From Mycobacterium spongiae (GTDB taxonomy: Bacteria > Actinomycetota > Actinomycetes > Mycobacteriales > Mycobacteriaceae), in the NCBI RefSeq assembly GCF_018278905.1, contig NZ_CP046600.1:2294001-2358000 (forward strand): a DNA stretch of 64,000 nt. The letters run 5' to 3'. Below are positions 1-64,000 of this stretch, piece by piece (the stretch's first letter is position 1; each line of letters starts with the position of its first letter). Made by a program: the position numbers and the translations under genes. Below the pieces are notes generated by a model. That model saw only the letters and a program-made list of their open reading frames with translations, made no database searches and was not told where the DNA came from.

Positions 1-13
1 CTTTGCTAGTCAC
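1..13 (-). CDS. acn: Aconitate hydratase, first four codons only (partial)
   Basis: Reading the complement from 13 to 1 gives GTG ACT AGC AAA and one more base, i.e. M-T-S-K. This matches the known start of mycobacterial aconitase (Rv1475c), which sits directly beside and divergent from the next gene in M. tuberculosis. A GGGAG ribosome site lies a few bases upstream on the same strand. Only 13 bases are visible, so the call rests on the start and on gene order. The enzyme is the TCA-cycle citrate/isocitrate isomerase. The 14-254 stretch is then the divergent promoter region. Confidence 0.6.
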
Positions 14-254
14 ATCAACTCCCGAGGATTAAGTTCTGCCGCCGACGGGCTGTGTCGACGGTGGGTAAAACGACCTTCACAAGGCTTCCAACCGACTTCC
101 AAACGACTCAAGCCACCTTAACAGTACGCTTGTCCTGCATTGGGCGGCAGTGGCAGGTGCGGGTTCGTGGGGTCGCTGCTGAATCGGTGCCACGCGCGTC
201 GCCCTGGGTGAGGGTCGCGTACCGTGCCTGTAGTACTGCGGCAGAGGGGACACG

Positions 255-842
255 ATGACCAGGCAAGATTCCTTCGGGTCGTTCGTTGCACTGCCGTTTC
301 CGCAGACGATGCCGGTCTTGCCGACCTACATTCCGCAAGACGTCGACATGCAAGCGGTCAAGGCCCAGATCGCCGCGGTCGGCGTCAGCGCGCCAGCTCC
401 GGACCTGCCCGGGCTGCTCGACGTGGTCGACCACGCCCGTGACGAGGGGATCGACCTCAAGATCGTTCTTCTCGATCACAACCCACCCACTGACACGCCA
501 ATGCGTGACATCGCGACCGTTGTGGGAGCCGACTATCCCGATGCCACGGTGTTGGCGCTGAGCCCCAGCTACGTCGGCAGCTACAGCACGCACTATCCCC
601 GCGTCACCCTGGAGGCGGGGGAGGACCATGCCAAGACCGGCAATCCGGTGGTATCGGCGCACAACTTTGTGCACGAGCTCGAAACTCCGGAGTTTCCCTG
701 GAGTGTATTGACGATCGTGCTCCTTATCGGCGTACTCGCGGCGGCCGTTGGCACCCGATTCATGCAGCTGCGCAGCAGGCGTTCAGCAACATCAGCTGGC
801 GCGATCGAAACTTCGGTCGTGGATCCCAACGAGGGTGTCTAG
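255..842 (+). CDS. Rv1476-like single-pass membrane protein
   Basis: A 195-residue protein with an AGAGGGGA ribosome site just before the ATG. Most of the chain is soluble. One hydrophobic helix lies near residues 150-168 (core VLTIVLLIGVLAAAVG), followed by an Arg-rich RSRR patch and a short cytoplasmic tail, so the N-terminal domain should face outward. It matches the M. tuberculosis Rv1476 family (about 186 aa) in position between acn and ripA and in overall make-up. Its biochemical role is unknown. Its place ahead of ripA-ripB suggests, without proving, a link to the cell envelope. Confidence 0.85.
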   Translation: MTRQDSFGSFVALPFPQTMPVLPTYIPQDVDMQAVKAQIAAVGVSAPAPDLPGLLDVVDHARDEGIDLKIVLLDHNPPTDTPMRDIATVVGADYPDATVLALSPSYVGSYSTHYPRVTLEAGEDHAKTGNPVVSAHNFVHELETPEFPWSVLTIVLLIGVLAAAVGTRFMQLRSRRSATSAGAIETSVVDPNEGV

Positions 843-910
843 CCAGGTGAACCACCGCTAGTCGGGCGACGTTAATCGAGCCCGTGGATCGTCTATGGCA
901 AACGCCATAG

Positions 911-926
911 GTCACTGTTCGGTCAC
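911..926 (+). promoter_or_regulatory. Possible MtrA-type direct repeat upstream of ripA
   Basis: Two GTCAC units sit in direct orientation 11 bases apart (911-915 and 922-926) within the ripA leader. Reversed copies (GTGAC) occur at 954-958 and 981-985. MtrA is known to bind GTCAC-type direct repeats and to control ripA in M. tuberculosis. The match is by eye only, and the spacing is inferred to be one helical turn. Confidence 0.4.
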
Positions 927-1086
927 AGTCAATGCACGTCCGGGGTGCAGTTCGTGACTTAGATTTCGTCGGCGTCGCTTGTGACGTACGGTGCAAATGA
1001 TGCTTGTGATGCTTGTCATGCGGCTGGCAATCTCAGTGAAAACTGTGGCCGTCCGTCAGAGTTGAGCCATAGGAGACCGAAGTCGA

Positions 1087-2505
1087 ATGAGACGGACCCG
1101 CCGCGGCTCTGCTTCGCGCCTAGCCGCAAAGTATGTGCGGCCGGCCATTCCGCCGGTCTTGAGCGTGGCGCTCCTGGTTTGTACACCGGGACTGGCGCCT
1201 GCCGATCCTGAGACGGACAACATCGCCGCCCTGATCGCAGAGGTTGCCAAGGCCAATCAGCGATTGGGTGATTTGGCAGGCGCGGTCCAAAGGGAGAAGG
1301 AAAGCGTCAACAAGGCGATGGTTGACGTCGAGAGCGCCCGCGACGCCGCCGCGGTGGCCAAGCACGATCTCGACGTCAGCCAGCAGGCGGTCAAGGACGC
1401 GAATGCGGCCATCGACGCCGCCCAGGGCCGCTTCAATACTTTTGCCGCGGCTAGGTACATGAACGGTCCGTCGAGCGGATACCTGACGGCTAGCAACCCG
1501 GACGACGTCATCGCCGCTGCGGCCGCGGCTCAGGCCCTGGTGGCCAGCTCGCACAAGGTGATGACCACTCTGCAGCGCGCGCGAACCGAGCAGGTGAACA
1601 AGGAATCGGCCGCGCGGCTCGCCAAACAAGACGCGGACAGGGCCGCTGCCGACGCGACGGCCAGCCAGGATGCGGCGGTGATGGCGCTCACGCAGACCTG
1701 GCGCAGGTTCGACGAACAGCGAGAATTGGTCACCCGGCTGACCGCTGAGCGCGACGAAGCCGAAGCCAGGCTGCATGCCGCCCGACTCGCCGCCGCCCAC
1801 CGGCCGGCACCGACGTCGGGCGACCAGTGGGACCCCGCTTCGCCCACGCCACGCGGGCGGGTTGGAGGGCGACAGTGGGACGGGTGGGACCCAACACTGC
1901 CGATGATTCCCAGCGCCAACGTTCTCGGCGATCCGATCGCGGTGGTGAACCACGTGTTGGGGATCTCGGCCACGTCGGCGCAGGTCACTGCCAGCATGGG
2001 CCGCAAGTTCCTGGAGCAGCTGGGCATCCTCAAGCCCACTGACACCGGGATCACCAACGCCGCGGCTGGCTCGACCGGCGGTCGGATTCCCCGGGTTTAC
2101 GGCCGCCAGGCCTCCGAGTACGTGATTCGCCGCGGGATGTCTCAGATGGGGGTGCCGTATTCCTGGGGTGGCGGTAATGCCGCGGGCCCGAGCAAGGGAA
2201 TCGACTCCGGGGCGGGCACGGTTGGCTTCGACTGTTCGGGCCTGGTTCTCTACTCGTTTGCCGGGGTGGGCATCAAGCTTCCGCATTACTCCGGTTCGCA
2301 GTACAACTTGGGTCGAAAGATCCCGTCCTCGTAGATGCGCCGCGGCGACGTCATCTTCTACGGCCCGGGCGGCAGCCAACACGTGACGATCTACCTCGGC
2401 AACGGCAAGATGCTCGAAGCCCCAGATGTCGGATTGAAGGTGCGCGTTGCGCCAGTGCGCACCAGCGGCATGACCCCGCACGTGGTGCGATACATCGAAT
2501 ACTAA
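1087..2505 (+). pseudogene. ripA: Peptidoglycan DL-endopeptidase RipA, interrupted by an in-frame amber codon
   Basis: RipA cuts the D-Glu/mDAP bond of peptidoglycan during septum splitting. The chain has a signal peptide (about 1-39), a long coiled coil (about 45-260) and a C-terminal NlpC/P60 domain from about 330. Codon 416 is TAG (2332-2334). The frame then runs on unbroken to TAA at 2503-2505 and ends in RYIEY, giving 472 codons counting the stop, exactly the M. tuberculosis length. Family residues fall at the expected numbers: Cys383 before the stop, His432 (GSQH) and Glu444 (MLE) after it. M. tuberculosis has Gln (CAG) at 416, so one C-to-T change explains the stop. The 415-residue product would lack two of three catalytic residues. 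An ATG immediately follows the stop, but a 56-aa restart would not restore the domain. Sequencing error or readthrough are the alternatives. Confidence 0.85.
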
Positions 2506-2514
2506 CGAGGTCCT

Positions 2515-3237
2515 ATGCGCCACAACCGATTTCTCCTAGCCAAGCTAGCCTGGATCACCGCGATGGTGGCCGGGCTGACGGTCGGCATTGCGGCTCCGGC
2601 CGATGCGGCACCGGGCCAATGGGATCCCACATTGCCCGCCATCATCAGTGCCGGCGCTCCCGGCGATCCGCTCGCCATGGCCAACGCTTCGCTGCAGGCC
2701 ACCGCCCAGGCCACCCAAACCACCCTGGACTTGGGGCGGCAGTTCCTGGGTGGGCTCGGAATCAACATCTTCGGGCCCGCTCCGAGCCCCAGTGGCGCCA
2801 GCACCGGGGCGGAGCGGATTCCGCGGGCCAACGCACGCCAGGCCGTCGAGTATGTGATCCGGCGCGCTGGGTCGCAGATGGGAGTGCCGTACTCGTGGGG
2901 TGGCGGCTCGCTGAAGGGCCCCAGCAACGGCGTTGACTCGGGAGCCGGCACGGTGGGCTTCGACTGTTCGGGCCTGATGCGGTACGCGTTCGCTGGGGTG
3001 GGCGTGCTGATCCCCCGATACTCCGGTGACCAGTACACCGCCGGACGGCACATACCCCACGACCAAGCCAGACGCGGCGACCTCATCTTTTATGGTCCTG
3101 GCGGTAGCCAGCACGTCACCATGTATTTGGGCAACGGCAAGATGCTGGAGGCGTCCAGCCTCGCGGGCAAAGTCACGATCAGCCCGGTGCGTAAGGCCGG
3201 CATGACGCCGTTCTTGACTAGGATCATCGAGTACTGA
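2515..3237 (+). CDS. ripB: Peptidoglycan endopeptidase RipB (NlpC/P60)
   Basis: A 240-residue secreted hydrolase whose ATG follows the ripA stop by nine bases, with GAGG as ribosome site, so it is probably co-transcribed. A signal peptide spans about 1-33 (cleavage near PADAA-PG). After a short linker the NlpC/P60 domain is intact: PYSWGGG, the catalytic GFDCSG cysteine, SQH histidine and the MLEAS glutamate region are all present. The domain is closely similar to the RipA catalytic region. It hydrolyses peptide stems of peptidoglycan. With ripA broken next door, RipB is the obvious candidate to carry the septal function here. Confidence 0.95.
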   Translation: MRHNRFLLAKLAWITAMVAGLTVGIAAPADAAPGQWDPTLPAIISAGAPGDPLAMANASLQATAQATQTTLDLGRQFLGGLGINIFGPAPSPSGASTGAERIPRANARQAVEYVIRRAGSQMGVPYSWGGGSLKGPSNGVDSGAGTVGFDCSGLMRYAFAGVGVLIPRYSGDQYTAGRHIPHDQARRGDLIFYGPGGSQHVTMYLGNGKMLEASSLAGKVTISPVRKAGMTPFLTRIIEY

Positions 3238-3439
3238 GCATGCCCGGCTAGGCGTCATTGGCCGGAGTGCCGCGACAGCGGACCCGTGCGGCCCGCGCGG
3301 AACGTTCGGGTTGCCGGGCGGGAACCGCGACGTCGACGGAATCCAGGAGGCCTGGAATAGTTGAACCCGGGCACGTCGCTGCCCCGCGACATTGTGTCGT
3401 GACGGCAGTCGTGTCCGATTGATCTGTGGAGGGTTTTTG

Positions 3440-4570
3440 ATGACATCAGCAGGTGGGTCGCCCGCGGGCGGCAGCGGTTACCAGGGGCCGGGTGCGCATG
3501 CCGCACCGTCGGCCCACGAAGCGCCTCCCGGTGCCGATGGACTGGCCGCCGAGGTGCACACCCTGGAACGGGCCATCTTCGAGGTCAAGCGGATCATCGT
3601 CGGCCAGGACCAGCTCGTGGAGCGGATGCTCGTCGGCCTGCTCTCCAAGGGCCACGTGCTGCTCGAAGGGGTCCCCGGTGTGGCCAAGACGCTGGCGGTG
3701 GAGACGTTCGCGCGCGTGGTGGGCGGGACGTTTGCCCGTATCCAGTTCACGCCCGACCTGGTGCCCACTGACATCATCGGCACCCGCATCTACCGGCAGG
3801 GTAGGGAGGAGTTCGACACCGAGCTCGGCCCGGTGGTGGCAAACTTCTTGCTCGCGGACGAGATCAACCGAGCCCCCGCGAAGGTTCAGTCAGCGCTGCT
3901 CGAGGTGATGCAGGAACGGCACGTCTCCATCGGCGGCAAGACATTCCCCCTGCCCAACCCCTTCCTGGTGATGGCGACGCAGAACCCGATCGAGCATGAG
4001 GGCGTCTACCCCCTGCCGGAGGCACAGCGAGACCGCTTCCTCTTCAAGATCAACGTCGGCTACCCCTCCCCGGAGGAGGAGCGCGAGATCATCTACCGGA
4101 TGGGCATCACCCCGCCCCAACCCAAACAGGTCTTGGCCACCGGCGACCTGGTACGGCTCCAGGACATCGCCGCCAACAACTTCGTTCACCATGCGCTGGT
4201 GGACTACGTCGTCCGCGTCGTCACCGCTACGCGTCACCCAGAGCAGCTTGGCATGAACGACGTCAAGACCTGGATCTCCTTCGGAGCATCACCGCGTGCA
4301 TCGCTGGGGATCATTGCTGCGGCCCGCTCGCTTGCCCTGGTGCGCGGCCGTGACTACGTCATTCCGCAGGACGTCGTCGAGGTCATCCCGGATGTGCTGC
4401 GCCACCGATTGGTGTTGACCTACGATGCGCTCGCCGACGAAATCTCGCCGGAGATCGTCATCAACCGGGTCATGCAGACGGTCGCGCTGCCACAGGTGAA
4501 TGCCGTTCCGCAGCAAGGCCATTCGGTGCCTCCGGTGATGCAGGCTGCGGGCGCGGCCAGCGGTCGGTGA
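3440..4570 (+). CDS. moxR1: MoxR1 AAA+ ATPase
   Basis: A 376-residue MoxR-family ATPase, the usual length. The start is chosen at the ATG preceded by GGAGGG; an upstream in-frame extension is not needed. Residues 1-35 are a Gly/Ala/Pro-rich tail. Walker A (EGVPGVAKT) lies at about 76-84, Walker B is LLADEINRAP, and sensor 1 is ATQNP. MoxR proteins act as chaperones that assemble or activate VWA-domain partners, and the two genes downstream encode exactly such partners (DUF58 and VWA). The three form a tight operon after ripAB. Confidence 0.95.
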   Translation: MTSAGGSPAGGSGYQGPGAHAAPSAHEAPPGADGLAAEVHTLERAIFEVKRIIVGQDQLVERMLVGLLSKGHVLLEGVPGVAKTLAVETFARVVGGTFARIQFTPDLVPTDIIGTRIYRQGREEFDTELGPVVANFLLADEINRAPAKVQSALLEVMQERHVSIGGKTFPLPNPFLVMATQNPIEHEGVYPLPEAQRDRFLFKINVGYPSPEEEREIIYRMGITPPQPKQVLATGDLVRLQDIAANNFVHHALVDYVVRVVTATRHPEQLGMNDVKTWISFGASPRASLGIIAAARSLALVRGRDYVIPQDVVEVIPDVLRHRLVLTYDALADEISPEIVINRVMQTVALPQVNAVPQQGHSVPPVMQAAGAASGR

Positions 4571-5532
4571 CCGAAACAAATTCCGCCGCGGCGCGGCCCG
4601 CGGCCATACATCCGCCGTCGATGCGGCGTGGGCAGATCGACGATCCCAAGCTGACGGCGGCGCTGCGCACCCTGGAGCTCACGGTCAAACGCAAGCTCGA
4701 CGGTGTGCTGCACGGCGATCATCTTGGCCTGATTCCTGGGCCCGGTTCCGAGCCGGGGGAGTCGCGGCTGTATCAGCCCGGTGACGACGTCCGCCGGATG
4801 GATTGGGCCGTCACCGCGCGCACCACCCATCCGCACGTTCGGCAGATGATCGCCGACCGCGAATTGGAGACCTGGCTGGTCGTTGACATGTCAGCCAGCT
4901 TGGATTTTGGCACCGCCGTGTGCGAGAAGCGCGACCTGGCCGTGGCGGCTGCGGCGGCGATCACGTTCCTCAACAGTGGTGGCGGCAACCGGCTCGGCGC
5001 GCTGATCGCCAACGGCGCGACGATGGTGCGGGTGCCGGCACGTTCCGGACGCCAGCATGAGCAGACGCTGTTGCGCACCATCGCGACCACGCCCAAAGCG
5101 CCGGTAGGTGTGCGCGGGGACCTGGCCGTCGCCATCGACGCGCTGCGTCGTCCGGAGCGCCGGCGCGGGATGGCGGTGATCATCAGCGACTTTCTGGGCC
5201 CGATCAACTGGATGCGGCCGCTGCGGGCCATCGCGGCTCGCCATGAGGTACTGGCCATCGAAGTCCTCGATCCCCGCGATGTCGAGCTTCCCGATGTCGG
5301 CGACGTCGTTTTGCAGGACGCCGAATCCGGGGTTACCCGCGAGTTCACCATCGATGCGCAGCTGCGGGACGACTTTGCCCGGGCGGCCGCGGCGCACCGC
5401 GCCGACGTGTCCCGCACGGTTCGCGGTTGCGGGGCGCCGGTCTTGACGCTTCGGACGGACCGCGACTGGATCGCCGATATCGTCCGTTTTGTCGAGTCGC
5501 GCCGGCGCGGAGCACTGGCGGGGCGCCGGTGA
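4567..5532 (+). CDS. DUF58 domain protein (Rv1480 family)
   Basis: A 321-residue cytosolic protein starting at a GTG that overlaps the moxR1 stop (GTGA), a sign of translational coupling. It carries the DUF58 signature region [15 protein letters not shown] and a VWA-like fold with [11 protein letters not shown] as a degenerate metal site. Such proteins accompany MoxR ATPases and VWA membrane proteins throughout bacteria. The precise client is unknown. The region before residue 25 is low-complexity Ala/Pro. Confidence 0.9.
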
Positions 5533-5566
5533 TACCGACGCACACAACCACGATGACGGGTCTGTT

Positions 5567-6574
5567 ATGACGTTGCCGCTGCTCGGGCCGATGACGCTGT
5601 CGGGCTTTGAACACTCATGGTTCTTTCTCTTCCTTTTCATCGTCGCGGGGCTGGTCGCGCTGTATGTGGTGCTGCAGTTGGCGCGCCAGAAGCGGATGCT
5701 GCGGTTCGCGAACATGGAGTTGCTGGAGAGCGTGGCTCCGAAGCGGCCCTCGCAATGGCGGCACCTGCCGGCGATCCTGCTTGTGGTGGCGCTGTTGTTA
5801 TTCACCGTCGCGATGGCCGGGCCAACGCAGGACGTTCGGATTCCCCGCAATCGTGCGGTGGTGATGTTGGTGATCGACGTGTCGCAGTCGATGCGTGCCA
5901 CCGATGTCGAACCGAACCGGATGGTCGCCGCGCAGGAGGCCGCCAAGCAGTTTGCCGACGAGCTGACCCCAGGAATCAACCTCGGGTTGATCGCTTACGC
6001 GGGCACCGCGACGGTCCTGGTGTCTCCGACTACCAACCGGGAGGCGACTAAACGGGCGCTGGACAAGTTGCAGTTCGCCGACCGTACCGCTACCGGGGAG
6101 GCCATTTTCACCGCTTTGCAGGCGATTGCCACCGTTGGCGCGGTAATCGGGGGCGGCGATACGCCTCCGCCGGCACGCATCGTGTTGTTCTCCGACGGCA
6201 AGGAGACGATGCCGACCAATCCGGACAATCCCAAGGGCGCCTTCACCGCCGCGCGCACCGCCAAAGACCAAGGCGTGCCGATCTCGACGATTTCCTTCGG
6301 CACGCCGTACGGCTTCGTCGAAATCAACGATCAACGCCAGCCGGTGCCGGTCGACGACGCGACACTCAAGAAGGTCGCCCAGCTCTCCGGTGGCAACGCC
6401 TACAACGCCGCGAGTCTGCAGGAGCTCAAGGACGTCTACTCGTCGCTGCAGCAGCAGATCGGCTACGAGACGATCAAAGGTGACGCCAGCATGGGCTGGC
6501 TGCGGTTGGGTGCGTTGGTGCTGGCGCTGGCCGCGGTGGCGGCGTTGCTGATCAATCGCCGGCTGCCGACCTAG
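5567..6574 (+). CDS. VWA-domain membrane protein (Rv1481 family, BatA-like)
   Basis: A 335-residue protein of exactly the M. tuberculosis length when started at the ATG giving MTLPLLGP. Two N-terminal helices (about 14-35 and 62-80) precede a VWA domain with an intact MIDAS motif (VIDVSQS, residues near 100). A C-terminal helix (about 308-328) ends in INRRLPT. It resembles BatA proteins and is the likely substrate of MoxR1 in this operon. In the cell it should sit in the membrane with the VWA domain on one face; a role in envelope stability is inferred from the ripAB-moxR neighbourhood. Confidence 0.9.
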
Positions 6575-8314
<1,740 letters not shown>

Positions 8315-8320
8315 ACGGCA

Positions 8321-9370
8321 ATGGAATTTGACGCCCTCCTGCTCCTGTCCTTCGGCGGGCCGGAAGGGCCTGACCAAGTGCGGCCTTTTCTGGAAAACGT
8401 CACTCGGGGGCGCGGCGTGCCGCCGGAACGGCTCGACGCGGTTGCTGAGCACTACTTGCATTTCGGTGGCGTGTCGCCCATCAACGGGATCAACCGTGCA
8501 CTGATCACCGAGTTGCGTGCCGCAGGGGACCTGCCGGTGTACTTCGGCAACCGCAACTGGGAGCCCTACGTCGAAGACGCTGTTACGACAATGCGGGACA
8601 ATGGTGTTCGTCGCGCAGCAGTGTTCACCACGTCGGCGTGGAGCGGCTATTCCAGTTGCACCCAATATGTCGAGGATATTGCACGGTCGCGGCAAGCCGC
8701 CGGGCCGGGCGCGCCCGAGCTGGTCAAATTGCGGCCCTACTTCGACCACCCACTTTTTGTGGAGATGTTTGTCGACGCGATCGCAGCGGCCCGGCAAACG
8801 CTACCCGCCGAGCTACGCGGCGATGCCCGACTGGTCTTCACCGCACACTCCGTCCCAGTGGCCGCCGACCGCGGCTGTGGTCCGCATCTCTACAGTCGCC
8901 AAGTTGCTTACGCCGCACAGCTGGTCGCGGCCGCCGCCGGATACGCCGACCATGACCTCGCCTGGCAGTCGCGATCGGGCCCACCGGCAGTCCCGTGGCT
9001 CGAGCCTGACGTCGGCGACCATCTCACCACGCTGGCGAGCGAGGGCAACAGTGCCAGCACTCGTGCTGTGATCGTCTGTCCCATCGGATTTGTCGCCGAT
9101 CATATTGAGGTGGTCTGGGATCTCGACTATGAGCTGCGAACACAAGCTGAGGCAGCGGGGATGGCTTTCGCCCGTGCCCGCACACCCAATGCGGATCGAC
9201 GCTTCGCCCGCCTGGCCGCGGGTTTGGTCGACGAACTCCGTTGTGGCCGGCCGCCGGTCCGGGTGAGTGGACCTGACCAGGTGCGCGGCTGTCTGGCGAG
9301 CGTCAACGGGCAACCGTGCCGTCCGCCGCATTGTGTTGCGCAGGAAAGCCCACAGGGCGAGAAAGGGTAA
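8321..9370 (+). CDS. hemH: Ferrochelatase (HemH/HemZ; actinobacterial coproporphyrin type)
   Basis: A 349-residue enzyme that inserts ferrous iron into the porphyrin late in haem synthesis; in Actinobacteria the substrate is coproporphyrin III. The family core is clear: [10 protein letters not shown] at the N-terminus, a conserved metal-site region VFTAHSVP, and [17 protein letters not shown] near 250. The C-terminus carries a cysteine cluster ([15 protein letters not shown]) which, with the SGYSSC cysteine, fits the [2Fe-2S] site described for actinobacterial ferrochelatases; that assignment is tentative. It is probably expressed with fabG1-inhA, as in M. tuberculosis. Confidence 0.95.
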
Positions 9371-9427
9371 GCAAGAACCCAACCCGCGACACCTTGAGGA
9401 AGCCTTGAGCGCGCCGCCGTTCGTCGA

Positions 9428-10384
9428 TCAGTCGGCCCAGGCCGAGTGCAGGATCGCGGTCACCGCGGCCACCCGTGCGGACCGGACAACGGCGGCTAGG
9501 GGCCGCAACGCGTCGGTGGCGATCTCGGCTTCCGACGATGACTGTGTTCCGATCGGCGTCGGCGCGGCAATATGTTCGGCCGGTGAATCGGGCAGTCGGC
9601 TCAGCCCGGCACTCACCGCGATGATCGCGTCGACATGCGCGGCGTTCTCCAATACCCGTAGCGCGCGTGGCGGTGCATGGTCGGGAACTCGGTGTTGCCG
9701 TGAGGATTCCAGTAACTGCTCGACAAGGCCTCGCGGATTGGCGATATCGGCTGTGGCGGATCCGATTCCCAGGGAGCTCAACGCGTCAGCGGCCGAGCGG
9801 ACCGCGGACCGCAATGCGTACTCGGCGTCGCCCAACTCATGGTGGTCGAGCGCCGGGGCGCCGGGCAGCGAGTAAACGATCCAAGACAGCGCGCATAGTT
9901 CGGGTGGACCGGGATGATCTGGCGGGTCGCCGCAGATACCGTCGACGGCCACGTCGAGATCGGCATACGAGAACTCAGGGACCAGCCCAATGGCGCCGCC
10001 GGGATTGTCTGGGTTGGTGACGATCACTGCCTCGCCAGCTGCGAGGGCATCGTGTTCGAACTGCGTTCCGGCGGACAGCCCGCGCACGTCGCCGGGCACG
10101 GGCAGCACGACGTTGACCGCCCCGCGCAGACGCTGCGGCATGTTCGGTGCGAACGCTGTCGGGCGGCCAACGGCGGCGCGCAGCGTCTGCAACAGCGACA
10201 CGGTTCCGTTGCTGTGCACATCCGGCCACGGCAGTCCGGTGTGCCCGGCCGCGACAGCGTCATACGCGGTCACCGATTGCATTGGTGCCCAAAGCGATAG
10301 CGCGTCCAGCACGTCGTCGGGAGCCGCCTTGCCGGCGAGCCAGGCGTTGGCCCACATCGACAGCGAAACACTGGGGCACCACAT
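9428..10384 (-). CDS. Conserved hypothetical protein (Rv1486c family)
   Basis: A 318-residue protein transcribed convergently with hemH. The ATG chosen gives [16 protein letters not shown]. Longer in-frame extension is possible but overlaps the divergent gene and is Pro/Arg-rich like random high-GC sequence. The chain is Ala-rich and acidic, with no signal peptide or membrane helix. No catalytic motif is recognisable. Position and sequence match Rv1486c, annotated 288 aa in M. tuberculosis, so an internal start remains possible. The function is unknown. Confidence 0.8.
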
Positions 10385-10440
10385 GGTCTCGCAGTGTAGT
10401 TGCTCGCCGCGGGTTAGCGGATCACGCGTATCCTGTGCGC

Positions 10441-10875
10441 ATGCCCGTCGCGCTGATTTGGTTGATCGCCGCCCTGGTGTTCGCCGGTGCCGAGGCGCTG
10501 ACGGGCGACATGTTCCTACTGATGCTCGGCGGCGGTGCGCTGGCCGCGTCGGTGAGCAGTTGGTTGTTGAACTGGCCGGTATGGGCCGACGGGGCAGTTT
10601 TCCTGATCGTCTCGGTGCTGCTGCTAGCGCTGGTCCGGCCGGTGGTGCGGCGCCGGCTGAACTCGGGCAAGGCACCGGTCATGGGCATCAAAGCTCTGGA
10701 GGGGAGAAAGGCCCTGGTGCTTGACCGGGTTGCCCATGATGAAGGCCGGGTCAAGTTGGACGGCCAGGTGTGGACGGCGCGTCCGCTGAACGAGGGTGAT
10801 GTCTACCAACCGGGCCAGTCGGTGACGGTGGTGCACATCGATGGCGCGACCGCGATGGTCTTTGGGAGCGAGTAG
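10441..10875 (+). CDS. NfeD-like membrane protein (Rv1487 family)
   Basis: A 144-residue protein, identical in length to Rv1487. Two to three hydrophobic helices fill residues 1-65. A small OB-fold NfeD domain follows ([15 protein letters not shown] to [16 protein letters not shown]). NfeD proteins pair with SPFH/stomatin proteins, and the next gene is exactly that, 34 bases downstream. The pair is thought to organise membrane microdomains or act in membrane protein quality control; the mycobacterial role is not defined. Confidence 0.93.
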
Positions 10876-10909
10876 TCCGTCTGCAACACACTGCGAGAAA
10901 GGAATCTTG

Positions 10910-12055
10910 GTGGAAGATGCAGCTGTGGGTCTAGTGTTTCTGGGCGTTCTGGTGGTGTTCGCCATCATCGTGGTTGCCAAATCGATTGCGCTGATCCCCC
11001 AAGCGGAGGCCGCGGTCATCGAACGGCTGGGGAGGTACAGCCGCACGGTCAGCGGTCAGCTGACCTTGTTGATCCCTTTCATCGACCGCATCCGCGCACG
11101 TGTGGACCTGCGTGAACGGGTGGTGTCGTTTCCGCCGCAGCCGGTGATCACCCAGGACAACCTGACCCTGAACATCGATACCGTCGTCTACTTCCAGGTC
11201 ACCGTTCCCCAGGCAGCGGTCTACGAAATCAGCAACTACATCGTCGGGGTCGAGCAGCTGGCCACGACGACGCTGCGCAACGTCGTCGGTGGCATGACGC
11301 TGGAGCAGACACTGACCTCGCGGGATCAAATCAACGGCCAGTTGCGTGGCGTGCTCGACGAAGCGACCGGCCGCTGGGGGCTGCGCGTCGCCCGGGTCGA
11401 GCTGCGCAGCATTGACCCGCCGCCGTCAATTCAGGCCTCGATGGAAAAGCAGATGAAGGCCGACCGGGAGAAGCGGGCGATGATCCTGACCGCCGAAGGC
11501 ACCCGGGAAGCGGCCATCAAACAAGCGGAAGGACAGAAACAGTCGCAGATCCTGGCCGCCGAGGGTGCCAAGCAGGCCGCGATCTTGGCCGCCGAGGCCG
11601 ACCGGCAATCTCGGATGTTGCGCGCCCAGGGTGAGCGTGCCGCCTCCTACCTGCAGGCGCAGGGGCAGGCCAAGGCTATCGAAAAGACATTCGCCGCGAT
11701 CAAGGCTGGTAGGCCCACCCCCGAAATGCTGGCCTACCAGTACCTGCAGACGCTGCCGGAGATGGCGCGCGGTGACGCGAACAAGGTGTGGGTCGTGCCC
11801 AGCGACTTCAACGCCGCGCTGCAGGGGTTCACCAGACTTCTGGGCACACCCGGCGAGGATGGGGTATTCCGATTCGAGCCATCCCCGGTCGAGGACGTGC
11901 CCAGGCACGCCGCGGACGGCGATGATTCCGATATTGCGGAGTGGTTCTCCACCGAGAGCGATCCCGCGATCGCCCAGGCGGTGGCTCAGGCCGAGGCGAT
12001 GGCACGCAAACCCGTCGAGGGTCCGTTGGGGACGCCGCCAGGATTGACCCAGTAG
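10910..12055 (+). CDS. Stomatin/prohibitin-like SPFH protein (Rv1488 family)
   Basis: A 381-residue protein, the same length as Rv1488 when started at the GTG behind GAGAAAGGA. Residues 4-24 form an N-terminal anchor (GLVFLGVLVVFAIIVVA). The SPFH domain runs about 25-200 (AEAAVIERLGRYSRTV onward). A long Ala/Glu/Lys/Gln coiled coil follows at about 200-265 (KRAMILTAEGTREAAIKQAE region), typical of oligomerising stomatins. It partners the NfeD protein just upstream and sits on the cytoplasmic membrane. Confidence 0.95.
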   Translation: MEDAAVGLVFLGVLVVFAIIVVAKSIALIPQAEAAVIERLGRYSRTVSGQLTLLIPFIDRIRARVDLRERVVSFPPQPVITQDNLTLNIDTVVYFQVTVPQAAVYEISNYIVGVEQLATTTLRNVVGGMTLEQTLTSRDQINGQLRGVLDEATGRWGLRVARVELRSIDPPPSIQASMEKQMKADREKRAMILTAEGTREAAIKQAEGQKQSQILAAEGAKQAAILAAEADRQSRMLRAQGERAASYLQAQGQAKAIEKTFAAIKAGRPTPEMLAYQYLQTLPEMARGDANKVWVVPSDFNAALQGFTRLLGTPGEDGVFRFEPSPVEDVPRHAADGDDSDIAEWFSTESDPAIAQAVAQAEAMARKPVEGPLGTPPGLTQ

Positions 12056-12064
12056 CGGTTCGGC

Positions 12065-12418
12065 ATGGGTCTGACGTCCTCAAGAACCTACGTGGCGTTG
12101 GCGGCGCTGCAGGCCGGCGACGCGGTGGCGTGCGCCATCGGGCTGCCGGTGATCGCCAAGGCCTTGGACGACCTGGAGGTTCCCGATACCGTCCGCCCGG
12201 TCCTGCCAGTGGTCAAGGCCGCCGCGGCGGCCGGTCTACTCTCGGTGTTGCGCTACCCGGCCCTGGCACGGCTGACGACGGCGATGCTGACGCTGTATTT
12301 CGTGCTTGCCGTGGGTGCGCACATCCGCGTGCGGGATCGGGTTGTCAATGCGATCCCAGCGGCGGCGTTTCTGACGCTGTACGCGGTGATGACGCTGCGA
12401 GGACCGGAGCGCGCCTAG
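12065..12418 (+). CDS. Small DoxX-like membrane protein (Rv1489 family)
   Basis: A 117-residue protein starting nine bases after the stomatin stop. Hydrophobic segments near 9-28, 52-66, 72-84 and 96-110 predict a four-helix membrane protein of DoxX-like type. It is co-directional with the NfeD-stomatin pair and probably in the same transcript. Its stop codon overlaps that of the convergent next gene by four bases. No enzymatic role is evident. Confidence 0.85.
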   Translation: MGLTSSRTYVALAALQAGDAVACAIGLPVIAKALDDLEVPDTVRPVLPVVKAAAAAGLLSVLRYPALARLTTAMLTLYFVLAVGAHIRVRDRVVNAIPAAAFLTLYAVMTLRGPERA

Positions 12419-12909
12419 GACAGGCGCAACTCGACGATCGGCACCGGTGTGCCAGTATCGGTGACTTCGGTGTCGAGGGTCTGCTCGAGTATCGGCTTGA
12501 GCTTCTCCCACGTTCCGGCGTGGCGGCTTCGGTAGGCGGCCAGCGTGCGGTCGGCTTCGTCCTGGTCGAGGATGCGTGCGGTCGCCGCTGTGGGCGCACT
12601 GCTGCCGGCGTACACGCGGACCTCGGGGTTGGCCCGGATATTGCGGAACCACTGGGCCTTTCGGCCCAAACCGGACGCGATGAGATACGTGTCCGGGTCG
12701 GGATGATCGAGAACTTCCAACACGGCGTAGCGGCGTGCGCCGCTCTTGCGGCCGATGTGCTCGAGCATGAGCAGCCGGGAGCCCAAGAGTGCGCCCGCGC
12801 GGGCTTTGTAGATCCAGATCGGCGTCCGCATCAGCGCTCGGGAGCGCAGCATCCGTGCTCCGGCCCTGGCGAAGAGCGATCGGGATTGTGCTTCTGTCAT
12901 CGTGGACAT
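12415..12909 (-). CDS. Ddn-like deazaflavin (F420)-dependent oxidoreductase
   Basis: A split-barrel protein of the nitroreductase/Ddn family. The key block is MLEHIGRKSGARRYAVLEVL, followed by YLIASGLGRKAQWFRNIRAN and the PEVRV strand, which in this family contact F420H2. The start taken here gives MSTMTEAQ (164 aa). ATG codons at 12921 and 12900 and a GTG at 12963 are in frame too, and no strong ribosome site separates them. The substrate is unknown; relatives reduce quinones and nitroimidazoles. No gene of this kind is recalled at the equivalent M. tuberculosis position, so it looks accessory. Confidence 0.85.
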   Translation of the reverse strand: MSTMTEAQSRSLFARAGARMLRSRALMRTPIWIYKARAGALLGSRLLMLEHIGRKSGARRYAVLEVLDHPDPDTYLIASGLGRKAQWFRNIRANPEVRVYAGSSAPTAATARILDQDEADRTLAAYRSRHAGTWEKLKPILEQTLDTEVTDTGTPVPIVELRLS

Positions 12910-13212
12910 TCTCGCATCCATTTCTTGAGCCAGGCTGCTGGCAAGCCGTCGCAGGGTCAGCACGGTGACCCGTTTTCGGCGTAGATGGGTTGCGGCGCCA
13001 TCGCGGCGAACCGGTGCGGCACGAAGATCTACGAATCCGCCGTCAAGATATACGCGAATCGATCGATGTTATAGCGCTCGAGTACCAGCAATGATTTCAC
13101 GAACTCCATAGCGCACCACGTTCCGCTCGGCCGATTGTGTGGCGGTGATCCGACCTTCCCGGGGTCGCACTGGTCCATCGGATTGGTCATGACCAATGGG
13201 GAAGGTACAGCG

Positions 13213-14683
<1,471 letters not shown>

Positions 14684-14700
<17 letters not shown>

Positions 14701-15067
14701 TAGTGGTCCTATCTGCCACCGCCTCGCGCAGCGCACCGATCTCGGCCCCCCACTGCGCGTAGACGCGAACTGACCGATGGATTTCACCGACCAAAGCCTC
14801 GCAATCTGTGTTGGCAACGGAACTCAAGTCCACGCAGCGGTCTTTCGGTTGCCGGCCCAACTGCAATCGGGCTAGCGCACCACGCTGAGCGTTATCCGGT
14901 TGGCCTCGCTCGATGTAGCGTCGCTGGCCCTTGGTCAGGAGGCAACGGAGGCGCGTGAGCTGGCTGGAACCGGGTGGGCGGGGTGGCGCCGGGCGAACTG
15001 TGGTGTCTGCCTGCGCTCTCGGTTGTGTCCAACCTAGGTGAACGCAGCAGCTTTGTACTGGCGCCAC
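14684..15067 (-). CDS. Doubtful small hypothetical protein
   Basis: The 14701-15085 gap between PE_PGRS and the next gene contains one open frame on the minus strand of up to 127 codons. From about residue 40 it looks protein-like ([12 protein letters not shown], then [20 protein letters not shown]), Arg- and Ala-rich, with no membrane segment. The first 38 residues are low-complexity and probably not translated. The frame ends inside the PE_PGRS stop region. I recognise no family, and it may be a remnant. Confidence 0.3.
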
Positions 15068-15085
15068 CCCACCGCCTCGACAGGC

Positions 15086-15583
15086 TCAGGCACGAGCCCC
15101 TGGGGTTGCGGGTGCCGGAGACCCCGGGTCCCCTTGTGCGGCTGGACCCTGCGTCGCAGGCGGTTGCCCCGGGGCTGGTGCGCCGGGGGGTGGGCCACCT
15201 GGGAAGGGGTTGGCTCCTGGCGGCGGGGGTGGCGGGGGTGGCTGGTGCGGTCCGCCGGGCATGGGTGCCCTTGGGATGACCGGTCGCGCCAGAGGCCCAT
15301 CTGGCCGGCCCATGGGACTCATGTGCGATGCCGCCGGCCCGTGCGGCACGTTCGGCGGCGGGGGTGGTCCCATGACAAAGGCCCAGATGAAGAGGGCAGC
15401 CCCCGCGCTGGTCACTGCACCGGCAACCAAGCCGAGCAGTCCGGCGCCAACCACCACCGGGGTGGAGTAGCGACGCGCATGCCCGTGCTGGGCGCTCGGT
15501 GTCGGTGCGGCGGCTGCGGCAGCGCTCTGGTCGCTCGCGTGGGCGCCGCTGTTCGGGCGGAAGTCATTGTCTTCGGTAGTCAT
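15086..15583 (-). CDS. Proline-rich single-pass membrane protein
   Basis: A 165-residue protein. The ATG chosen (MTTEDNDF) has GGAG six bases before it. About 40 polar N-terminal residues precede one membrane helix (STPVVVGAGLLGLVAGAVTSAGAALFIWAFV region, about 40-70). The rest is a Pro/Gly/Ala-rich outer tail with runs of up to eight prolines. It is transcribed divergently from a two-component system whose sensor has its own poly-proline outer loop, so the two may be functionally linked. No family function is known to me. Confidence 0.7.
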   Translation of the reverse strand: MTTEDNDFRPNSGAHASDQSAAAAAAPTPSAQHGHARRYSTPVVVGAGLLGLVAGAVTSAGAALFIWAFVMGPPPPPNVPHGPAASHMSPMGRPDGPLARPVIPRAPMPGGPHQPPPPPPPPGANPFPGGPPPGAPAPGQPPATQGPAAQGDPGSPAPATPGARA

Positions 15584-15717
15584 GCTGATCTCCACTTCGT
15601 TTCTCGTCGGCCTATTGCTGATCGGTTGTCGCGACCGTAGTGACCGAACTTGAAGTGGATCTGAAGAAATGCGCCTGCTTCAGCCTGATCTCAGAACAGC
15701 ACGCTAACAATGGGGCC
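15584..15717. promoter_or_regulatory. Divergent promoter between Pro-rich protein and response regulator
   Basis: This 134-base gap must hold promoters for both divergent genes. It contains a CTGAAG...CTTCAG dyad (around 15660-15682) with a nearby TGATCTCAG, a plausible site for an OmpR-type regulator acting on both sides. The assignment is by eye. An in-frame GTG at 15640 could alternatively extend the regulator through this region. Confidence 0.35.
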
Positions 15718-16473
15718 ATGACCGATTGCTCGCCTACGGACCGGACCGACCGCAAGGCGATCGGCTCGGCCGTTCGCGGCCGGACCGATCAGTTCAGCGT
15801 CGGTGCGCCCCGGGTCCTCGTGGTCGAGGATTCCGAGACGATCCGTGAGATGGTCAGCGAGGCCTTGACCGACGTTGGCTACCACACCGAGGCCCGGTGT
15901 GACGGTGACGGGTTGGAAGACGCTCTGGAGGGCTTGCGGCCGGACCTGGTGGTGCTCGACGTGATGCTTCCCGGCCGCGACGGATTCGCTCTCATCGACG
16001 TCATCCGGGAGTGGAGTGACATCGGCATCGTGCTGATCACCGCCCGCGATGGCCTGCCGGACCGGCTGCGTGGCCTGGACGGCGGGGCCGACGACTATGT
16101 CATCAAACCGTTCGAGCTTGCCGAACTGGTGTCGCGCGTCGGTGCTGTGTTGCGGCGCCGGGGTCGACTGCCCCGCGTCATTCAAGCGGGCGACCTGATG
16201 CTGGATGTGGATTCTGGCGTGGCCGCGCGCGATGGACACCGATTAGACCTGACCGCGACCGAGCTGCGATTGCTGGCCTTCCTTGTGGAGCAGCGCGGCC
16301 GCATCGTCAATGCCGGCCAGATCCTCAATGCAGTGTGGGGCTATGACGCCTACGACCCGAACCTGGTGCAAGTGCACATCAGTGGGTTGCGCCGCAAACT
16401 GGAAGCTCACGGTCCGCGCATTCTGCACACTGTCCGCGGGATCGGTTACCGACTTCAGCCGCAGCGCGCATGA
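15718..16473 (+). CDS. OmpR-family response regulator
   Basis: A 251-residue regulator taken from the ATG giving MTDCSPTDRT; an in-frame GTG 78 bases upstream is possible. The receiver domain has the acidic pair in VVEDSE, phospho-acceptor Asp81 (VVLDVMLPGRDG), the conserved Thr in LITA and Lys in KPF. A winged-helix DNA-binding domain follows from about 155 (LDLTATELRLLAFLVEQRGRI to VRGIGYRL). It is coupled to the sensor kinase by an ATGA overlap. I cannot equate it with any of the named M. tuberculosis systems. Confidence 0.93.
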   Translation: MTDCSPTDRTDRKAIGSAVRGRTDQFSVGAPRVLVVEDSETIREMVSEALTDVGYHTEARCDGDGLEDALEGLRPDLVVLDVMLPGRDGFALIDVIREWSDIGIVLITARDGLPDRLRGLDGGADDYVIKPFELAELVSRVGAVLRRRGRLPRVIQAGDLMLDVDSGVAARDGHRLDLTATELRLLAFLVEQRGRIVNAGQILNAVWGYDAYDPNLVQVHISGLRRKLEAHGPRILHTVRGIGYRLQPQRA

Positions 16474-17948
16474 CCACCTCCACAGCGGGCTCGTCGACCG
16501 CGGGCAACGGCGCGACACCGACGCCGTCGCTGCAGCGCCGGGTGACTCTGCTCGTGGTGGCGCTGTTGGCGGTGCTTCTCGTCGTGCTGGGTGTCACCAT
16601 CGACGTCAGCCTCGGACTGTCGGCCCGCCGAAATCTCCACGACCGGCTGGTCGGCGCCACCTCGCGGGCGGACGCGCTGGCGGCGGTGCACACGTCGCCG
16701 GATCTGCTCGCCGCCGAACTCAACGGCGGCAGCGTGCGCGCGCTGCTGGTCACCGCCGACGGTGCCACCTACGGTGACCGCGGGATTAGTCCCGACACCA
16801 CTGTTGGACCGCCGCCCGGCCACCCACCCCCGCCGCCATTTGGCCCGCCGCCGGGGCCGCCGCCACCACCGCCGCCACCGGCTCCTCCGCCGGATTCCAC
16901 AGCGACCGTGGTGGTACACCCGTTGCCTGGGGGCAGTCGGGTGATCCTCGTTGCCGACACCACCCAGACCACCCAAGTGACCCGCCGGCTGCGGCAACTG
17001 ATGGTCGGTGCGGGCCTGGCGACGCTGGCGGTGGCGGCGCTCCTCCTCGTCGTGGTGAGTCGAGCGGCGTTGCGGCCGTTGGAGCGGCTCACGACGCTAG
17101 CCAAGGACATCACCACTGGCGATCGCGGCCGTCGGCTGCAACCGGATCGCGCCGATACCGAACTGGGGCGCGCAGCCAGCGCGTTCGACGGAATGCTGGA
17201 TGCGCTGGAAGACTCCGAGCGGCGAGCCCAGCAATCCGCCGACGCCGCGCGGCGCGCCGAAAGTGCCACCCGCCAGTTCCTCGTGGATGCGGCCCACGAA
17301 CTGCGCACCCCGATCGCGGGAATGCAAGTCGCTGCCGAACAGCTTGCAGCCAGCGCCAGCCAGCACGAAGCTGACCCGGTGGCCCGCGGCCAGTACCGGC
17401 GGGCGAGCCTGTTGCACTCCGACGCACGCCGGGCCGGGCGGCTGGTGGCCGACATGCTGGATCTGAGTCGGATCGACGCCGGACTTCGGCTCGACATCCG
17501 CGACACCGACCTAGCCCCCATCGCCGACGCCGAGGTCCACCGCACCGCACTGTTAGCGCCGCAGGTCAAGGTCATCCGGACCGGCCTTTCGGCGCTGCAG
17601 ATCCAGGCGGATCCGACCCGAGTGGCCCAGATTGTGTCCAACCTTCTTGATAACGCGCGCAGGTACACTCCGGCCGGCGGAGCCATCACGATTGACCTGC
17701 AGCGCACCGAGCGCGAGGCCCAAGTCACCGTCACCGACACTGGCCTGGGCGTTCCCGATGCGGAGCGCGATCGCATCTTCGAGCGCCTGGTGCGGCTCGA
17801 CGCCGGGCGTGCTCGCGACCACGGCGGCGCCGGTCTTGGCTTGCCGATCGCCAGAGCCCTGGCCCGCGCCCACGGCGGCACCCTGGTGTGCCTTTCGAAC
17901 GACGGCGGCGCGCGGTTTCGGCTCAGCCTGCCGCTCATTCATGGCTGA
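16470..17948 (+). CDS. Sensor histidine kinase with proline-rich extracytoplasmic loop
   Basis: A 492-residue membrane kinase overlapping its response regulator. The first helix is at about 26-48 and the second at about 175-198. The loop between them is the sensing region and contains a dense poly-Pro/Gly segment (about 110-140, PPPPPFGPPPGPPPPPPP). HAMP follows at about 198-250, then the HisKA box AAHELRTPIAG with His276, and an ATPase domain with the N box (NLLDNARRYTP), G1 (DTGLGVP) and G2 (GGAGLGL). It should phosphorylate the upstream OmpR regulator. The proline loop is unusual; the signal is unknown. Confidence 0.93.
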   Translation: MTTSTAGSSTAGNGATPTPSLQRRVTLLVVALLAVLLVVLGVTIDVSLGLSARRNLHDRLVGATSRADALAAVHTSPDLLAAELNGGSVRALLVTADGATYGDRGISPDTTVGPPPGHPPPPPFGPPPGPPPPPPPPAPPPDSTATVVVHPLPGGSRVILVADTTQTTQVTRRLRQLMVGAGLATLAVAALLLVVVSRAALRPLERLTTLAKDITTGDRGRRLQPDRADTELGRAASAFDGMLDALEDSERRAQQSADAARRAESATRQFLVDAAHELRTPIAGMQVAAEQLAASASQHEADPVARGQYRRASLLHSDARRAGRLVADMLDLSRIDAGLRLDIRDTDLAPIADAEVHRTALLAPQVKVIRTGLSALQIQADPTRVAQIVSNLLDNARRYTPAGGAITIDLQRTEREAQVTVTDTGLGVPDAERDRIFERLVRLDAGRARDHGGAGLGLPIARALARAHGGTLVCLSNDGGARFRLSLPLIHG

Positions 17949-18006
17949 CGACCTCTGCTGAGGCCGCGGCCGGACCCCGGCGGTCAGCCGTGGCGTCAGG
18001 TGGCTG

Positions 18007-18756
18007 TCAACCGGTGATTGCGGTCTGGCCGTGCGTCGTGCCGAGGTTGCGCTGCCGCCGATAGTGGCGGATCTCGAACACGAGCCCAGCCAGGCCGACG
18101 GATGCGGTACACAGCGACACGAGAATCAATAGGGGATTGGGGTGACCGGTGAGCGCATCGCCCAGGATCACCACCGCGGCCGTACCGGGGAGTAGACCGC
18201 CCACTGTGGCCAGTGAGTAGGGCAGGACCCGCACGGCCGACGCGCCGGCCGCATAGTTGAGCGCCGCGAACGGCACCGCGGGAATCAACCGCAACGACAC
18301 AATGGGCAGCCAGCCACGCTCACGCAGGCGCTCGTCCAGCCGGTCTACCGCCCGATGGCGAACGAGGCCGTTGAGCCGCCACCCGGCCGCGCGCACCAGC
18401 AGCATCGCGAGCACCGCACTCGTAGTACTGGCGAGCACCGCGATGACGACGCCGAACACCGGGCCGAACAGCAGTCCGGCGGCCAGTGTGAACGCCGTGC
18501 GAGGTAGCGGTACCACCGTCGCGACGGTGTGCGCCACCAAGAAGGTCAACGGGAACCAGGGGCCGACCGACGTAGCCCAGTCGCGAAGCTGCACGGCTGT
18601 GGGCAGCGGAACCAGCAGCGCCGCCACCACCAGAATTGTGATTCCCACCACTGCCCCGACCGCCCGCGGCAGCGATACTCCGCGCGCGGACATAACGCAC
18701 GCCGCGGCAATACCGCGCAGCGTGCCGCTAGTTTTGCAGATGGCGGGCGCCGTCAC
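18007..18756 (-). CDS. DedA/TVP38-type membrane protein (Rv1491c family)
   Basis: A 249-residue integral membrane protein, close to the 252 aa of Rv1491c when started at the GTG giving VTAPAICKT. Five to six helices are visible. The signature SNARE-associated/VTT region includes RTAFTLAAGLLFG, the re-entrant SLRLIPAVPFAALNYAAG and GTAAVVILGDAL. VTT proteins act as phospholipid scramblases or flippases in other organisms; the role here is inferred. Gene order (divergent from mutA) is the same as in M. tuberculosis. Confidence 0.9.
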   Translation of the reverse strand: MTAPAICKTSGTLRGIAAACVMSARGVSLPRAVGAVVGITILVVAALLVPLPTAVQLRDWATSVGPWFPLTFLVAHTVATVVPLPRTAFTLAAGLLFGPVFGVVIAVLASTTSAVLAMLLVRAAGWRLNGLVRHRAVDRLDERLRERGWLPIVSLRLIPAVPFAALNYAAGASAVRVLPYSLATVGGLLPGTAAVVILGDALTGHPNPLLILVSLCTASVGLAGLVFEIRHYRRQRNLGTTHGQTAITG

Positions 18757-18868
18757 GCTTGCCAAGCGTAAGGGGTGAACATGAATATCGCCTTTCCTCG
18801 GGCTTGGTGTTTCGTCACAGTCAGGAGGCCGATCGTCGCACCGGGATGCGGCTGTTTGGGTCGTCATC

Positions 18869-18881
18869 AACTAACCTGATT
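18869..18881. promoter_or_regulatory. Short palindrome CTAA-N5-TTAG upstream of mutA
   Basis: In the 191-base gap between the DedA-like gene and mutA, the sequence CTAACCTGATTAG forms a short dyad about 65 bases before the mutA GTG. It could be an operator or part of the promoter. It does not fit the IdeR consensus. There is no cobalamin riboswitch-like structure that I can see in this leader. Confidence 0.3.
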
Positions 18882-18947
18882 AGCACGTGGCAATCCCGGA
18901 GCAACCCGAAGAAACGTTGCCTATTGCTGGGAAAATAGGAGCAAGCG

Positions 18948-20840
18948 GTGTCCGTTGACGTACCCGAACTCGCCGACCTAGAACAGGTTCGCGCGAGTTG
19001 GCGCACTGCGGTTGCCGGCGTGCTGTCGAAGAGCGCCAGGCGCGATGCGGCCGAGCTCGGAGAGCGACCTGAGCAGCTCCTGGAGACTCCGACCTATGAA
19101 GGTTTCGCCATCCGGGCGCTCTATACCGCATTTGACGAGCTGCCGGAGCTGCCGCTGCCCGGCGAGTGGCCCTATGTGCGCGGGGGACCGCTATGCCCCG
19201 CATTACGCGATGTCAGTTCCGGCTGGAAGGTGGCCGAGGCTTTTCCCGCTGCCGCAGATGAGACGGTCGGCGACTCCAATGAGGCGGTATTGGCGGCGTT
19301 GGGCGAAGGGGCCAGCGCGCTGCTGGTACGGGTGGGAGGCACGGGTGTAGCGCCCGGGCAGCTTGAGCGGTTGCTCACCGGGGTTTACCTGGAGCTCGCG
19401 CCGGTGATCCTCGATGCCGGTGGCGACTATGCGGCCGCCGCCGATGCGATGTTGGCGCAGCTGGCGCAGCTGGAGCCGGACCGGCGTACAACACTGTCGA
19501 TCGACTTGGGTGCCGACCCGCTCTCGGCGAGCCTGAGCGGCCGGCCCGCCCCTCAGCTCGAGGACGTTGTTGCGGTCGCTGCCCGGGTCGCCGCCGATTC
19601 GGGTGTGCGGGCCATCACCGTCGATGGACCCGCCTTCCACAATCTGGGCGCGACCGCAGCCTGGGAACTTGCGGCCAGCATCGCGGCAGCGGTGGCCTAC
19701 CTGCGGGTGCTCACCGAATCGGGGATCGCGGTCGGCGAGGCGCTGCGGCAAATCAGTTTCCGGTTTGCCGCCGATGACGACCAATTCATGACCATCGCCA
19801 AGATGCGGTCGGTGCGGCGATTGTGGGCTCGGGTCGCCGAGGTCGCGGGTGACCCGGGTGCTGGCGCGGCGATCGTTCATGCAGAGACGTCGCTGCCCAT
19901 GATGACCCAGCGCGACCCGTGGGTGAACATGCTTCGCAGCACCCTGGCCGCATTCGGCGCAGGCGTCGGCGGCGCCGATACCGTGCTCGTGTTTCCGTTT
20001 GACGTTGCCATCCCTGGCGGACTTCCCGGCATGTCGACCGCCTTCGCGCGCCGGATTGCCCGCAATTCTCAGCTGTTGCTGCTGGAGGAGTCGCACGTCG
20101 GACGCGTCCTCGACCCGGCGGCGGGGTCATGGTTCGTCGAGGATCTCACCGAGCAGCTGTCCGAGCAGGCCTGGCGGCATTTTCAGGACATCGAGGCCCG
20201 CGGCGGGTTCGTGGAGGCGCGTGACTACGTGGCCGCCCGGATCGCCGAGGTGCAGGCTCGCCGCGCGGACGACATCGCGCATCGCCGCACCGCGATCACC
20301 GGCGTCAACGAGTATCCGAACTTGGATGAACCGGCTCTGCCGCACAGCGATCCGGGTTTCTCGCCCGATGGCACCGGGCGCCTCGTACGCTACGCCGCGG
20401 CGTTCGAGGCGTTGCGCGATCGGTCCGATAACTACCTGGCGCGCACGGGTTCACGTCCGCGGGTGCTGTTGTTGCCGTTGGGTCCGTTGGCCGAGCACAA
20501 CGTCCGAGTGACGTTCGCGGCGAACCTGTTGGCGTCCGGCGGCCTCGAGGCTGCCAATCCCGGAACGGTCGATGCCACGGGTGTAGCTGACGCCGTTGCC
20601 CAGGCAGGAACGCCGGCAGGGTCACCGACCGTGGCGGTTGTCTGTGGCACGGACAAGCGGTATCAGGAAGCGGCCTCCGGTGTTATCGAGGCAGCAAGAA
20701 ACTGCGGGGTTTCGCGGATTTATCTGGCGGGGCCGCAGCAAGCACTGGCGCCCGACGGCAACCGACCCGACGACTTCCTGACCGCGAAGATCAATGCGGT
20801 CGATGCCCTGTCCGATCTTCTCACCCGGTTGGGGGCCTAG
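18948..20840 (+). CDS. mutA: Methylmalonyl-CoA mutase small (beta) subunit
   Basis: A 630-residue subunit (M. tuberculosis 615) beginning GTG with MSVDVPE. It has the mutase TIM-barrel fold without a cobalamin-ligand His. Family landmarks include [36 protein letters not shown] and [15 protein letters not shown]. With MutB it converts succinyl-CoA and methylmalonyl-CoA. In mycobacteria this links propionate and cholesterol breakdown to the methylmalonyl-CoA used for methyl-branched lipids, so it is directly relevant to the Pks5 product made further right. Confidence 0.96.
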
Positions 20841-20845
20841 CCACG

Positions 20846-23107
<2,262 letters not shown>

Positions 23108-23133
23108 TGGCTGCCCAGATTCCTCGCGCGAGC

Positions 23134-23179
23134 GTGATGTCACGGCGAAATTTCTTGCTGACTTTCGCCGTGGCATCAC
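23134..23179. repeat. Long hairpin between mutB and meaB
   Basis: GTGATGTCACGGCGAAA (23134-23150) and TTTCGCCGTGGCATCAC (23163-23179) pair at 16 of 17 positions, the odd one being a G-T wobble, around a 12-base loop. There is no T-run after it, so a simple intrinsic terminator is unlikely. It sits precisely where M. tuberculosis carries mazE4-mazF4. It may be a dispersed palindromic element or an mRNA processing structure. Confidence 0.75.
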
Positions 23180-23207
23180 CCTCGGCGCGTTCCATCAGGC
23201 GGGCGAG

Positions 23208-24188
23208 GTGACCACAGAGCAACTAGCGGAGGCCATCCGCAACGGTGATCGGGCCGCCTTACCGCGCGCCATCACATTGCTGGAATCCACTCGCGGCGAT
23301 CATCGCGAGCAGGCGCAGGAGCTGCTACTGGCGTTGCTGCCGGATTCCGGGAACGCGCACCGGGTCGGCATTACCGGGGTTCCGGGTGTGGGTAAGTCCA
23401 CCGCCATCGAGGCGCTTGGCATGTATCTGGTCGAGCAGGGACACCGCGTTGCGGTGCTGGCCGTCGACCCGTCGTCGACTCGTACTGGCGGATCGATTCT
23501 CGGTGACAAGACCCGCATGGCTCGGCTGGCCGTCCATGCCGACGCCTATATTCGGCCGTCGCCGACCTCGGGAACCTTGGGCGGGGTGGCACGGGCTACC
23601 CGGGAGACGGTCGTTCTGCTCGAGGCCGCCGGCTTCGACGTGATCTTGGTCGAAACCGTCGGCGTCGGCCAGTCCGAGGTGGCGGTGTCCAACATGGTCG
23701 ACACCTTCGTATTGTTGACCCTGGCGCGCACCGGCGACCAGCTGCAGGGCATCAAGAAGGGCGTGCTGGAGCTGGCCGACATCGTGGTGGTGAACAAGGC
23801 CGACGGGGAACACCTCCAGGAGGCGCGGCGGGCGGCCCGCGAGCTGTCGTCGGCAATCAGACTGATCTACCCGCGTGAAACATTATGGCGACCTCCCGTC
23901 CTCACGATGAGCGCCATGCAGGGGACCGGTCTCACAGAGCTGTGGGAGACCGTCGAACGCCACCGGCAGGTGCTGACCGACGCCGGAGAGTTCGACGCCC
24001 GTCGACGTGCCCAGCAAGTCGACTGGACCTGGCAAATGGTGCGTGACGAGGTACTGGACCGGGTGCTGGCAAATCCGGGAGTGCGGGAGAATCGCGCGGA
24101 GATCGAGCGGCAGGTCCGCGCCGGGGAACTGACCCCCACGCTGGCCGCGCAGCAAATTCTCAAGTGGTCTGGACTAACGGAACGGTAA
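23208..24188 (+). CDS. meaB: MeaB, G-protein chaperone of methylmalonyl-CoA mutase
   Basis: A 326-residue GTPase (Rv1496 is 334 aa). The start is GTG giving MTTEQLAEAI. Walker A GVPGVGKST lies at 57-65, then the switch region DPSSTRTGGSILGDKTRM, the VETVGVGQSE switch, and VVNKAD for guanine recognition. A C-terminal helical arm mediates dimerisation. It loads and protects adenosylcobalamin in MutAB. The 100-base spacing to mutB without the toxin-antitoxin pair keeps the three in one likely transcript. Confidence 0.95.
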   Translation: MTTEQLAEAIRNGDRAALPRAITLLESTRGDHREQAQELLLALLPDSGNAHRVGITGVPGVGKSTAIEALGMYLVEQGHRVAVLAVDPSSTRTGGSILGDKTRMARLAVHADAYIRPSPTSGTLGGVARATRETVVLLEAAGFDVILVETVGVGQSEVAVSNMVDTFVLLTLARTGDQLQGIKKGVLELADIVVVNKADGEHLQEARRAARELSSAIRLIYPRETLWRPPVLTMSAMQGTGLTELWETVERHRQVLTDAGEFDARRRAQQVDWTWQMVRDEVLDRVLANPGVRENRAEIERQVRAGELTPTLAAQQILKWSGLTER

Positions 24189-24240
24189 CTTGACGATCGC
24201 TTGACCATGGACTCTGTGAAATCCATGTAAATTTAAAAGG

Positions 24241-25527
24241 GTGAAGGTTGACATCCGAGTCGATCGCCGCGCGGTTTCGATCCGCGATGACCCTGACGCG
24301 GGCCATCGCATGTCCGGCGCGGCGGACTCAAACTTTGGTTGCGTCGTGCGTTTCTTTGCCAGCATGTTCCCCGCGCGCCGGTTCGGCGGGGGCGCGCTGG
24401 CCGTGTACCTCGACGGTCAGCCCGTCGTCGACGTGTGGACGGGCTGGTCGGACCTAAGCGGCGAGGTGCCCTGGGCGGCGGACACCGCGCCGATGGTGTT
24501 CTCGGCGACTAAGGGCATGGCCTCGACCGTCATCCACCGGCTCGTCGATCGAGGACTGATCGACTATGACACCCCGGTTGCCGACTACTGGCCGGAGTTC
24601 GGTGCTAACGGCAAGTCGGACCTGACGGTCCGAGAGGTGATGCGACACCGGGCCGGTTTGTCCGGCTTGCGCGGCGCCACCTGGGACGACTTGCTGGATC
24701 ACGTCGTCATGGAAGACCGGCTCGCGGCGGCCGCGCCAGGCCGCCTGCTGGGCAAGCCGGCATACCACGCGCTGACCTACGGCTGGCTGCTGTCAGGGCT
24801 GGCCAGGGCCGTCACCGGAAAGGACATGCGCGTCCTGTTCCGCGAAGAACTCGCCGAGCCGCTCGGCACGGATGGTTTCCACCTGGGCCGACCGCCGGCC
24901 GGCTCGCCCACCCGGGTCGCCGAGATCATCATGCCGCAGAACATCGTCGGCAGCGGGTTGGTCAATGCGCTCGCCCAGCGGGTCGCCATCGGGCTGTCCG
25001 GCGGATACCGCTCGCTGTACTTCCCGGGCATGATCGCCGCCGTCCAGGGGGACATTCCGTTGCTGGACGCCGAGATACCGGCGGCCAACGGAGTGGTGAC
25101 GGCCCGCGCGCTGGCACGGATGTATGGAGCGCTCGCCAACGGCGGCGAGATCGATGGCACCCAGTTCTTGTCATCCGAGCTGGTTGCCGGCCTGACTGGC
25201 CAACCCAGCCTCCAGCCGGACCGAAACCTGGGCCTGCCGATGCCGTTTCACTTGGGCTACCACAGCATCCCGTTCCCGAACGTGATGCCGGGATTCGGCC
25301 ATGTCGGGATGGGTGGCTCGGTCGGGTGGAACGACCCCGCGACGGGGCTGAGTTTCGCGTTGGTGCACAACCGGCTGCTCACACCGCTGGTGATGACCGA
25401 CTATGGCGGGTTCGTCGCGCTCTACCGCCTGATACGACAGGCCGCTGAGCGGGTCCGCAAGCGTGGATTCCACCCGGTGACCGAGTACGGGGCGCCGTAC
25501 TCCGAGCCGGGAGCCGTCGCTGGCTAG
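24241..25527 (+). CDS. lipL: Beta-lactamase-fold esterase/lipase LipL
   Basis: A 428-residue serine hydrolase of class C beta-lactamase fold (Rv1497 is 429 aa). The catalytic SxxK motif is FSATKG, with Ser88 and Lys91 at the numbers known for LipL. A GHVGMGGSVGW block near residue 357 is the KTG-like third motif. There is no signal peptide. It hydrolyses short to medium acyl esters. It starts at GTG 52 bases after meaB and may be in the same transcript or have its own promoter. Confidence 0.95.
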   Translation: MKVDIRVDRRAVSIRDDPDAGHRMSGAADSNFGCVVRFFASMFPARRFGGGALAVYLDGQPVVDVWTGWSDLSGEVPWAADTAPMVFSATKGMASTVIHRLVDRGLIDYDTPVADYWPEFGANGKSDLTVREVMRHRAGLSGLRGATWDDLLDHVVMEDRLAAAAPGRLLGKPAYHALTYGWLLSGLARAVTGKDMRVLFREELAEPLGTDGFHLGRPPAGSPTRVAEIIMPQNIVGSGLVNALAQRVAIGLSGGYRSLYFPGMIAAVQGDIPLLDAEIPAANGVVTARALARMYGALANGGEIDGTQFLSSELVAGLTGQPSLQPDRNLGLPMPFHLGYHSIPFPNVMPGFGHVGMGGSVGWNDPATGLSFALVHNRLLTPLVMTDYGGFVALYRLIRQAAERVRKRGFHPVTEYGAPYSEPGAVAG

Positions 25528-25604
25528 ACCACGGCGGGCACCTTGCGCTGCTGCCGCTGCGCGTCGCGCCCAGCTCACGATTGTGGCTCCGAAGCCGATG
25601 GGGA

Positions 25605-25817
25605 TTACGAATCTTCCAGGCGAAAGCCGACTTTCATCGTCACCTGGAAGTGTGCGACCGCGCCGTCCACCAGATGGCCGCGAACTGACTCGACCTCGAA
25701 CCAGTCCAGGGCACGCATTGTCTGGGCTGCTCGTGCCAGACCGTTGCGGATAGCCGCGTCGACTCCATCGGGCGACGTCCCGACAATTTCGATTACGCGG
25801 TAAGTGTGATCGCTCAT
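25605..25817 (-). CDS. Dodecin flavin-binding protein (Rv1498A family)
   Basis: A complete 70-residue dodecin beginning MSDHTYRVIEIVG. The conserved SPDGVDAAIRNGLARA helix and the flavin-stacking Trp in LDWFEV are present. Dodecins form hollow 12-mers that store flavin and CoA. The gene is on the opposite strand to lipL and marks the left edge of the accessory sugar locus. The M. tuberculosis Rv1498c gene that lies between lipL and dodecin is missing here. Confidence 0.95.
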   Translation of the reverse strand: MSDHTYRVIEIVGTSPDGVDAAIRNGLARAAQTMRALDWFEVESVRGHLVDGAVAHFQVTMKVGFRLEDS

Positions 25818-26379
25818 GGCATCCCCTTAGATTGGCCGCGGCGCCAGGATAGCTCGTCGGACAGCTGCGCTGAGGGTTCGCCTAGCTCCGACGACCATGT
25901 GCAGCGGACGAGGGATCTTATAGAGGAGCTGTCGAGACGATGTCGACCGCCGCATCGGGCGCCCGGGGGCAATTCGGGGTCGCCGGCGGCCGTTGCAGCC
26001 CGTTACGGGCCAGGCCCGGACTGCTGCCGGGGTTGCCCTGGCGACCTGAAGACAGCGCGGGAACCTCCAGATGCTGCCGTTGGTACCTCACATGCGCCCA
26101 GAGTGAATCATGGAATTCTCCCCACAACGTCGGCGCTATCTGCGAAACTTCGTGCGACGGGCACACTGTGGTGCACAGTCCGGTGCCTAATGTGTCCAGA
26201 GCCCGGGTGGACGACGAGAGGACCCGGGGTCGATGCGGTTCTTGGGTCATGCGCGGCCTGGAATGCGAGATCGGGGAGGTCTTGACTGTGACCACTTGCG
26301 CGAGTCGGTCAATCACCAAAGGTGACTTCTTCGCGCTCGCTAGGAAGACGCTCAAGGTCGGCCTCGCGTCCGAATAGTC
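25818..26379. other. Non-coding or unassigned gap left of the sugar locus
   Basis: No confident gene is seen in these 562 bases. A plus-strand frame from 25940 to 26377 (145 codons) occupies the place of Rv1499 but has no recognisable motif. Positions 26104-26160 resemble 35306-35370 (see the repeat entries). The promoter for the first glycosyltransferase should lie in the last 150 bases. Confidence 0.4.
26104..26160 (+). repeat. Upstream segment similar to 35306-35370 (copy A)
   Basis: This stretch and the one at 35306-35370 share blocks GGAATTC, CACAAC, CGGCG, ATCTGCGA, ACTTC and TGCGACGGG in the same order, with about three quarters of bases equal by eye. Both lie roughly 250-320 bases ahead of plus-strand genes of the sugar locus. 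They may be a duplicated promoter/leader or a remnant of one ancestral segment. Confidence 0.5.
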
Positions 26380-27426
26380 ATGTATCACGTGGTTGAGATC
26401 ACCAGGGCGCTGTGGACCAGGCTGCGCAGCGAATCTGAGCGCGAGTCCTACCGCGCAGCAGCGCGTTACCGTCGAGATGGCGACGCCTTGAGCTTCATTT
26501 GCGAAACCCACCAGCAGCTACCAGCGCAGCCGCCTTCCGATCGGCGTTCACTTGTTTTGTTCGCCCACTTTGATGCTCAGGGAATTGTCGATCCGTACGT
26601 CGTCCACTACCTGGAGGCGCTGCACCGGCTGGGAGCCACCATCATCTTCGTCTCGTCCTCGCCGACTCTCACACCAGAGTCGGTAGTTCCGATCCGGCCC
26701 CTTTGTGCCGGTATCTATACCCGCCGAACGCTCTCGCTGGACTTTGGCTCGTGGCACCTGGCGTGGTGCATTATGCGAGAGCGAGGCTGGTCACTGGATC
26801 ACTTCGACCGCTTGGTCATCTGTAACGACAGTGTGTACGGTCCACTGTTTCCCATCGAAGAGATGTGGAGCTCGTTCCGTGACGCAGATATGTACGGCGC
26901 GATCGAAAGTGGCGTGCAGAAAACCCATCTCCAGTCCTTTTTCCTCGCTTGGGATCTCAACGCGCGCACCCGCAGCTTTCTGAACGACTTCTGGAATGAC
27001 TTCCAATACGTCGTCGACAAGCTCGTTCTTATCCGGCGATGCGAGGTCGCCATATCCACGCGTGCGCGCAAGGCAGGCCTGCGCATCCGACCGTTTCTCT
27101 CCATCGACGCTGTCAGGGCAGCCTATGAGCTCTCGCCGAACCATCAGTGGTTCAACATGTTGTCGAGGACGGGATCTCTCAACAACACCATCTACTATTG
27201 GGACGGTTTGATTGAGCACCTCCGGTTTCCGTTCCTCAAAACGAGCCTGCCCCGGTACAACGAGCCGTGGCACGACTCGATGCAACAGCTGCGCGAATTT
27301 ATCGAGCGCCACACCCCCTATCCGTACGATCTCATTCAGTCCAACGTCGACAGACTTGGCCTCGGAGAGGAAACCTGGGTTAGACCAACTCCGGCGCGAA
27401 GATGGATCGACGCCCACAGGGTGTGA
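26380..27426 (+). CDS. RgpF-like glycosyltransferase (rhamnan synthesis F family), copy 1
   Basis: A 348-residue cytosolic protein of the rhamnan-synthesis protein F family. Family blocks are LVLFAHFDAQGIVDPYVVHY, the LGATIIFVSSSP strand, LSLDFGSWHLAW, FDRLVICNDSVYGP (with the NDS motif) and LQSFFLAWD. Known members build rhamnose-rich chains. It is a clear paralogue of the protein at 37707-38714, the two sharing long blocks throughout. No membrane helix is present. In this locus it probably adds a deoxyhexose to the LOS glycan; donor and acceptor are not deducible. Confidence 0.85.
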   Translation: MYHVVEITRALWTRLRSESERESYRAAARYRRDGDALSFICETHQQLPAQPPSDRRSLVLFAHFDAQGIVDPYVVHYLEALHRLGATIIFVSSSPTLTPESVVPIRPLCAGIYTRRTLSLDFGSWHLAWCIMRERGWSLDHFDRLVICNDSVYGPLFPIEEMWSSFRDADMYGAIESGVQKTHLQSFFLAWDLNARTRSFLNDFWNDFQYVVDKLVLIRRCEVAISTRARKAGLRIRPFLSIDAVRAAYELSPNHQWFNMLSRTGSLNNTIYYWDGLIEHLRFPFLKTSLPRYNEPWHDSMQQLREFIERHTPYPYDLIQSNVDRLGLGEETWVRPTPARRWIDAHRV

Positions 27427-27778
27427 CGGCCGCTCAATTCACAGTGTCGGGGCATGTGTTGTAGAACCGGCGTCGTGGGGCGGCATACTGCCGTCGTGCA
27501 TCGGTAGGTTCGGTCACCGCCTTGGATAGGGCACACAAGAGCACTCCACGACGCACTCAAAGATCTATCGGGCGTTGATTGATGCGGGCTTGACCGCGGG
27601 ATCTTGCTCGCCTCACCGTGAGATGTCATCGCTGACGTGGCTGGTCACGACTGGTAGCGCGTCAGCAGGTCCGTCGACCTTGCCAAACGCGCCATAGGGT
27701 GACGGCGATCGGGTTACGATCTGGCTAAGCAGTGTGGCGCCGGGGGGGCCGGGGCTGGCGTGTTCGAGGGAGGGCGCG
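27427..27778. other. Gap with a possible degraded coding remnant
   Basis: These 352 bases hold no intact gene. One short forward stretch around 27546-27600 reads HSKIYRALIDAGLTAGS, which looks protein-like and may be a remnant of a mobile-element or other gene. The promoter of the PE_PGRS gene must lie in the right part. Confidence 0.35.
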
Positions 27779-30004
27779 GTGTCGTATGTGTTTGCGACCC
27801 CGGAAATGCTGGCGGCGGCGGCCGCCGATTTGATGAACATCCGTTCCGCGATTGCCGATGCCAACGCCGCCGCGGCCGCGCTGACTACCGAACTCATGCC
27901 CGCTGCCGCGGATGAGGTTTCCGCGGCCATCGCCGGGTTGTTCGATACCTACGCCCAGGAATACCAAGCCATTAGCGCGCAGGCCGCCGAGTTTCACGAC
28001 CGGTTCGTGGCGGCTGTCAACGCAGGCGCCGACGCGTATGCCGCCGCCGAGGCCGCCAACGCGCCCCTGCTCCAGCAGGCTCAGCAGGACTTGCTCAACG
28101 CGGTCAATGGACCGACCCAGGCGCTGCTGGGGCGCCCGCTGATTGGCAACGGCGCCAACGGCGGGACCATCGATGGGGTGGGCCAGAACGGCGGGGCGGG
28201 CGGGATACTGTTCGGCAACGGGGGTAACGGGGGCAACAGCACCAATATCGGTGTTCCTGGCGGCAACGGTGGCGCCGCCGGACTCATCGGCAACGGCGGG
28301 GCCGGCGGGATGGGAGGGCCCGGCGGCAACGGCGGACTCGGCGGCAACGGCGGGCTATTCGGCATCGGTGGTGCGGGCGGAATCGGTGGGCCGGGGACCG
28401 CCTTCGCCCCGGCCGGTGCGGGCGGGCCCGGAGGCCAAGGCGGGCTGATCTTTGGCACGGGCGGAGCCGGGGGAACCGGTGGAACCGCCGAAGACGGCAG
28501 CATTGGTTTCGGCGGCCCCGGTGGGCTCGGCGGCAACGCCCGGTTATTCGGCACCGGCGGGGCGGGCGGCGACGGGGGTGACAACCTCGCGAACCCTCTC
28601 GGCGTCGGTGGCCGAGGCGAGACCGGCGGCAATGGCGGCATCCTATTCGGCGACGGCGGCGCCGGGGGGAATGGCGGCGCCGGTGGCGCTGAGGACGGTC
28701 TGGGCGGCGCGGGCGGCTCCGCCGTCGGCCTTTTCGGCGGAACTGGCGGCGTAGGTGGCACCGGAGGCCCCGGCAACGTGACCGCGCCCTCGGGCAGCAA
28801 TGCTCCGATAGCCCTCATCATGGGCGGCAGCGGGTTAGACGGCGGATCGCTACGCTCCGGGCTGCCGACACCAGAGTTCTTTCAAGGAGTTGTCGACCGA
28901 TTCATCAACCCCGCGTTCCCGGGATTCAATCCGATTGGCCTGGCAACTCCGGAGCAGTACGCGCAGGTGACCGGGCTCTTCGACCTGAGCCCCGCCCAGT
29001 CGATTGCCCAGGGCGTCTTGGCATTGCAGACTGCGATCACGCAGACCTTCTCAGGACAAGACCTCGTCGTGCTGGGTTACTCTCAAAGCGCCACGATCTC
29101 CACCCTGGTGATGAACTCGCTCGAACAGCTTGGCATAGATCCCACGGCGTTGAATTTCACGCTGCTTGGCAATCCCAACAATCCCAACGGGGGTATATTT
29201 GCCCGACAATTCGGAATGCCGGGCGTGCCGGACTTCTTCACGCCCACCAACCCGAATACCCCATTCAGCACGGACATCTACACGATTCAGTACGACGGCG
29301 TTGCAAACTTTCCCCGGTACCCAATCAACCTGCTGTCCGTCCTGAACGCGGGAATGGGGACGGCCTTTACTCATCTGAGCTACCCGTCGCTGACACCCGA
29401 ACAACTTGCCGGCGCGGTACAACTGGCAACGTCGCCGGGCTACATGGGTAATACCAACTACTTCATGATTCCGGCCGAGGTCCTGCCGCTTCTGGAGCCG
29501 CTGAATCAGTTGCAAAAGGCGTTGCCCATTCTCGAGCCGGTCGTGCAGCCGATTATCGATTTGACGCAACCCACCCTGAAGTACCTTGTCGATTTGGGTT
29601 ACGACGATCCTTTTGCTCCAACGACGTACGCAGACGTGGTGACCCCTTTCGGGTTCATCCCTAATCTCGACCCCATTAACGTTCTGGCTGGCTTGAGCGA
29701 GGCGAACGCCGCGGGGATCAACGCAGCACTGGGTGACTTCGGTTTGCCACAGGTTGCGCATGCTCAGCTGCCCATATTGATGAACGCGCTGACACAGCTT
29801 GATCCGAGTTTGGCGCAAGCGTGGGGTGAAGCTCGGGCCGAATTCTTTGCAACCGCGGGTACCGATCTCGGCAACTTGCTCAACGATGTGACAGGTGGTG
29901 CAGCCCAGTCATGGGTGATCAACAACGCTCTCTATACCTCCGCAATCACGAACCTCATCGCGAATCCATCGTGGGTGAAGGCAGTCTTGGCGTCGCTGAT
30001 GTGA
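27779..30004 (+). CDS. PE_PGRS protein fused to a PE-PPE serine-hydrolase domain
   Basis: A 741-residue, three-part protein starting at GTG ([11 protein letters not shown]). The PE domain spans 1-110. A short PGRS block of GGNGG/GGAGG units runs about 125-335. A C-terminal PE-PPE alpha/beta hydrolase domain starts near 340 ([13 protein letters not shown]). The nucleophile motif is GYSQSA with Ser435, a GxSxS/A elbow as in PE/PPE esterases. The last 180 residues ([16 protein letters not shown] onward) are the family's helical tail. It should be exported by ESX-5 and could act on cell-surface acyl esters. Its place inside the LOS region suggests an acyl-glycolipid substrate; that is inference. 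Confidence 0.9.
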
Positions 30005-30283
30005 TGCCGCTAATGGTGCGGAGGATTGGTGGGGAAGTGGGCGGCGCGTGCGTGCGCCGCTGACCGCGAGTCGCGCGCCGACAGGCCGCCCAACCATTCT
30101 CCTCAGCCGCACCGCGGTGGGATCAGGCCGCAGATGCTAGCCTTCTCGCACGGAAATGACAGGCATGGTCAACGCGGCCTGGATGTAGGTTCCGAGTGTG
30201 TTGGAGCACAAAGTAAGAGCCGCCGATACGGTGCACGAGTTCAACGGGGTGGGTGTGATGTCGGAGAGCCAGGGTCCTACTTT

Positions 30284-30865
30284 ATGTTGAGGGCAATCGC
30301 GACCCTTCTCAAGAAGACTGATCGTGAACGGTGGACAGACCCCCGCAGTTTCCACGCGGCCTGGGAGCCTCGGACAAAAAGAATTGCGGCTCTTATTCCG
30401 AACAACAGTCGTGTGATCGAGTTCGGGGTGGGCAAACGACTCCTTGAGCGCTATCTCGACCCATCGTGTACCTACACGCCGTCCGACATCGTCGACCGTG
30501 GGCCAGGCACGATCATCTGTGACCTCAATGGGAGACCTTTACCGGATCTCGGCGCAGATGTTTATGACGTTGCCGTACTGATCGGGGTGCTCGAATACCT
30601 GCGCGATCTTCCTTCGGTGCTGGATTGGTTGACGGGCTCGGTCAAAGTCTGCGTGGTGACGTATGCTCCCGCGAAGACCGGCGGCTATTCGCCCGGTGCC
30701 ATCCGCGAAACAATCGATCGCCTGAGGCACGGTTGGATGAACAACTATCGAATAGAGGATATCCAGTCGCTTTTCCGCGAACGAGGTTTCGACCTGGCTC
30801 ACGACGAAGACTGGGAGCAGCAACGGGTGCTTGTCTTTTCCCAGAGCCCCCTGGGCCAGTGGTAG
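30284..30865 (+). CDS. SAM-dependent methyltransferase-like protein
   Basis: A 193-residue protein started at the ATG giving MLRAIATLLKK. The Rossmann motif I is weak but present (SRVIEFGVGKRLLERYL), followed by motif II-like YTPSDIVDRG and a post-motif VAVLIGVLEYLRDLP with the LEY pattern common in class I methyltransferases. A longer frame begins at 30026, but that part is non-protein-like. It is nine bases ahead of a TylF-type methyltransferase, so the two form a pair. Substrate unknown; LOS sugar O- or C-methylation is likely. Confidence 0.7.
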   Translation: MLRAIATLLKKTDRERWTDPRSFHAAWEPRTKRIAALIPNNSRVIEFGVGKRLLERYLDPSCTYTPSDIVDRGPGTIICDLNGRPLPDLGADVYDVAVLIGVLEYLRDLPSVLDWLTGSVKVCVVTYAPAKTGGYSPGAIRETIDRLRHGWMNNYRIEDIQSLFRERGFDLAHDEDWEQQRVLVFSQSPLGQW

Positions 30866-30874
30866 GCTTCGGCG

Positions 30875-31546
30875 ATGTTCGACGAGATGTTTGCTGGGGC
30901 GCTGGCTCGTCGTATTCGACGGGACGACCTCACCTACCTGAGCTACGTCAGCCTTCGCAGTCTCCGCAAGTCCGCTCGCGAAGTACGCAAGATCAAGGGT
31001 GTGGTTGTGGAAGCTGGTATCGCACTGGGCGGTTCTGGCATCCTCCTTGCGACTGAATTGAGCGACCACGACTTCCACGGCTACGACGTATTCGCTGAGT
31101 TTCCACCTCCGGGTCCGGACGACACACCGGAATCCCATGAACGTTACGAGGTAATCGCATCGGGCCAGGCCGAAGGTATAGGGCGCCACACGTTTTCGGG
31201 ATACATGACCGACCTGTACGGCCACGTGTCGGATACGTTCGGCCGTTATGGCCTGCCGGTGGGTGACCGCATTCATCTGCATAAGGGCCGCATCGAGGAG
31301 ACGCTCAAGCCTGAGTGGCCGATCGCGTTGGCCCACATCGACTGTGACTGGTACGACCCCGTGAAGGTGTGCCTAGAGCGAGTCACACCGCACCTACAAC
31401 CCGGGGCTCGGGTGATCCTCGATGACTACTACTACTACGGCGGCTGTCGGAAGGCCACCGATGAGTTCCTCGAGAGCACAGCGGGATTCGAGATCGTAAG
31501 AGACAAAGGGCATCTGGTGCTGGGCTACAGCCCCGCCAACAAATAG
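30875..31546 (+). CDS. TylF/MycF-type sugar O-methyltransferase
   Basis: A 223-residue protein of the macrocin O-methyltransferase family. Motif I is VVVEAGIALGGSGILLATEL, then FHGYDVFAEFPPPG, and the metal-binding acidic block LAHIDCDWYDPVKVCLER with VILDDYYYYGGCRKA, which carries the paired Asp residues used for Mg2+. Family members methylate hydroxyls on deoxysugars. It immediately follows the preceding methyltransferase. This matches the O-methylated rhamnose/fucose residues known in mycobacterial LOS. Confidence 0.9.
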   Translation: MFDEMFAGALARRIRRDDLTYLSYVSLRSLRKSAREVRKIKGVVVEAGIALGGSGILLATELSDHDFHGYDVFAEFPPPGPDDTPESHERYEVIASGQAEGIGRHTFSGYMTDLYGHVSDTFGRYGLPVGDRIHLHKGRIEETLKPEWPIALAHIDCDWYDPVKVCLERVTPHLQPGARVILDDYYYYGGCRKATDEFLESTAGFEIVRDKGHLVLGYSPANK

Positions 31547-31643
31547 TCGACAGAACGCACCTGCACCGCGCGGGCGGGCGGGCCCTTGAGTATGCGGATG
31601 CCCGGTCAGATCGGGTTCAACACCGCTGTCACCGATACGTGTG

Positions 31644-32696
31644 TCAAGCGACGGCAAGACCCAATTGACGTCCGAGAGCGGCGTACTCAGCTTCGAGCCG
31701 CTGGCGAAGATGTGAGACAGCGGCATGTGTCTTGGTCCTGATGTCTTCGGAGTCCGCCAGCGCATCGGCGACACGCTCGACTACCACGACATGGTTCACT
31801 TTGTCAGTGCGGATGAGCGAGCGTTCAGCATCAATAGAGAGCGCGAAGTCTCGGCACTTCGGTTGATACTCAAGTGTAATGAGAGGCGTATCAGAAAGAG
31901 ATGCCAAGATGCCCGCGTGCAGCCGGGTGACGATGGCCACAGAACACCGACCTAGCTCCCGCGCCGCGGCGGCCGCATCGACGGGGTGCACAATCTCGGC
32001 GGCGATACCGTTGAGTGCGATCTCGGTCCAGCGTCTATCCTCCGGATTCATCAGTACCCCCACGAACCGATGACCTTGCGATGACAGTTGCTTCACAGCG
32101 ACGGACATCTCCTCGGCCAGCCTGGTTGGATCATGTCCCCAAAGATCATCGCCGAACCCAAGGTTCACTCCGATGAGGCCATCTTCTGCAACCACCTCGG
32201 GTCGCGGGAGTAGCAATGCCGGATCGCCGGAAACCTTCACATCCAGCCCGATGTCGGACAGGAGTTCAGCACTTCGGGGTCCCCGAACGGAAACGGTGCG
32301 GAATTCCGAAAGTATTGGTGCCCAGTGCTTCAACTCGTCTTCGGCTGATCCGCTATTGCGTCCGACGAACACCGGGTCCTCAACGCCAACGCCAATGGCG
32401 TGGCTTCCGCAATTTCTCATGAGCGCCATGCCTCGATTGATCAGCCGCCTCCACTGGATCCTTCCAACGATGGTGCCGCCACCCACGACTTGCGTGGTGC
32501 GTCGTAGCGACAAATTCAAACCTGTTGCTAAAGATCGGATCATCTCTCTTCGGGAAGGCGGCAGATCGAGGAAGGTGGCTCCAGGAAGTTGCGACCGGAC
32601 CGCATCGTAGATCGCGTCGTCTCCGAGGTTGCCCATGCGATGCCAACCCACATAGGCGATCAGGGGGGCCTTGTGCCCATCACGTCGCGGCGTCAC
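31644..32696 (-). CDS. Polysaccharide pyruvyl transferase family protein
   Basis: A 350-residue protein of the WcaK/CsaB-type pyruvyl transferase fold. Landmarks are GWHRMGNLGDDAIYDAV, TQVVGGGTIVGR, RGPRSAELLSDIG, SGDPALLL, GVNLGFG and the C-terminal TRLHAGILASLSDTPLI motif, whose His is conserved in the family. The GTG start is chosen because the frame upstream offers only TTG codons. Such enzymes add pyruvate ketals to sugars using phosphoenolpyruvate, although some members act differently. In this locus it predicts a pyruvylated or similarly acid-modified LOS sugar. Confidence 0.85.
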   Translation of the reverse strand: MTPRRDGHKAPLIAYVGWHRMGNLGDDAIYDAVRSQLPGATFLDLPPSRREMIRSLATGLNLSLRRTTQVVGGGTIVGRIQWRRLINRGMALMRNCGSHAIGVGVEDPVFVGRNSGSAEDELKHWAPILSEFRTVSVRGPRSAELLSDIGLDVKVSGDPALLLPRPEVVAEDGLIGVNLGFGDDLWGHDPTRLAEEMSVAVKQLSSQGHRFVGVLMNPEDRRWTEIALNGIAAEIVHPVDAAAAARELGRCSVAIVTRLHAGILASLSDTPLITLEYQPKCRDFALSIDAERSLIRTDKVNHVVVVERVADALADSEDIRTKTHAAVSHLRQRLEAEYAALGRQLGLAVA

Positions 32697-33281
32697 GCTA
32701 AGAAGCACGATCCGGGTAGTGTCATTCCGCCTGCCTCTCAACAATATCGGGCCTCTCGGGCAATCGCAGGCGATGCCGTCGTCCCGGCGGTGTTAGTCTT
32801 CGGCGAAGGTGCGGGGCCGAACGGCAGCCAGTCGGCACCGAGAGAATTGCCAGCGTGAACGGTCTCACGGGATCCGAGTAACGGTTCTTTCGCCAACCAG
32901 GCGTCGTCGCGAATGCCGAAGCCAGGTGGGTGGTCACGGGCTCAACACCCCATGCCGGGTAGTCGATTCGATGTTGGTGCCCACGGTGCCGGCTCGTTTG
33001 TGCATCTTGGCGACGACGGTCACCACGTCGCTATCGGCTACTCGGCTGGCCATGTGGAGACTCTCTGGCGGTTGTCATGGATTGTCTCAGGCTACACGCG
33101 ACCACCAGCGACCATTGCTGCCCTGTCGAGCCCGGGAATGGGCACCGACATACAGCGCAGCCGGACATGCGAGAAGTTTCCGACATACGACAACTCCCTG
33201 ACGTGCCAGGAGTTGCTGCCTCTTGGGTGATGACAGCAATACGTACCGGCTCGGAAGCCGGTCTGTAGTTGAATGGGACCC
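32697..33281. other. Gap with possible relic of a gene
   Basis: No intact gene is evident in this 585-base stretch between divergently transcribed genes. A forward frame near 32913-33230 contains FDVGAHGAGSFVHLGDDGHH, which reads like protein but matches nothing I recognise and has no clear start. Promoters for both neighbours must lie here. Confidence 0.4.
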
Positions 33282-34073
33282 ATGCGGACCTTTGACATCC
33301 AACGCCGCGCCGAGCGCCTCCGTCGTCGCGTGTTGTTCATCGGCCCCGGTGAGTGCAACGTGTGCGGGAGTCGCGTCCGTTTCCAGAGCGTCACTGAGAT
33401 CATCGGCGGCCCGCTGGCGGCACACGGTTTCCCGTACACGATGGACGAGTTGGAGACCCTAAACCACCGGCGGTACCTGTGTCCGGTGTGCGGCGCCGCC
33501 GACCGAGATCGCCTCTACAAGCTCTACATGGACCGTTTCCTCGAGCCCGACGGTGTTTGCCGGGTGGTCGACTTCGCCCCGTCGGCAGCTCTTTCGGCGT
33601 CTTTGCGCAGCCGTGCCGACCTCGAGTACCGCACCGCGGATCTGATGATGCCTGGCGTTGACGACGTTGTTGATATCACCGACATGCCCACCTACGCCGA
33701 CGGCTCGTTCGACTTCTTCATCTGCTCCCACGTTCTCGAGCACGTCTCGGACGACAGCCGCGCACTGCGCGAGTTGTACCGGGTGCTGGTGCCCGGAGGA
33801 CGCGGCATCATCATGACCCCGGTGGCACCCGAGGGCAGCTTCGACGAGGATCCCTCGGTCACCGACGAGGAGGAGCGGTGGCGCCGCTTCTGCCAAGGCG
33901 ACCACGTACGGCTCTACGATCGCTCGACGCTGTGTTCGCGGATCCGGCAAAGCGGGTTCGAGGTCTCCCTTTTTGGGTCAAGCACGTTCGGCGAGGAGAC
34001 GTTCGAACGGCACGCCATCGCGCTCAATTCGTGGCTGTACATCGCGCACAAGCCAGACACTGACGCAGTCTGA
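33282..34073 (+). CDS. Methyltransferase with N-terminal zinc-ribbon-like cysteines
   Basis: A 263-residue class I methyltransferase. The N-terminus has CNVCGS and, 40 residues on, CPVCGAADRDR, a four-cysteine pattern that resembles the zinc-binding head of sugar C-methyltransferases. The Rossmann core follows: VVDFAPSAALS, YRTADLMMPGVDDV, FDFFICSHVLEHVSDD and LVPGGRGIIMTP. An ATG nine bases upstream is an equally possible start. In deoxysugar pathways such heads go with C-methylation; the assignment here is inferred. Confidence 0.8.
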   Translation: MRTFDIQRRAERLRRRVLFIGPGECNVCGSRVRFQSVTEIIGGPLAAHGFPYTMDELETLNHRRYLCPVCGAADRDRLYKLYMDRFLEPDGVCRVVDFAPSAALSASLRSRADLEYRTADLMMPGVDDVVDITDMPTYADGSFDFFICSHVLEHVSDDSRALRELYRVLVPGGRGIIMTPVAPEGSFDEDPSVTDEEERWRRFCQGDHVRLYDRSTLCSRIRQSGFEVSLFGSSTFGEETFERHAIALNSWLYIAHKPDTDAV

Positions 34074-34089
34074 CGGTCGACTTGCACGC

Positions 34090-35139
34090 CTAGCGTGCTT
34101 CACCGATTGGCGTTGGGCTACGCCGGGCCTTTGTGGTCTGGTTCTTGAGTCGCGCGGAGTAGACATCCATGTTCGCCCGTGCTTTCCACATTCGGTTGGA
34201 GAGCCTGCCCTTGAATTGCCGCCAGGGTGTGTCCGTCCGTTGGTACTGCAGGGCCAACATCGCAAGCCGTGGGTGGCGCGCGATGCAGTCGAGAAGCGCG
34301 GCGCGGCCTTCCGTGCCCGGTACTTTCGCGATCTCGCCGAGCACCCAGTCGCACATCTTGCCGACCACGTGCTCGCGCGCGGGGTTGCCGATGATCAGGT
34401 CGATGACCGCGTCGAAGGTTGCCGCATGCGCAGCACCTTGTGCCAGCCAAAACTTGGACGGGTTCATGAGCGCGTCGTACCACATGCCTTCGGCGTGACG
34501 GCGGTAGACGGCCATCGTCTCGGGCAGCATCGCAACGTCGCCGCGGACCGCGTGCCGCAAATGCAAGTAGTAGTCGAGCGGCATGATGTCTGCGGGGATG
34601 TCGTCGTAGCGGGGGAGCCGACGGTACATGACCGAGTTGGTCTGAATGAAGGCTCTCTCGATCAGGGCCTCCACGCTGAAGTCGTAATGCCATTCGAGCG
34701 GCGGGTAGACCACGTCGTCGGCCCGTCCGTCATCCCAGACCACCCACACGGGATGGAAGCACACGGCCGCCTCAGGATGCCGGTCGAGGAAGGCCACCTG
34801 TTTGCTCAGCTTCAGTGGATCGATCCAGTAGTCGTCTCCCTCGCACAACGCGAGGTATTCGCCACGAGCTGTCGACATGGCCCCGATGAGATTCGCGTTG
34901 AGGCCGAGGTTCTCCGGCCGGAAGATCGGCCGGAACAACTGCGGGTAGCGGTCCGTGTACTCCCGGATTATGGCCGGCGTGCTATCGGTCGAGGCATCGT
35001 CGGCGACGATGATCTCCACCGGAAAGTCGGTCTGTTGGGCGACAAAGCTGTCATAGGTCTGACGAACGTAGGTCTCCTGGTTGTACGCGGTCGACACGAT
35101 GCTCACTTTGGGTGGGTTCGCGGCCGTCGTTTCGGGCAC
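34090..35139 (-). CDS. GT2 glycosyltransferase, pair A copy 1
   Basis: A 349-residue family 2 glycosyltransferase started at the GTG behind AGGAAGGAAG, giving VPETTAANPPKVS. The GT-A core has VSIVSTAYNQETYVRQTYDS, EIIVADDASTDSTP and the metal-site EGDDYWIDPLKLSKQ. It has a helical tail and no membrane segment. It is a close paralogue of the gene at 41938-42987; both are exactly 1050 bases with matching starts (V/LPE...). The acceptor is probably a LOS oligosaccharide intermediate on the cytoplasmic face. Confidence 0.9.
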   Translation of the reverse strand: MPETTAANPPKVSIVSTAYNQETYVRQTYDSFVAQQTDFPVEIIVADDASTDSTPAIIREYTDRYPQLFRPIFRPENLGLNANLIGAMSTARGEYLALCEGDDYWIDPLKLSKQVAFLDRHPEAAVCFHPVWVVWDDGRADDVVYPPLEWHYDFSVEALIERAFIQTNSVMYRRLPRYDDIPADIMPLDYYLHLRHAVRGDVAMLPETMAVYRRHAEGMWYDALMNPSKFWLAQGAAHAATFDAVIDLIIGNPAREHVVGKMCDWVLGEIAKVPGTEGRAALLDCIARHPRLAMLALQYQRTDTPWRQFKGRLSNRMWKARANMDVYSARLKNQTTKARRSPTPIGEAR

Positions 35140-35623
35140 TGTGAGCTTCCTTCCTGCGCGGCGCAGTTCCTGTCGTCCGTCACGTGCGGGGCGGGTTGGG
35201 TCTCCCGCGCGCGGCGACCTGCCCCCAACGGCGCGGTGACGACGGGTCGCTGTGCTCAAGAGGTTTACCCGGACACCTGCTAGCAGCTCCCCACGTGCAT
35301 CCGAGCAAATCACGGAATTCGTATCACAACAACCGGCGTAATCTGCGACACTTCCTGCGACGGGAAGGCCACGGGGGTAGCGCGTCCGGTACCGTTTCAT
35401 CGAGAGCAGGGGAGCAGGCAAAACCGAACCGGCCCTCGATGTGCTGCGTGGCGCGATCGCGGCCCTTCCGGGGACGGGCACATGCCTGCAGCCGCCCAGT
35501 CCGGGCGCAGCTATTAGTGGGCCGAAGACTGGTAGTGATGGGTGACGTTAGTGGTAAACCGCCGGAGGAATCGATAATCCGACTGAACGTTGTAATCGAA
35601 TCGTCGTGGTCGTAAAGGAAAAC
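35140..35623. other. Divergent intergenic region
   Basis: No convincing gene is present in these 484 bases. Reading frames here are Arg/Ala/Gly-rich as in random high-GC DNA. The right half drops in GC as it approaches the low-GC methyltransferase gene. It contains the second copy of the upstream segment described at 26104-26160. Confidence 0.45.
35306..35370 (+). repeat. Upstream segment similar to 26104-26160 (copy B)
   Basis: Shares ordered blocks GGAATTC, CACAAC, CGGCG, ATCTGCGA, ACTTC and TGCGACGGG with the copy near 26.1 kb. Similarity may extend to GTCCGGT about 30 bases further right in both. It lies in the leader of the low-GC methyltransferase gene. Confidence 0.5.
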
Positions 35624-36415
35624 ATGGGACACGCAACAAAAAGGCTCGTGCCTAAATCGGCAGTCGACCTCTATTATACACTAAAGTATGCTCCGGGTCG
35701 ATTGAATAGCCGCCGACAGTACCGGCAGGCCGTCGCGGACAAATACGGAATCGAGATCGGTGGCCCGAGCCTGCTATTCAAAACCGTGCTGCCGCTTTAC
35801 TCATCCGTTGGGAAGTTGGACGGGGTCAACTTCGCCACTGACACCGTCTGGGAAGGCCGGATCGCAGCAGGGGATGCCTTCAATTACTATCATCGTAAAT
35901 CCGGCCGCCAATACATCTCCGAAGCAACTGATTTGAGTGAAATCGAGTCCGGGCGTTACGACTTCCTGCTGTCGTCGAACTGTCTTGAGCACGTGGCTAA
36001 TCCCATCAAGGCTCTTGCGGAATGGAAAAGAGTGATCAAGGATGGCGGCGTACTAATCCTCGTTCTTCCCAACAAGGGTAGCAATTTTGATCATCGACGC
36101 CCGTTTACTCAATTCGAACATTTGTTGGACGATTTCGCGAAGGACGTCGGTGAGGATGACCTCACGCATCTGGATGAAATCTTAACGCTTCACGACCTAG
36201 CGATGGATCCACCGGCTGGAGATCTCGAACATTTCAGGCAGCGCAGCCTGAAAAACTTCGAGAATCGAACTCTTCACCACCATGTGTTTGATCGGCAGTT
36301 GATTGAACAAACGCTGAACCATGTAGGATTCCAGATTACGGATTTGACGACTACGCACACTGACTTCTTCGCGCTCGCCACGAAGAATCGGGAGCCCGGT
36401 CCCGTTTCCGAATAA
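35624..36415 (+). CDS. SAM-dependent methyltransferase, low-GC
   Basis: A 263-residue methyltransferase. The ATG chosen (MGHATKRLVPKS) is preceded by AAAGGA; an ATG-like start six codons earlier is possible. The clearest signature is YDFLLSSNCLEHVANPIKALAEWKRV followed by GGVLILVLPNK, the post-I and post-II regions of Methyltransf_11 enzymes; motif I is poorly conserved. Codon use is more AT-rich than the neighbours (for example a TATTATACACTAAAGTATG stretch near the start), which suggests acquisition from outside. It probably modifies a LOS sugar. Confidence 0.8.
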   Translation: MGHATKRLVPKSAVDLYYTLKYAPGRLNSRRQYRQAVADKYGIEIGGPSLLFKTVLPLYSSVGKLDGVNFATDTVWEGRIAAGDAFNYYHRKSGRQYISEATDLSEIESGRYDFLLSSNCLEHVANPIKALAEWKRVIKDGGVLILVLPNKGSNFDHRRPFTQFEHLLDDFAKDVGEDDLTHLDEILTLHDLAMDPPAGDLEHFRQRSLKNFENRTLHHHVFDRQLIEQTLNHVGFQITDLTTTHTDFFALATKNREPGPVSE

Positions 36416-36780
36416 CTGCATGGGGAACACGTGAGATCGTGCGGGTTCGCCGACTGGCCGGTGCGGCGAAGATCCGGCGCGCCGCTCCTCGAATGTCGCG
36501 CGTTGCGTGGCCGGAGCCGGGCGTTGAGCTGCGCCTGCCAGTCGGCTGGTGGCGGCGTCGGCTTGACGTTTGGGTGCCCCGTTGGACGACCCGGGTTCTG
36601 CTCTCGGGAATGCCTGGCACTTGGGCGATTAAAGCTGCCGAGGTCGCCGGTGCGTCGGCGCGGGCCCTGCTGCTCGCCAGGTTGTGCGCCAGCATCGGGT
36701 CGGACTCTGCTAAATTTCGGGAACACGCTGCGCAGCGTGAGCTATTTTGTTTCAAACGAGCCGCGAGCCGGCAGTGTCGC
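36416..36780. other. Gap between two low-GC methyltransferase genes
   Basis: These 365 bases return to high GC. A forward frame in phase with the next gene is open through most of it but is Arg/Trp/Ala-rich without domain-like content, so I do not extend the gene into it. Nothing else is recognised. Confidence 0.4.
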
Positions 36781-37683
36781 ATGATGGAGGGGAAAGTTCC
36801 GTTGGAATTTACTGATCAGTTGCAATTCACCGCTCACAATATTCGCCTTGACGACGGAACTTTTACGAAACCCGATTATCCACATTCGATGGAGGATTAT
36901 CCCTATTGTAAATCGGCGCGGGGAATTTTGGAAACGGTGTTCCCGGGCGATCGGAGCCAGCTTCGGCTGGCCGACGTGGGCTGCTTGGAGGGGGGGTACG
37001 CCGTAGAATTCGCACGCCTGGGATTCCAGGTCCTCGGCATCGAGGTGCGTGAGTTGAACATTGCGGCATGCAATTACGTAAAATCAAAAACCAACCTGCC
37101 GAACTTGAATTTTGTTCAGGACAACGCTCTGAACATCGCTGACCATGGCGTGTTCGATGGCGTTTTCTGCTCCGGTCTGCTGTATCACTTGGACTATCCA
37201 AAGCAGTACCTTGAAACGCTGTCGTCGGTGACCAAGAGACTCTTGATTCTTCAGACGCAGTTCTCCCTGGTAAGTCGTGCCGACGCTGCGCTGAGATTGC
37301 CCACCAGGGTCCGATGGGTGTTCGACAGGCTAGTGCGAAAGTCTGTGCCGACACATTTCACCTTGTCGGCACCCAGTGTGCACGAAGGCCTTGGCGGCAG
37401 ATGGTTCACGGAGTTTCACACCGATCGGTCATTCGGCAAGCGCGAAACTGCGAGATGGGCTTCGTGGGACAATCGTCGATCATTCTGGATTCAGCGCGAG
37501 TACGTGCTGCAGGCGCTTCGCGATGTTGGATTTGATGTCGTGCTGGAACAGTTCGATCATATGCAACCGGACATCGCGAAGAGTTTGCTCGGAGGCAGCT
37601 ACCAATCGGACCTTCGAGGGCTGTTCATCGGCATCAAGACCGGCGATTCGACGGACGGCGCGGCGCCTACCGACATGGCCTGA
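36781..37683 (+). CDS. SAM-dependent methyltransferase, low-GC, second copy type
   Basis: A 300-residue protein from the ATG-ATG pair. A TTG at 36802 with GGAGGGG at ideal spacing may be the true start (MEFTDQLQF). Motif I is RLADVGCLEGGYAVEFA, then FQVLGIEVRELNIAAC, LNFVQDNALNI and VFDGVFCSGLLYHLDYPK, the usual order for class I methyltransferases. It lacks membrane segments. The first half is notably AT-rich (about half GC) against a background above 60%, like its left neighbour, so the two were probably acquired together. Its sugar or lipid target is unknown. Confidence 0.8.
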   Translation: MMEGKVPLEFTDQLQFTAHNIRLDDGTFTKPDYPHSMEDYPYCKSARGILETVFPGDRSQLRLADVGCLEGGYAVEFARLGFQVLGIEVRELNIAACNYVKSKTNLPNLNFVQDNALNIADHGVFDGVFCSGLLYHLDYPKQYLETLSSVTKRLLILQTQFSLVSRADAALRLPTRVRWVFDRLVRKSVPTHFTLSAPSVHEGLGGRWFTEFHTDRSFGKRETARWASWDNRRSFWIQREYVLQALRDVGFDVVLEQFDHMQPDIAKSLLGGSYQSDLRGLFIGIKTGDSTDGAAPTDMA

Positions 37684-37706
37684 ACATTGAGGCAACGCGC
37701 TACGAG

Positions 37707-38714
37707 GTGGTCTTGGAATTGCTGAGCAGGGTGCGCTCCGATGCCGGGCGGGGGTACCGCTACCTGGCGGCCGTGCCCTACCGGGTCAGCGGCAATGCTC
37801 TCCGCTTCATTCGTCAAACCCACGAGGAGCTGCCACCGCGGCCTCCGCCGGATCGCCGCACCCTGGTTCTCTTCGCGCACTTCGACCCCCAGCGCATGAT
37901 CGATCCATATGTCGTCTACTACCTGAAGGCGCTGCACGACCTGGGCGCAACCATCTTGCTTGTGTCCGGTTCGCCCAAGCTCAAGCCAGAATCCGTTGCC
38001 TCCATCCGTTCCCTCTGTGCGGGTATCTACACCCGCCGCACGCTGTCACTAGACTTTGGCTCCTGGCACCTCGCATGGTCCATAGTCCAAGAGCGTGGTT
38101 GGTCGCTCGACCACTTCGACCGTCTTGTCCTGGCAAACGACAGCGTGTTCGGACCGGTCCTTCCGCTCGAAGAGATGTGGCGTTCGTTCCACGGCGCCGA
38201 CATGTATGGCGCTATCGAAAGCGCGGAGTTCGGCCTGCACTTGCAATCCTTCTTCCTGGCGTGGGACCTCAACCCGCGAACTCGCCGGTTCCTCACTGAC
38301 TTCTGGAGTGAGTTCGAATACGTAGTTGACAAGGTCAACCTCGTCGACCGCTACGAGATCGGATTGTCCACGAGGGCACGCGAAGCCGGGCTGCGCCTGA
38401 AACCCTTCGTGTCCGTCGACAGCATCAACCCAACCTATGCGCGTTGCCCGAACCACCAATGGGCCAGCAAGTTCTCCAGCGAACCGTTCAACCACACGCT
38501 GTACTACTGGGACGGCCTCATCCAGCACTGCCGGTTCCCCTTCCTCAAGACAATCCTGCCGCGGCACAACGACCCCTGGCACGACTCCATGGCGCAGTTG
38601 CGCGAATTCATCGAGCTCTACACCGAATATCCCTACGAGTTGATCCAATCGAATGTGGACAGGCTCGGCTGCGGAGTCTCCTCCTGGGTCAAGCCATCCA
38701 GCGCGCCGGCTTAA
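37707..38714 (+). CDS. RgpF-like glycosyltransferase, copy 2
   Basis: A 335-residue paralogue of the protein at 26380-27426. It shares LVLFAHFDPQRMIDPYVVYY, LSLDFGSWHLAW, the NDSVFGP block, LQSFFLAWDLN and the C-terminal PWHDSM-LREFIE block. It starts at GTG 23 bases after the methyltransferase stop, so it is probably co-transcribed. Two such enzymes suggest two related linkages or a repeated deoxysugar unit in the product. GC is back to the mycobacterial norm here. Confidence 0.85.
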   Translation: MVLELLSRVRSDAGRGYRYLAAVPYRVSGNALRFIRQTHEELPPRPPPDRRTLVLFAHFDPQRMIDPYVVYYLKALHDLGATILLVSGSPKLKPESVASIRSLCAGIYTRRTLSLDFGSWHLAWSIVQERGWSLDHFDRLVLANDSVFGPVLPLEEMWRSFHGADMYGAIESAEFGLHLQSFFLAWDLNPRTRRFLTDFWSEFEYVVDKVNLVDRYEIGLSTRAREAGLRLKPFVSVDSINPTYARCPNHQWASKFSSEPFNHTLYYWDGLIQHCRFPFLKTILPRHNDPWHDSMAQLREFIELYTEYPYELIQSNVDRLGCGVSSWVKPSSAPA

Positions 38715-38767
38715 CAGTGGGTGGTGATGGCGGTTGACGGCTCGCTGCGCAACCAGGAGCTACACCA

Positions 38768-40468
38768 TCATCCAACGTTGTTGGCGAGAGTCACGTTTGC
38801 CCGCGGGTTCGCGGCGGCGCTAGTCGGCGTCTGGGTAACGCGGCTCGTCTTTGAGGCGGTCCGTAACGAAGCAACTAGGTTGGTGGCCAACGATTTCGCC
38901 AGCGAGCGGATGCGGGGCGCGTTCTCGACATGCCAAAAGCGCATTGTGGAGTTGAAGTTGCCGCCGACCAGGGGCCCGATGACGAAGAAATCGGGCGTGG
39001 CCTCGAAGGCGTCGTTCACAAGGAGGCCGCGGTTGGTGCGGTTGGGGCGGCCAAGCTTGTTGCACATGATGCTGACGAGGAAGGGCGAGGAACACTCGTC
39101 CAGTTCTTCGAAACCGGCACAATTCACCACGGCGGCAAACGGCAGGGGGTGGGTATGTTCAGCTCCCTCAGCGCGGTAGCTCAGGGTGGCAATCGGTTGG
39201 CCGGGGGCGCAAGCATGCACGCGCACTACCTCGCCGGCGAGCAGGCTGAGCGCGTCTTGGGCGGCCAGTTCGTCGGTTGCCTGACGGTAGTCGCGTCCCG
39301 CTCGCCGCACCAGCTTGGTGAAGTTCATGCCGTGCACGCAGAAGAACTCCTCCTGCTGCGGCAGCGTCATCCGTTGCAGCACTTGCCCGATCAGGGCGCC
39401 GATCGCGTGGTGGCAATCGGCCAGGTTCAGTGAGCGTTTCTGGGCGGTACCCAGGTCGTCGCGGATCGCCGACATGAGATCCGCCGCGTCAACCGTTTCC
39501 GCGGAGAGCAGCGCACGAATCCGCGGGAAGCCGTATTCCGGCGGCTGATCGCGGATCAGGTGGGGAAGCGCGCCCGACCGCGAGATCACGGTGATGGAGT
39601 TCACCTGCTGGCGGATGCGCGCGTGGTGGCGCATGAGGTAGAGCACCTCGAGCGAGGTGGCGTTGGAACCCACCACGAGCACGTTGCGCCGTTCGAGCGG
39701 TTCGACCTTGTTCAGCGCTTGGCACAACTGTTCCAGGTTTGTCTGCGCGCTCGGGGAGTAGAAATCGTTGACGTAGGCGAACGGGGGCTCGGAATCGTCG
39801 GCGAGGATCGTCCTCGCCGGGGGGCTACCGATGGCGACGATCACTTTGGCTGCTTCGATCGCGGTTGGACCATGTCCGGCCGGGTTGAGCCCGATCACGT
39901 GGCGGCCGTCGGTGTACCGCGCGCTCGTGGCCTCGGCGCGGATGGTGACGATTTCGGCCAGCTCGCGCTCGGCGAGCTGAGCGATGCCGGCATCGACTTG
40001 TTCGGAGATGAAGTCTCCGAAGAGAAAGCGCGGCAGGTACAGCTCGCCCCAACGGCCAGCGTCCAAAGCCGCGCGGTTGTCGCGGATCCAGCGTTCGGCG
40101 GCTTCGCCGCCCTGCCGCCGGAACAAGGCCAGCCAACGCGGCTTATGGCGCTCTAGCCAGGCGATGTAGGAGGATCTTTCCGGTTCGTGGACGAATTCGT
40201 CGAGCTTCTGAATGGCCAGCGAGCCGATGCTGGAGCGCCGGCCATAGGGGATTCCGCACCACAACTGGTCGTCGCGCTCCACCACCGCGATGCGCAGCTT
40301 GCCGATCTTGGGTGCGGCGCTCAGTAGAGCCTCGGCCAGCTCCAGCAGAGTCATGGAGCAGGCGATCCCGCTGCCAATAAAGGCGATGTCGAAGGTCGCC
40401 GCAGCGGCCTGCTCTTGCGCTAAGACATCGATCGGTCGCTGCCGGTCGTCTTGTGTCGGATCGGTCAA
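38768..40468 (-). CDS. FAD/NAD(P)-binding oxidoreductase
   Basis: A 566-residue flavoprotein with the N-terminal dinucleotide fold IAFIGSGIACSMTLLELAEAL and an FAD-linked PYGRRSSIGSLAIQ region, a second nucleotide motif NVLVVGSNATSLEVLYLM, and a C-terminal FFVIGPLVGGNFNSTMRFWHVEN block. It belongs to the NAD_binding_9 / SidA-like group of flavin monooxygenase relatives. The start is TTG, since no ATG or GTG is available near the fold. It is divergent from the aminotransferase gene. It could oxidise a sugar nucleotide or amino group during LOS amino-sugar synthesis; this is inference. Confidence 0.8.
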   Translation of the reverse strand: MTDPTQDDRQRPIDVLAQEQAAAATFDIAFIGSGIACSMTLLELAEALLSAAPKIGKLRIAVVERDDQLWCGIPYGRRSSIGSLAIQKLDEFVHEPERSSYIAWLERHKPRWLALFRRQGGEAAERWIRDNRAALDAGRWGELYLPRFLFGDFISEQVDAGIAQLAERELAEIVTIRAEATSARYTDGRHVIGLNPAGHGPTAIEAAKVIVAIGSPPARTILADDSEPPFAYVNDFYSPSAQTNLEQLCQALNKVEPLERRNVLVVGSNATSLEVLYLMRHHARIRQQVNSITVISRSGALPHLIRDQPPEYGFPRIRALLSAETVDAADLMSAIRDDLGTAQKRSLNLADCHHAIGALIGQVLQRMTLPQQEEFFCVHGMNFTKLVRRAGRDYRQATDELAAQDALSLLAGEVVRVHACAPGQPIATLSYRAEGAEHTHPLPFAAVVNCAGFEELDECSSPFLVSIMCNKLGRPNRTNRGLLVNDAFEATPDFFVIGPLVGGNFNSTMRFWHVENAPRIRSLAKSLATNLVASLRTASKTSRVTQTPTSAAANPRANVTLANNVG

Positions 40469-40681
40469 ATCTTGGGTCCGCCAACTGATCCGGGCGTCGT
40501 CGAGAAGTCGCTGTCGGGGCTTGCTCTTGTCGTCGGCCCCGTGGGCAGCTGGGCGCGCGAGCTCACCCGCCAGCTGGTTGCTGAGACACCCAGCATGGGC
40601 ACGTCGGGCATCTGCAGCGATCCCACCTCATTAGCTCGACAGCCTCGTGGCGATTATCTCGACGCCGCGTGGCGCCGCACT

Positions 40682-40700
40682 TTAGGGAAGGCTAACATAA
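40682..40700. promoter_or_regulatory. IdeR iron box upstream of the aminotransferase gene
   Basis: TTAGGGAAGGCTAACATAA matches the 19-bp mycobacterial IdeR consensus (TTAGGTTAGGCTAACCTAA) at 16 of 19 positions, including the symmetric TTAGG...AGGCTAAC core. It ends 24 bases before the aminotransferase ATG, where a bound repressor would block RNA polymerase. This predicts Fe-IdeR repression and induction in low iron. The divergent flavoprotein gene starts about 210 bases away and may or may not share control. Confidence 0.7.
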
Positions 40701-40724
40701 CCTACCGGCATTGATAGGGGCGTG

Positions 40725-41945
40725 ATGGATAGTCTGACTCGAGACGACATTGTGTGGCCGACCCTGTCCAGATTCCCCTGGTCGGCTTCCCAAGCGGATC
40801 GACCGCCGCGTGCGGCGATCCCCTTCATCCGTCCGAGCTTTCCCGGTCCGGAGGACTTTGCCGAGGACTTGCGCGAGATAGCCCAGGCAAACTGGTACAC
40901 GAACTTCGGGGCAAAGGAGCAGCAGTTCGCGCGAGCCCTGGGCCGGTATCTCGGGCACGATCTGCAGGTTGCCACTTTCGCCAACGGCACCCTGGCGCTC
41001 ATCGCGGCACTGCACGCGACTTTCGGACCTGGAACCCGCGACCGCTATCTATTGATGCCGTCATTCACCTTCATCGCCGTGGCGCAGGCGGCTCTGTGGG
41101 CCGGGTACCGTCCGTGGTTCATCGACATCGACTCCGATACCTGGCAACCAAGCGCGCGCTCCGCCCGTGCTGTCCTCGAACGGTCTCGTGACCGCATTGC
41201 CGGCATCGTGCTTGCCAACGTGTTCGGTGTCGGCAACCCCCGGATCGACATGTGGGAACATCTCGGCGCGGAGTGGGAGGTACCGATAGTCCTCGACTCG
41301 GCCGCTGGCTTCGGCTCGGAGTATGCCGACGGCGAGCGCGTCGGCGCACGTGGCCGCTGTGAGGTCTTCTCTTTCCACGCGACCAAACCGTTCGGAGTGG
41401 GTGAGGGCGGCGCACTTGTATCTCGCGACCCACGACTGGTCAGGCAAGCGTACAACTTCCAGAATTTCGGCTTCGCTGAGTCGAGGGAGTCTGTTCAGCT
41501 CGGGCTCAACGGAAAGCTGCAAGAGATCAACGCCGCCATAGGCCTGCGACAACTCGTCGGACTCGACCGCCGCAGGGCAAGCCGCCGAGCCGTTTTCGAG
41601 CGCTATCGGATGAACCTCACCGGCGCCGGCCTCCGGTTCCAGCCCAATGCCGAGGTTTCGGCGCTGTGCTTCGGCAGCGCATGTACCGTGTCGGTCGACC
41701 ATCGTGCCGCGGTGCTCACCAGCCTGCGCGCAGACGCGATCGAGGCCCGTGACTACTACAACCCACCCCAGCACCGACACCCGTACTTGATGGCGAACCC
41801 CGAGTTGACAGCGTCGACGGACTTGCCGGTCACCGAGGACATTTGCTCGCGAGTCGTCTCGCTGCCGATCCACGACTACATGGCATCCGATGATGTCGCT
41901 CGAGTCGTTGCCGCGGTGGAGGAAGGCAGGACCCGGATTGCCTGA
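40725..41945 (+). CDS. wecE: WecE-like DegT/DnrJ/EryC1 sugar aminotransferase
   Basis: A 406-residue PLP enzyme of the sugar aminotransferase family. The PLP lysine is Lys221 in SFHATKPFGVGEGG. TFANGTLALIAALHA binds cofactor phosphate, IVLDSAAGFGSEY carries the PLP-ring Asp, and LNGKLQEINAAIGL is the family's C-terminal signature. A GTG one codon earlier could also start it. It converts a 4-keto (or 3-keto) 6-deoxy sugar nucleotide to the amino sugar. M. tuberculosis has this gene broken into Rv1503c/Rv1504c, and the M. marinum orthologue is needed for late LOS species. Confidence 0.9.
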   Translation: MDSLTRDDIVWPTLSRFPWSASQADRPPRAAIPFIRPSFPGPEDFAEDLREIAQANWYTNFGAKEQQFARALGRYLGHDLQVATFANGTLALIAALHATFGPGTRDRYLLMPSFTFIAVAQAALWAGYRPWFIDIDSDTWQPSARSARAVLERSRDRIAGIVLANVFGVGNPRIDMWEHLGAEWEVPIVLDSAAGFGSEYADGERVGARGRCEVFSFHATKPFGVGEGGALVSRDPRLVRQAYNFQNFGFAESRESVQLGLNGKLQEINAAIGLRQLVGLDRRRASRRAVFERYRMNLTGAGLRFQPNAEVSALCFGSACTVSVDHRAAVLTSLRADAIEARDYYNPPQHRHPYLMANPELTASTDLPVTEDICSRVVSLPIHDYMASDDVARVVAAVEEGRTRIA

Positions 41946-42987
41946 GAGCGCACCCAGGGCGACGCCGAAAGTCAGCGTCGTGTCGATCACCTACAACCAC
42001 CAGGCCTACATCCGAGAGTCGCTGGACGGCTTTGTCTCCCAGATGACGGACTTCCCCGTAGAGATCATCGTCGCTGACGACGCCTCCACCGACGCCACGC
42101 CAGCGATCATCCAGGAATACTCGGACCGCTATCCGCACCTGTTCCGGCCAATCTTGCGGCCGAAGAACGTCGGCGTCCACGCGAATCTGACGGATGCACT
42201 GTCGGCTGCACAAGGTGACTATCTTGCCTTGTGTGAGGGTGATGACTTTTGGATCGACCCGCTGAAGCTCAGCAAGCAGATCGCCTTCCTCGACCAACAT
42301 CCTCAGACCACGGTGTGCTTCCATCCGGTACGTGTGACCTGGGACGATGGCCGCGCTCAGGATTCCGAGTTCCCGCCGAACTTCCTGCGCCGCGACCTTA
42401 GTGTGGAGGCATTGATCGCGCGCAACTTCATCCAGACCAACTCTGTTGTCTACCGCCGCCAGCCTTGCTACGACGACATCCCAGCCGGGATCATGCCGGT
42501 GGACTGGTATCTGCACCTGCGGCATGCGGTCAGCGGCGACATCGCGATGCTGACGGACACGATGGCGGTCTACCGCCGCCACGAGCAAGGGATCTGGCAC
42601 TCCTCCTATGCCGACCCCCCTAAGTTTTGGCGAGAGCTCGGTCCAGGCTTGGTCGCGACCCTCGACGCCATGCTGAGTCTGGTCGCCGGTAACAGCGTGC
42701 GGGAAGAGATCATCGGCGAGGCCGCCTACTGCGCGCTGACCGAGATCGCCAAGGTCCCGGGCGCCGAGGGCCGCGGCGCGTTGGCCGAATGCCTAGCGCG
42801 GCATCCGGGAGTCGCGAGTTTGGCCCTGCGTCACCGCTGGCGGCAGACGCCCTGGCGGCGACTCAAAAGCAGGCTCTCGGCTGAAGTTTGGGGCTGGAGG
42901 GCGCACGCGGATCTCTACGCCGGCCGGGTCAAGCACGAGGCGCGCCGGGCGCGGCAATGTCTCACGGCCCACAGCCTCTCGAGCTAG
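41938..42987 (+). CDS. GT2 glycosyltransferase, pair A copy 2
   Basis: A 349-residue GT-A enzyme. The start taken is TTG, overlapping the aminotransferase stop and preceded by AGGAAGG; it aligns exactly with the GTG start of the paralogue at 34090-35139, and both are 1050 bases. An ATG at 41890 would add 16 residues. The core reads VSVVSITYNHQAYIRES, EIIVADDASTDATPAII and LCEGDDFWIDPLKLSKQ. Translational coupling to the aminotransferase suggests it transfers the amino sugar that enzyme makes. Confidence 0.88.
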   Translation: MPESAPRATPKVSVVSITYNHQAYIRESLDGFVSQMTDFPVEIIVADDASTDATPAIIQEYSDRYPHLFRPILRPKNVGVHANLTDALSAAQGDYLALCEGDDFWIDPLKLSKQIAFLDQHPQTTVCFHPVRVTWDDGRAQDSEFPPNFLRRDLSVEALIARNFIQTNSVVYRRQPCYDDIPAGIMPVDWYLHLRHAVSGDIAMLTDTMAVYRRHEQGIWHSSYADPPKFWRELGPGLVATLDAMLSLVAGNSVREEIIGEAAYCALTEIAKVPGAEGRGALAECLARHPGVASLALRHRWRQTPWRRLKSRLSAEVWGWRAHADLYAGRVKHEARRARQCLTAHSLSS

Positions 42988-43076
42988 GCGCCCCGCGGAC
43001 CGTCACGTCGCACAAGTCCCCGGTCTCTGCACCCTTTCCAGCGCCGCGGCGGCCGGAATCCGCAGGGGCGCAACCA

Positions 43077-44048
43077 TCACGAGACAGCCTTGGAGTGCGA
43101 CAAGACGTTGTCGCGCCATCGCCGGGCGAACGCGAATTCGCTGACGGGAGCTCGAGCCAATGTCTTTAGGCGCGTCGTCCGCTGCGGTCCAAACGCCACG
43201 ACCCGTACCGGTGCGACCAACCAGGTTAGGGACCACCCGACTGTGGCGATGACCCGAACCGCCCTGGGCGACATCGGGTCCACGATCAGCCAGGTCAGAA
43301 TGCGCAGCTGATCCAGCCAGTTCTGCCCAGATTTCACGATGCGCATCGATTCGGTGCTCACGGCGTGTGTGCGCACCGACAGTTCCTGTGGCACAAAGCA
43401 CACCACCGATCTCAGCATCAGGCGATACCAGAAATCCAAGTCGACGAGCTGATAGATGTCGGTGCGGAAGGCCCCCGCTTCCACAGCCAGCCGGCGGCGA
43501 AACATCACACAGGTCGGTTCACCTATCCAATTTCCGGCACCGCCGCGCAGCGCCATCTGCGCGACCAACCACGGTCCGCGGTTACGGTCGCGCAGCCTCC
43601 AAAAGTGTTTGTGGGCGGGTCCCACCCTGCGTCGCCTGGGCAGGTTGTCGTCCTGTACCACCCGCCGAGGCGCGAAAGCCATCCCGACCGCCGGGTCGTC
43701 GAAGCACGGGGCGAGTGTCCGCAAGGCTCCGGGAAGCAGCCAGTCATCGCCATGAACGAACTGGATCAGTCCACCCCGAGCGAGTTCCAGGCACCTGTTG
43801 TGGTTCTGATTCAGGCCGAGGCGGGATTCATTGCTGATCAGCCGATCCTCTGGCCTGAGCATTCTTGACGCAATCTTGACGGAGTCGTCTGACGAGCCAT
43901 CGTCGACGACCACCACCTCGAAATCGGCGCCTTCCTGATCCAGGATGCCGCGTAGACAACGTGCGATGGTTGCAGCGTTGTTGTACATCGGCACGCACAC
44001 CGAGATCGTGGGGTGCGCCGGCGCATTGTCAACACCGTTGGCGCGCAT
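43077..44048 (-). CDS. GT2 glycosyltransferase, pair B copy 1
   Basis: A 323-residue family 2 glycosyltransferase from the ATG giving MRANGVDN (a TTG ten codons earlier is possible). Core motifs are [49 protein letters not shown] with the DxD-like GDD, and [12 protein letters not shown]. One hydrophobic segment near residue 280 may associate with the membrane. It is a strong paralogue of the gene at 45485-46462, including the [12 protein letters not shown] and [10 protein letters not shown] blocks. It transfers an unknown sugar to the LOS glycan. Confidence 0.9.
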
Positions 44049-44621
44049 CGCTAGCCTGCTCGATTCGTTCTTGGTCAATCAATTCGGTAGCGCTCCCGAA
44101 CAACCAGGCAGCCTTGCCCATCGCTAGCCTTCCTGTCCTGCCCGCGAAACCGCCTCAGCATAGCCGTGCGTCGCCGGTCTGGGCGGTTGCCGGGTACTCA
44201 AGCTCAGCCGCGACTCCTCCGCTGGCGGGTGTTGTTTCCGCAGCTAGACGCGTTTTCTAGGGGTGCTTGGCGGGGGTCTCGGCGGTGCGCGCGTGATATT
44301 TGCCAGCCTGCCCGGGCGAGGCAGCAACTGTACCGACGTTTGGGCGCTACCTGGGCAAACAGCCCGGCCTGCGTGGCTGCGTTGTGCGCTGAGGTCGGGT
44401 GGTCTGCCGCGCAAAACAGCTGCTAGAACGCGAATGTGACGGCCACCACAACGCTGACCATCGTGGTTTGACTGCGTCCGCGTGGGTTGTCTGCTCGGGA
44501 TCATCTGCGGCCGGCGTCGCGACGGCAATAACTCTCGCAAGTGTTGGTGTTGGTCAGATGAGAAAACTCTCCAATTCTTCAGTAACGCCACGAGATACGC
44601 TGTCCCCTAGTAGCGTCCCCA
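44049..44621. other. Intergenic gap before the GAP-like gene
   Basis: No intact gene is seen across these 573 bases, which lie between divergently transcribed genes. Forward frames (such as 43961-44260) are low-complexity. The GAP-like gene has no strong ribosome site within the last 15 bases. Confidence 0.4.
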
Positions 44622-45443
44622 GTGATGTGGACAATGGTGCTGATACTCGGGATGGGGATGGCCGTCGATCCCGTGCGCCTAGGGCTGGCCGTGGTCATGG
44701 TTTCACGGCGCAGGCCTATGGTGAATCTGCTGGCCTTCTGGCTCGGCGGCATCGTGGCAGGTATCGGCGTGGGGATCGCGGTGCTGGTGGTGATGCGCGA
44801 AGTCGCGTTGGCCGCTATGGAAAACGCCACATCTGCGTTCTCCAGCGTCACGTCCGAGTTCACAATCATTACAGGCGGGCGTCTCTATATCGCCCTCGGG
44901 CTGTTCGCTCTGCTCGTTGTCGCAGTCATATCCGCGCGGGCACGGATCGCCACACGGTTATCGGAACCAGTATTTACGCCGGCGACATCGCCCGTGCCCG
45001 TTGGCGGCAATGCGGCGACCCTGGTTGAAGAGCGGCCCACAGCGGAACCCCCAGCGGAAGTGGAGGAGCCGCCCTCGCGGAATTTGTTTGCGCGGCTCGG
45101 GGCATGCACTCACGACATGCTGAACCGCGACCGGGCCTGGCCGGCGTTCGTCGTGGGCCTCGCATCGTCATTTCCGCCGTACGAGGGCATAATTCTGCTG
45201 TCCATCATCATGGCTTCGGGAGCCGCCGTCGGCACCCAGTTCAGTGCTCTGATCGTGTTCGTCCTGATCGTGCTGGCGGTCATCGAGATCCCGCTGGTCG
45301 GGTACCTGGCAATGCCGGACAAAACCCTAGCCGTGATGCTGCAGATCCAGACGTGGCTGCGGACCTATCGCCGGCAGATTGTCCAGACCATTCTCACTGT
45401 GACCGGGGTACTCCTTCTCGTTCAGGGTGTGCTTGCTCTCTGA
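44622..45443 (+). CDS. GAP-like multi-pass membrane protein (GPL-addressing family)
   Basis: A 273-residue protein with about six membrane helices: near 4-22, 34-58, 88-104, 173-195, 204-224 and 250-270. They are split by a cytosolic Pro/Glu-rich loop (about 118-150). The N-terminal block MAVDPVRLGLAVVMVSRRRP and the EGIILLSIIMASG region are typical of Sap/GAP proteins. GAP is required to bring glycopeptidolipids to the surface in M. smegmatis, and LOS and acyl-trehalose loci carry relatives. It probably works with MmpL12 in LOS export. The start is GTG followed by ATG. Confidence 0.85.
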   Translation: MMWTMVLILGMGMAVDPVRLGLAVVMVSRRRPMVNLLAFWLGGIVAGIGVGIAVLVVMREVALAAMENATSAFSSVTSEFTIITGGRLYIALGLFALLVVAVISARARIATRLSEPVFTPATSPVPVGGNAATLVEERPTAEPPAEVEEPPSRNLFARLGACTHDMLNRDRAWPAFVVGLASSFPPYEGIILLSIIMASGAAVGTQFSALIVFVLIVLAVIEIPLVGYLAMPDKTLAVMLQIQTWLRTYRRQIVQTILTVTGVLLLVQGVLAL

Positions 45444-45484
45444 GCTGCTCCTGCTATGCCTGGTTGCCGGGTGCTGCATAAGGC

Positions 45485-46462
45485 GTGGTGTCGGTGAGCC
45501 CCGATGAGGTCGGTGATCTGCCCTCAGCTCCGCTGATCTCGGTGTGTGTGCCGGCCTACAACAACGGCGCCACGATCGCGCGTTGTCTGCGCAGCATCCT
45601 GGATCAGGAAGGTGTCGATTTCGAAATCGTGGTGGTCGACGACGCGTCGTCGGACGACTGCGTCGCCATAGCCGCGACAATGCTCAGAGCAAACGACCGG
45701 CTCGTGCGCAACGAACCTCGTCTGGGCCTTAACCAAAACCACAACAAGTGCCTGGACGTCGCCTCTGGGAGCTTGATTCAGTTCGTCCATGGCGATGACT
45801 GGTTGCTTCCCGGTGCCCTAAGGACAATGGCCGCGTGTTTCGAGGATCCGACAGTCGGACTGGCCTTCGCGCCCCGGCGGGTGGAGACTGACGATCCCGG
45901 ATGGCAAAGGCGGTACGGACAGGTCCACACCCGATTCCGGAGACTGCGTGAACGCAACCACGGAGCATCACTAGTCCGGCAGATGGCGTTGCGTGGTGCC
46001 AAGGACAACTGGATAGGTGAACCGACCTGTGTGATGTTTCGGCGCCAGCTGGCACTGGACGCTGGAGGTTTTCGCACGGACATCTTTCAACTCGTCGACC
46101 TGGATTTCTGGATGCGCCTGATGCTGCGGTCGGCCGTATGCTTTGTTCCCCACAAACTTTCGGTGCGCAGCCACACAACAGCGACGGAAACGACCCGCGT
46201 CATGGCAACTCGCCGGAATCTGCTTGACCAGCAGCGCGTTCTCACCTGGATGGTCGTGGACCCAGTGTCGCCCATCGGGATTCGTCTGGTCGCAGCCCTC
46301 TGGTGGTTGCCGGCCTGGCTGGCGTTGGCCATCGAGGTCGCCGTGCTGGGGCCGCAGCGCTGGCTGCATCTGAAATCTTTGGCCTTGGCTCTTTTTCGCG
46401 AGTTTCGCCATGCTCGGCGGTTCCGTGATGACAACGGCATGCGCGCGATCGTCAGTCGATGA
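45485..46462 (+). CDS. GT2 glycosyltransferase, pair B copy 2
   Basis: A 325-residue GT-A enzyme beginning GTG 41 bases after the GAP-like gene. The core includes [56 protein letters not shown] and [21 protein letters not shown]. It is paralogous throughout to the minus-strand gene at 43077-44048. Hydrophobic segments near 262-285 suggest membrane contact. The symmetrical setting around the GAP-like gene suggests that a GT-GAP unit was duplicated and one GT retained on each side. Confidence 0.9.
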
Positions 46463-46706
46463 AATTTGACGCGCATCGGGTGGACGGTGATGGATTCCTG
46501 AACGAGGCCCCGCAGATTCAGCGTCGGCAGCATCGCGGGTAACAGTGGGTCCAAATGTGCGAGCGCTCACGGTAGGGTGGTGGACCATGGGCGGTTAGTG
46601 TGACTTCGGGCCTTGGGGGGCTCGGGTCCGGGGTAGGTAGGGCTCTGATCGGGCTGTTGCAGCTTCGGGAATCGTTACGAGAACAATTCTTAGCGAAGGT
46701 AGTCTG

Positions 46707-48458
46707 ATGTCCGTGGTTGCATCTTCACTGCCTGCTGTGCTTCGCGAACGCGCCAGCATGCAGCCCAACGACGGCGCGTTCACCTATGTCGACTACGACC
46801 AGTCGTGGGACGGTGTTGAACAGACTCTGACGTGGTCGCAGTTGTATCGCCGAACGCTGAACCTTGCTGTCCACCTCAGAGAACGCGGGTCGACCGGTGA
46901 CCGGGCGGTGATCCTGGCCCCGCAAGGATTGGACTACATCGTTAGTTTTCTCGCCGCGTTGCAGGCCGGACTGATTGCGGTTCCGCTCTCGGTTCCTTAT
47001 GGCGGTGCCCACGATGAGCGCACGACGTCGGTGTTGGCCGATACGTCGCCAGCGGTGATCCTCACGGCTTCTTCGGTGATCGACAATGTGTCCGAGTATG
47101 CGCAACCGCAGTACAACCAAGACGTGGCCGCCATAATCGAGGTCGATCGACTGGAGCTCGATGGACGGCTAGCGGGCGCCTCTCGGGCTGTCAATCACGA
47201 CTGGCCGGATACGTTGTATTTGCAGTACACCTCGGGGTCGACGCGGACGCCGGCCGGTGTCATGGTCTCGAACAAGAATCTCTTCGCCAATTTCGAACAG
47301 ATCATGTCGACTTACTATGGCGGCTACGGAAAAGTCGCCCCGCCGGGCTCCACTGTGGTGTCGTGGTTGCCGTTCTATCACGACATGGGTTTCATATTAG
47401 GACTTGTACTTCCGGTTCTGTCCGGAATGCCCGCGGTGCTGACCAGCCCGGTGGGGTTCCTGCAACGACCGGCCCGGTGGATGCAATTGCTTGCCAGCAA
47501 CACTCTGGCTTTTTCGGCCGGCCCGAACTTTGCCTTTGACTTGGCTTCGCGCAAGACGAAAGACGAAGACTTGGAGGGCCTTGACCTCGGTGGCGTCCAC
47601 GGCATTCTCAACGGCAGCGAACGGGTGCAGCCCATAACCCTGCAGCGCTTCATCGATCGGTTCGCGCCGTTCAATCTTGATCCCAGGGCGCTGCGTCCGT
47701 CGTACGGGATGGCCGAGGCTGTCGTGTACGTGGCGACCCTCAAGACGGGGCAACCGCCAAAGATCGTCAATTTCGATGCCCAGAAGCTGCCGGATGGTCA
47801 AGCGGAACGCTCCGAAAGTGACGGCAGCACGCCGTTGGTGAGCTACGGCACAGTCGATACGCAGCTGGTGCGCATTGTCGATCCCGACACCAGGGTCGAG
47901 TGCTCGGAGGGCGCGGTTGGCGAGATCTGGGTGCACGGCGGCAACGTCGCGTGCGGCTACTGGCGGAAGCCCGAGGAATCTGCGCATACGTTCGAGGCAA
48001 GCATTGTCAACCCGTCGCAGGGGACACCTGAAAGCCCTTGGCTGCGGACGGGAGATTCGGGTTTCCTGTCAGACGGTGAGCTGTTCATCCTCGGTCGCAT
48101 CAAGGACCTGTTGATCGTGTACGGACGCAACCACTCGCCCGACGACATTGAGGCGACCATTCAGGGGATCACGCCGGGCCGTTGTGCGGCGATCGCCGTT
48201 CCCCATGATGGCGCTGAGAAGCTGGTTGCCATCATCGAACTCAAGAAGAAAGACGAGTCCGATGAAGAGGCAATGCAGCGCCTCGGTGTCGTGAAACGTG
48301 AAGTCACCGCTGCGATATCGAAGTCGCACGGGTTGAGTGTGGCGGATCTCGTTCTGGTGCCTCAGGGTTCGATTCCGATCACGACGAGCGGCAAGGTGCG
48401 CCGAGCGCAGTGCGTTGAGTTGTACCGACAGGACGAGTTCACTCGCTTGGACGCCTAG
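46707..48458 (+). CDS. fadD25: Fatty acyl-AMP ligase FadD25
   Basis: A 583-residue adenylating enzyme, the same length as M. tuberculosis FadD25, behind an AAGG ribosome site. The AMP-binding motif is [43 protein letters not shown] and the [25 protein letters not shown] hinge are intact. Like other FAALs it activates a fatty acid as acyl-AMP and passes it to a polyketide synthase, here probably Pks5. The 244-base gap before it carries its promoter. Confidence 0.96.
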
Positions 48459-48555
48459 GCATTGAGTTCAACCCGGCAGGGAATTCAACCCGGTTAGGGG
48501 GTTGGGCCGATTCGACGAGGTACGGATTCAGGCTGGAGTCGCGGTCGTCGTGCCG

Positions 48556-51500
48556 TTAATCAGTAGACCTGGGACTCACGTGCGGCAGCGGTTGGTCAGG
48601 CTCGTGGTCGATCGGGTGATGACCGTTGCCGTTGGGGGTGGCCTTGTCGCCATTGGTGTCGCCATTGGTGTCGCCGTTGGTAATGCCGTAGGTTGGCAGG
48701 CCGGCGAGGCCGAACAGGGGCAGCGGGTGGCCGAAGAGATGATCGACCCGTTCGTTTCCGTTGCTCGTGGCGATTGTTGGGGAGTCCAATGATTCGCCCA
48801 GGTCGTAGACCGGCAAGTCGATGAGGCCGAACAGTGGCAGGGAATGGCCGGGAAGCCGGTCGATCAGATGCTTGCCGTCGCCAGTTGCCGCGCTGTGCAA
48901 CTCACCGTTGGAAACTCCCCGCGATTGCACCCTGATCGTTGCAGCTTTCTCGGTTGCCTGCCCATTGGTTCCGGGAGTGGTCGTGGCGACCTGCGGCGCG
49001 GGCACCGGCGCCGTTGCCTTGCGGCGGCCGATGCTTTTCACCTGGTCTAGCCATAGGTTGGCTTTCGTCGCTAGCTTGCCCGGCTTGCCCTGTCGGTAGG
49101 GGTCTTTGCCCAGCTGTGAAGGCCACCAGTTCGCGCGGCCAATCAATGTGGTTAAGGCCGGTACGGTAACGGTGCGTACCAGGAACGTGTCGAGAATGAT
49201 CCCGACCCCGATGGTGAAACCGGCTTGGGCCATCGTGGTGATGCTGGCCGCCACCAGGCCGAACATCGACGCGGCGAAGATGAGACCCGCGGACGTGATG
49301 ACTCCGCCGGTCGATCCCACGGTGCGGATGACTCCGAACCGTATACCATGTGGCGACTCGTCACGGATACGTGAAATGAGCAGCATGTTGTAGTCCGCGC
49401 CGACGGCAACCAAGAGTATGAACGACAGTCCGGGCAAGCTCCAATGCATTTCCTGTCCCAATATCAATTGGAACACGACAGTGCCGATACCCAGGGCTGA
49501 CAAATAGGAAATCAGCACGGAGCCGATCAAATATATTGGGGCAACAATAGCGCGTAGCAGAATAACCAAGATCATGAACACGATGATGATCGTCGCGATG
49601 ACGATGAATCGCATGTCGTTGTTGTAGTAATCGCGGATATCCCGTAGCCCGGTCGGGACACCGGCCAAACCAACCGTGGCATCCGCGAGCTCGGTGTTCG
49701 GTCGCGCATCGTCGGCGACACGGACGATCTCATTGACCTGATCCATCGCCTCGGTGGTGGCCGGATTGAGCGCGCTCTGCACGAAGTATCGCGCCGCATG
49801 CCCATCGGGCGACAGGAAAATCTGGGCGCCCTTTTTGAACTCGTCAGTCCCAAAAACCTCGGGGGGCAGGTTGAAGCCCGCCATCGACGGCTTCTCCGCG
49901 TCGCGTTTGATCCCCAGCAGGAAGTCGGCTGCCTGGTTGAGCCCGGAACCCATATTCCTCACCTGATCAACCAATTCCTGCACGCCCATCGCCAATGCGG
50001 CGCTGCCGTCGGCGAGGGCATCGGCACCTTGTGACAGTTGTGCCAACTTGCCCGCAAGGCCGTTGACGGCGTTGAGGGTGGCGACGACTTGTTTGAGCTG
50101 CTGATCCAGAGTGCGCACCGTCTGGGCCAGCGTCTGGTATCCCTGCGTCTGTTGCAGGGTTACCGCAAGCGATCTGATGGCGTTGAGCACTCCCTCGTTT
50201 TGGGCCTGGACAATCGCCGCCAACTGGGCGCGCGAACGACGGCAGGCGGGATCGCTGTTGCATACGGGGCTGGAGTTGAGTGCCCTTACCATCGGGCTGG
50301 CCCAGACGGCGGTTTGCTCGGCATCTGTGACGGTCCCGCTCAGATCGTCACCGAGTGCCCGCATACGCCCGACGTACTGGGATGCATTTTCGAGTTGTTG
50401 GATTGTTTTGTCTCCGCCCATCAGGTCGATCATGGCCTGCAGGGTGTTTACCATCCCGCTAGAGCTGACGATGGCCCCCTTGACTTGGTCGCGTACCTGC
50501 GCAAGAGCGTCGGCCAACTGGTGCGCACCTCCGGTGAGCTGGTCCAGTTCAGCGTCGTGCTCCGAGACCTGGCTGAGCGCTTCGTCGAGCTTGCTGCCAA
50601 CTTCACCTGCCTGATACGAGACCTTGGTCTCTTTCAGCGGTTCCCCGTTCGGCCGGGTCAGGCCCCGCACCATGACGATGTCGGGCATTTCGGCGATGTC
50701 GCGGGACATCATCTCGATGTCGGCAAGGGCGCCAGGTGTCCGCAAGTCGCGGGGAGACTGGATGAAGAGCACCATCGGAGTCAGTCCGTTCAGCGGGAAG
50801 TGGCGGTTGAGTGCCTGGTACCCCTGAACGCTCTCGACGTCTTGCGGCACCGTTTTGAGATCGTCGTAGTTGAAGCGGATCAGCCCGGCGCAACTGGCCA
50901 GGATGACAAGCACGATGAGACTGGCGACCAGATGGATCTTGGGCCGGCGCACGATGCGAATGCCCGAACGCCGCCACATACGAGTGGTGAGGTCGCGTCG
51001 AGGCTTGATCCAGCCGCGACGTCCGGTAAGTACGAGGATGGCGGGAAGTAGGGTTACCGCGCCCAGCAGCGACACCATGATGGCTACCGAAATTGCCGGG
51101 CCGACTGCCGAAAACACTTCCAGCTTGGTGAACACCATCGCGAGAAAGGTGACGGCCACGGTGGCCGCCGACGCGGCGATCACCTTGCCGATGGACATCA
51201 AGGCTTTCTTGACCGCCACGTCCGACGTCTCGCCGTGGCGCATATAGTCGTGGTAGCGGCTGATCAGGAAGACGGCGTAATCGACCCCCGCCCCGATCAT
51301 GACCGCGGTCATAAAGACAATGGCCTGCATGTTCACGGCCAGGCCGAACTCGGAGAGCCCGGACAGTGTGCCCTGAGCTGTCGCGATGGACGCACCGATG
51401 GTGACCAGCGGTAACAGCATGGTGACCAGGTTCCGGTAGACCAGGATCAGGATGATCAGCACGCTGATGATGGTGCCGATCTCGATGATCCGCACGTCTG

Positions 51501-52083
51501 CCTCACCACGTTCCTGCAGGTCGTGCATGGTGGCAACAGGGCCGCTGAGATGGGCGGTCAGGCTCGTGCCAGCGACGGTTTCCTCGACGATCGCCTTGAC
51601 GTTTTGGAACGCCACGTGCGTCTCGGGGGCCATCCCGGTGCCAGGAAACTGGATGGGCAAGATCCAGGCTTTGCCGTCCTCGCTGGCCAACAGCTGCTTC
51701 ATCTCGGGGACTTCAAGGAAGTCCTGAACCGTCATCTTGTCCTGCGTGTCCGCGCGCAGGTTTTCCACCAGTTTGCGGTAGACGGCCTCATCGGCAGGTC
51801 CCAGTCCGTTCTCGTTGCTCAGGACGACCATCAGGAGGGAGGCGGCCTCGGTTTTTTCCTGGAAGGCCTCGCCCATCTTCTGTTGCAGGACCATCGACGG
51901 GGAGTCGGGGGGCAGCGGAGCCTGTTCGCGCTTTGCGGCTTGCACCTGCAGCGGTGGAAGCAACAGTGTCAGCGCGGCCGCGACCGCGATCCAGGCAGCG
52001 ATGACGAGCAGGGGCCAGCGCACGACGAAACCGCCGATGCGGTCGAAGAGCCCCCCGGCTTTGGCTTCGTCGTGCCCAGCCAC
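48556..52083 (-). CDS. mmpL12: MmpL12 RND-family lipid transporter
   Basis: A 1175-residue transporter (M. tuberculosis 1146). The start is GTG giving VAGHDEAKAGG; eight more upstream codons are open. There are twelve membrane helices in two halves, each preceded by a large outer domain. The second outer region (about 480-760) has a Gln/Ala-rich coiled coil. The proton-relay and family blocks GAGVDYAVFLISRYHDY and VAVGADYNMLLISRIRDE are present. The cytosolic C-tail has two copies of an H-x-LPLFGL-x-x-LP-x-Y motif and a three-fold NGDT repeat. It lies convergent to fadD25. It should export the acylated LOS or acyl-trehalose product. Confidence 0.95.
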   Translation of the reverse strand: MAGHDEAKAGGLFDRIGGFVVRWPLLVIAAWIAVAAALTLLLPPLQVQAAKREQAPLPPDSPSMVLQQKMGEAFQEKTEAASLLMVVLSNENGLGPADEAVYRKLVENLRADTQDKMTVQDFLEVPEMKQLLASEDGKAWILPIQFPGTGMAPETHVAFQNVKAIVEETVAGTSLTAHLSGPVATMHDLQERGEADVRIIEIGTIISVLIILILVYRNLVTMLLPLVTIGASIATAQGTLSGLSEFGLAVNMQAIVFMTAVMIGAGVDYAVFLISRYHDYMRHGETSDVAVKKALMSIGKVIAASAATVAVTFLAMVFTKLEVFSAVGPAISVAIMVSLLGAVTLLPAILVLTGRRGWIKPRRDLTTRMWRRSGIRIVRRPKIHLVASLIVLVILASCAGLIRFNYDDLKTVPQDVESVQGYQALNRHFPLNGLTPMVLFIQSPRDLRTPGALADIEMMSRDIAEMPDIVMVRGLTRPNGEPLKETKVSYQAGEVGSKLDEALSQVSEHDAELDQLTGGAHQLADALAQVRDQVKGAIVSSSGMVNTLQAMIDLMGGDKTIQQLENASQYVGRMRALGDDLSGTVTDAEQTAVWASPMVRALNSSPVCNSDPACRRSRAQLAAIVQAQNEGVLNAIRSLAVTLQQTQGYQTLAQTVRTLDQQLKQVVATLNAVNGLAGKLAQLSQGADALADGSAALAMGVQELVDQVRNMGSGLNQAADFLLGIKRDAEKPSMAGFNLPPEVFGTDEFKKGAQIFLSPDGHAARYFVQSALNPATTEAMDQVNEIVRVADDARPNTELADATVGLAGVPTGLRDIRDYYNNDMRFIVIATIIIVFMILVILLRAIVAPIYLIGSVLISYLSALGIGTVVFQLILGQEMHWSLPGLSFILLVAVGADYNMLLISRIRDESPHGIRFGVIRTVGSTGGVITSAGLIFAASMFGLVAASITTMAQAGFTIGVGIILDTFLVRTVTVPALTTLIGRANWWPSQLGKDPYRQGKPGKLATKANLWLDQVKSIGRRKATAPVPAPQVATTTPGTNGQATEKAATIRVQSRGVSNGELHSAATGDGKHLIDRLPGHSLPLFGLIDLPVYDLGESLDSPTIATSNGNERVDHLFGHPLPLFGLAGLPTYGITNGDTNGDTNGDKATPNGNGHHPIDHEPDQPLPHVSPRSTD
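48646..48681. repeat. Three 12-bp tandem units in the mmpL12 tail
   Basis: GTCGCCATTGGT occurs twice, followed by GTCGCCGTTGGT, at 48646, 48658 and 48670. On the coding strand these give N-G-D-T repeats in the MmpL12 C-terminus. The unit is a multiple of three, so copy changes keep the frame. Confidence 0.9.
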
Positions 52084-52371
52084 CCAACAACCGTACAAGC
52101 CAACCACGGAAAGCGTGGGGGAATGACGATTCCCGGATTAACCGTGATATCACCGTTACCTTCGCCATGGCTCACCACGTCAACGAATGAAACTGCTGGT
52201 CAAAAGGCTACAAGTGCGCGTTTCCGGTATCGACGGACGGGTGGCGGGTGCCGGGATCTCGCGTCCAATCACGTAGCTCGCCGATCCGAAACTTGCACGG
52301 GCGTGCTGATCTGGAGCCAGGCTTTGGGCGGCCTTCCGGCGTGCCTTGTGGTCTCATGCGACACTCTCCCC

Positions 52372-53154
52372 GTGGCTCTCAGATACCGCCTGCAGTCCAA
52401 CCCGATCGTCGGGAAGCTCACCACGAAGTACTTTCTGCCGCTCGGCACCCGCCAGGTCGGCGATGACGTGGTGTTCTTCAACTTCGGCTACGAGGAAGAT
52501 CCGCCGATGGCGCTGCCATTGGATCCCGCGGACGAGCCGAACCGGTATGGCATTCAGCTCTACCACCAGACCGCGAGTCAGGTGGACCTCACCGGCAAGC
52601 GGGTGCTCGAGGTCAGCTGCGGCGCTGGCGGGGGAGCGTCCTACATCGTGCGCAACCTCGGACCTGCCTCCTACACCGGCCTGGACCTGAACCCGGCCAG
52701 CATCGAACTGTGCCGGGAGAAACACAAACTGCCAGGCTTGGATTTTGTCCAGGGCGACGCCCAGAACTTGCCGTTTGGTGACGAAACCTTCGATGCAGTG
52801 CTCAATGTCGAGGCCTCGCACCAATACCCTGATTTCCCGGGCTTCCTGGGTGAGGTGGCTCGGGTGCTTCGCCCCGGCGGACACTTCCTCTACACCGATT
52901 CCCGTCGGAATCCGGTTGTCCCCGAATGGGAAGCGGCGCTCGCGGCTGGCCCGCTCAAGAAGATCTCAGAACGTGATATCGACACCGAGGCAAAGCGTGG
53001 TCTGGACGCGAATACCAATCGCTCGCAGGAGGCGATCGGTCGGCGCACGGCGCTCCTTGCGCGTTTGACCCGCTATGCCGTTGGCGTGTTGGACTGGGAC
53101 CTGCGTCGTGGCGGCGGGTTTACCTACCGGATCTACTTGTTCGTCAAGGAATGA
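52372..53154 (+). CDS. Rv1523-like lipid/sugar O-methyltransferase
   Basis: A 260-residue methyltransferase started at GTG (VALRYRLQSNPIVGKL); further upstream the frame is open only as antisense to mmpL12. It is close to the phthiotriol dimycocerosate methyltransferase family (Rv2952): YEEDPPMALPLDPADEPNRY, motif I LEVSCGAGGGASYIV, YTGLDLNPASIELC, FVQGDAQNLPFGDETFD and NVEASHQYPDF all match. It lies in the same place as Rv1523 between mmpL12 and the glycosyltransferase. It probably O-methylates a LOS sugar or the polyketide chain. Confidence 0.92.
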   Translation: MALRYRLQSNPIVGKLTTKYFLPLGTRQVGDDVVFFNFGYEEDPPMALPLDPADEPNRYGIQLYHQTASQVDLTGKRVLEVSCGAGGGASYIVRNLGPASYTGLDLNPASIELCREKHKLPGLDFVQGDAQNLPFGDETFDAVLNVEASHQYPDFPGFLGEVARVLRPGGHFLYTDSRRNPVVPEWEAALAAGPLKKISERDIDTEAKRGLDANTNRSQEAIGRRTALLARLTRYAVGVLDWDLRRGGGFTYRIYLFVKE

Positions 53155-53193
53155 GTTGGCGCTGTTGGATTTGATTGCTCCGTGAGTTAGCCC

Positions 53194-54486
53194 ATGAAAT
53201 TCGTTGTGGCGAGCTATGGAACCCGCGGTGACATCGAGCCGTGCGCGGCGGTCGGCGTAGAGCTGGCGCGTCGTGGGCATGACGTGCGTCTCGCCGTTCC
53301 GCCGAATCTGATCGACTTCGTCGAGTCGGCCGGGCTCTCGGCGGTGGCTTACGGGAACAGGGACTCCCAGAAGCAGTTGGACGAGCAATTCCTCCACAAC
53401 GCGTGGAAAATCCAGAACCCGATCAAGCTGCTGCGCGAAGCGATGGCGCCGGTCACCGAGGGCTGGGCGGAGCTGAGCGCGATGCTGACACCGGTGGCCA
53501 AGGATGCCGACTTGCTCCTGACCGGCCAGATCTACCAGGAGGTCGTTGCCAACGTTGCAGAGCACTTCGACATTCCGCTGGCCGCGTTGCATTTCTACCC
53601 AATGCGGGCCAACGGTGAGATCGCGTTCCCGGCGCGGTTGCCAGCTCCGTTGGTCCGCTCCACGATCACGGCCCTCGACTGGCTGTACTGGCGCATGACG
53701 AAGGGCGTTGAGGACGCGCAGCGCCGCGAATTAGGCCTGCCCAAGGCCTCGAGCCCAGCGCCGCACCGGATGACGAACCGCGGATCAGTAGAAATCCAGG
53801 CCTATGACGAAATGTGCTTTCCGGGTCTGGCAGCCGAGTGGCGTGGTCGGCGGCCCTTTGTCGGAGCGCTGACCATGGGCTTGCCGACCGACGCTGACGA
53901 CGAGGTCGCGGCATGGGTCAGCGCTGGTACACCACCGATCTACTTCGGCTTTGGCAGCATGCCGGTCGGAACTCTCGCAGATCGGGTGGCGATGATCGGT
54001 GCCGCCTGTCGGCAGCTTGGTGAGCGGGCCTTGATTTGCTCGGGCCCACGTGACTCCACCGACGGGATCCAGCTTTTCGACCACGTGAAAGTAGTTCCCA
54101 GGGTGAACCACGCGGCCATTTTTCCCGCCTGCCGCGCGGTCGTCCACCATGGTGGCGCCGGCACCACTGCCGCCGGTCTACGAGCCGGGATCCCTACCTT
54201 GATTCTGTGGGTCACGTCCGACCAGCCGATCTGGGCTGCCCAGGTTAAGCGGCTGAAAGTCGGCCGGGGGAGGCGCTTTTCGAGTACCACAGGTGAATCG
54301 CTGGCGACAGACCTCAGAGCGATCCTCGGGCCGGAATGCGTAGCTCGAGCCCGCGATGTCGGCGCCCGGATGACCAAGCCCGAAGCCAGCATTGCCGCTG
54401 CCGCCGATCTCCTCGAAGACACCGCTCAACGTGGCCACGCTGGGCCGTCCGCGGAAGGACCTTCGGGACGGCAGAGGCCGGTGTAG
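53194..54486 (+). CDS. GtfA-like (UDP/dTDP-sugar) glycosyltransferase, Rv1524 family
   Basis: A 430-residue GT1/GT-B enzyme (Rv1524 is 414 aa). The N-terminal domain begins MKFVVASYGTRGDIEPCAAVG. The donor-binding C-terminal domain has [13 protein letters not shown] and the [19 protein letters not shown] motif. Members include the vancomycin-type and GPL/PGL rhamnosyltransferases. It is a paralogue of the convergent gene at 55285-56544, with wbbL2 between. It probably adds rhamnose, xylose or fucose to the LOS core. Confidence 0.92.
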   Translation: MKFVVASYGTRGDIEPCAAVGVELARRGHDVRLAVPPNLIDFVESAGLSAVAYGNRDSQKQLDEQFLHNAWKIQNPIKLLREAMAPVTEGWAELSAMLTPVAKDADLLLTGQIYQEVVANVAEHFDIPLAALHFYPMRANGEIAFPARLPAPLVRSTITALDWLYWRMTKGVEDAQRRELGLPKASSPAPHRMTNRGSVEIQAYDEMCFPGLAAEWRGRRPFVGALTMGLPTDADDEVAAWVSAGTPPIYFGFGSMPVGTLADRVAMIGAACRQLGERALICSGPRDSTDGIQLFDHVKVVPRVNHAAIFPACRAVVHHGGAGTTAAGLRAGIPTLILWVTSDQPIWAAQVKRLKVGRGRRFSSTTGESLATDLRAILGPECVARARDVGARMTKPEASIAAAADLLEDTAQRGHAGPSAEGPSGRQRPV

Positions 54487-54495
54487 GCTCCGCCT

Positions 54496-55266
54496 GTGTC
54501 ACTACTGATTACGGTGCCGGTATTCGGTCAGCACGACTACACGCATGCACTGGTGGCCGACCTGCAGCGCGAAGGTGCCGACTATCTGATCGTCGACAAT
54601 CGTGGTGACTATCCCACGATCAGTGACGAGCGAGTCACCACGCCGGGACAGAACCTGGGTTGGGCCGGGGGTAGCGATCTCGGTTTCCGAATTGCTTTCT
54701 CCGAGGGTTACTCCCACGCAATGACGCTCAACAACGACACTCGGGTTTCGAAGGGATTTGTCGACGCGCTACTCGACCCTCGCTTGCCCGGCGATGCAGG
54801 CATGATCGGGCCGATGTTCGATCTGGGGTTCCCGTACGCGGTGGCTGACAACAAGCCGGACGCCGAAGACTACGTCCCTCGAGCGCGATATCGCAAAGCA
54901 CCCGCTATCGAGGGTACCGCGCTTGCCATGTCACGTGAATGCTGGGATGCGGTCGGGGGAATGGACCTGTCCACTTTTGGACGCTACGGATGGGGGCTCG
55001 ACCTCGATCTTGCGCTGCGGGCGCGAAAAGCTGGGTTTGGCTTGTACACAACCGAGATGGCCTACATCAACCACTTCGGACGCAAGACCGCCAACACACA
55101 TTTTGGCGGCCGGAAATACCATTGGGGCGCTAGCGCAGCCATGATCCGTGGGTTGCGACGAACCCATGGCTGGCCGGCGGCCATGGGTATCCTGCGAGAG
55201 ATGGGCATGGCGCATAACCGCAAGTGGCACAAGTCATTTCCGCTTTCTTATGCCACCAGCTGTTAG
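54496..55266 (+). CDS. wbbL2: GT2 rhamnosyltransferase WbbL2
   Basis: A 256-residue GT2 enzyme (Rv1525 is 261 aa) starting GTG nine bases after the preceding transferase. It is short and lacks the long tail of WbbL1. Landmarks are LLITVPVFGQHDYTHALVADL, YLIVDNRGDYP, NLGWAGGSDLGFR, MTLNNDTRV and EGTALAMSRECWDAVGGMD. It probably uses dTDP-rhamnose. It is co-directional with the two genes before it, forming a methyltransferase-GT-GT unit. Confidence 0.9.
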   Translation: MSLLITVPVFGQHDYTHALVADLQREGADYLIVDNRGDYPTISDERVTTPGQNLGWAGGSDLGFRIAFSEGYSHAMTLNNDTRVSKGFVDALLDPRLPGDAGMIGPMFDLGFPYAVADNKPDAEDYVPRARYRKAPAIEGTALAMSRECWDAVGGMDLSTFGRYGWGLDLDLALRARKAGFGLYTTEMAYINHFGRKTANTHFGGRKYHWGASAAMIRGLRRTHGWPAAMGILREMGMAHNRKWHKSFPLSYATSC

Positions 55267-55284
55267 GCAGCCGGAAGCAGGCCG

Positions 55285-56544
55285 CTAGGCGTACGTGCGC
55301 ACCGCTTTCTCCAAGAGGTCGGCCGCCGTGGCCACAGCGACTGCCGGCGTGGTCATCTGAGCAGAGATTTCGCGAGCTCGGGCGACGTAGTCCGGCGCCA
55401 AGATGGTGCGCAGCTCGGCGAGCAGCGACTTACGAGTGATGTGGGTAAAACGTTTGGCCGATCCGACTTTCAGGCGGCGGACGGCAGCTGCCCAAAGTGG
55501 CTGATCCGCCACATCCCACAGAATCAATGTGGGTTTCCCGGCCCGCAGGCCGGCCGCGGTGGTGCCGGCGCCACCGTGATGGACCACTGCGCGACAACTC
55601 GGCAGAAGTGCTGAATAGTTGACCAGACCAACGAATTTCACATGCTCTGCGTGCTTGATATCGTCAGTGGCGTTGACGGGCGAAAAAACCAAGGCTCGCT
55701 CGCCCAGCTCTGCGCAGGCATCCGAAATCATGGCGAGGGTCTCGGTAGGCGATTGCACCGGAGTGCTACCGAAACCGAAGTAGATCGGCGGCGTTCCGGC
55801 CGCAAGCCATGACGCGAGGTCCTCGTCGGGTTCGCTGTGCCGGTCCATCGTCAGCGCGCCGACAAATGGTCGCTGGCCGTCCCACTCGGCGGCGAGTCCA
55901 GGGAACAGAGCCTGTTCGTAGGCCTGAATCTCGGGCGCTCGGCCCTCGGCGATCCGTTGCGCCGCCGGGGTCGACGTCGGTGGCAGGCGCAATGCACGTC
56001 GTTGCGTGGAATCGGCGTCCTTGCTGACGTACGAATACAGTCGCCAGGACCCCTTCATCGCCGATCGCATCAACGCGGGGCGAAGTAGCGGCGTCGGTAT
56101 CCACGGAATGGCGAGTTGGCCGTTGACCTGTACCGGGAAATGATGCAATGCCGCCAGCGGGATGTCGTAGTACTCAGCGACGTTGGCGACCACGCCGTGG
56201 TATGTCTGGCCGGTCATCAGCAGGTCGGCGCCATCGGCAAGCGCAGTCAGTGTCGTGCCCATGTCCGCCCAGCCCTCGACGAAGAGTTCTTTGCCCGCGC
56301 GCACGAGGTTGAGTGGATTCTGAGCTTTGGTGAGGTTTCGAATGAACGCTGCGACCGCGTTTATTTGTTCGCCCGAGTCCGGCCCATAGGCGACGCCGTG
56401 CAGCCCGGCCGATTCGACGAATCCAACAAGGTTGGGCGGCAACGCCATCCGGACTTCGTGCCCCCGGCGCGCGAGCTCCACTCCTACGGCGGCACAGGGT
56501 TCGACATCGCCACGGGTGCCGTGGACTGCCAGGACAAATTTCAT
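55285..56544 (-). CDS. GtfA-like glycosyltransferase, Rv1526c family
   Basis: A 419-residue GT-B enzyme (Rv1526c is 426 aa) started at the ATG giving [17 protein letters not shown]; the open frame further upstream is Pro/Arg-rich noise. The donor motif is [20 protein letters not shown] with [13 protein letters not shown] before it. It is convergent with wbbL2 and co-directional with pks5, 41 bases after it, so it may share the pks5 transcript. It is a paralogue of the Rv1524-like gene and probably adds a core sugar to acyl-trehalose. Confidence 0.92.
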
Positions 56545-56585
56545 CAGCGCGACCCGGTCTCCTGCAGCGCGGTGGACACTGGGCT

Positions 56586-59500
56586 TCAGGCAGGTGCTGG
56601 CGCGTCGCCGTCGGCCGCCAACTTCTCGCACATGAGATCCGCCAGGCCCCGTACCGTGGTGTTGATATCGGTGGCGTTGATGCGGATTCCCGTTTCGGCT
56701 GCGACCCGGGCGCGCAGTTCCTGGCTGCTCAGTGAGTCGAGGCCGTACTCGGTCAGCATGCGGTCGGCGTCGATGGTGCGGCGCAGGATGAGGCCGATTT
56801 GTTCGGACAGGAGGCGTCGCAGCCGGCCGGGCCACTCATCCTCGGGGAGTTTCTGCAGCTCGGCGAGGAACTTGCTCGTGCCCGAACGGTTGTGTCCTAG
56901 TGATCGGAACTTCTCAGCGAACGGACTGTGCTGGGCGAACGCTGTCAGCCAGGGGGATCCGATGATCGGGGCGTAGCCACTGTAGCCACGGTTGTGGCGC
57001 AGCAGCGTCTCGAACGCATAAGCGCCCTCATCGGGACCAATCGCGCCGCCAGATTCCTCGGCGAACGTGGTGGCGCGCCCCACCTCGCCCCAGGCACCCC
57101 AGGCGATCGAGGTGGCCGGAAGGCCCTGAGCCCGGCGCCACTGCGTGAAAGCGTCCAACCAGCTATTCGCCGCGGCATAAGCACCCTGACCGGGCGAACC
57201 CACCAACGCCGCCGCCGAGGAAAACGAACAAAACCAATCCAACGGCTGTCCCACGGTGGCCTGATGCAGCTGCCAGGCACCATGCACCTTGGGCGCCCAG
57301 TCACGCTCGATCAGCTCATCAGTGATGTTCACCAAGGTCGCGTCTTCCACGACCGCGGCCGCGTGCAGCACCCCCCGCAACGGCAACCCGGTCGCCGTGG
57401 CCGCGGCCACCAACCTCTCCGCCGTGCCAGCCTGCGCAATATCACCGCACTCGACCACCACATCAGAACCCATCGCACGAACAAGTTCGATGGTTTCCAA
57501 CGCCTTTTGACTCGGCGCCGAGCGCGAGCTGAGCACAATCCGGCCCGCGCCGGCCCCATCGTTCGCCGAGGCCATCTTCTCGGCCAAGAACAACCCCAGC
57601 CCACCAAGACCACCGGTGATCACATAGGACCCGTCACCACGAAAGACCTGAGCCTGCTCGGGCGGCAACACCACACTGCTGCGCCCGGCATGAGGCACAT
57701 CGAGGATGAGCTTGCCGGTGTGCTCGGCAGCACCCATCACCCGAATCGCGGTGGCCGCCTCGGCCAACGGGTAATGCGTGGATTCCGGCATCGGCAACAC
57801 ACCCTCAGCGGTCAACCGATACACCGTGCTCAACAACTCACGCACCGCCGCCGGATGACTGGCCGCCATCAAACCCAAGTCCAGGCCGTAGAAGGCAAGG
57901 TTCTGCCGGAACGGGAAGAGCTCCATTCGCGTATTCGCGTAGATGTCGCGTTTGCCGATCTCGATGAACCGTCCGCCCAGGGCCAACAGTTTGAGCCCCG
58001 CCAGTTGCGCGGCGCCGGTCAGCGAGTTGAGCACGATGTCGACCCCGTAGCCATCGGTGTCCTGGCGGATCTGCTCGGCGAACTGCACACTGCGCGAGTC
58101 ATAAACATGCTCGATGCCCATCGCGCGCAACATCTCTCGACGCTTCTGGCTGCCCGCCGTGGCATAGATCTGAGCGCCCGCCGCACGGGCGATCGCGATC
58201 GCGGCCTGCCCCACCCCACCGGTCGCCGAATGGATCAGCACCTTGTCACCAGCCCGGATCCGCGCCAGATCCTGCAGCGCATACCACGCCGCGGAGCTCG
58301 CGGTGGTCACCGCGGCAGCCTGGCCCTCGGTCAGCCCCTCGGGCAGCTTCGTGGCCAGGCGTGCATCGCAGGTGACAAACGTTCCCCAGCAACCATTGGC
58401 GGACATGCCCCCGACGCGGTCGCCGACGGTGAGTTCGGTGACGTCGGGGCCGACCGCGGTCACCACACCAGCGAAATCGGTGCCAAGTTCCGGTTGCTGC
58501 CCGTCGAAGGTCTGGTAGCGGCCGAAGGCGACCAGTACATCGGCGAAATTGATGCTCGACGCGCTGACCGCGACCTCGATCTGCCCCGGCCCCGGCGTCG
58601 CGCGTTCGAACGATGCGAACTCCAGGGTCTCCAGGTCGCCTGGGGTACGGATCTGCAGGCGCATGCCTTGGTCCGCGTGTTCGACGACCATGGTTTGGCG
58701 CTCGTCGGGCAGCAGTGGAGCCGGGCACAACCGGGCCGTGTACCACGCACCGTTGCGCCACGCGGTCTCGTCTTCCTCGGTAGCCAACAGCAGTTCCCGC
58801 GCCAACTGCTCGGCGCCTGTCGCGTCGTCCGTGTGGTCGGGAAGGTCACCGGGAAGATCGACGTGAGTGACCTTCAGATGCGGGTGTTCCATGCCGATCA
58901 CGCGGAACAACCCACGCAACCCGCCCTGTTCGAGGTTGGCTCGATCGTCGGACAGCACCGTTTGGGCGTTGCGCGTCACCACGTACAGCCTTGGTATCTG
59001 GGCCGCGATCTCGGGCAGCTCACGGGCGATGCGCACCAGGTGGCTGACGTAGTCACTACCGCGAACCCCGGACTCGGCGTCCGGGTCGCCAGTCTGCGGC
59101 CCGGTGAGTACCACCACGCCGGTGAATCCGCCGGTCTCCAGCTGGTCGCGCAGCCGCGCGGCCTGGAGCGCGTGGTCGGTGCGTCGGGGCCATGCCATCG
59201 TGGTGCATTGCGCGTCGTGCACCTTCAGCGCGTCGGTCAACTCCGTGGCCACCAGTTCCGCGGCATCGCAGGTGCTGATCAACAACCAGGTGCCCGGCTC
59301 GGCATGGCTCGTCTCGGGCAGCTCGCGCTGTTCCCATTCGATGGTCAACAACCGCTCACCCAAGAGGCGATCGCGTTCGCTGGTCGCGGAGACGCCAGTG
59401 CCCATCCGCAGGCCGCGCACGGCCAATACGACCGTGCCGTCCTCGTCTAACAGGTCGAGATCGGCTTCGAACTCCGAACCGCACTCGGTCACGGTCGTGT

Positions 59501-62500
59501 GGCAGTACCTGGCATGGTGGGTCGGGCCGTAGGCACGCAGTCGGTGCACACTCAATGGCAACAGTGAGTTGCTGCTAGCGAGGTCGTCAACAGCGGGGTG
59601 TGCCGCCACCGATTGGAAGCAGGCATCCAACAGCGCCGGATGCACGCCATAGGCGCGCCACTGTGAGCGGAGCGGACCGGGCAGCGCGACCTCCGCGAGC
59701 AGCGTGTCGCCGGCTCCGTCGGCGGTGTGCACGTCACCCAAACCTGCAAAGGCCGGCCCAAGCTGGCGACCACGCTGGTCCATCCACTGTCGAACCTCGT
59801 CGCCGTCGACCCCGCGTGGATGGCTGGCGAGGAGATTTGCGATGTCTTTGACCGCTGGTTGGTCTGCTTCCTCGACAGCGTGCAGGACCGCGGTCACCTC
59901 CCGCGCATAGTTCCCGTCCTGGGTGGTCTCCACGGCGAAGGTGACCACGCCGGGTGCCTCGACCGTTGCGGTGGCGCCGATGGGGGTTTCCTTGTCCAAC
60001 AACAGTGGCTTGTCGAAGCGGATGTCGCGAACTTCGCAAGCCTCGCCCACAACGGTGCGCGCTGCGGCCAGGGCCATTTCGCAGTACGCGGCCCCCGGCA
60101 GAACAGCCGCATCGTCTACGTGGTGGTCGGCCAACCACGGCAATGCCGCAGTACCGACGTCCCCCTGCCACACGTGGCGCTCCGGCTCCTCTTGCAGCCG
60201 CACGTGCGGCCCCAACAAGGGATGTGCCGGCACCATGGAAGTACCGCGTGCGCGCGAATCCTGATCGCTCGGGGTCAAGATCAGCGAACGTTGACTCCAC
60301 ATGGGCAGGGGCGCGTCCACCAAGCGGCCGCCGGGGTAGAGCACCGAGAAGTCCACCGCGGCACCCGCGGCATACAAATCACCCAGCAGGCCACGCAGCC
60401 CATGGGGCAGTGGCTGCTCACGCCGCATACCGGCCAACGCGGCGACCGGCATGTCGACGCTGCGGGCGGTCTGATCGACAGCGTGGGTCAGCAGCGGGTG
60501 CGGAGACAGCTCGGTGAAGACCCGGAAACCGTCTTCGACCGCTGCCTGCACCGCCGCGGCAAAGCGCACCGTCTGACGCAGATTGTCCGCCCAGTAGTAG
60601 GCGTCGCAGTAAGGCTCCTCGCGCGGGTCGAACGAGGTCGCCGAATAGTAGGGAATTTCCGGCGACAGCGGAGTGAGGTCGGCCAACGCCTCGGAGAGGT
60701 CGTCGAGGATCGGGTCGACTTGTGGCGAGTGCGATGCCACGTCGACGGCTACCTCGCGGGCCATCACGTCGCGCTCTTCCCACGCCGCAACCAAGTCACG
60801 CACCGTTTGGGTTGCCCCGCCGATCACGGTGGATTCCGGTGAAGCCACCACCGCAACCACAGTGTCGTCGATGCCCCGGGTCATCAACTCCGTAATCACT
60901 TGCTGGGCAGGAAGTTCCACCGATGCCATCGCTCCAGAGCCGGCGATGCGGGTCATCAGTCTGGAGCGGCGGCAGATGACGCGCACCCCGTCTTCCAACG
61001 ACAGCGCCCCGGCGACTACGGCGGCCGCGGACTCACCGAGCGAGTGGCCGATCACCGCACCGGGCGCTACGCCCAAGGACTTCATCGTCGCTGCCAGCGC
61101 GACCTGCATGGCGAACAGGGTCGGTTGCACCCGGTCGATGCCGGTTACTTTCTCGGGTGCGGTCATCGCATCGGTCACCGAGAAACCCGACTCCGCGGCA
61201 ATCAACGGCTCGATCGCTGCGATCGTTGCGGCGAACACCGGCTCGTTGGCCAGTAGGTCGACACCCATTGCCGCCCACTGTGAACCCTGACCCGAAAACA
61301 CCCATACGGGGCCTCGGTCGTCGCGACCGACCGCGGGTGGGTAGGGGATCTCACCGGTGGCGACCTCACCGAGCGCATCTGACAGCTCTGCGGCGGTGCT
61401 GGCCAGAATGGCCGTGCGCACGGGTCGATATCCGCGCCGGCGAGCCAGCGTGTAGGCGAAATCCGCGAGGGTCAGGTCGGTGTCTCGGGTGTCCACCCAG
61501 TCGGCGAGCCGCTGAGCGGTTTGGCGCAGGGCGTCCTCCGAGCTGGCCGACAGCGGAAACAACAGCGCCCCGTTGGTGGCGGCACTGGTTGGCGTGTCGG
61601 GGTCGGCAGTTTGGGTCGGCTCCAGCAGCTCAGCCTGCGGCGGGGCTTGTTCCAGGATGGCGTGCACGTTGGTTCCGGAGAACCCGTAGGACGACACCGC
61701 CGCCCGCCGGGGGCCATCCTGATCGCTGGTGGGCCACGGTGTGGTCACCTGCGGTACGAAGAGCTGCGTTTCGATGTCCGCGAACTCATCGGGTAGCTGG
61801 GTGAAGTGCAGATTCTGTGGAACCACCCCGTGCTGCAGCGCCAGGACCGCTTTCATCAGGCCGAGCGCTCCGGCGGCCGACTGAGTATGTCCGAAATTTG
61901 TCTTCACCGATCCGAGCACGCAAGGGCCGTCGGTGCCGTACACCTCTGCCAGGCTCGCGTATTCCACGGGGTCGCCTACCGGGGTGCCGGGGCCGTGGGC
62001 CTCGACCATGCCGATCGTGGCCGGGTCCACGCCGGCCGCATTCAGGGCAGTGCGATACGCCGCGACCTGTGCGGGCCGCGACGGGGTGACGATGTTGACG
62101 GTGCGGCCGTCTTGGTTTGCGGCCGTGCCGCGGATGACTGCCAGGATTCGGTCACCATCGGCCAGGGCGTCGGGTAGCCGTTTGAGCAGCAGTACGACGG
62201 AGCCTTCGCCGGACACGAACCCGTCGGCGCGGACGTCGAACGCATGACAGCGTCCGGTGGCGGACAACATCCCGATGGCTGACCCCGAGGCGGCTTTGCG
62301 GGGTTCGAGCATTACCGAGGCACCGCCGGTGATCGCGATGTCGCTCTCGCCGTCGTGCAGGCTGCGGCAAGCGAGGTGAATAGCGGCCAGGCCGGACGAG
62401 CAGGCGGTGTCCACCGTCATGGCCGGACCTTGCAGTCCCATGGCGTAGGCGATGCGCCCGGAACCCATGGCGAAACTGTTGCCCATGTATCCGTAAGGCC

Positions 62501-62933
62501 CACCCAACGTGTTTGCTTCGGCGTGCACGAATTGGTAGTCGTCGTGCATCAACCCCACGAAGACGCCGGTCTGCGCGCTGGCGAGGGTTTCACGAGTCAG
62601 ACCTGCGTGCTCCATGGCCTCCCAGGACGTCTCCAGCAGCAACCGGTGCTGCGGATCCATCGCTGTCGCTTCCCTTTCGGTGATGCCGAAGAACTCGGCG
62701 TCGAAGTCGGCGACGTTGTCCAGGAACGCGCCCCACTTGCACACGGACCGACCAGGGACTCCCGGTTCTGGGTCGTAGTACTCCTCGGCGTCCCAACGGT
62801 CGGCGGGAATCTCTGTGACCAGGTCGTCGGCACGCAGCAACGCCTCCCACAACAGGTCGGGCGAGTCAATGCCCCCCGGCAGCCGGCACGCCATACCGAT
62901 GACGGCAACCGGCGTAACACCTGCTTTATCCAC
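56586..62933 (-). CDS. pks5: Mycocerosic-acid-synthase-like polyketide synthase Pks5
   Basis: A 2115-residue iterative type I PKS (M. tuberculosis 2108). Domain order is KS (Cys178 in DTACSSG, then VEAHGPGT and [10 protein letters not shown]), AT (GHSLGE, Ser631), DH ([16 protein letters not shown]), ER ([22 protein letters not shown]), KR ([15 protein letters not shown]) and ACP (YGLDSLS, Ser2067). It extends fatty acyl starters with methylmalonyl-CoA to give polymethyl-branched acids that acylate LOS trehalose. The start is GTG, with GAAAGGT upstream. The full set of reductive domains fits fully saturated products. MutAB supply, FadD25 and MmpL12 form the logical partners. Confidence 0.97.
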
Positions 62934-63136
62934 GGTCGTTCACCTTTCCTACCCGTGTCCCAACCCGCGCTGGTAATTCCTATCAGTGGCTTCGATTTCG
63001 CATCCGCGATTCCGGGAAACCGTTTCGCGTTTCCGTCAGCGCTGGGGGGACACCGCCTCACCCCGAGCGACCCCACCTCGCGTCGAACCCAGCGCCAGTT
63101 TCTGGCGTGATCCGAGCGTAGCTGGTTGCGGCTTGA

Positions 63137-63169
63137 CGCGCGGAATAATCGTGCGTACGTACAAGAAAT
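63137..63169 (-). repeat. Inverted-repeat promoter block, left arm
   Basis: The complement of this 33-base arm matches 63547-63578 at 30 positions, with one gap and two mismatches. Its core at 63149-63164 is the imperfect palindrome TCGTGCGTACGTACAA. It ends 203 bases upstream of the pks5 start. It is the best-conserved part of the duplicated promoter, so it probably binds a dimeric regulator. Confidence 0.85.
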
Positions 63170-63509
63170 GTGCGGCGGTCCGCGGTGGATTGACGCGGTG
63201 TGTCAGGAATACCCAGGTTGGCAGGCCGGCAGCAACCCCAGCGACCCGTCGTGGGTGTCAGTCGTGCCGCCTGCCAACGGTCCTTGGAGCCTGCGCGTTG
63301 CCCACTTGGGTGCCAAAGGTGCTGGTGAGAGAGTGTGCACGAGTCCGTGCATCACCTCGTCCGACGCCTTCGGCCGGACGGGCAATCCGATGGTCGATGC
63401 GATGACGGTGAAGACCAACCCTCCCGGTCCTCGGGCGTGCGGGCAGCCGGCGTGGATTCTGGCGTCTCGCGCCGCTCATGTGTTTGCCGAGCATCGTGGG
63501 GCTTCATGA
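63168..63509 (+). CDS. Possible small gene between the inverted promoter blocks
   Basis: A forward frame of 113 codons from an ATG (MCGGPRWIDAV) to TGA. Third-position GC is raised but only moderately, and no ribosome site is clear. The chain is Pro/Ser/Gly-rich with four cysteines and no membrane helix. I recognise no family. It lies neatly between the two arms, but it could be fortuitous. Confidence 0.3.
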   Translation: MCGGPRWIDAVCQEYPGWQAGSNPSDPSWVSVVPPANGPWSLRVAHLGAKGAGERVCTSPCITSSDAFGRTGNPMVDAMTVKTNPPGPRACGQPAWILASRAAHVFAEHRGAS

Positions 63510-63546
63510 TTTCGGCACTAGCTTGATCCACGCGCGAGCATCACCT

Positions 63547-63578
63547 ATTTTTGTACGTCCGCACGATTTTTCCGCGCG
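63547..63578 (+). repeat. Inverted-repeat promoter block, right arm
   Basis: The partner of 63137-63169. The core palindrome-like site is TTGTACGTCCGCACGA at 63551-63566. It ends 195 bases upstream of the second pks start, almost the same distance as on the left side, which argues for a duplicated regulatory site and not a transposon end. Confidence 0.85.
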
Positions 63579-63773
63579 TGTGTAGTTGAGCCGCTAGGCT
63601 CTGATTAGGCCAAGAACTTGTGGTTGGCTTCGACGGGGGTCGCTGGGTTATGCGTGCTGGATGCTGCCGTTTTTCCAGCGTGTAACTAGTTTCAGCGATG
63701 TTCCTCGAACTGCCGATGCGAGTTCGAACCCGGTGCTAAGAACTGAAGCATATGTATGGAGAGAAGACGGACC

Positions 63774-64000
63774 GTGGATAAGACGCGCGCAACTCCCGTT
63801 GCCGTTATCGGTATGGCGTGCCGGCTACCGGGGGGCATTGACTCGCCCGACTTGTTGTGGGAGGCGTTGCTGCGTGGCGACGATCTGGTCACCGAGGTTC
63901 CGTTAGACCGCTGGGACGTTGACGAGTACTACGACCCAGAACCTGGCGTTCCAGGACGCTCACATTGCAAGTGGGGTGCGTTCCTGGACAACGTCGCCGA
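63774..64000 (+). CDS. Second Pks5-like polyketide synthase, N-terminal part (cut by window end)
   Basis: The frame starts at GTG ([20 protein letters not shown]) and stays open through the window edge, covering the start of a ketosynthase domain. Of the 75 visible residues, 66 equal those of Pks5 by direct count. An ATG 18 bases earlier (ATGGAGAGAAGACGGACC) could also start it in frame. LOS producers such as M. canettii and M. marinum are known to have two pks5-type genes, so this is probably the pks5.1/pks5-2 equivalent. It points away from pks5. Confidence 0.9.

Follow-up and report, generated by a model that had tools for sequence, protein, structure and literature searches.

An iron box of the IdeR type in a LOS locus of Mycobacterium spongiae is probably a shared IdeR operator, derived from a flavoprotein gene (RED) and now located between RED and a divergent sugar aminotransferase gene (AT) that is followed by an overlapping glycosyltransferase gene. 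This assignment comes from sequence comparison across a window of 64,000 nucleotides (the whole stretch of DNA analysed) and the genomes of relatives. IdeR is known for its control of siderophore and iron-storage genes, and IdeR control of the Rv3402c-type amino-sugar module is also of a known kind; what is new here is the relocation to a LOS locus. The features of the window are as follows.

37707..38714, + strand: RgpF-family protein (family match)
38768..40468, - strand: RED, FAD/NAD(P)-binding flavoprotein, PF13454, Rv3403c-like (predicted fold and family match)
40682..40700, no strand assigned: IdeR iron box TTAGGGAAGGCTAACATAA, which reads TTATGTTAGCCTTCCCTAA from the RED side
40693..40698, + strand: candidate -10 hexamer for AT (TAACAT, TANNNT type), inside the box, read from the sequence
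40694..40699, - strand: candidate -10 hexamer for RED (TATGTT), inside the box, read from the sequence
40722..41945, + strand: AT, DegT/DnrJ/EryC1 sugar aminotransferase, start at GTG 40722 or ATG 40725, ∼75% identical to P0017
41890..42987, + strand: family-2 glycosyltransferase, start at ATG 41890 or alternatively TTG 41938, overlapping the AT stop
43077..44078, - strand: glycosyltransferase that flanks the module (family match)
46707..48458, + strand: fatty-acid-AMP ligase, FadD25-like, the anchor for the LOS-locus survey

The iron box and its genomic setting

The box TTAGGGAAGGCTAACATAA matches the palindromic IdeR consensus TTAGGTTAGGCTAACCTAA at 16 of 19 positions (mismatches at positions 6, 7 and 16), as the original prediction had it, and the degenerate consensus TWAGGTWAGSCTWACCTWA at 17 of 19 (2 mismatches). 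When the window was scanned with TTAGGTTAGGCTAACCTAA at ≤3 mismatches, 40682-40700 (+) was the sole match, and shuffles gave a match in 0 of 100 cases. Across the genome of 5.58 Mb (5,581,157 bases, one contig), the degenerate pattern returned 3 sites at 2 mismatches and 5 at ≤3, and a reversed control pattern gave 0 matches in the whole genome. Under a chance model of independent bases at the window G+C, 0.11 sites are expected per genome at ≤2 mismatches and 1.8 at ≤3 (0.0012 per 64-kb window at ≤2), so that sites with 3 mismatches are near chance and only those with 2 mismatches stand out. A chance match at 40682-40700 is ruled out by the shuffles, the genome counts and the base model, and the comparisons support an assignment as an IdeR-type operator sequence that lies well above chance and is conserved in relatives. 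IdeR itself is encoded in the genome (L062, 230 aa, E 1.2e-138 to PDB 1fx7). Another 2-mismatch box (L005) is found beside a DUF2470 gene adjoining prephenate dehydratase, a neighbourhood that we take to be that of Rv3838c-Rv3839, an IdeR target, and another (L001, G000:C1:266089-266107) precedes a MerR/TipAS regulator gene by ∼170 bases. Rv3839 belongs, together with Rv1519 and Rv3403c, to the IdeR regulon.

The box ends 24 bases before the AT start if translation begins at ATG 40725, which is the distance originally given, and 21 bases before it if the in-frame GTG 40722 is used. A strict sigma-70 scan of 40400-40800 returned no promoter; TANNNT hexamers occur in the box on both strands. The letters TATGTT recur in the RED boxes of 7/8 relatives that carry these genes at their usual locus (described below), and the C-to-A departure at box position 16 falls within this hexamer on the RED strand. 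TATGTT is read here as the putative -10 hexamer of RED.

The gene content fits a LOS locus, with a fatty-acid-AMP ligase (for which we presume the name FadD25), MmpL and several glycosyltransferases; a 2115-aa ORF is PKS-sized, as judged by length alone. In keeping with the prediction, AT is a DegT/DnrJ/EryC1 family member in a LOS-type locus, and its stop (41943-41945) falls inside the glycosyltransferase ORF, a geometry in which the translational coupling that had been proposed is possible. RED is divergent from AT, with the box between both genes; its true start is uncertain, and the protein database entry has 528 aa. In the LOS-type loci L042, L045 and L047, the place that RED has in the window is taken by an RgpF homologue, which lies ahead of AT and on the opposite strand. 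Two glycosyltransferases of the window (34090-35481 and 41890-42987) are about equally similar to the usual-locus glycosyltransferase of L041 (60.5% and 62%, respectively), which suggests that they arose by duplication. A gene of the Sap/SfLAP (sulfolipid-1-addressing protein) family is also present in the LOS locus (44622-45443), and several of the LOS/GPL-type loci that were read contain relatives of it with 30-53% identity.

The usual locus in relatives and the origin of the box

We searched for AT in 297 genomes of the genus (E ≤ 1e-60), where 22 gave one match each, and, using P0017 as query, in a wider set of 396, of which 25 carried it. P0017 represents a nameless 412-aa cluster of 1082 members, and is 75% identical to AT over 92%. 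By our own reading, its first and last residues, as well as two stretches within it, fit the rv3402c primers in the available excerpt of PMC3983203, which is why we take P0017 to be the M. tuberculosis complex Rv3402c; no AT more than 80% identical to P0017 was found in the 396 genomes searched. The excerpt describes rv3402c as IdeR- and iron-repressed (citing Gold et al. 2001), with a predicted role in LPS-like molecule/sugar synthesis, and Rv3402c is entered as a dTDP-4-amino-4,6-dideoxy-D-glucose aminotransferase in the available excerpt of PMC12910592. Iron control of such a gene had been thought to be without precedent; given the IdeR repression of rv3402c (∼75% identical) in that excerpt of PMC3983203, a precedent does exist, one step away. 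Among the open-licence matches listed, no study is evidently devoted to iron control of mycobacterial LOS genes, as judged from the excerpts available.

We read the gene contexts of 24 AT relatives, each over 7.7 to 20 kb. In eight genomes (G006, G007, G023, G063, G104, G107, G119 and G210), AT lies at a conserved locus, here termed usual, with flanks that resemble Rv3400-Rv3401 and Rv3405c onwards. Available excerpts of PMC10453824 and PMC3087520 provide the gene order rv3400-rv3408 and name Rv3402c, Rv3403c and Rv3404c, and the second of these sources sets the three genes together as aminotransferase/FAD dependent oxidoreductase/formyltransferase. At the usual locus, AT and a glycosyltransferase are followed by RED on the other strand and, in 7/8 genomes, by FT, a Rv3404c-like sugar N-formyltransferase (one usual-locus FT gives E 3.2e-127 to PDB 4pzu, Rv3404c); FT of G007 is on another contig. 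At the usual locus RED is thus separated from AT by the glycosyltransferase and lies on the opposite strand, whereas in the window it is divergent from AT. An iron box precedes AT in 8/8 of these relatives (2-3 mismatches, AGAGGTAAGGCTAACCTYA or similar), and a second box precedes RED in 7/8 (2-3 mismatches, TTATGTTAGCCTTCCCTAA or similar in the RED orientation), the RED box of L048 being degraded (5 mismatches). Two separate boxes per Rv3402c-type locus, one for AT and one for RED, were accordingly observed in L041, L043, L044 and L049-L052. As FT in the usual-locus stretches is upstream of the second box, it is probably outside the control of that box.

The window box agrees in all 19 letters with the RED boxes of two relatives, L050 and L051, a point that the original prediction overlooked. 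The RED proteins of these two relatives are only 63-64% identical to that of the window, and at such divergence the identity of 19 letters would hardly be expected without selection. When the box and its flank were aligned to the RED upstream regions of six relatives (L041, L043, L044, L049, L050 and L086), with 200 single-base shuffles each as control, scores of 23.0, 24.0, 21.0 and 21.5 were obtained for L041, L043, L044 and L050 (shuffle maxima 17.5, 16.0, 17.5 and 17.0, respectively); the alignments to L049 (15.0 against a shuffle maximum of 18.5) and L086 (10.0 against 17.0) were not significant. The box alone provides most of these scores (e.g. 17 of 23 for L041, the flank of which is 12/18 identical), and the spacer aligns only in part, over the box and the sequence next to it. 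The box lies at -307 from residue 26 of RED in the window, at -73 to -134 in most relatives and at -249 in L044.

The usual locus of the M. spongiae genome is empty, as the Rv3401-like gene abuts a TetR-like (Rv3405c-type) gene and no match to AT, RED or the glycosyltransferase was found there. In phylogenetic trees, RED groups with the usual-locus RED of L044 (support 99/96) and AT with the LOS-cluster ATs of L042/L047 (96/86), which suggests that RED and the box were brought beside a LOS-type AT. Placement of the window AT within the Rv3402c clade is not rejected by the AU test (p 0.35), and AT itself may either have been captured in the LOS locus or have moved along too. Given the letter identity to the RED box, the divergent RED and the empty usual locus, the box most likely arrived together with RED and ended up between RED and AT; descent from the AT operator is disfavoured for the box, which has the letters of the RED operator. 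The order RED/AT/glycosyltransferase of the window is also found in a LOS-type locus of G382 (L086, 7200-11622), which lacks a box (7 mismatches in the best candidate); a search of G382 for FT at E ≤ 1e-60 found none. A single move of RED into the LOS locus, common to the window and L086, is not rejected by the AU test (p 0.08).

Association of the box with RED and FT

RED was searched for in the 297 genomes, with the RED of L086 (G382) being found by local comparison. A close RED is present in 9/297 genomes, all of them within the 22 AT genomes (hypergeometric 1e-11, treating genomes as independent, which they are not); the nine exclude a RED-like match in G054 (31% identity, E 6.6e-63), a genome that has no AT. 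A box stands upstream of AT in exactly the nine genomes that have a close RED, and FT, present in 9/396 genomes, occurs in the same nine box carriers among the 25 AT genomes. Upstream of AT in the 13 other AT genomes of the 297-genome set, the nearest candidate has at least 5 mismatches, and no box at ≤4 mismatches was found in the stretches read from these 13. Eight of the nine co-occurrences represent one conserved block, so that the M. spongiae genome carries weight as the informative case, in which linkage is broken and all of the parts are kept along with the box. Its FT is encoded far from the window:

G000:C1:2964419-2965096 (L138 9411-10106), ∼630 kb from the window AT: FT, open frame of 231 aa

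This FT is 74% identical to the usual-locus FT that matches PDB 4pzu and overlaps a SMP-30/strictosidine-synthase-like gene by a few bases, and no box at ≤5 mismatches was found near it in a 20-kb stretch. L086 is the reverse case of the window, with neither FT nor box.

The other 16 AT relatives lie among homologues of the window LOS-locus genes or GPL-type glycosyltransferases, and among them RED was found only in L086. The 15 AT genomes in which no RED was found (13 by whole-genome search, 2 by stretch alone) gave 0 boxes in their stretches (7.7-20 kb). For the loci read, a box general to LOS/GPL aminotransferases was rejected, with 0/16 loci (13 + 3) at ≤4 mismatches in stretches of 7.7-20 kb. 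We also surveyed 16 LOS-locus stretches from other genomes, picked from the 57/294 genomes (that of M. spongiae included) with a FadD25-like match at E ≤ 1e-250, and found 0 boxes at ≤4 mismatches; four of the 16 come from genomes with AT at the usual locus, five have only a distant AT-like match (27.6-28%), and one (L131 of G104) contains very little sequence ahead of the ligase gene. The original reading is supported in that an IdeR-type operator sequence precedes the AT of a LOS-type locus, with an overlapping glycosyltransferase downstream; its claim to novelty is not supported, given the Rv3402c precedent. What had been missed is that, in the genomes examined, the box accompanies RED and FT, and is not general to LOS aminotransferases.

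Proposed regulation and comparison with known systems

As a shared operator, the box would act in both directions: iron-loaded IdeR would cover the -10 region and lead to repression, and iron starvation would release RED one way and AT with the overlapping glycosyltransferase the other way. It is conceivable, though we consider it unlikely, that the box serves RED alone, and that AT and the glycosyltransferase are transcribed from a separate, iron-independent promoter. The box is a RED operator by letters and orientation, the operator type of AT itself (AGAGGTAAGGCTAACCTYA and similar) is missing from the window, and no box was seen in the stretches of AT genomes without RED, all of which would fit such an arrangement; however, the 21-24 bases between the end of the box and the AT start leave little room downstream for a separate promoter, and a TANNNT hexamer lies within the box on the AT strand. 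Very little probability is given to the explanation closest to the original prediction, namely that a LOS aminotransferase acquired its iron control within the LOS setting, as a means of altering surface antigen in the host. AT does sit in a LOS-type locus, with LOS-cluster ATs as its neighbours in the best tree, but neither the 16 other LOS-/GPL-type AT loci nor the 16 LOS-locus stretches have a box at ≤4 mismatches, and letters that are those of the RED operator argue against a LOS-context origin. Least probable of all is a decayed or non-functional relic carried with RED; the genes are rearranged, the usual locus is empty and L086 has the same gene order with no box, but the 19 letters have stayed identical in two relatives despite the divergence of their RED proteins. 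The shared operator remains our preferred reading.

RED is 71% identical (88% of query) to P0127, which is taken as the RED homologue of the M. tuberculosis complex. PF13454 is its only Pfam match, and no meaningful match was found in PDB by sequence. The predicted fold has two dinucleotide-binding domains and comes closest in rank to flavin N-hydroxylases (FzmM/CreE aspartate type; SidA/PvdA ornithine type), which have this fold in common with the predicted RED; among the matches listed, the longest alignment is to FzmM, and these enzymes differ from RED in sequence (10-15% identity) with TM-scores of about 0.5. UniRef names of RED relatives mention urate hydroxylase HpyO/CreE-like. The highest Z-scores (22.0-23.4 over 299-318 residues) are those for disulfide and thioredoxin reductases; as RED is missing a CxxC pair, the thioredoxin-reductase type is rejected, an argument that does not reach the bacillithiol-disulfide-reductase type. 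Cys450 is the only Cys of RED kept in at least 90% of 54 rows. In the RED relatives P0124, P0126 and P0203, PF13454 is combined with a condensation-type domain (PF00668), owing either to fusion or to an artefact of gene calling.

AT, RED and the unlinked FT would constitute one amino-sugar pathway, in which AT would install the 4-amino group, FT would N-formylate and RED would probably oxidise the nitrogen, and the glycosyltransferase of the LOS locus would attach the pathway product to a surface glycolipid. A more specific proposal, which we regard as speculative and doubtful, is that an iron-starvation pathway builds an N-formyl-N-hydroxy-4-amino-4,6-dideoxy sugar: the amine from AT would be N-hydroxylated by RED and formylated by FT to give a hydroxamate on a nucleotide sugar, and the glycosyltransferase would place it on a surface glycolipid, here LOS. 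N-hydroxylation and formylation are the reaction pair that gives hydroxamate iron ligands in some siderophores. If true, an iron-binding sugar would be displayed on the cell surface, or one sugar form would be exchanged for another in response to iron, and a related product would be expected from the Rv3402c-Rv3404c genes. A reason for the IdeR repression of the amino-sugar gene Rv3402c is not given in the excerpts of the literature examined, and a testable suggestion is that iron control goes with a flavoprotein of N-hydroxylase-like fold and a sugar formyltransferase.

Among known systems, Rv1519 of M. tuberculosis resembles the window case in being an AT-like gene, and is positioned in the LOS region of that species. 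In the available excerpt of PMC12910592, Rv1519 is a possible partial duplication of Rv3402c and is listed among gene products presumed non-enzymic, in which it differs from AT. Rv3403c and Rv3404c are relatives of the M. spongiae RED and FT. The likeness to Rv3402c consists in an AT that is ∼75% identical and in the iron box found upstream in the close relatives of Rv3402c. In protein similarity AT is thus what would be expected of an Rv3402c orthologue, but its chromosomal locus is not the one next to an Rv3401-type gene. Whereas Rv3402c-type genes adjoin that gene and have a box of their own, the window AT lies in a LOS locus, beside the box of a divergent RED.
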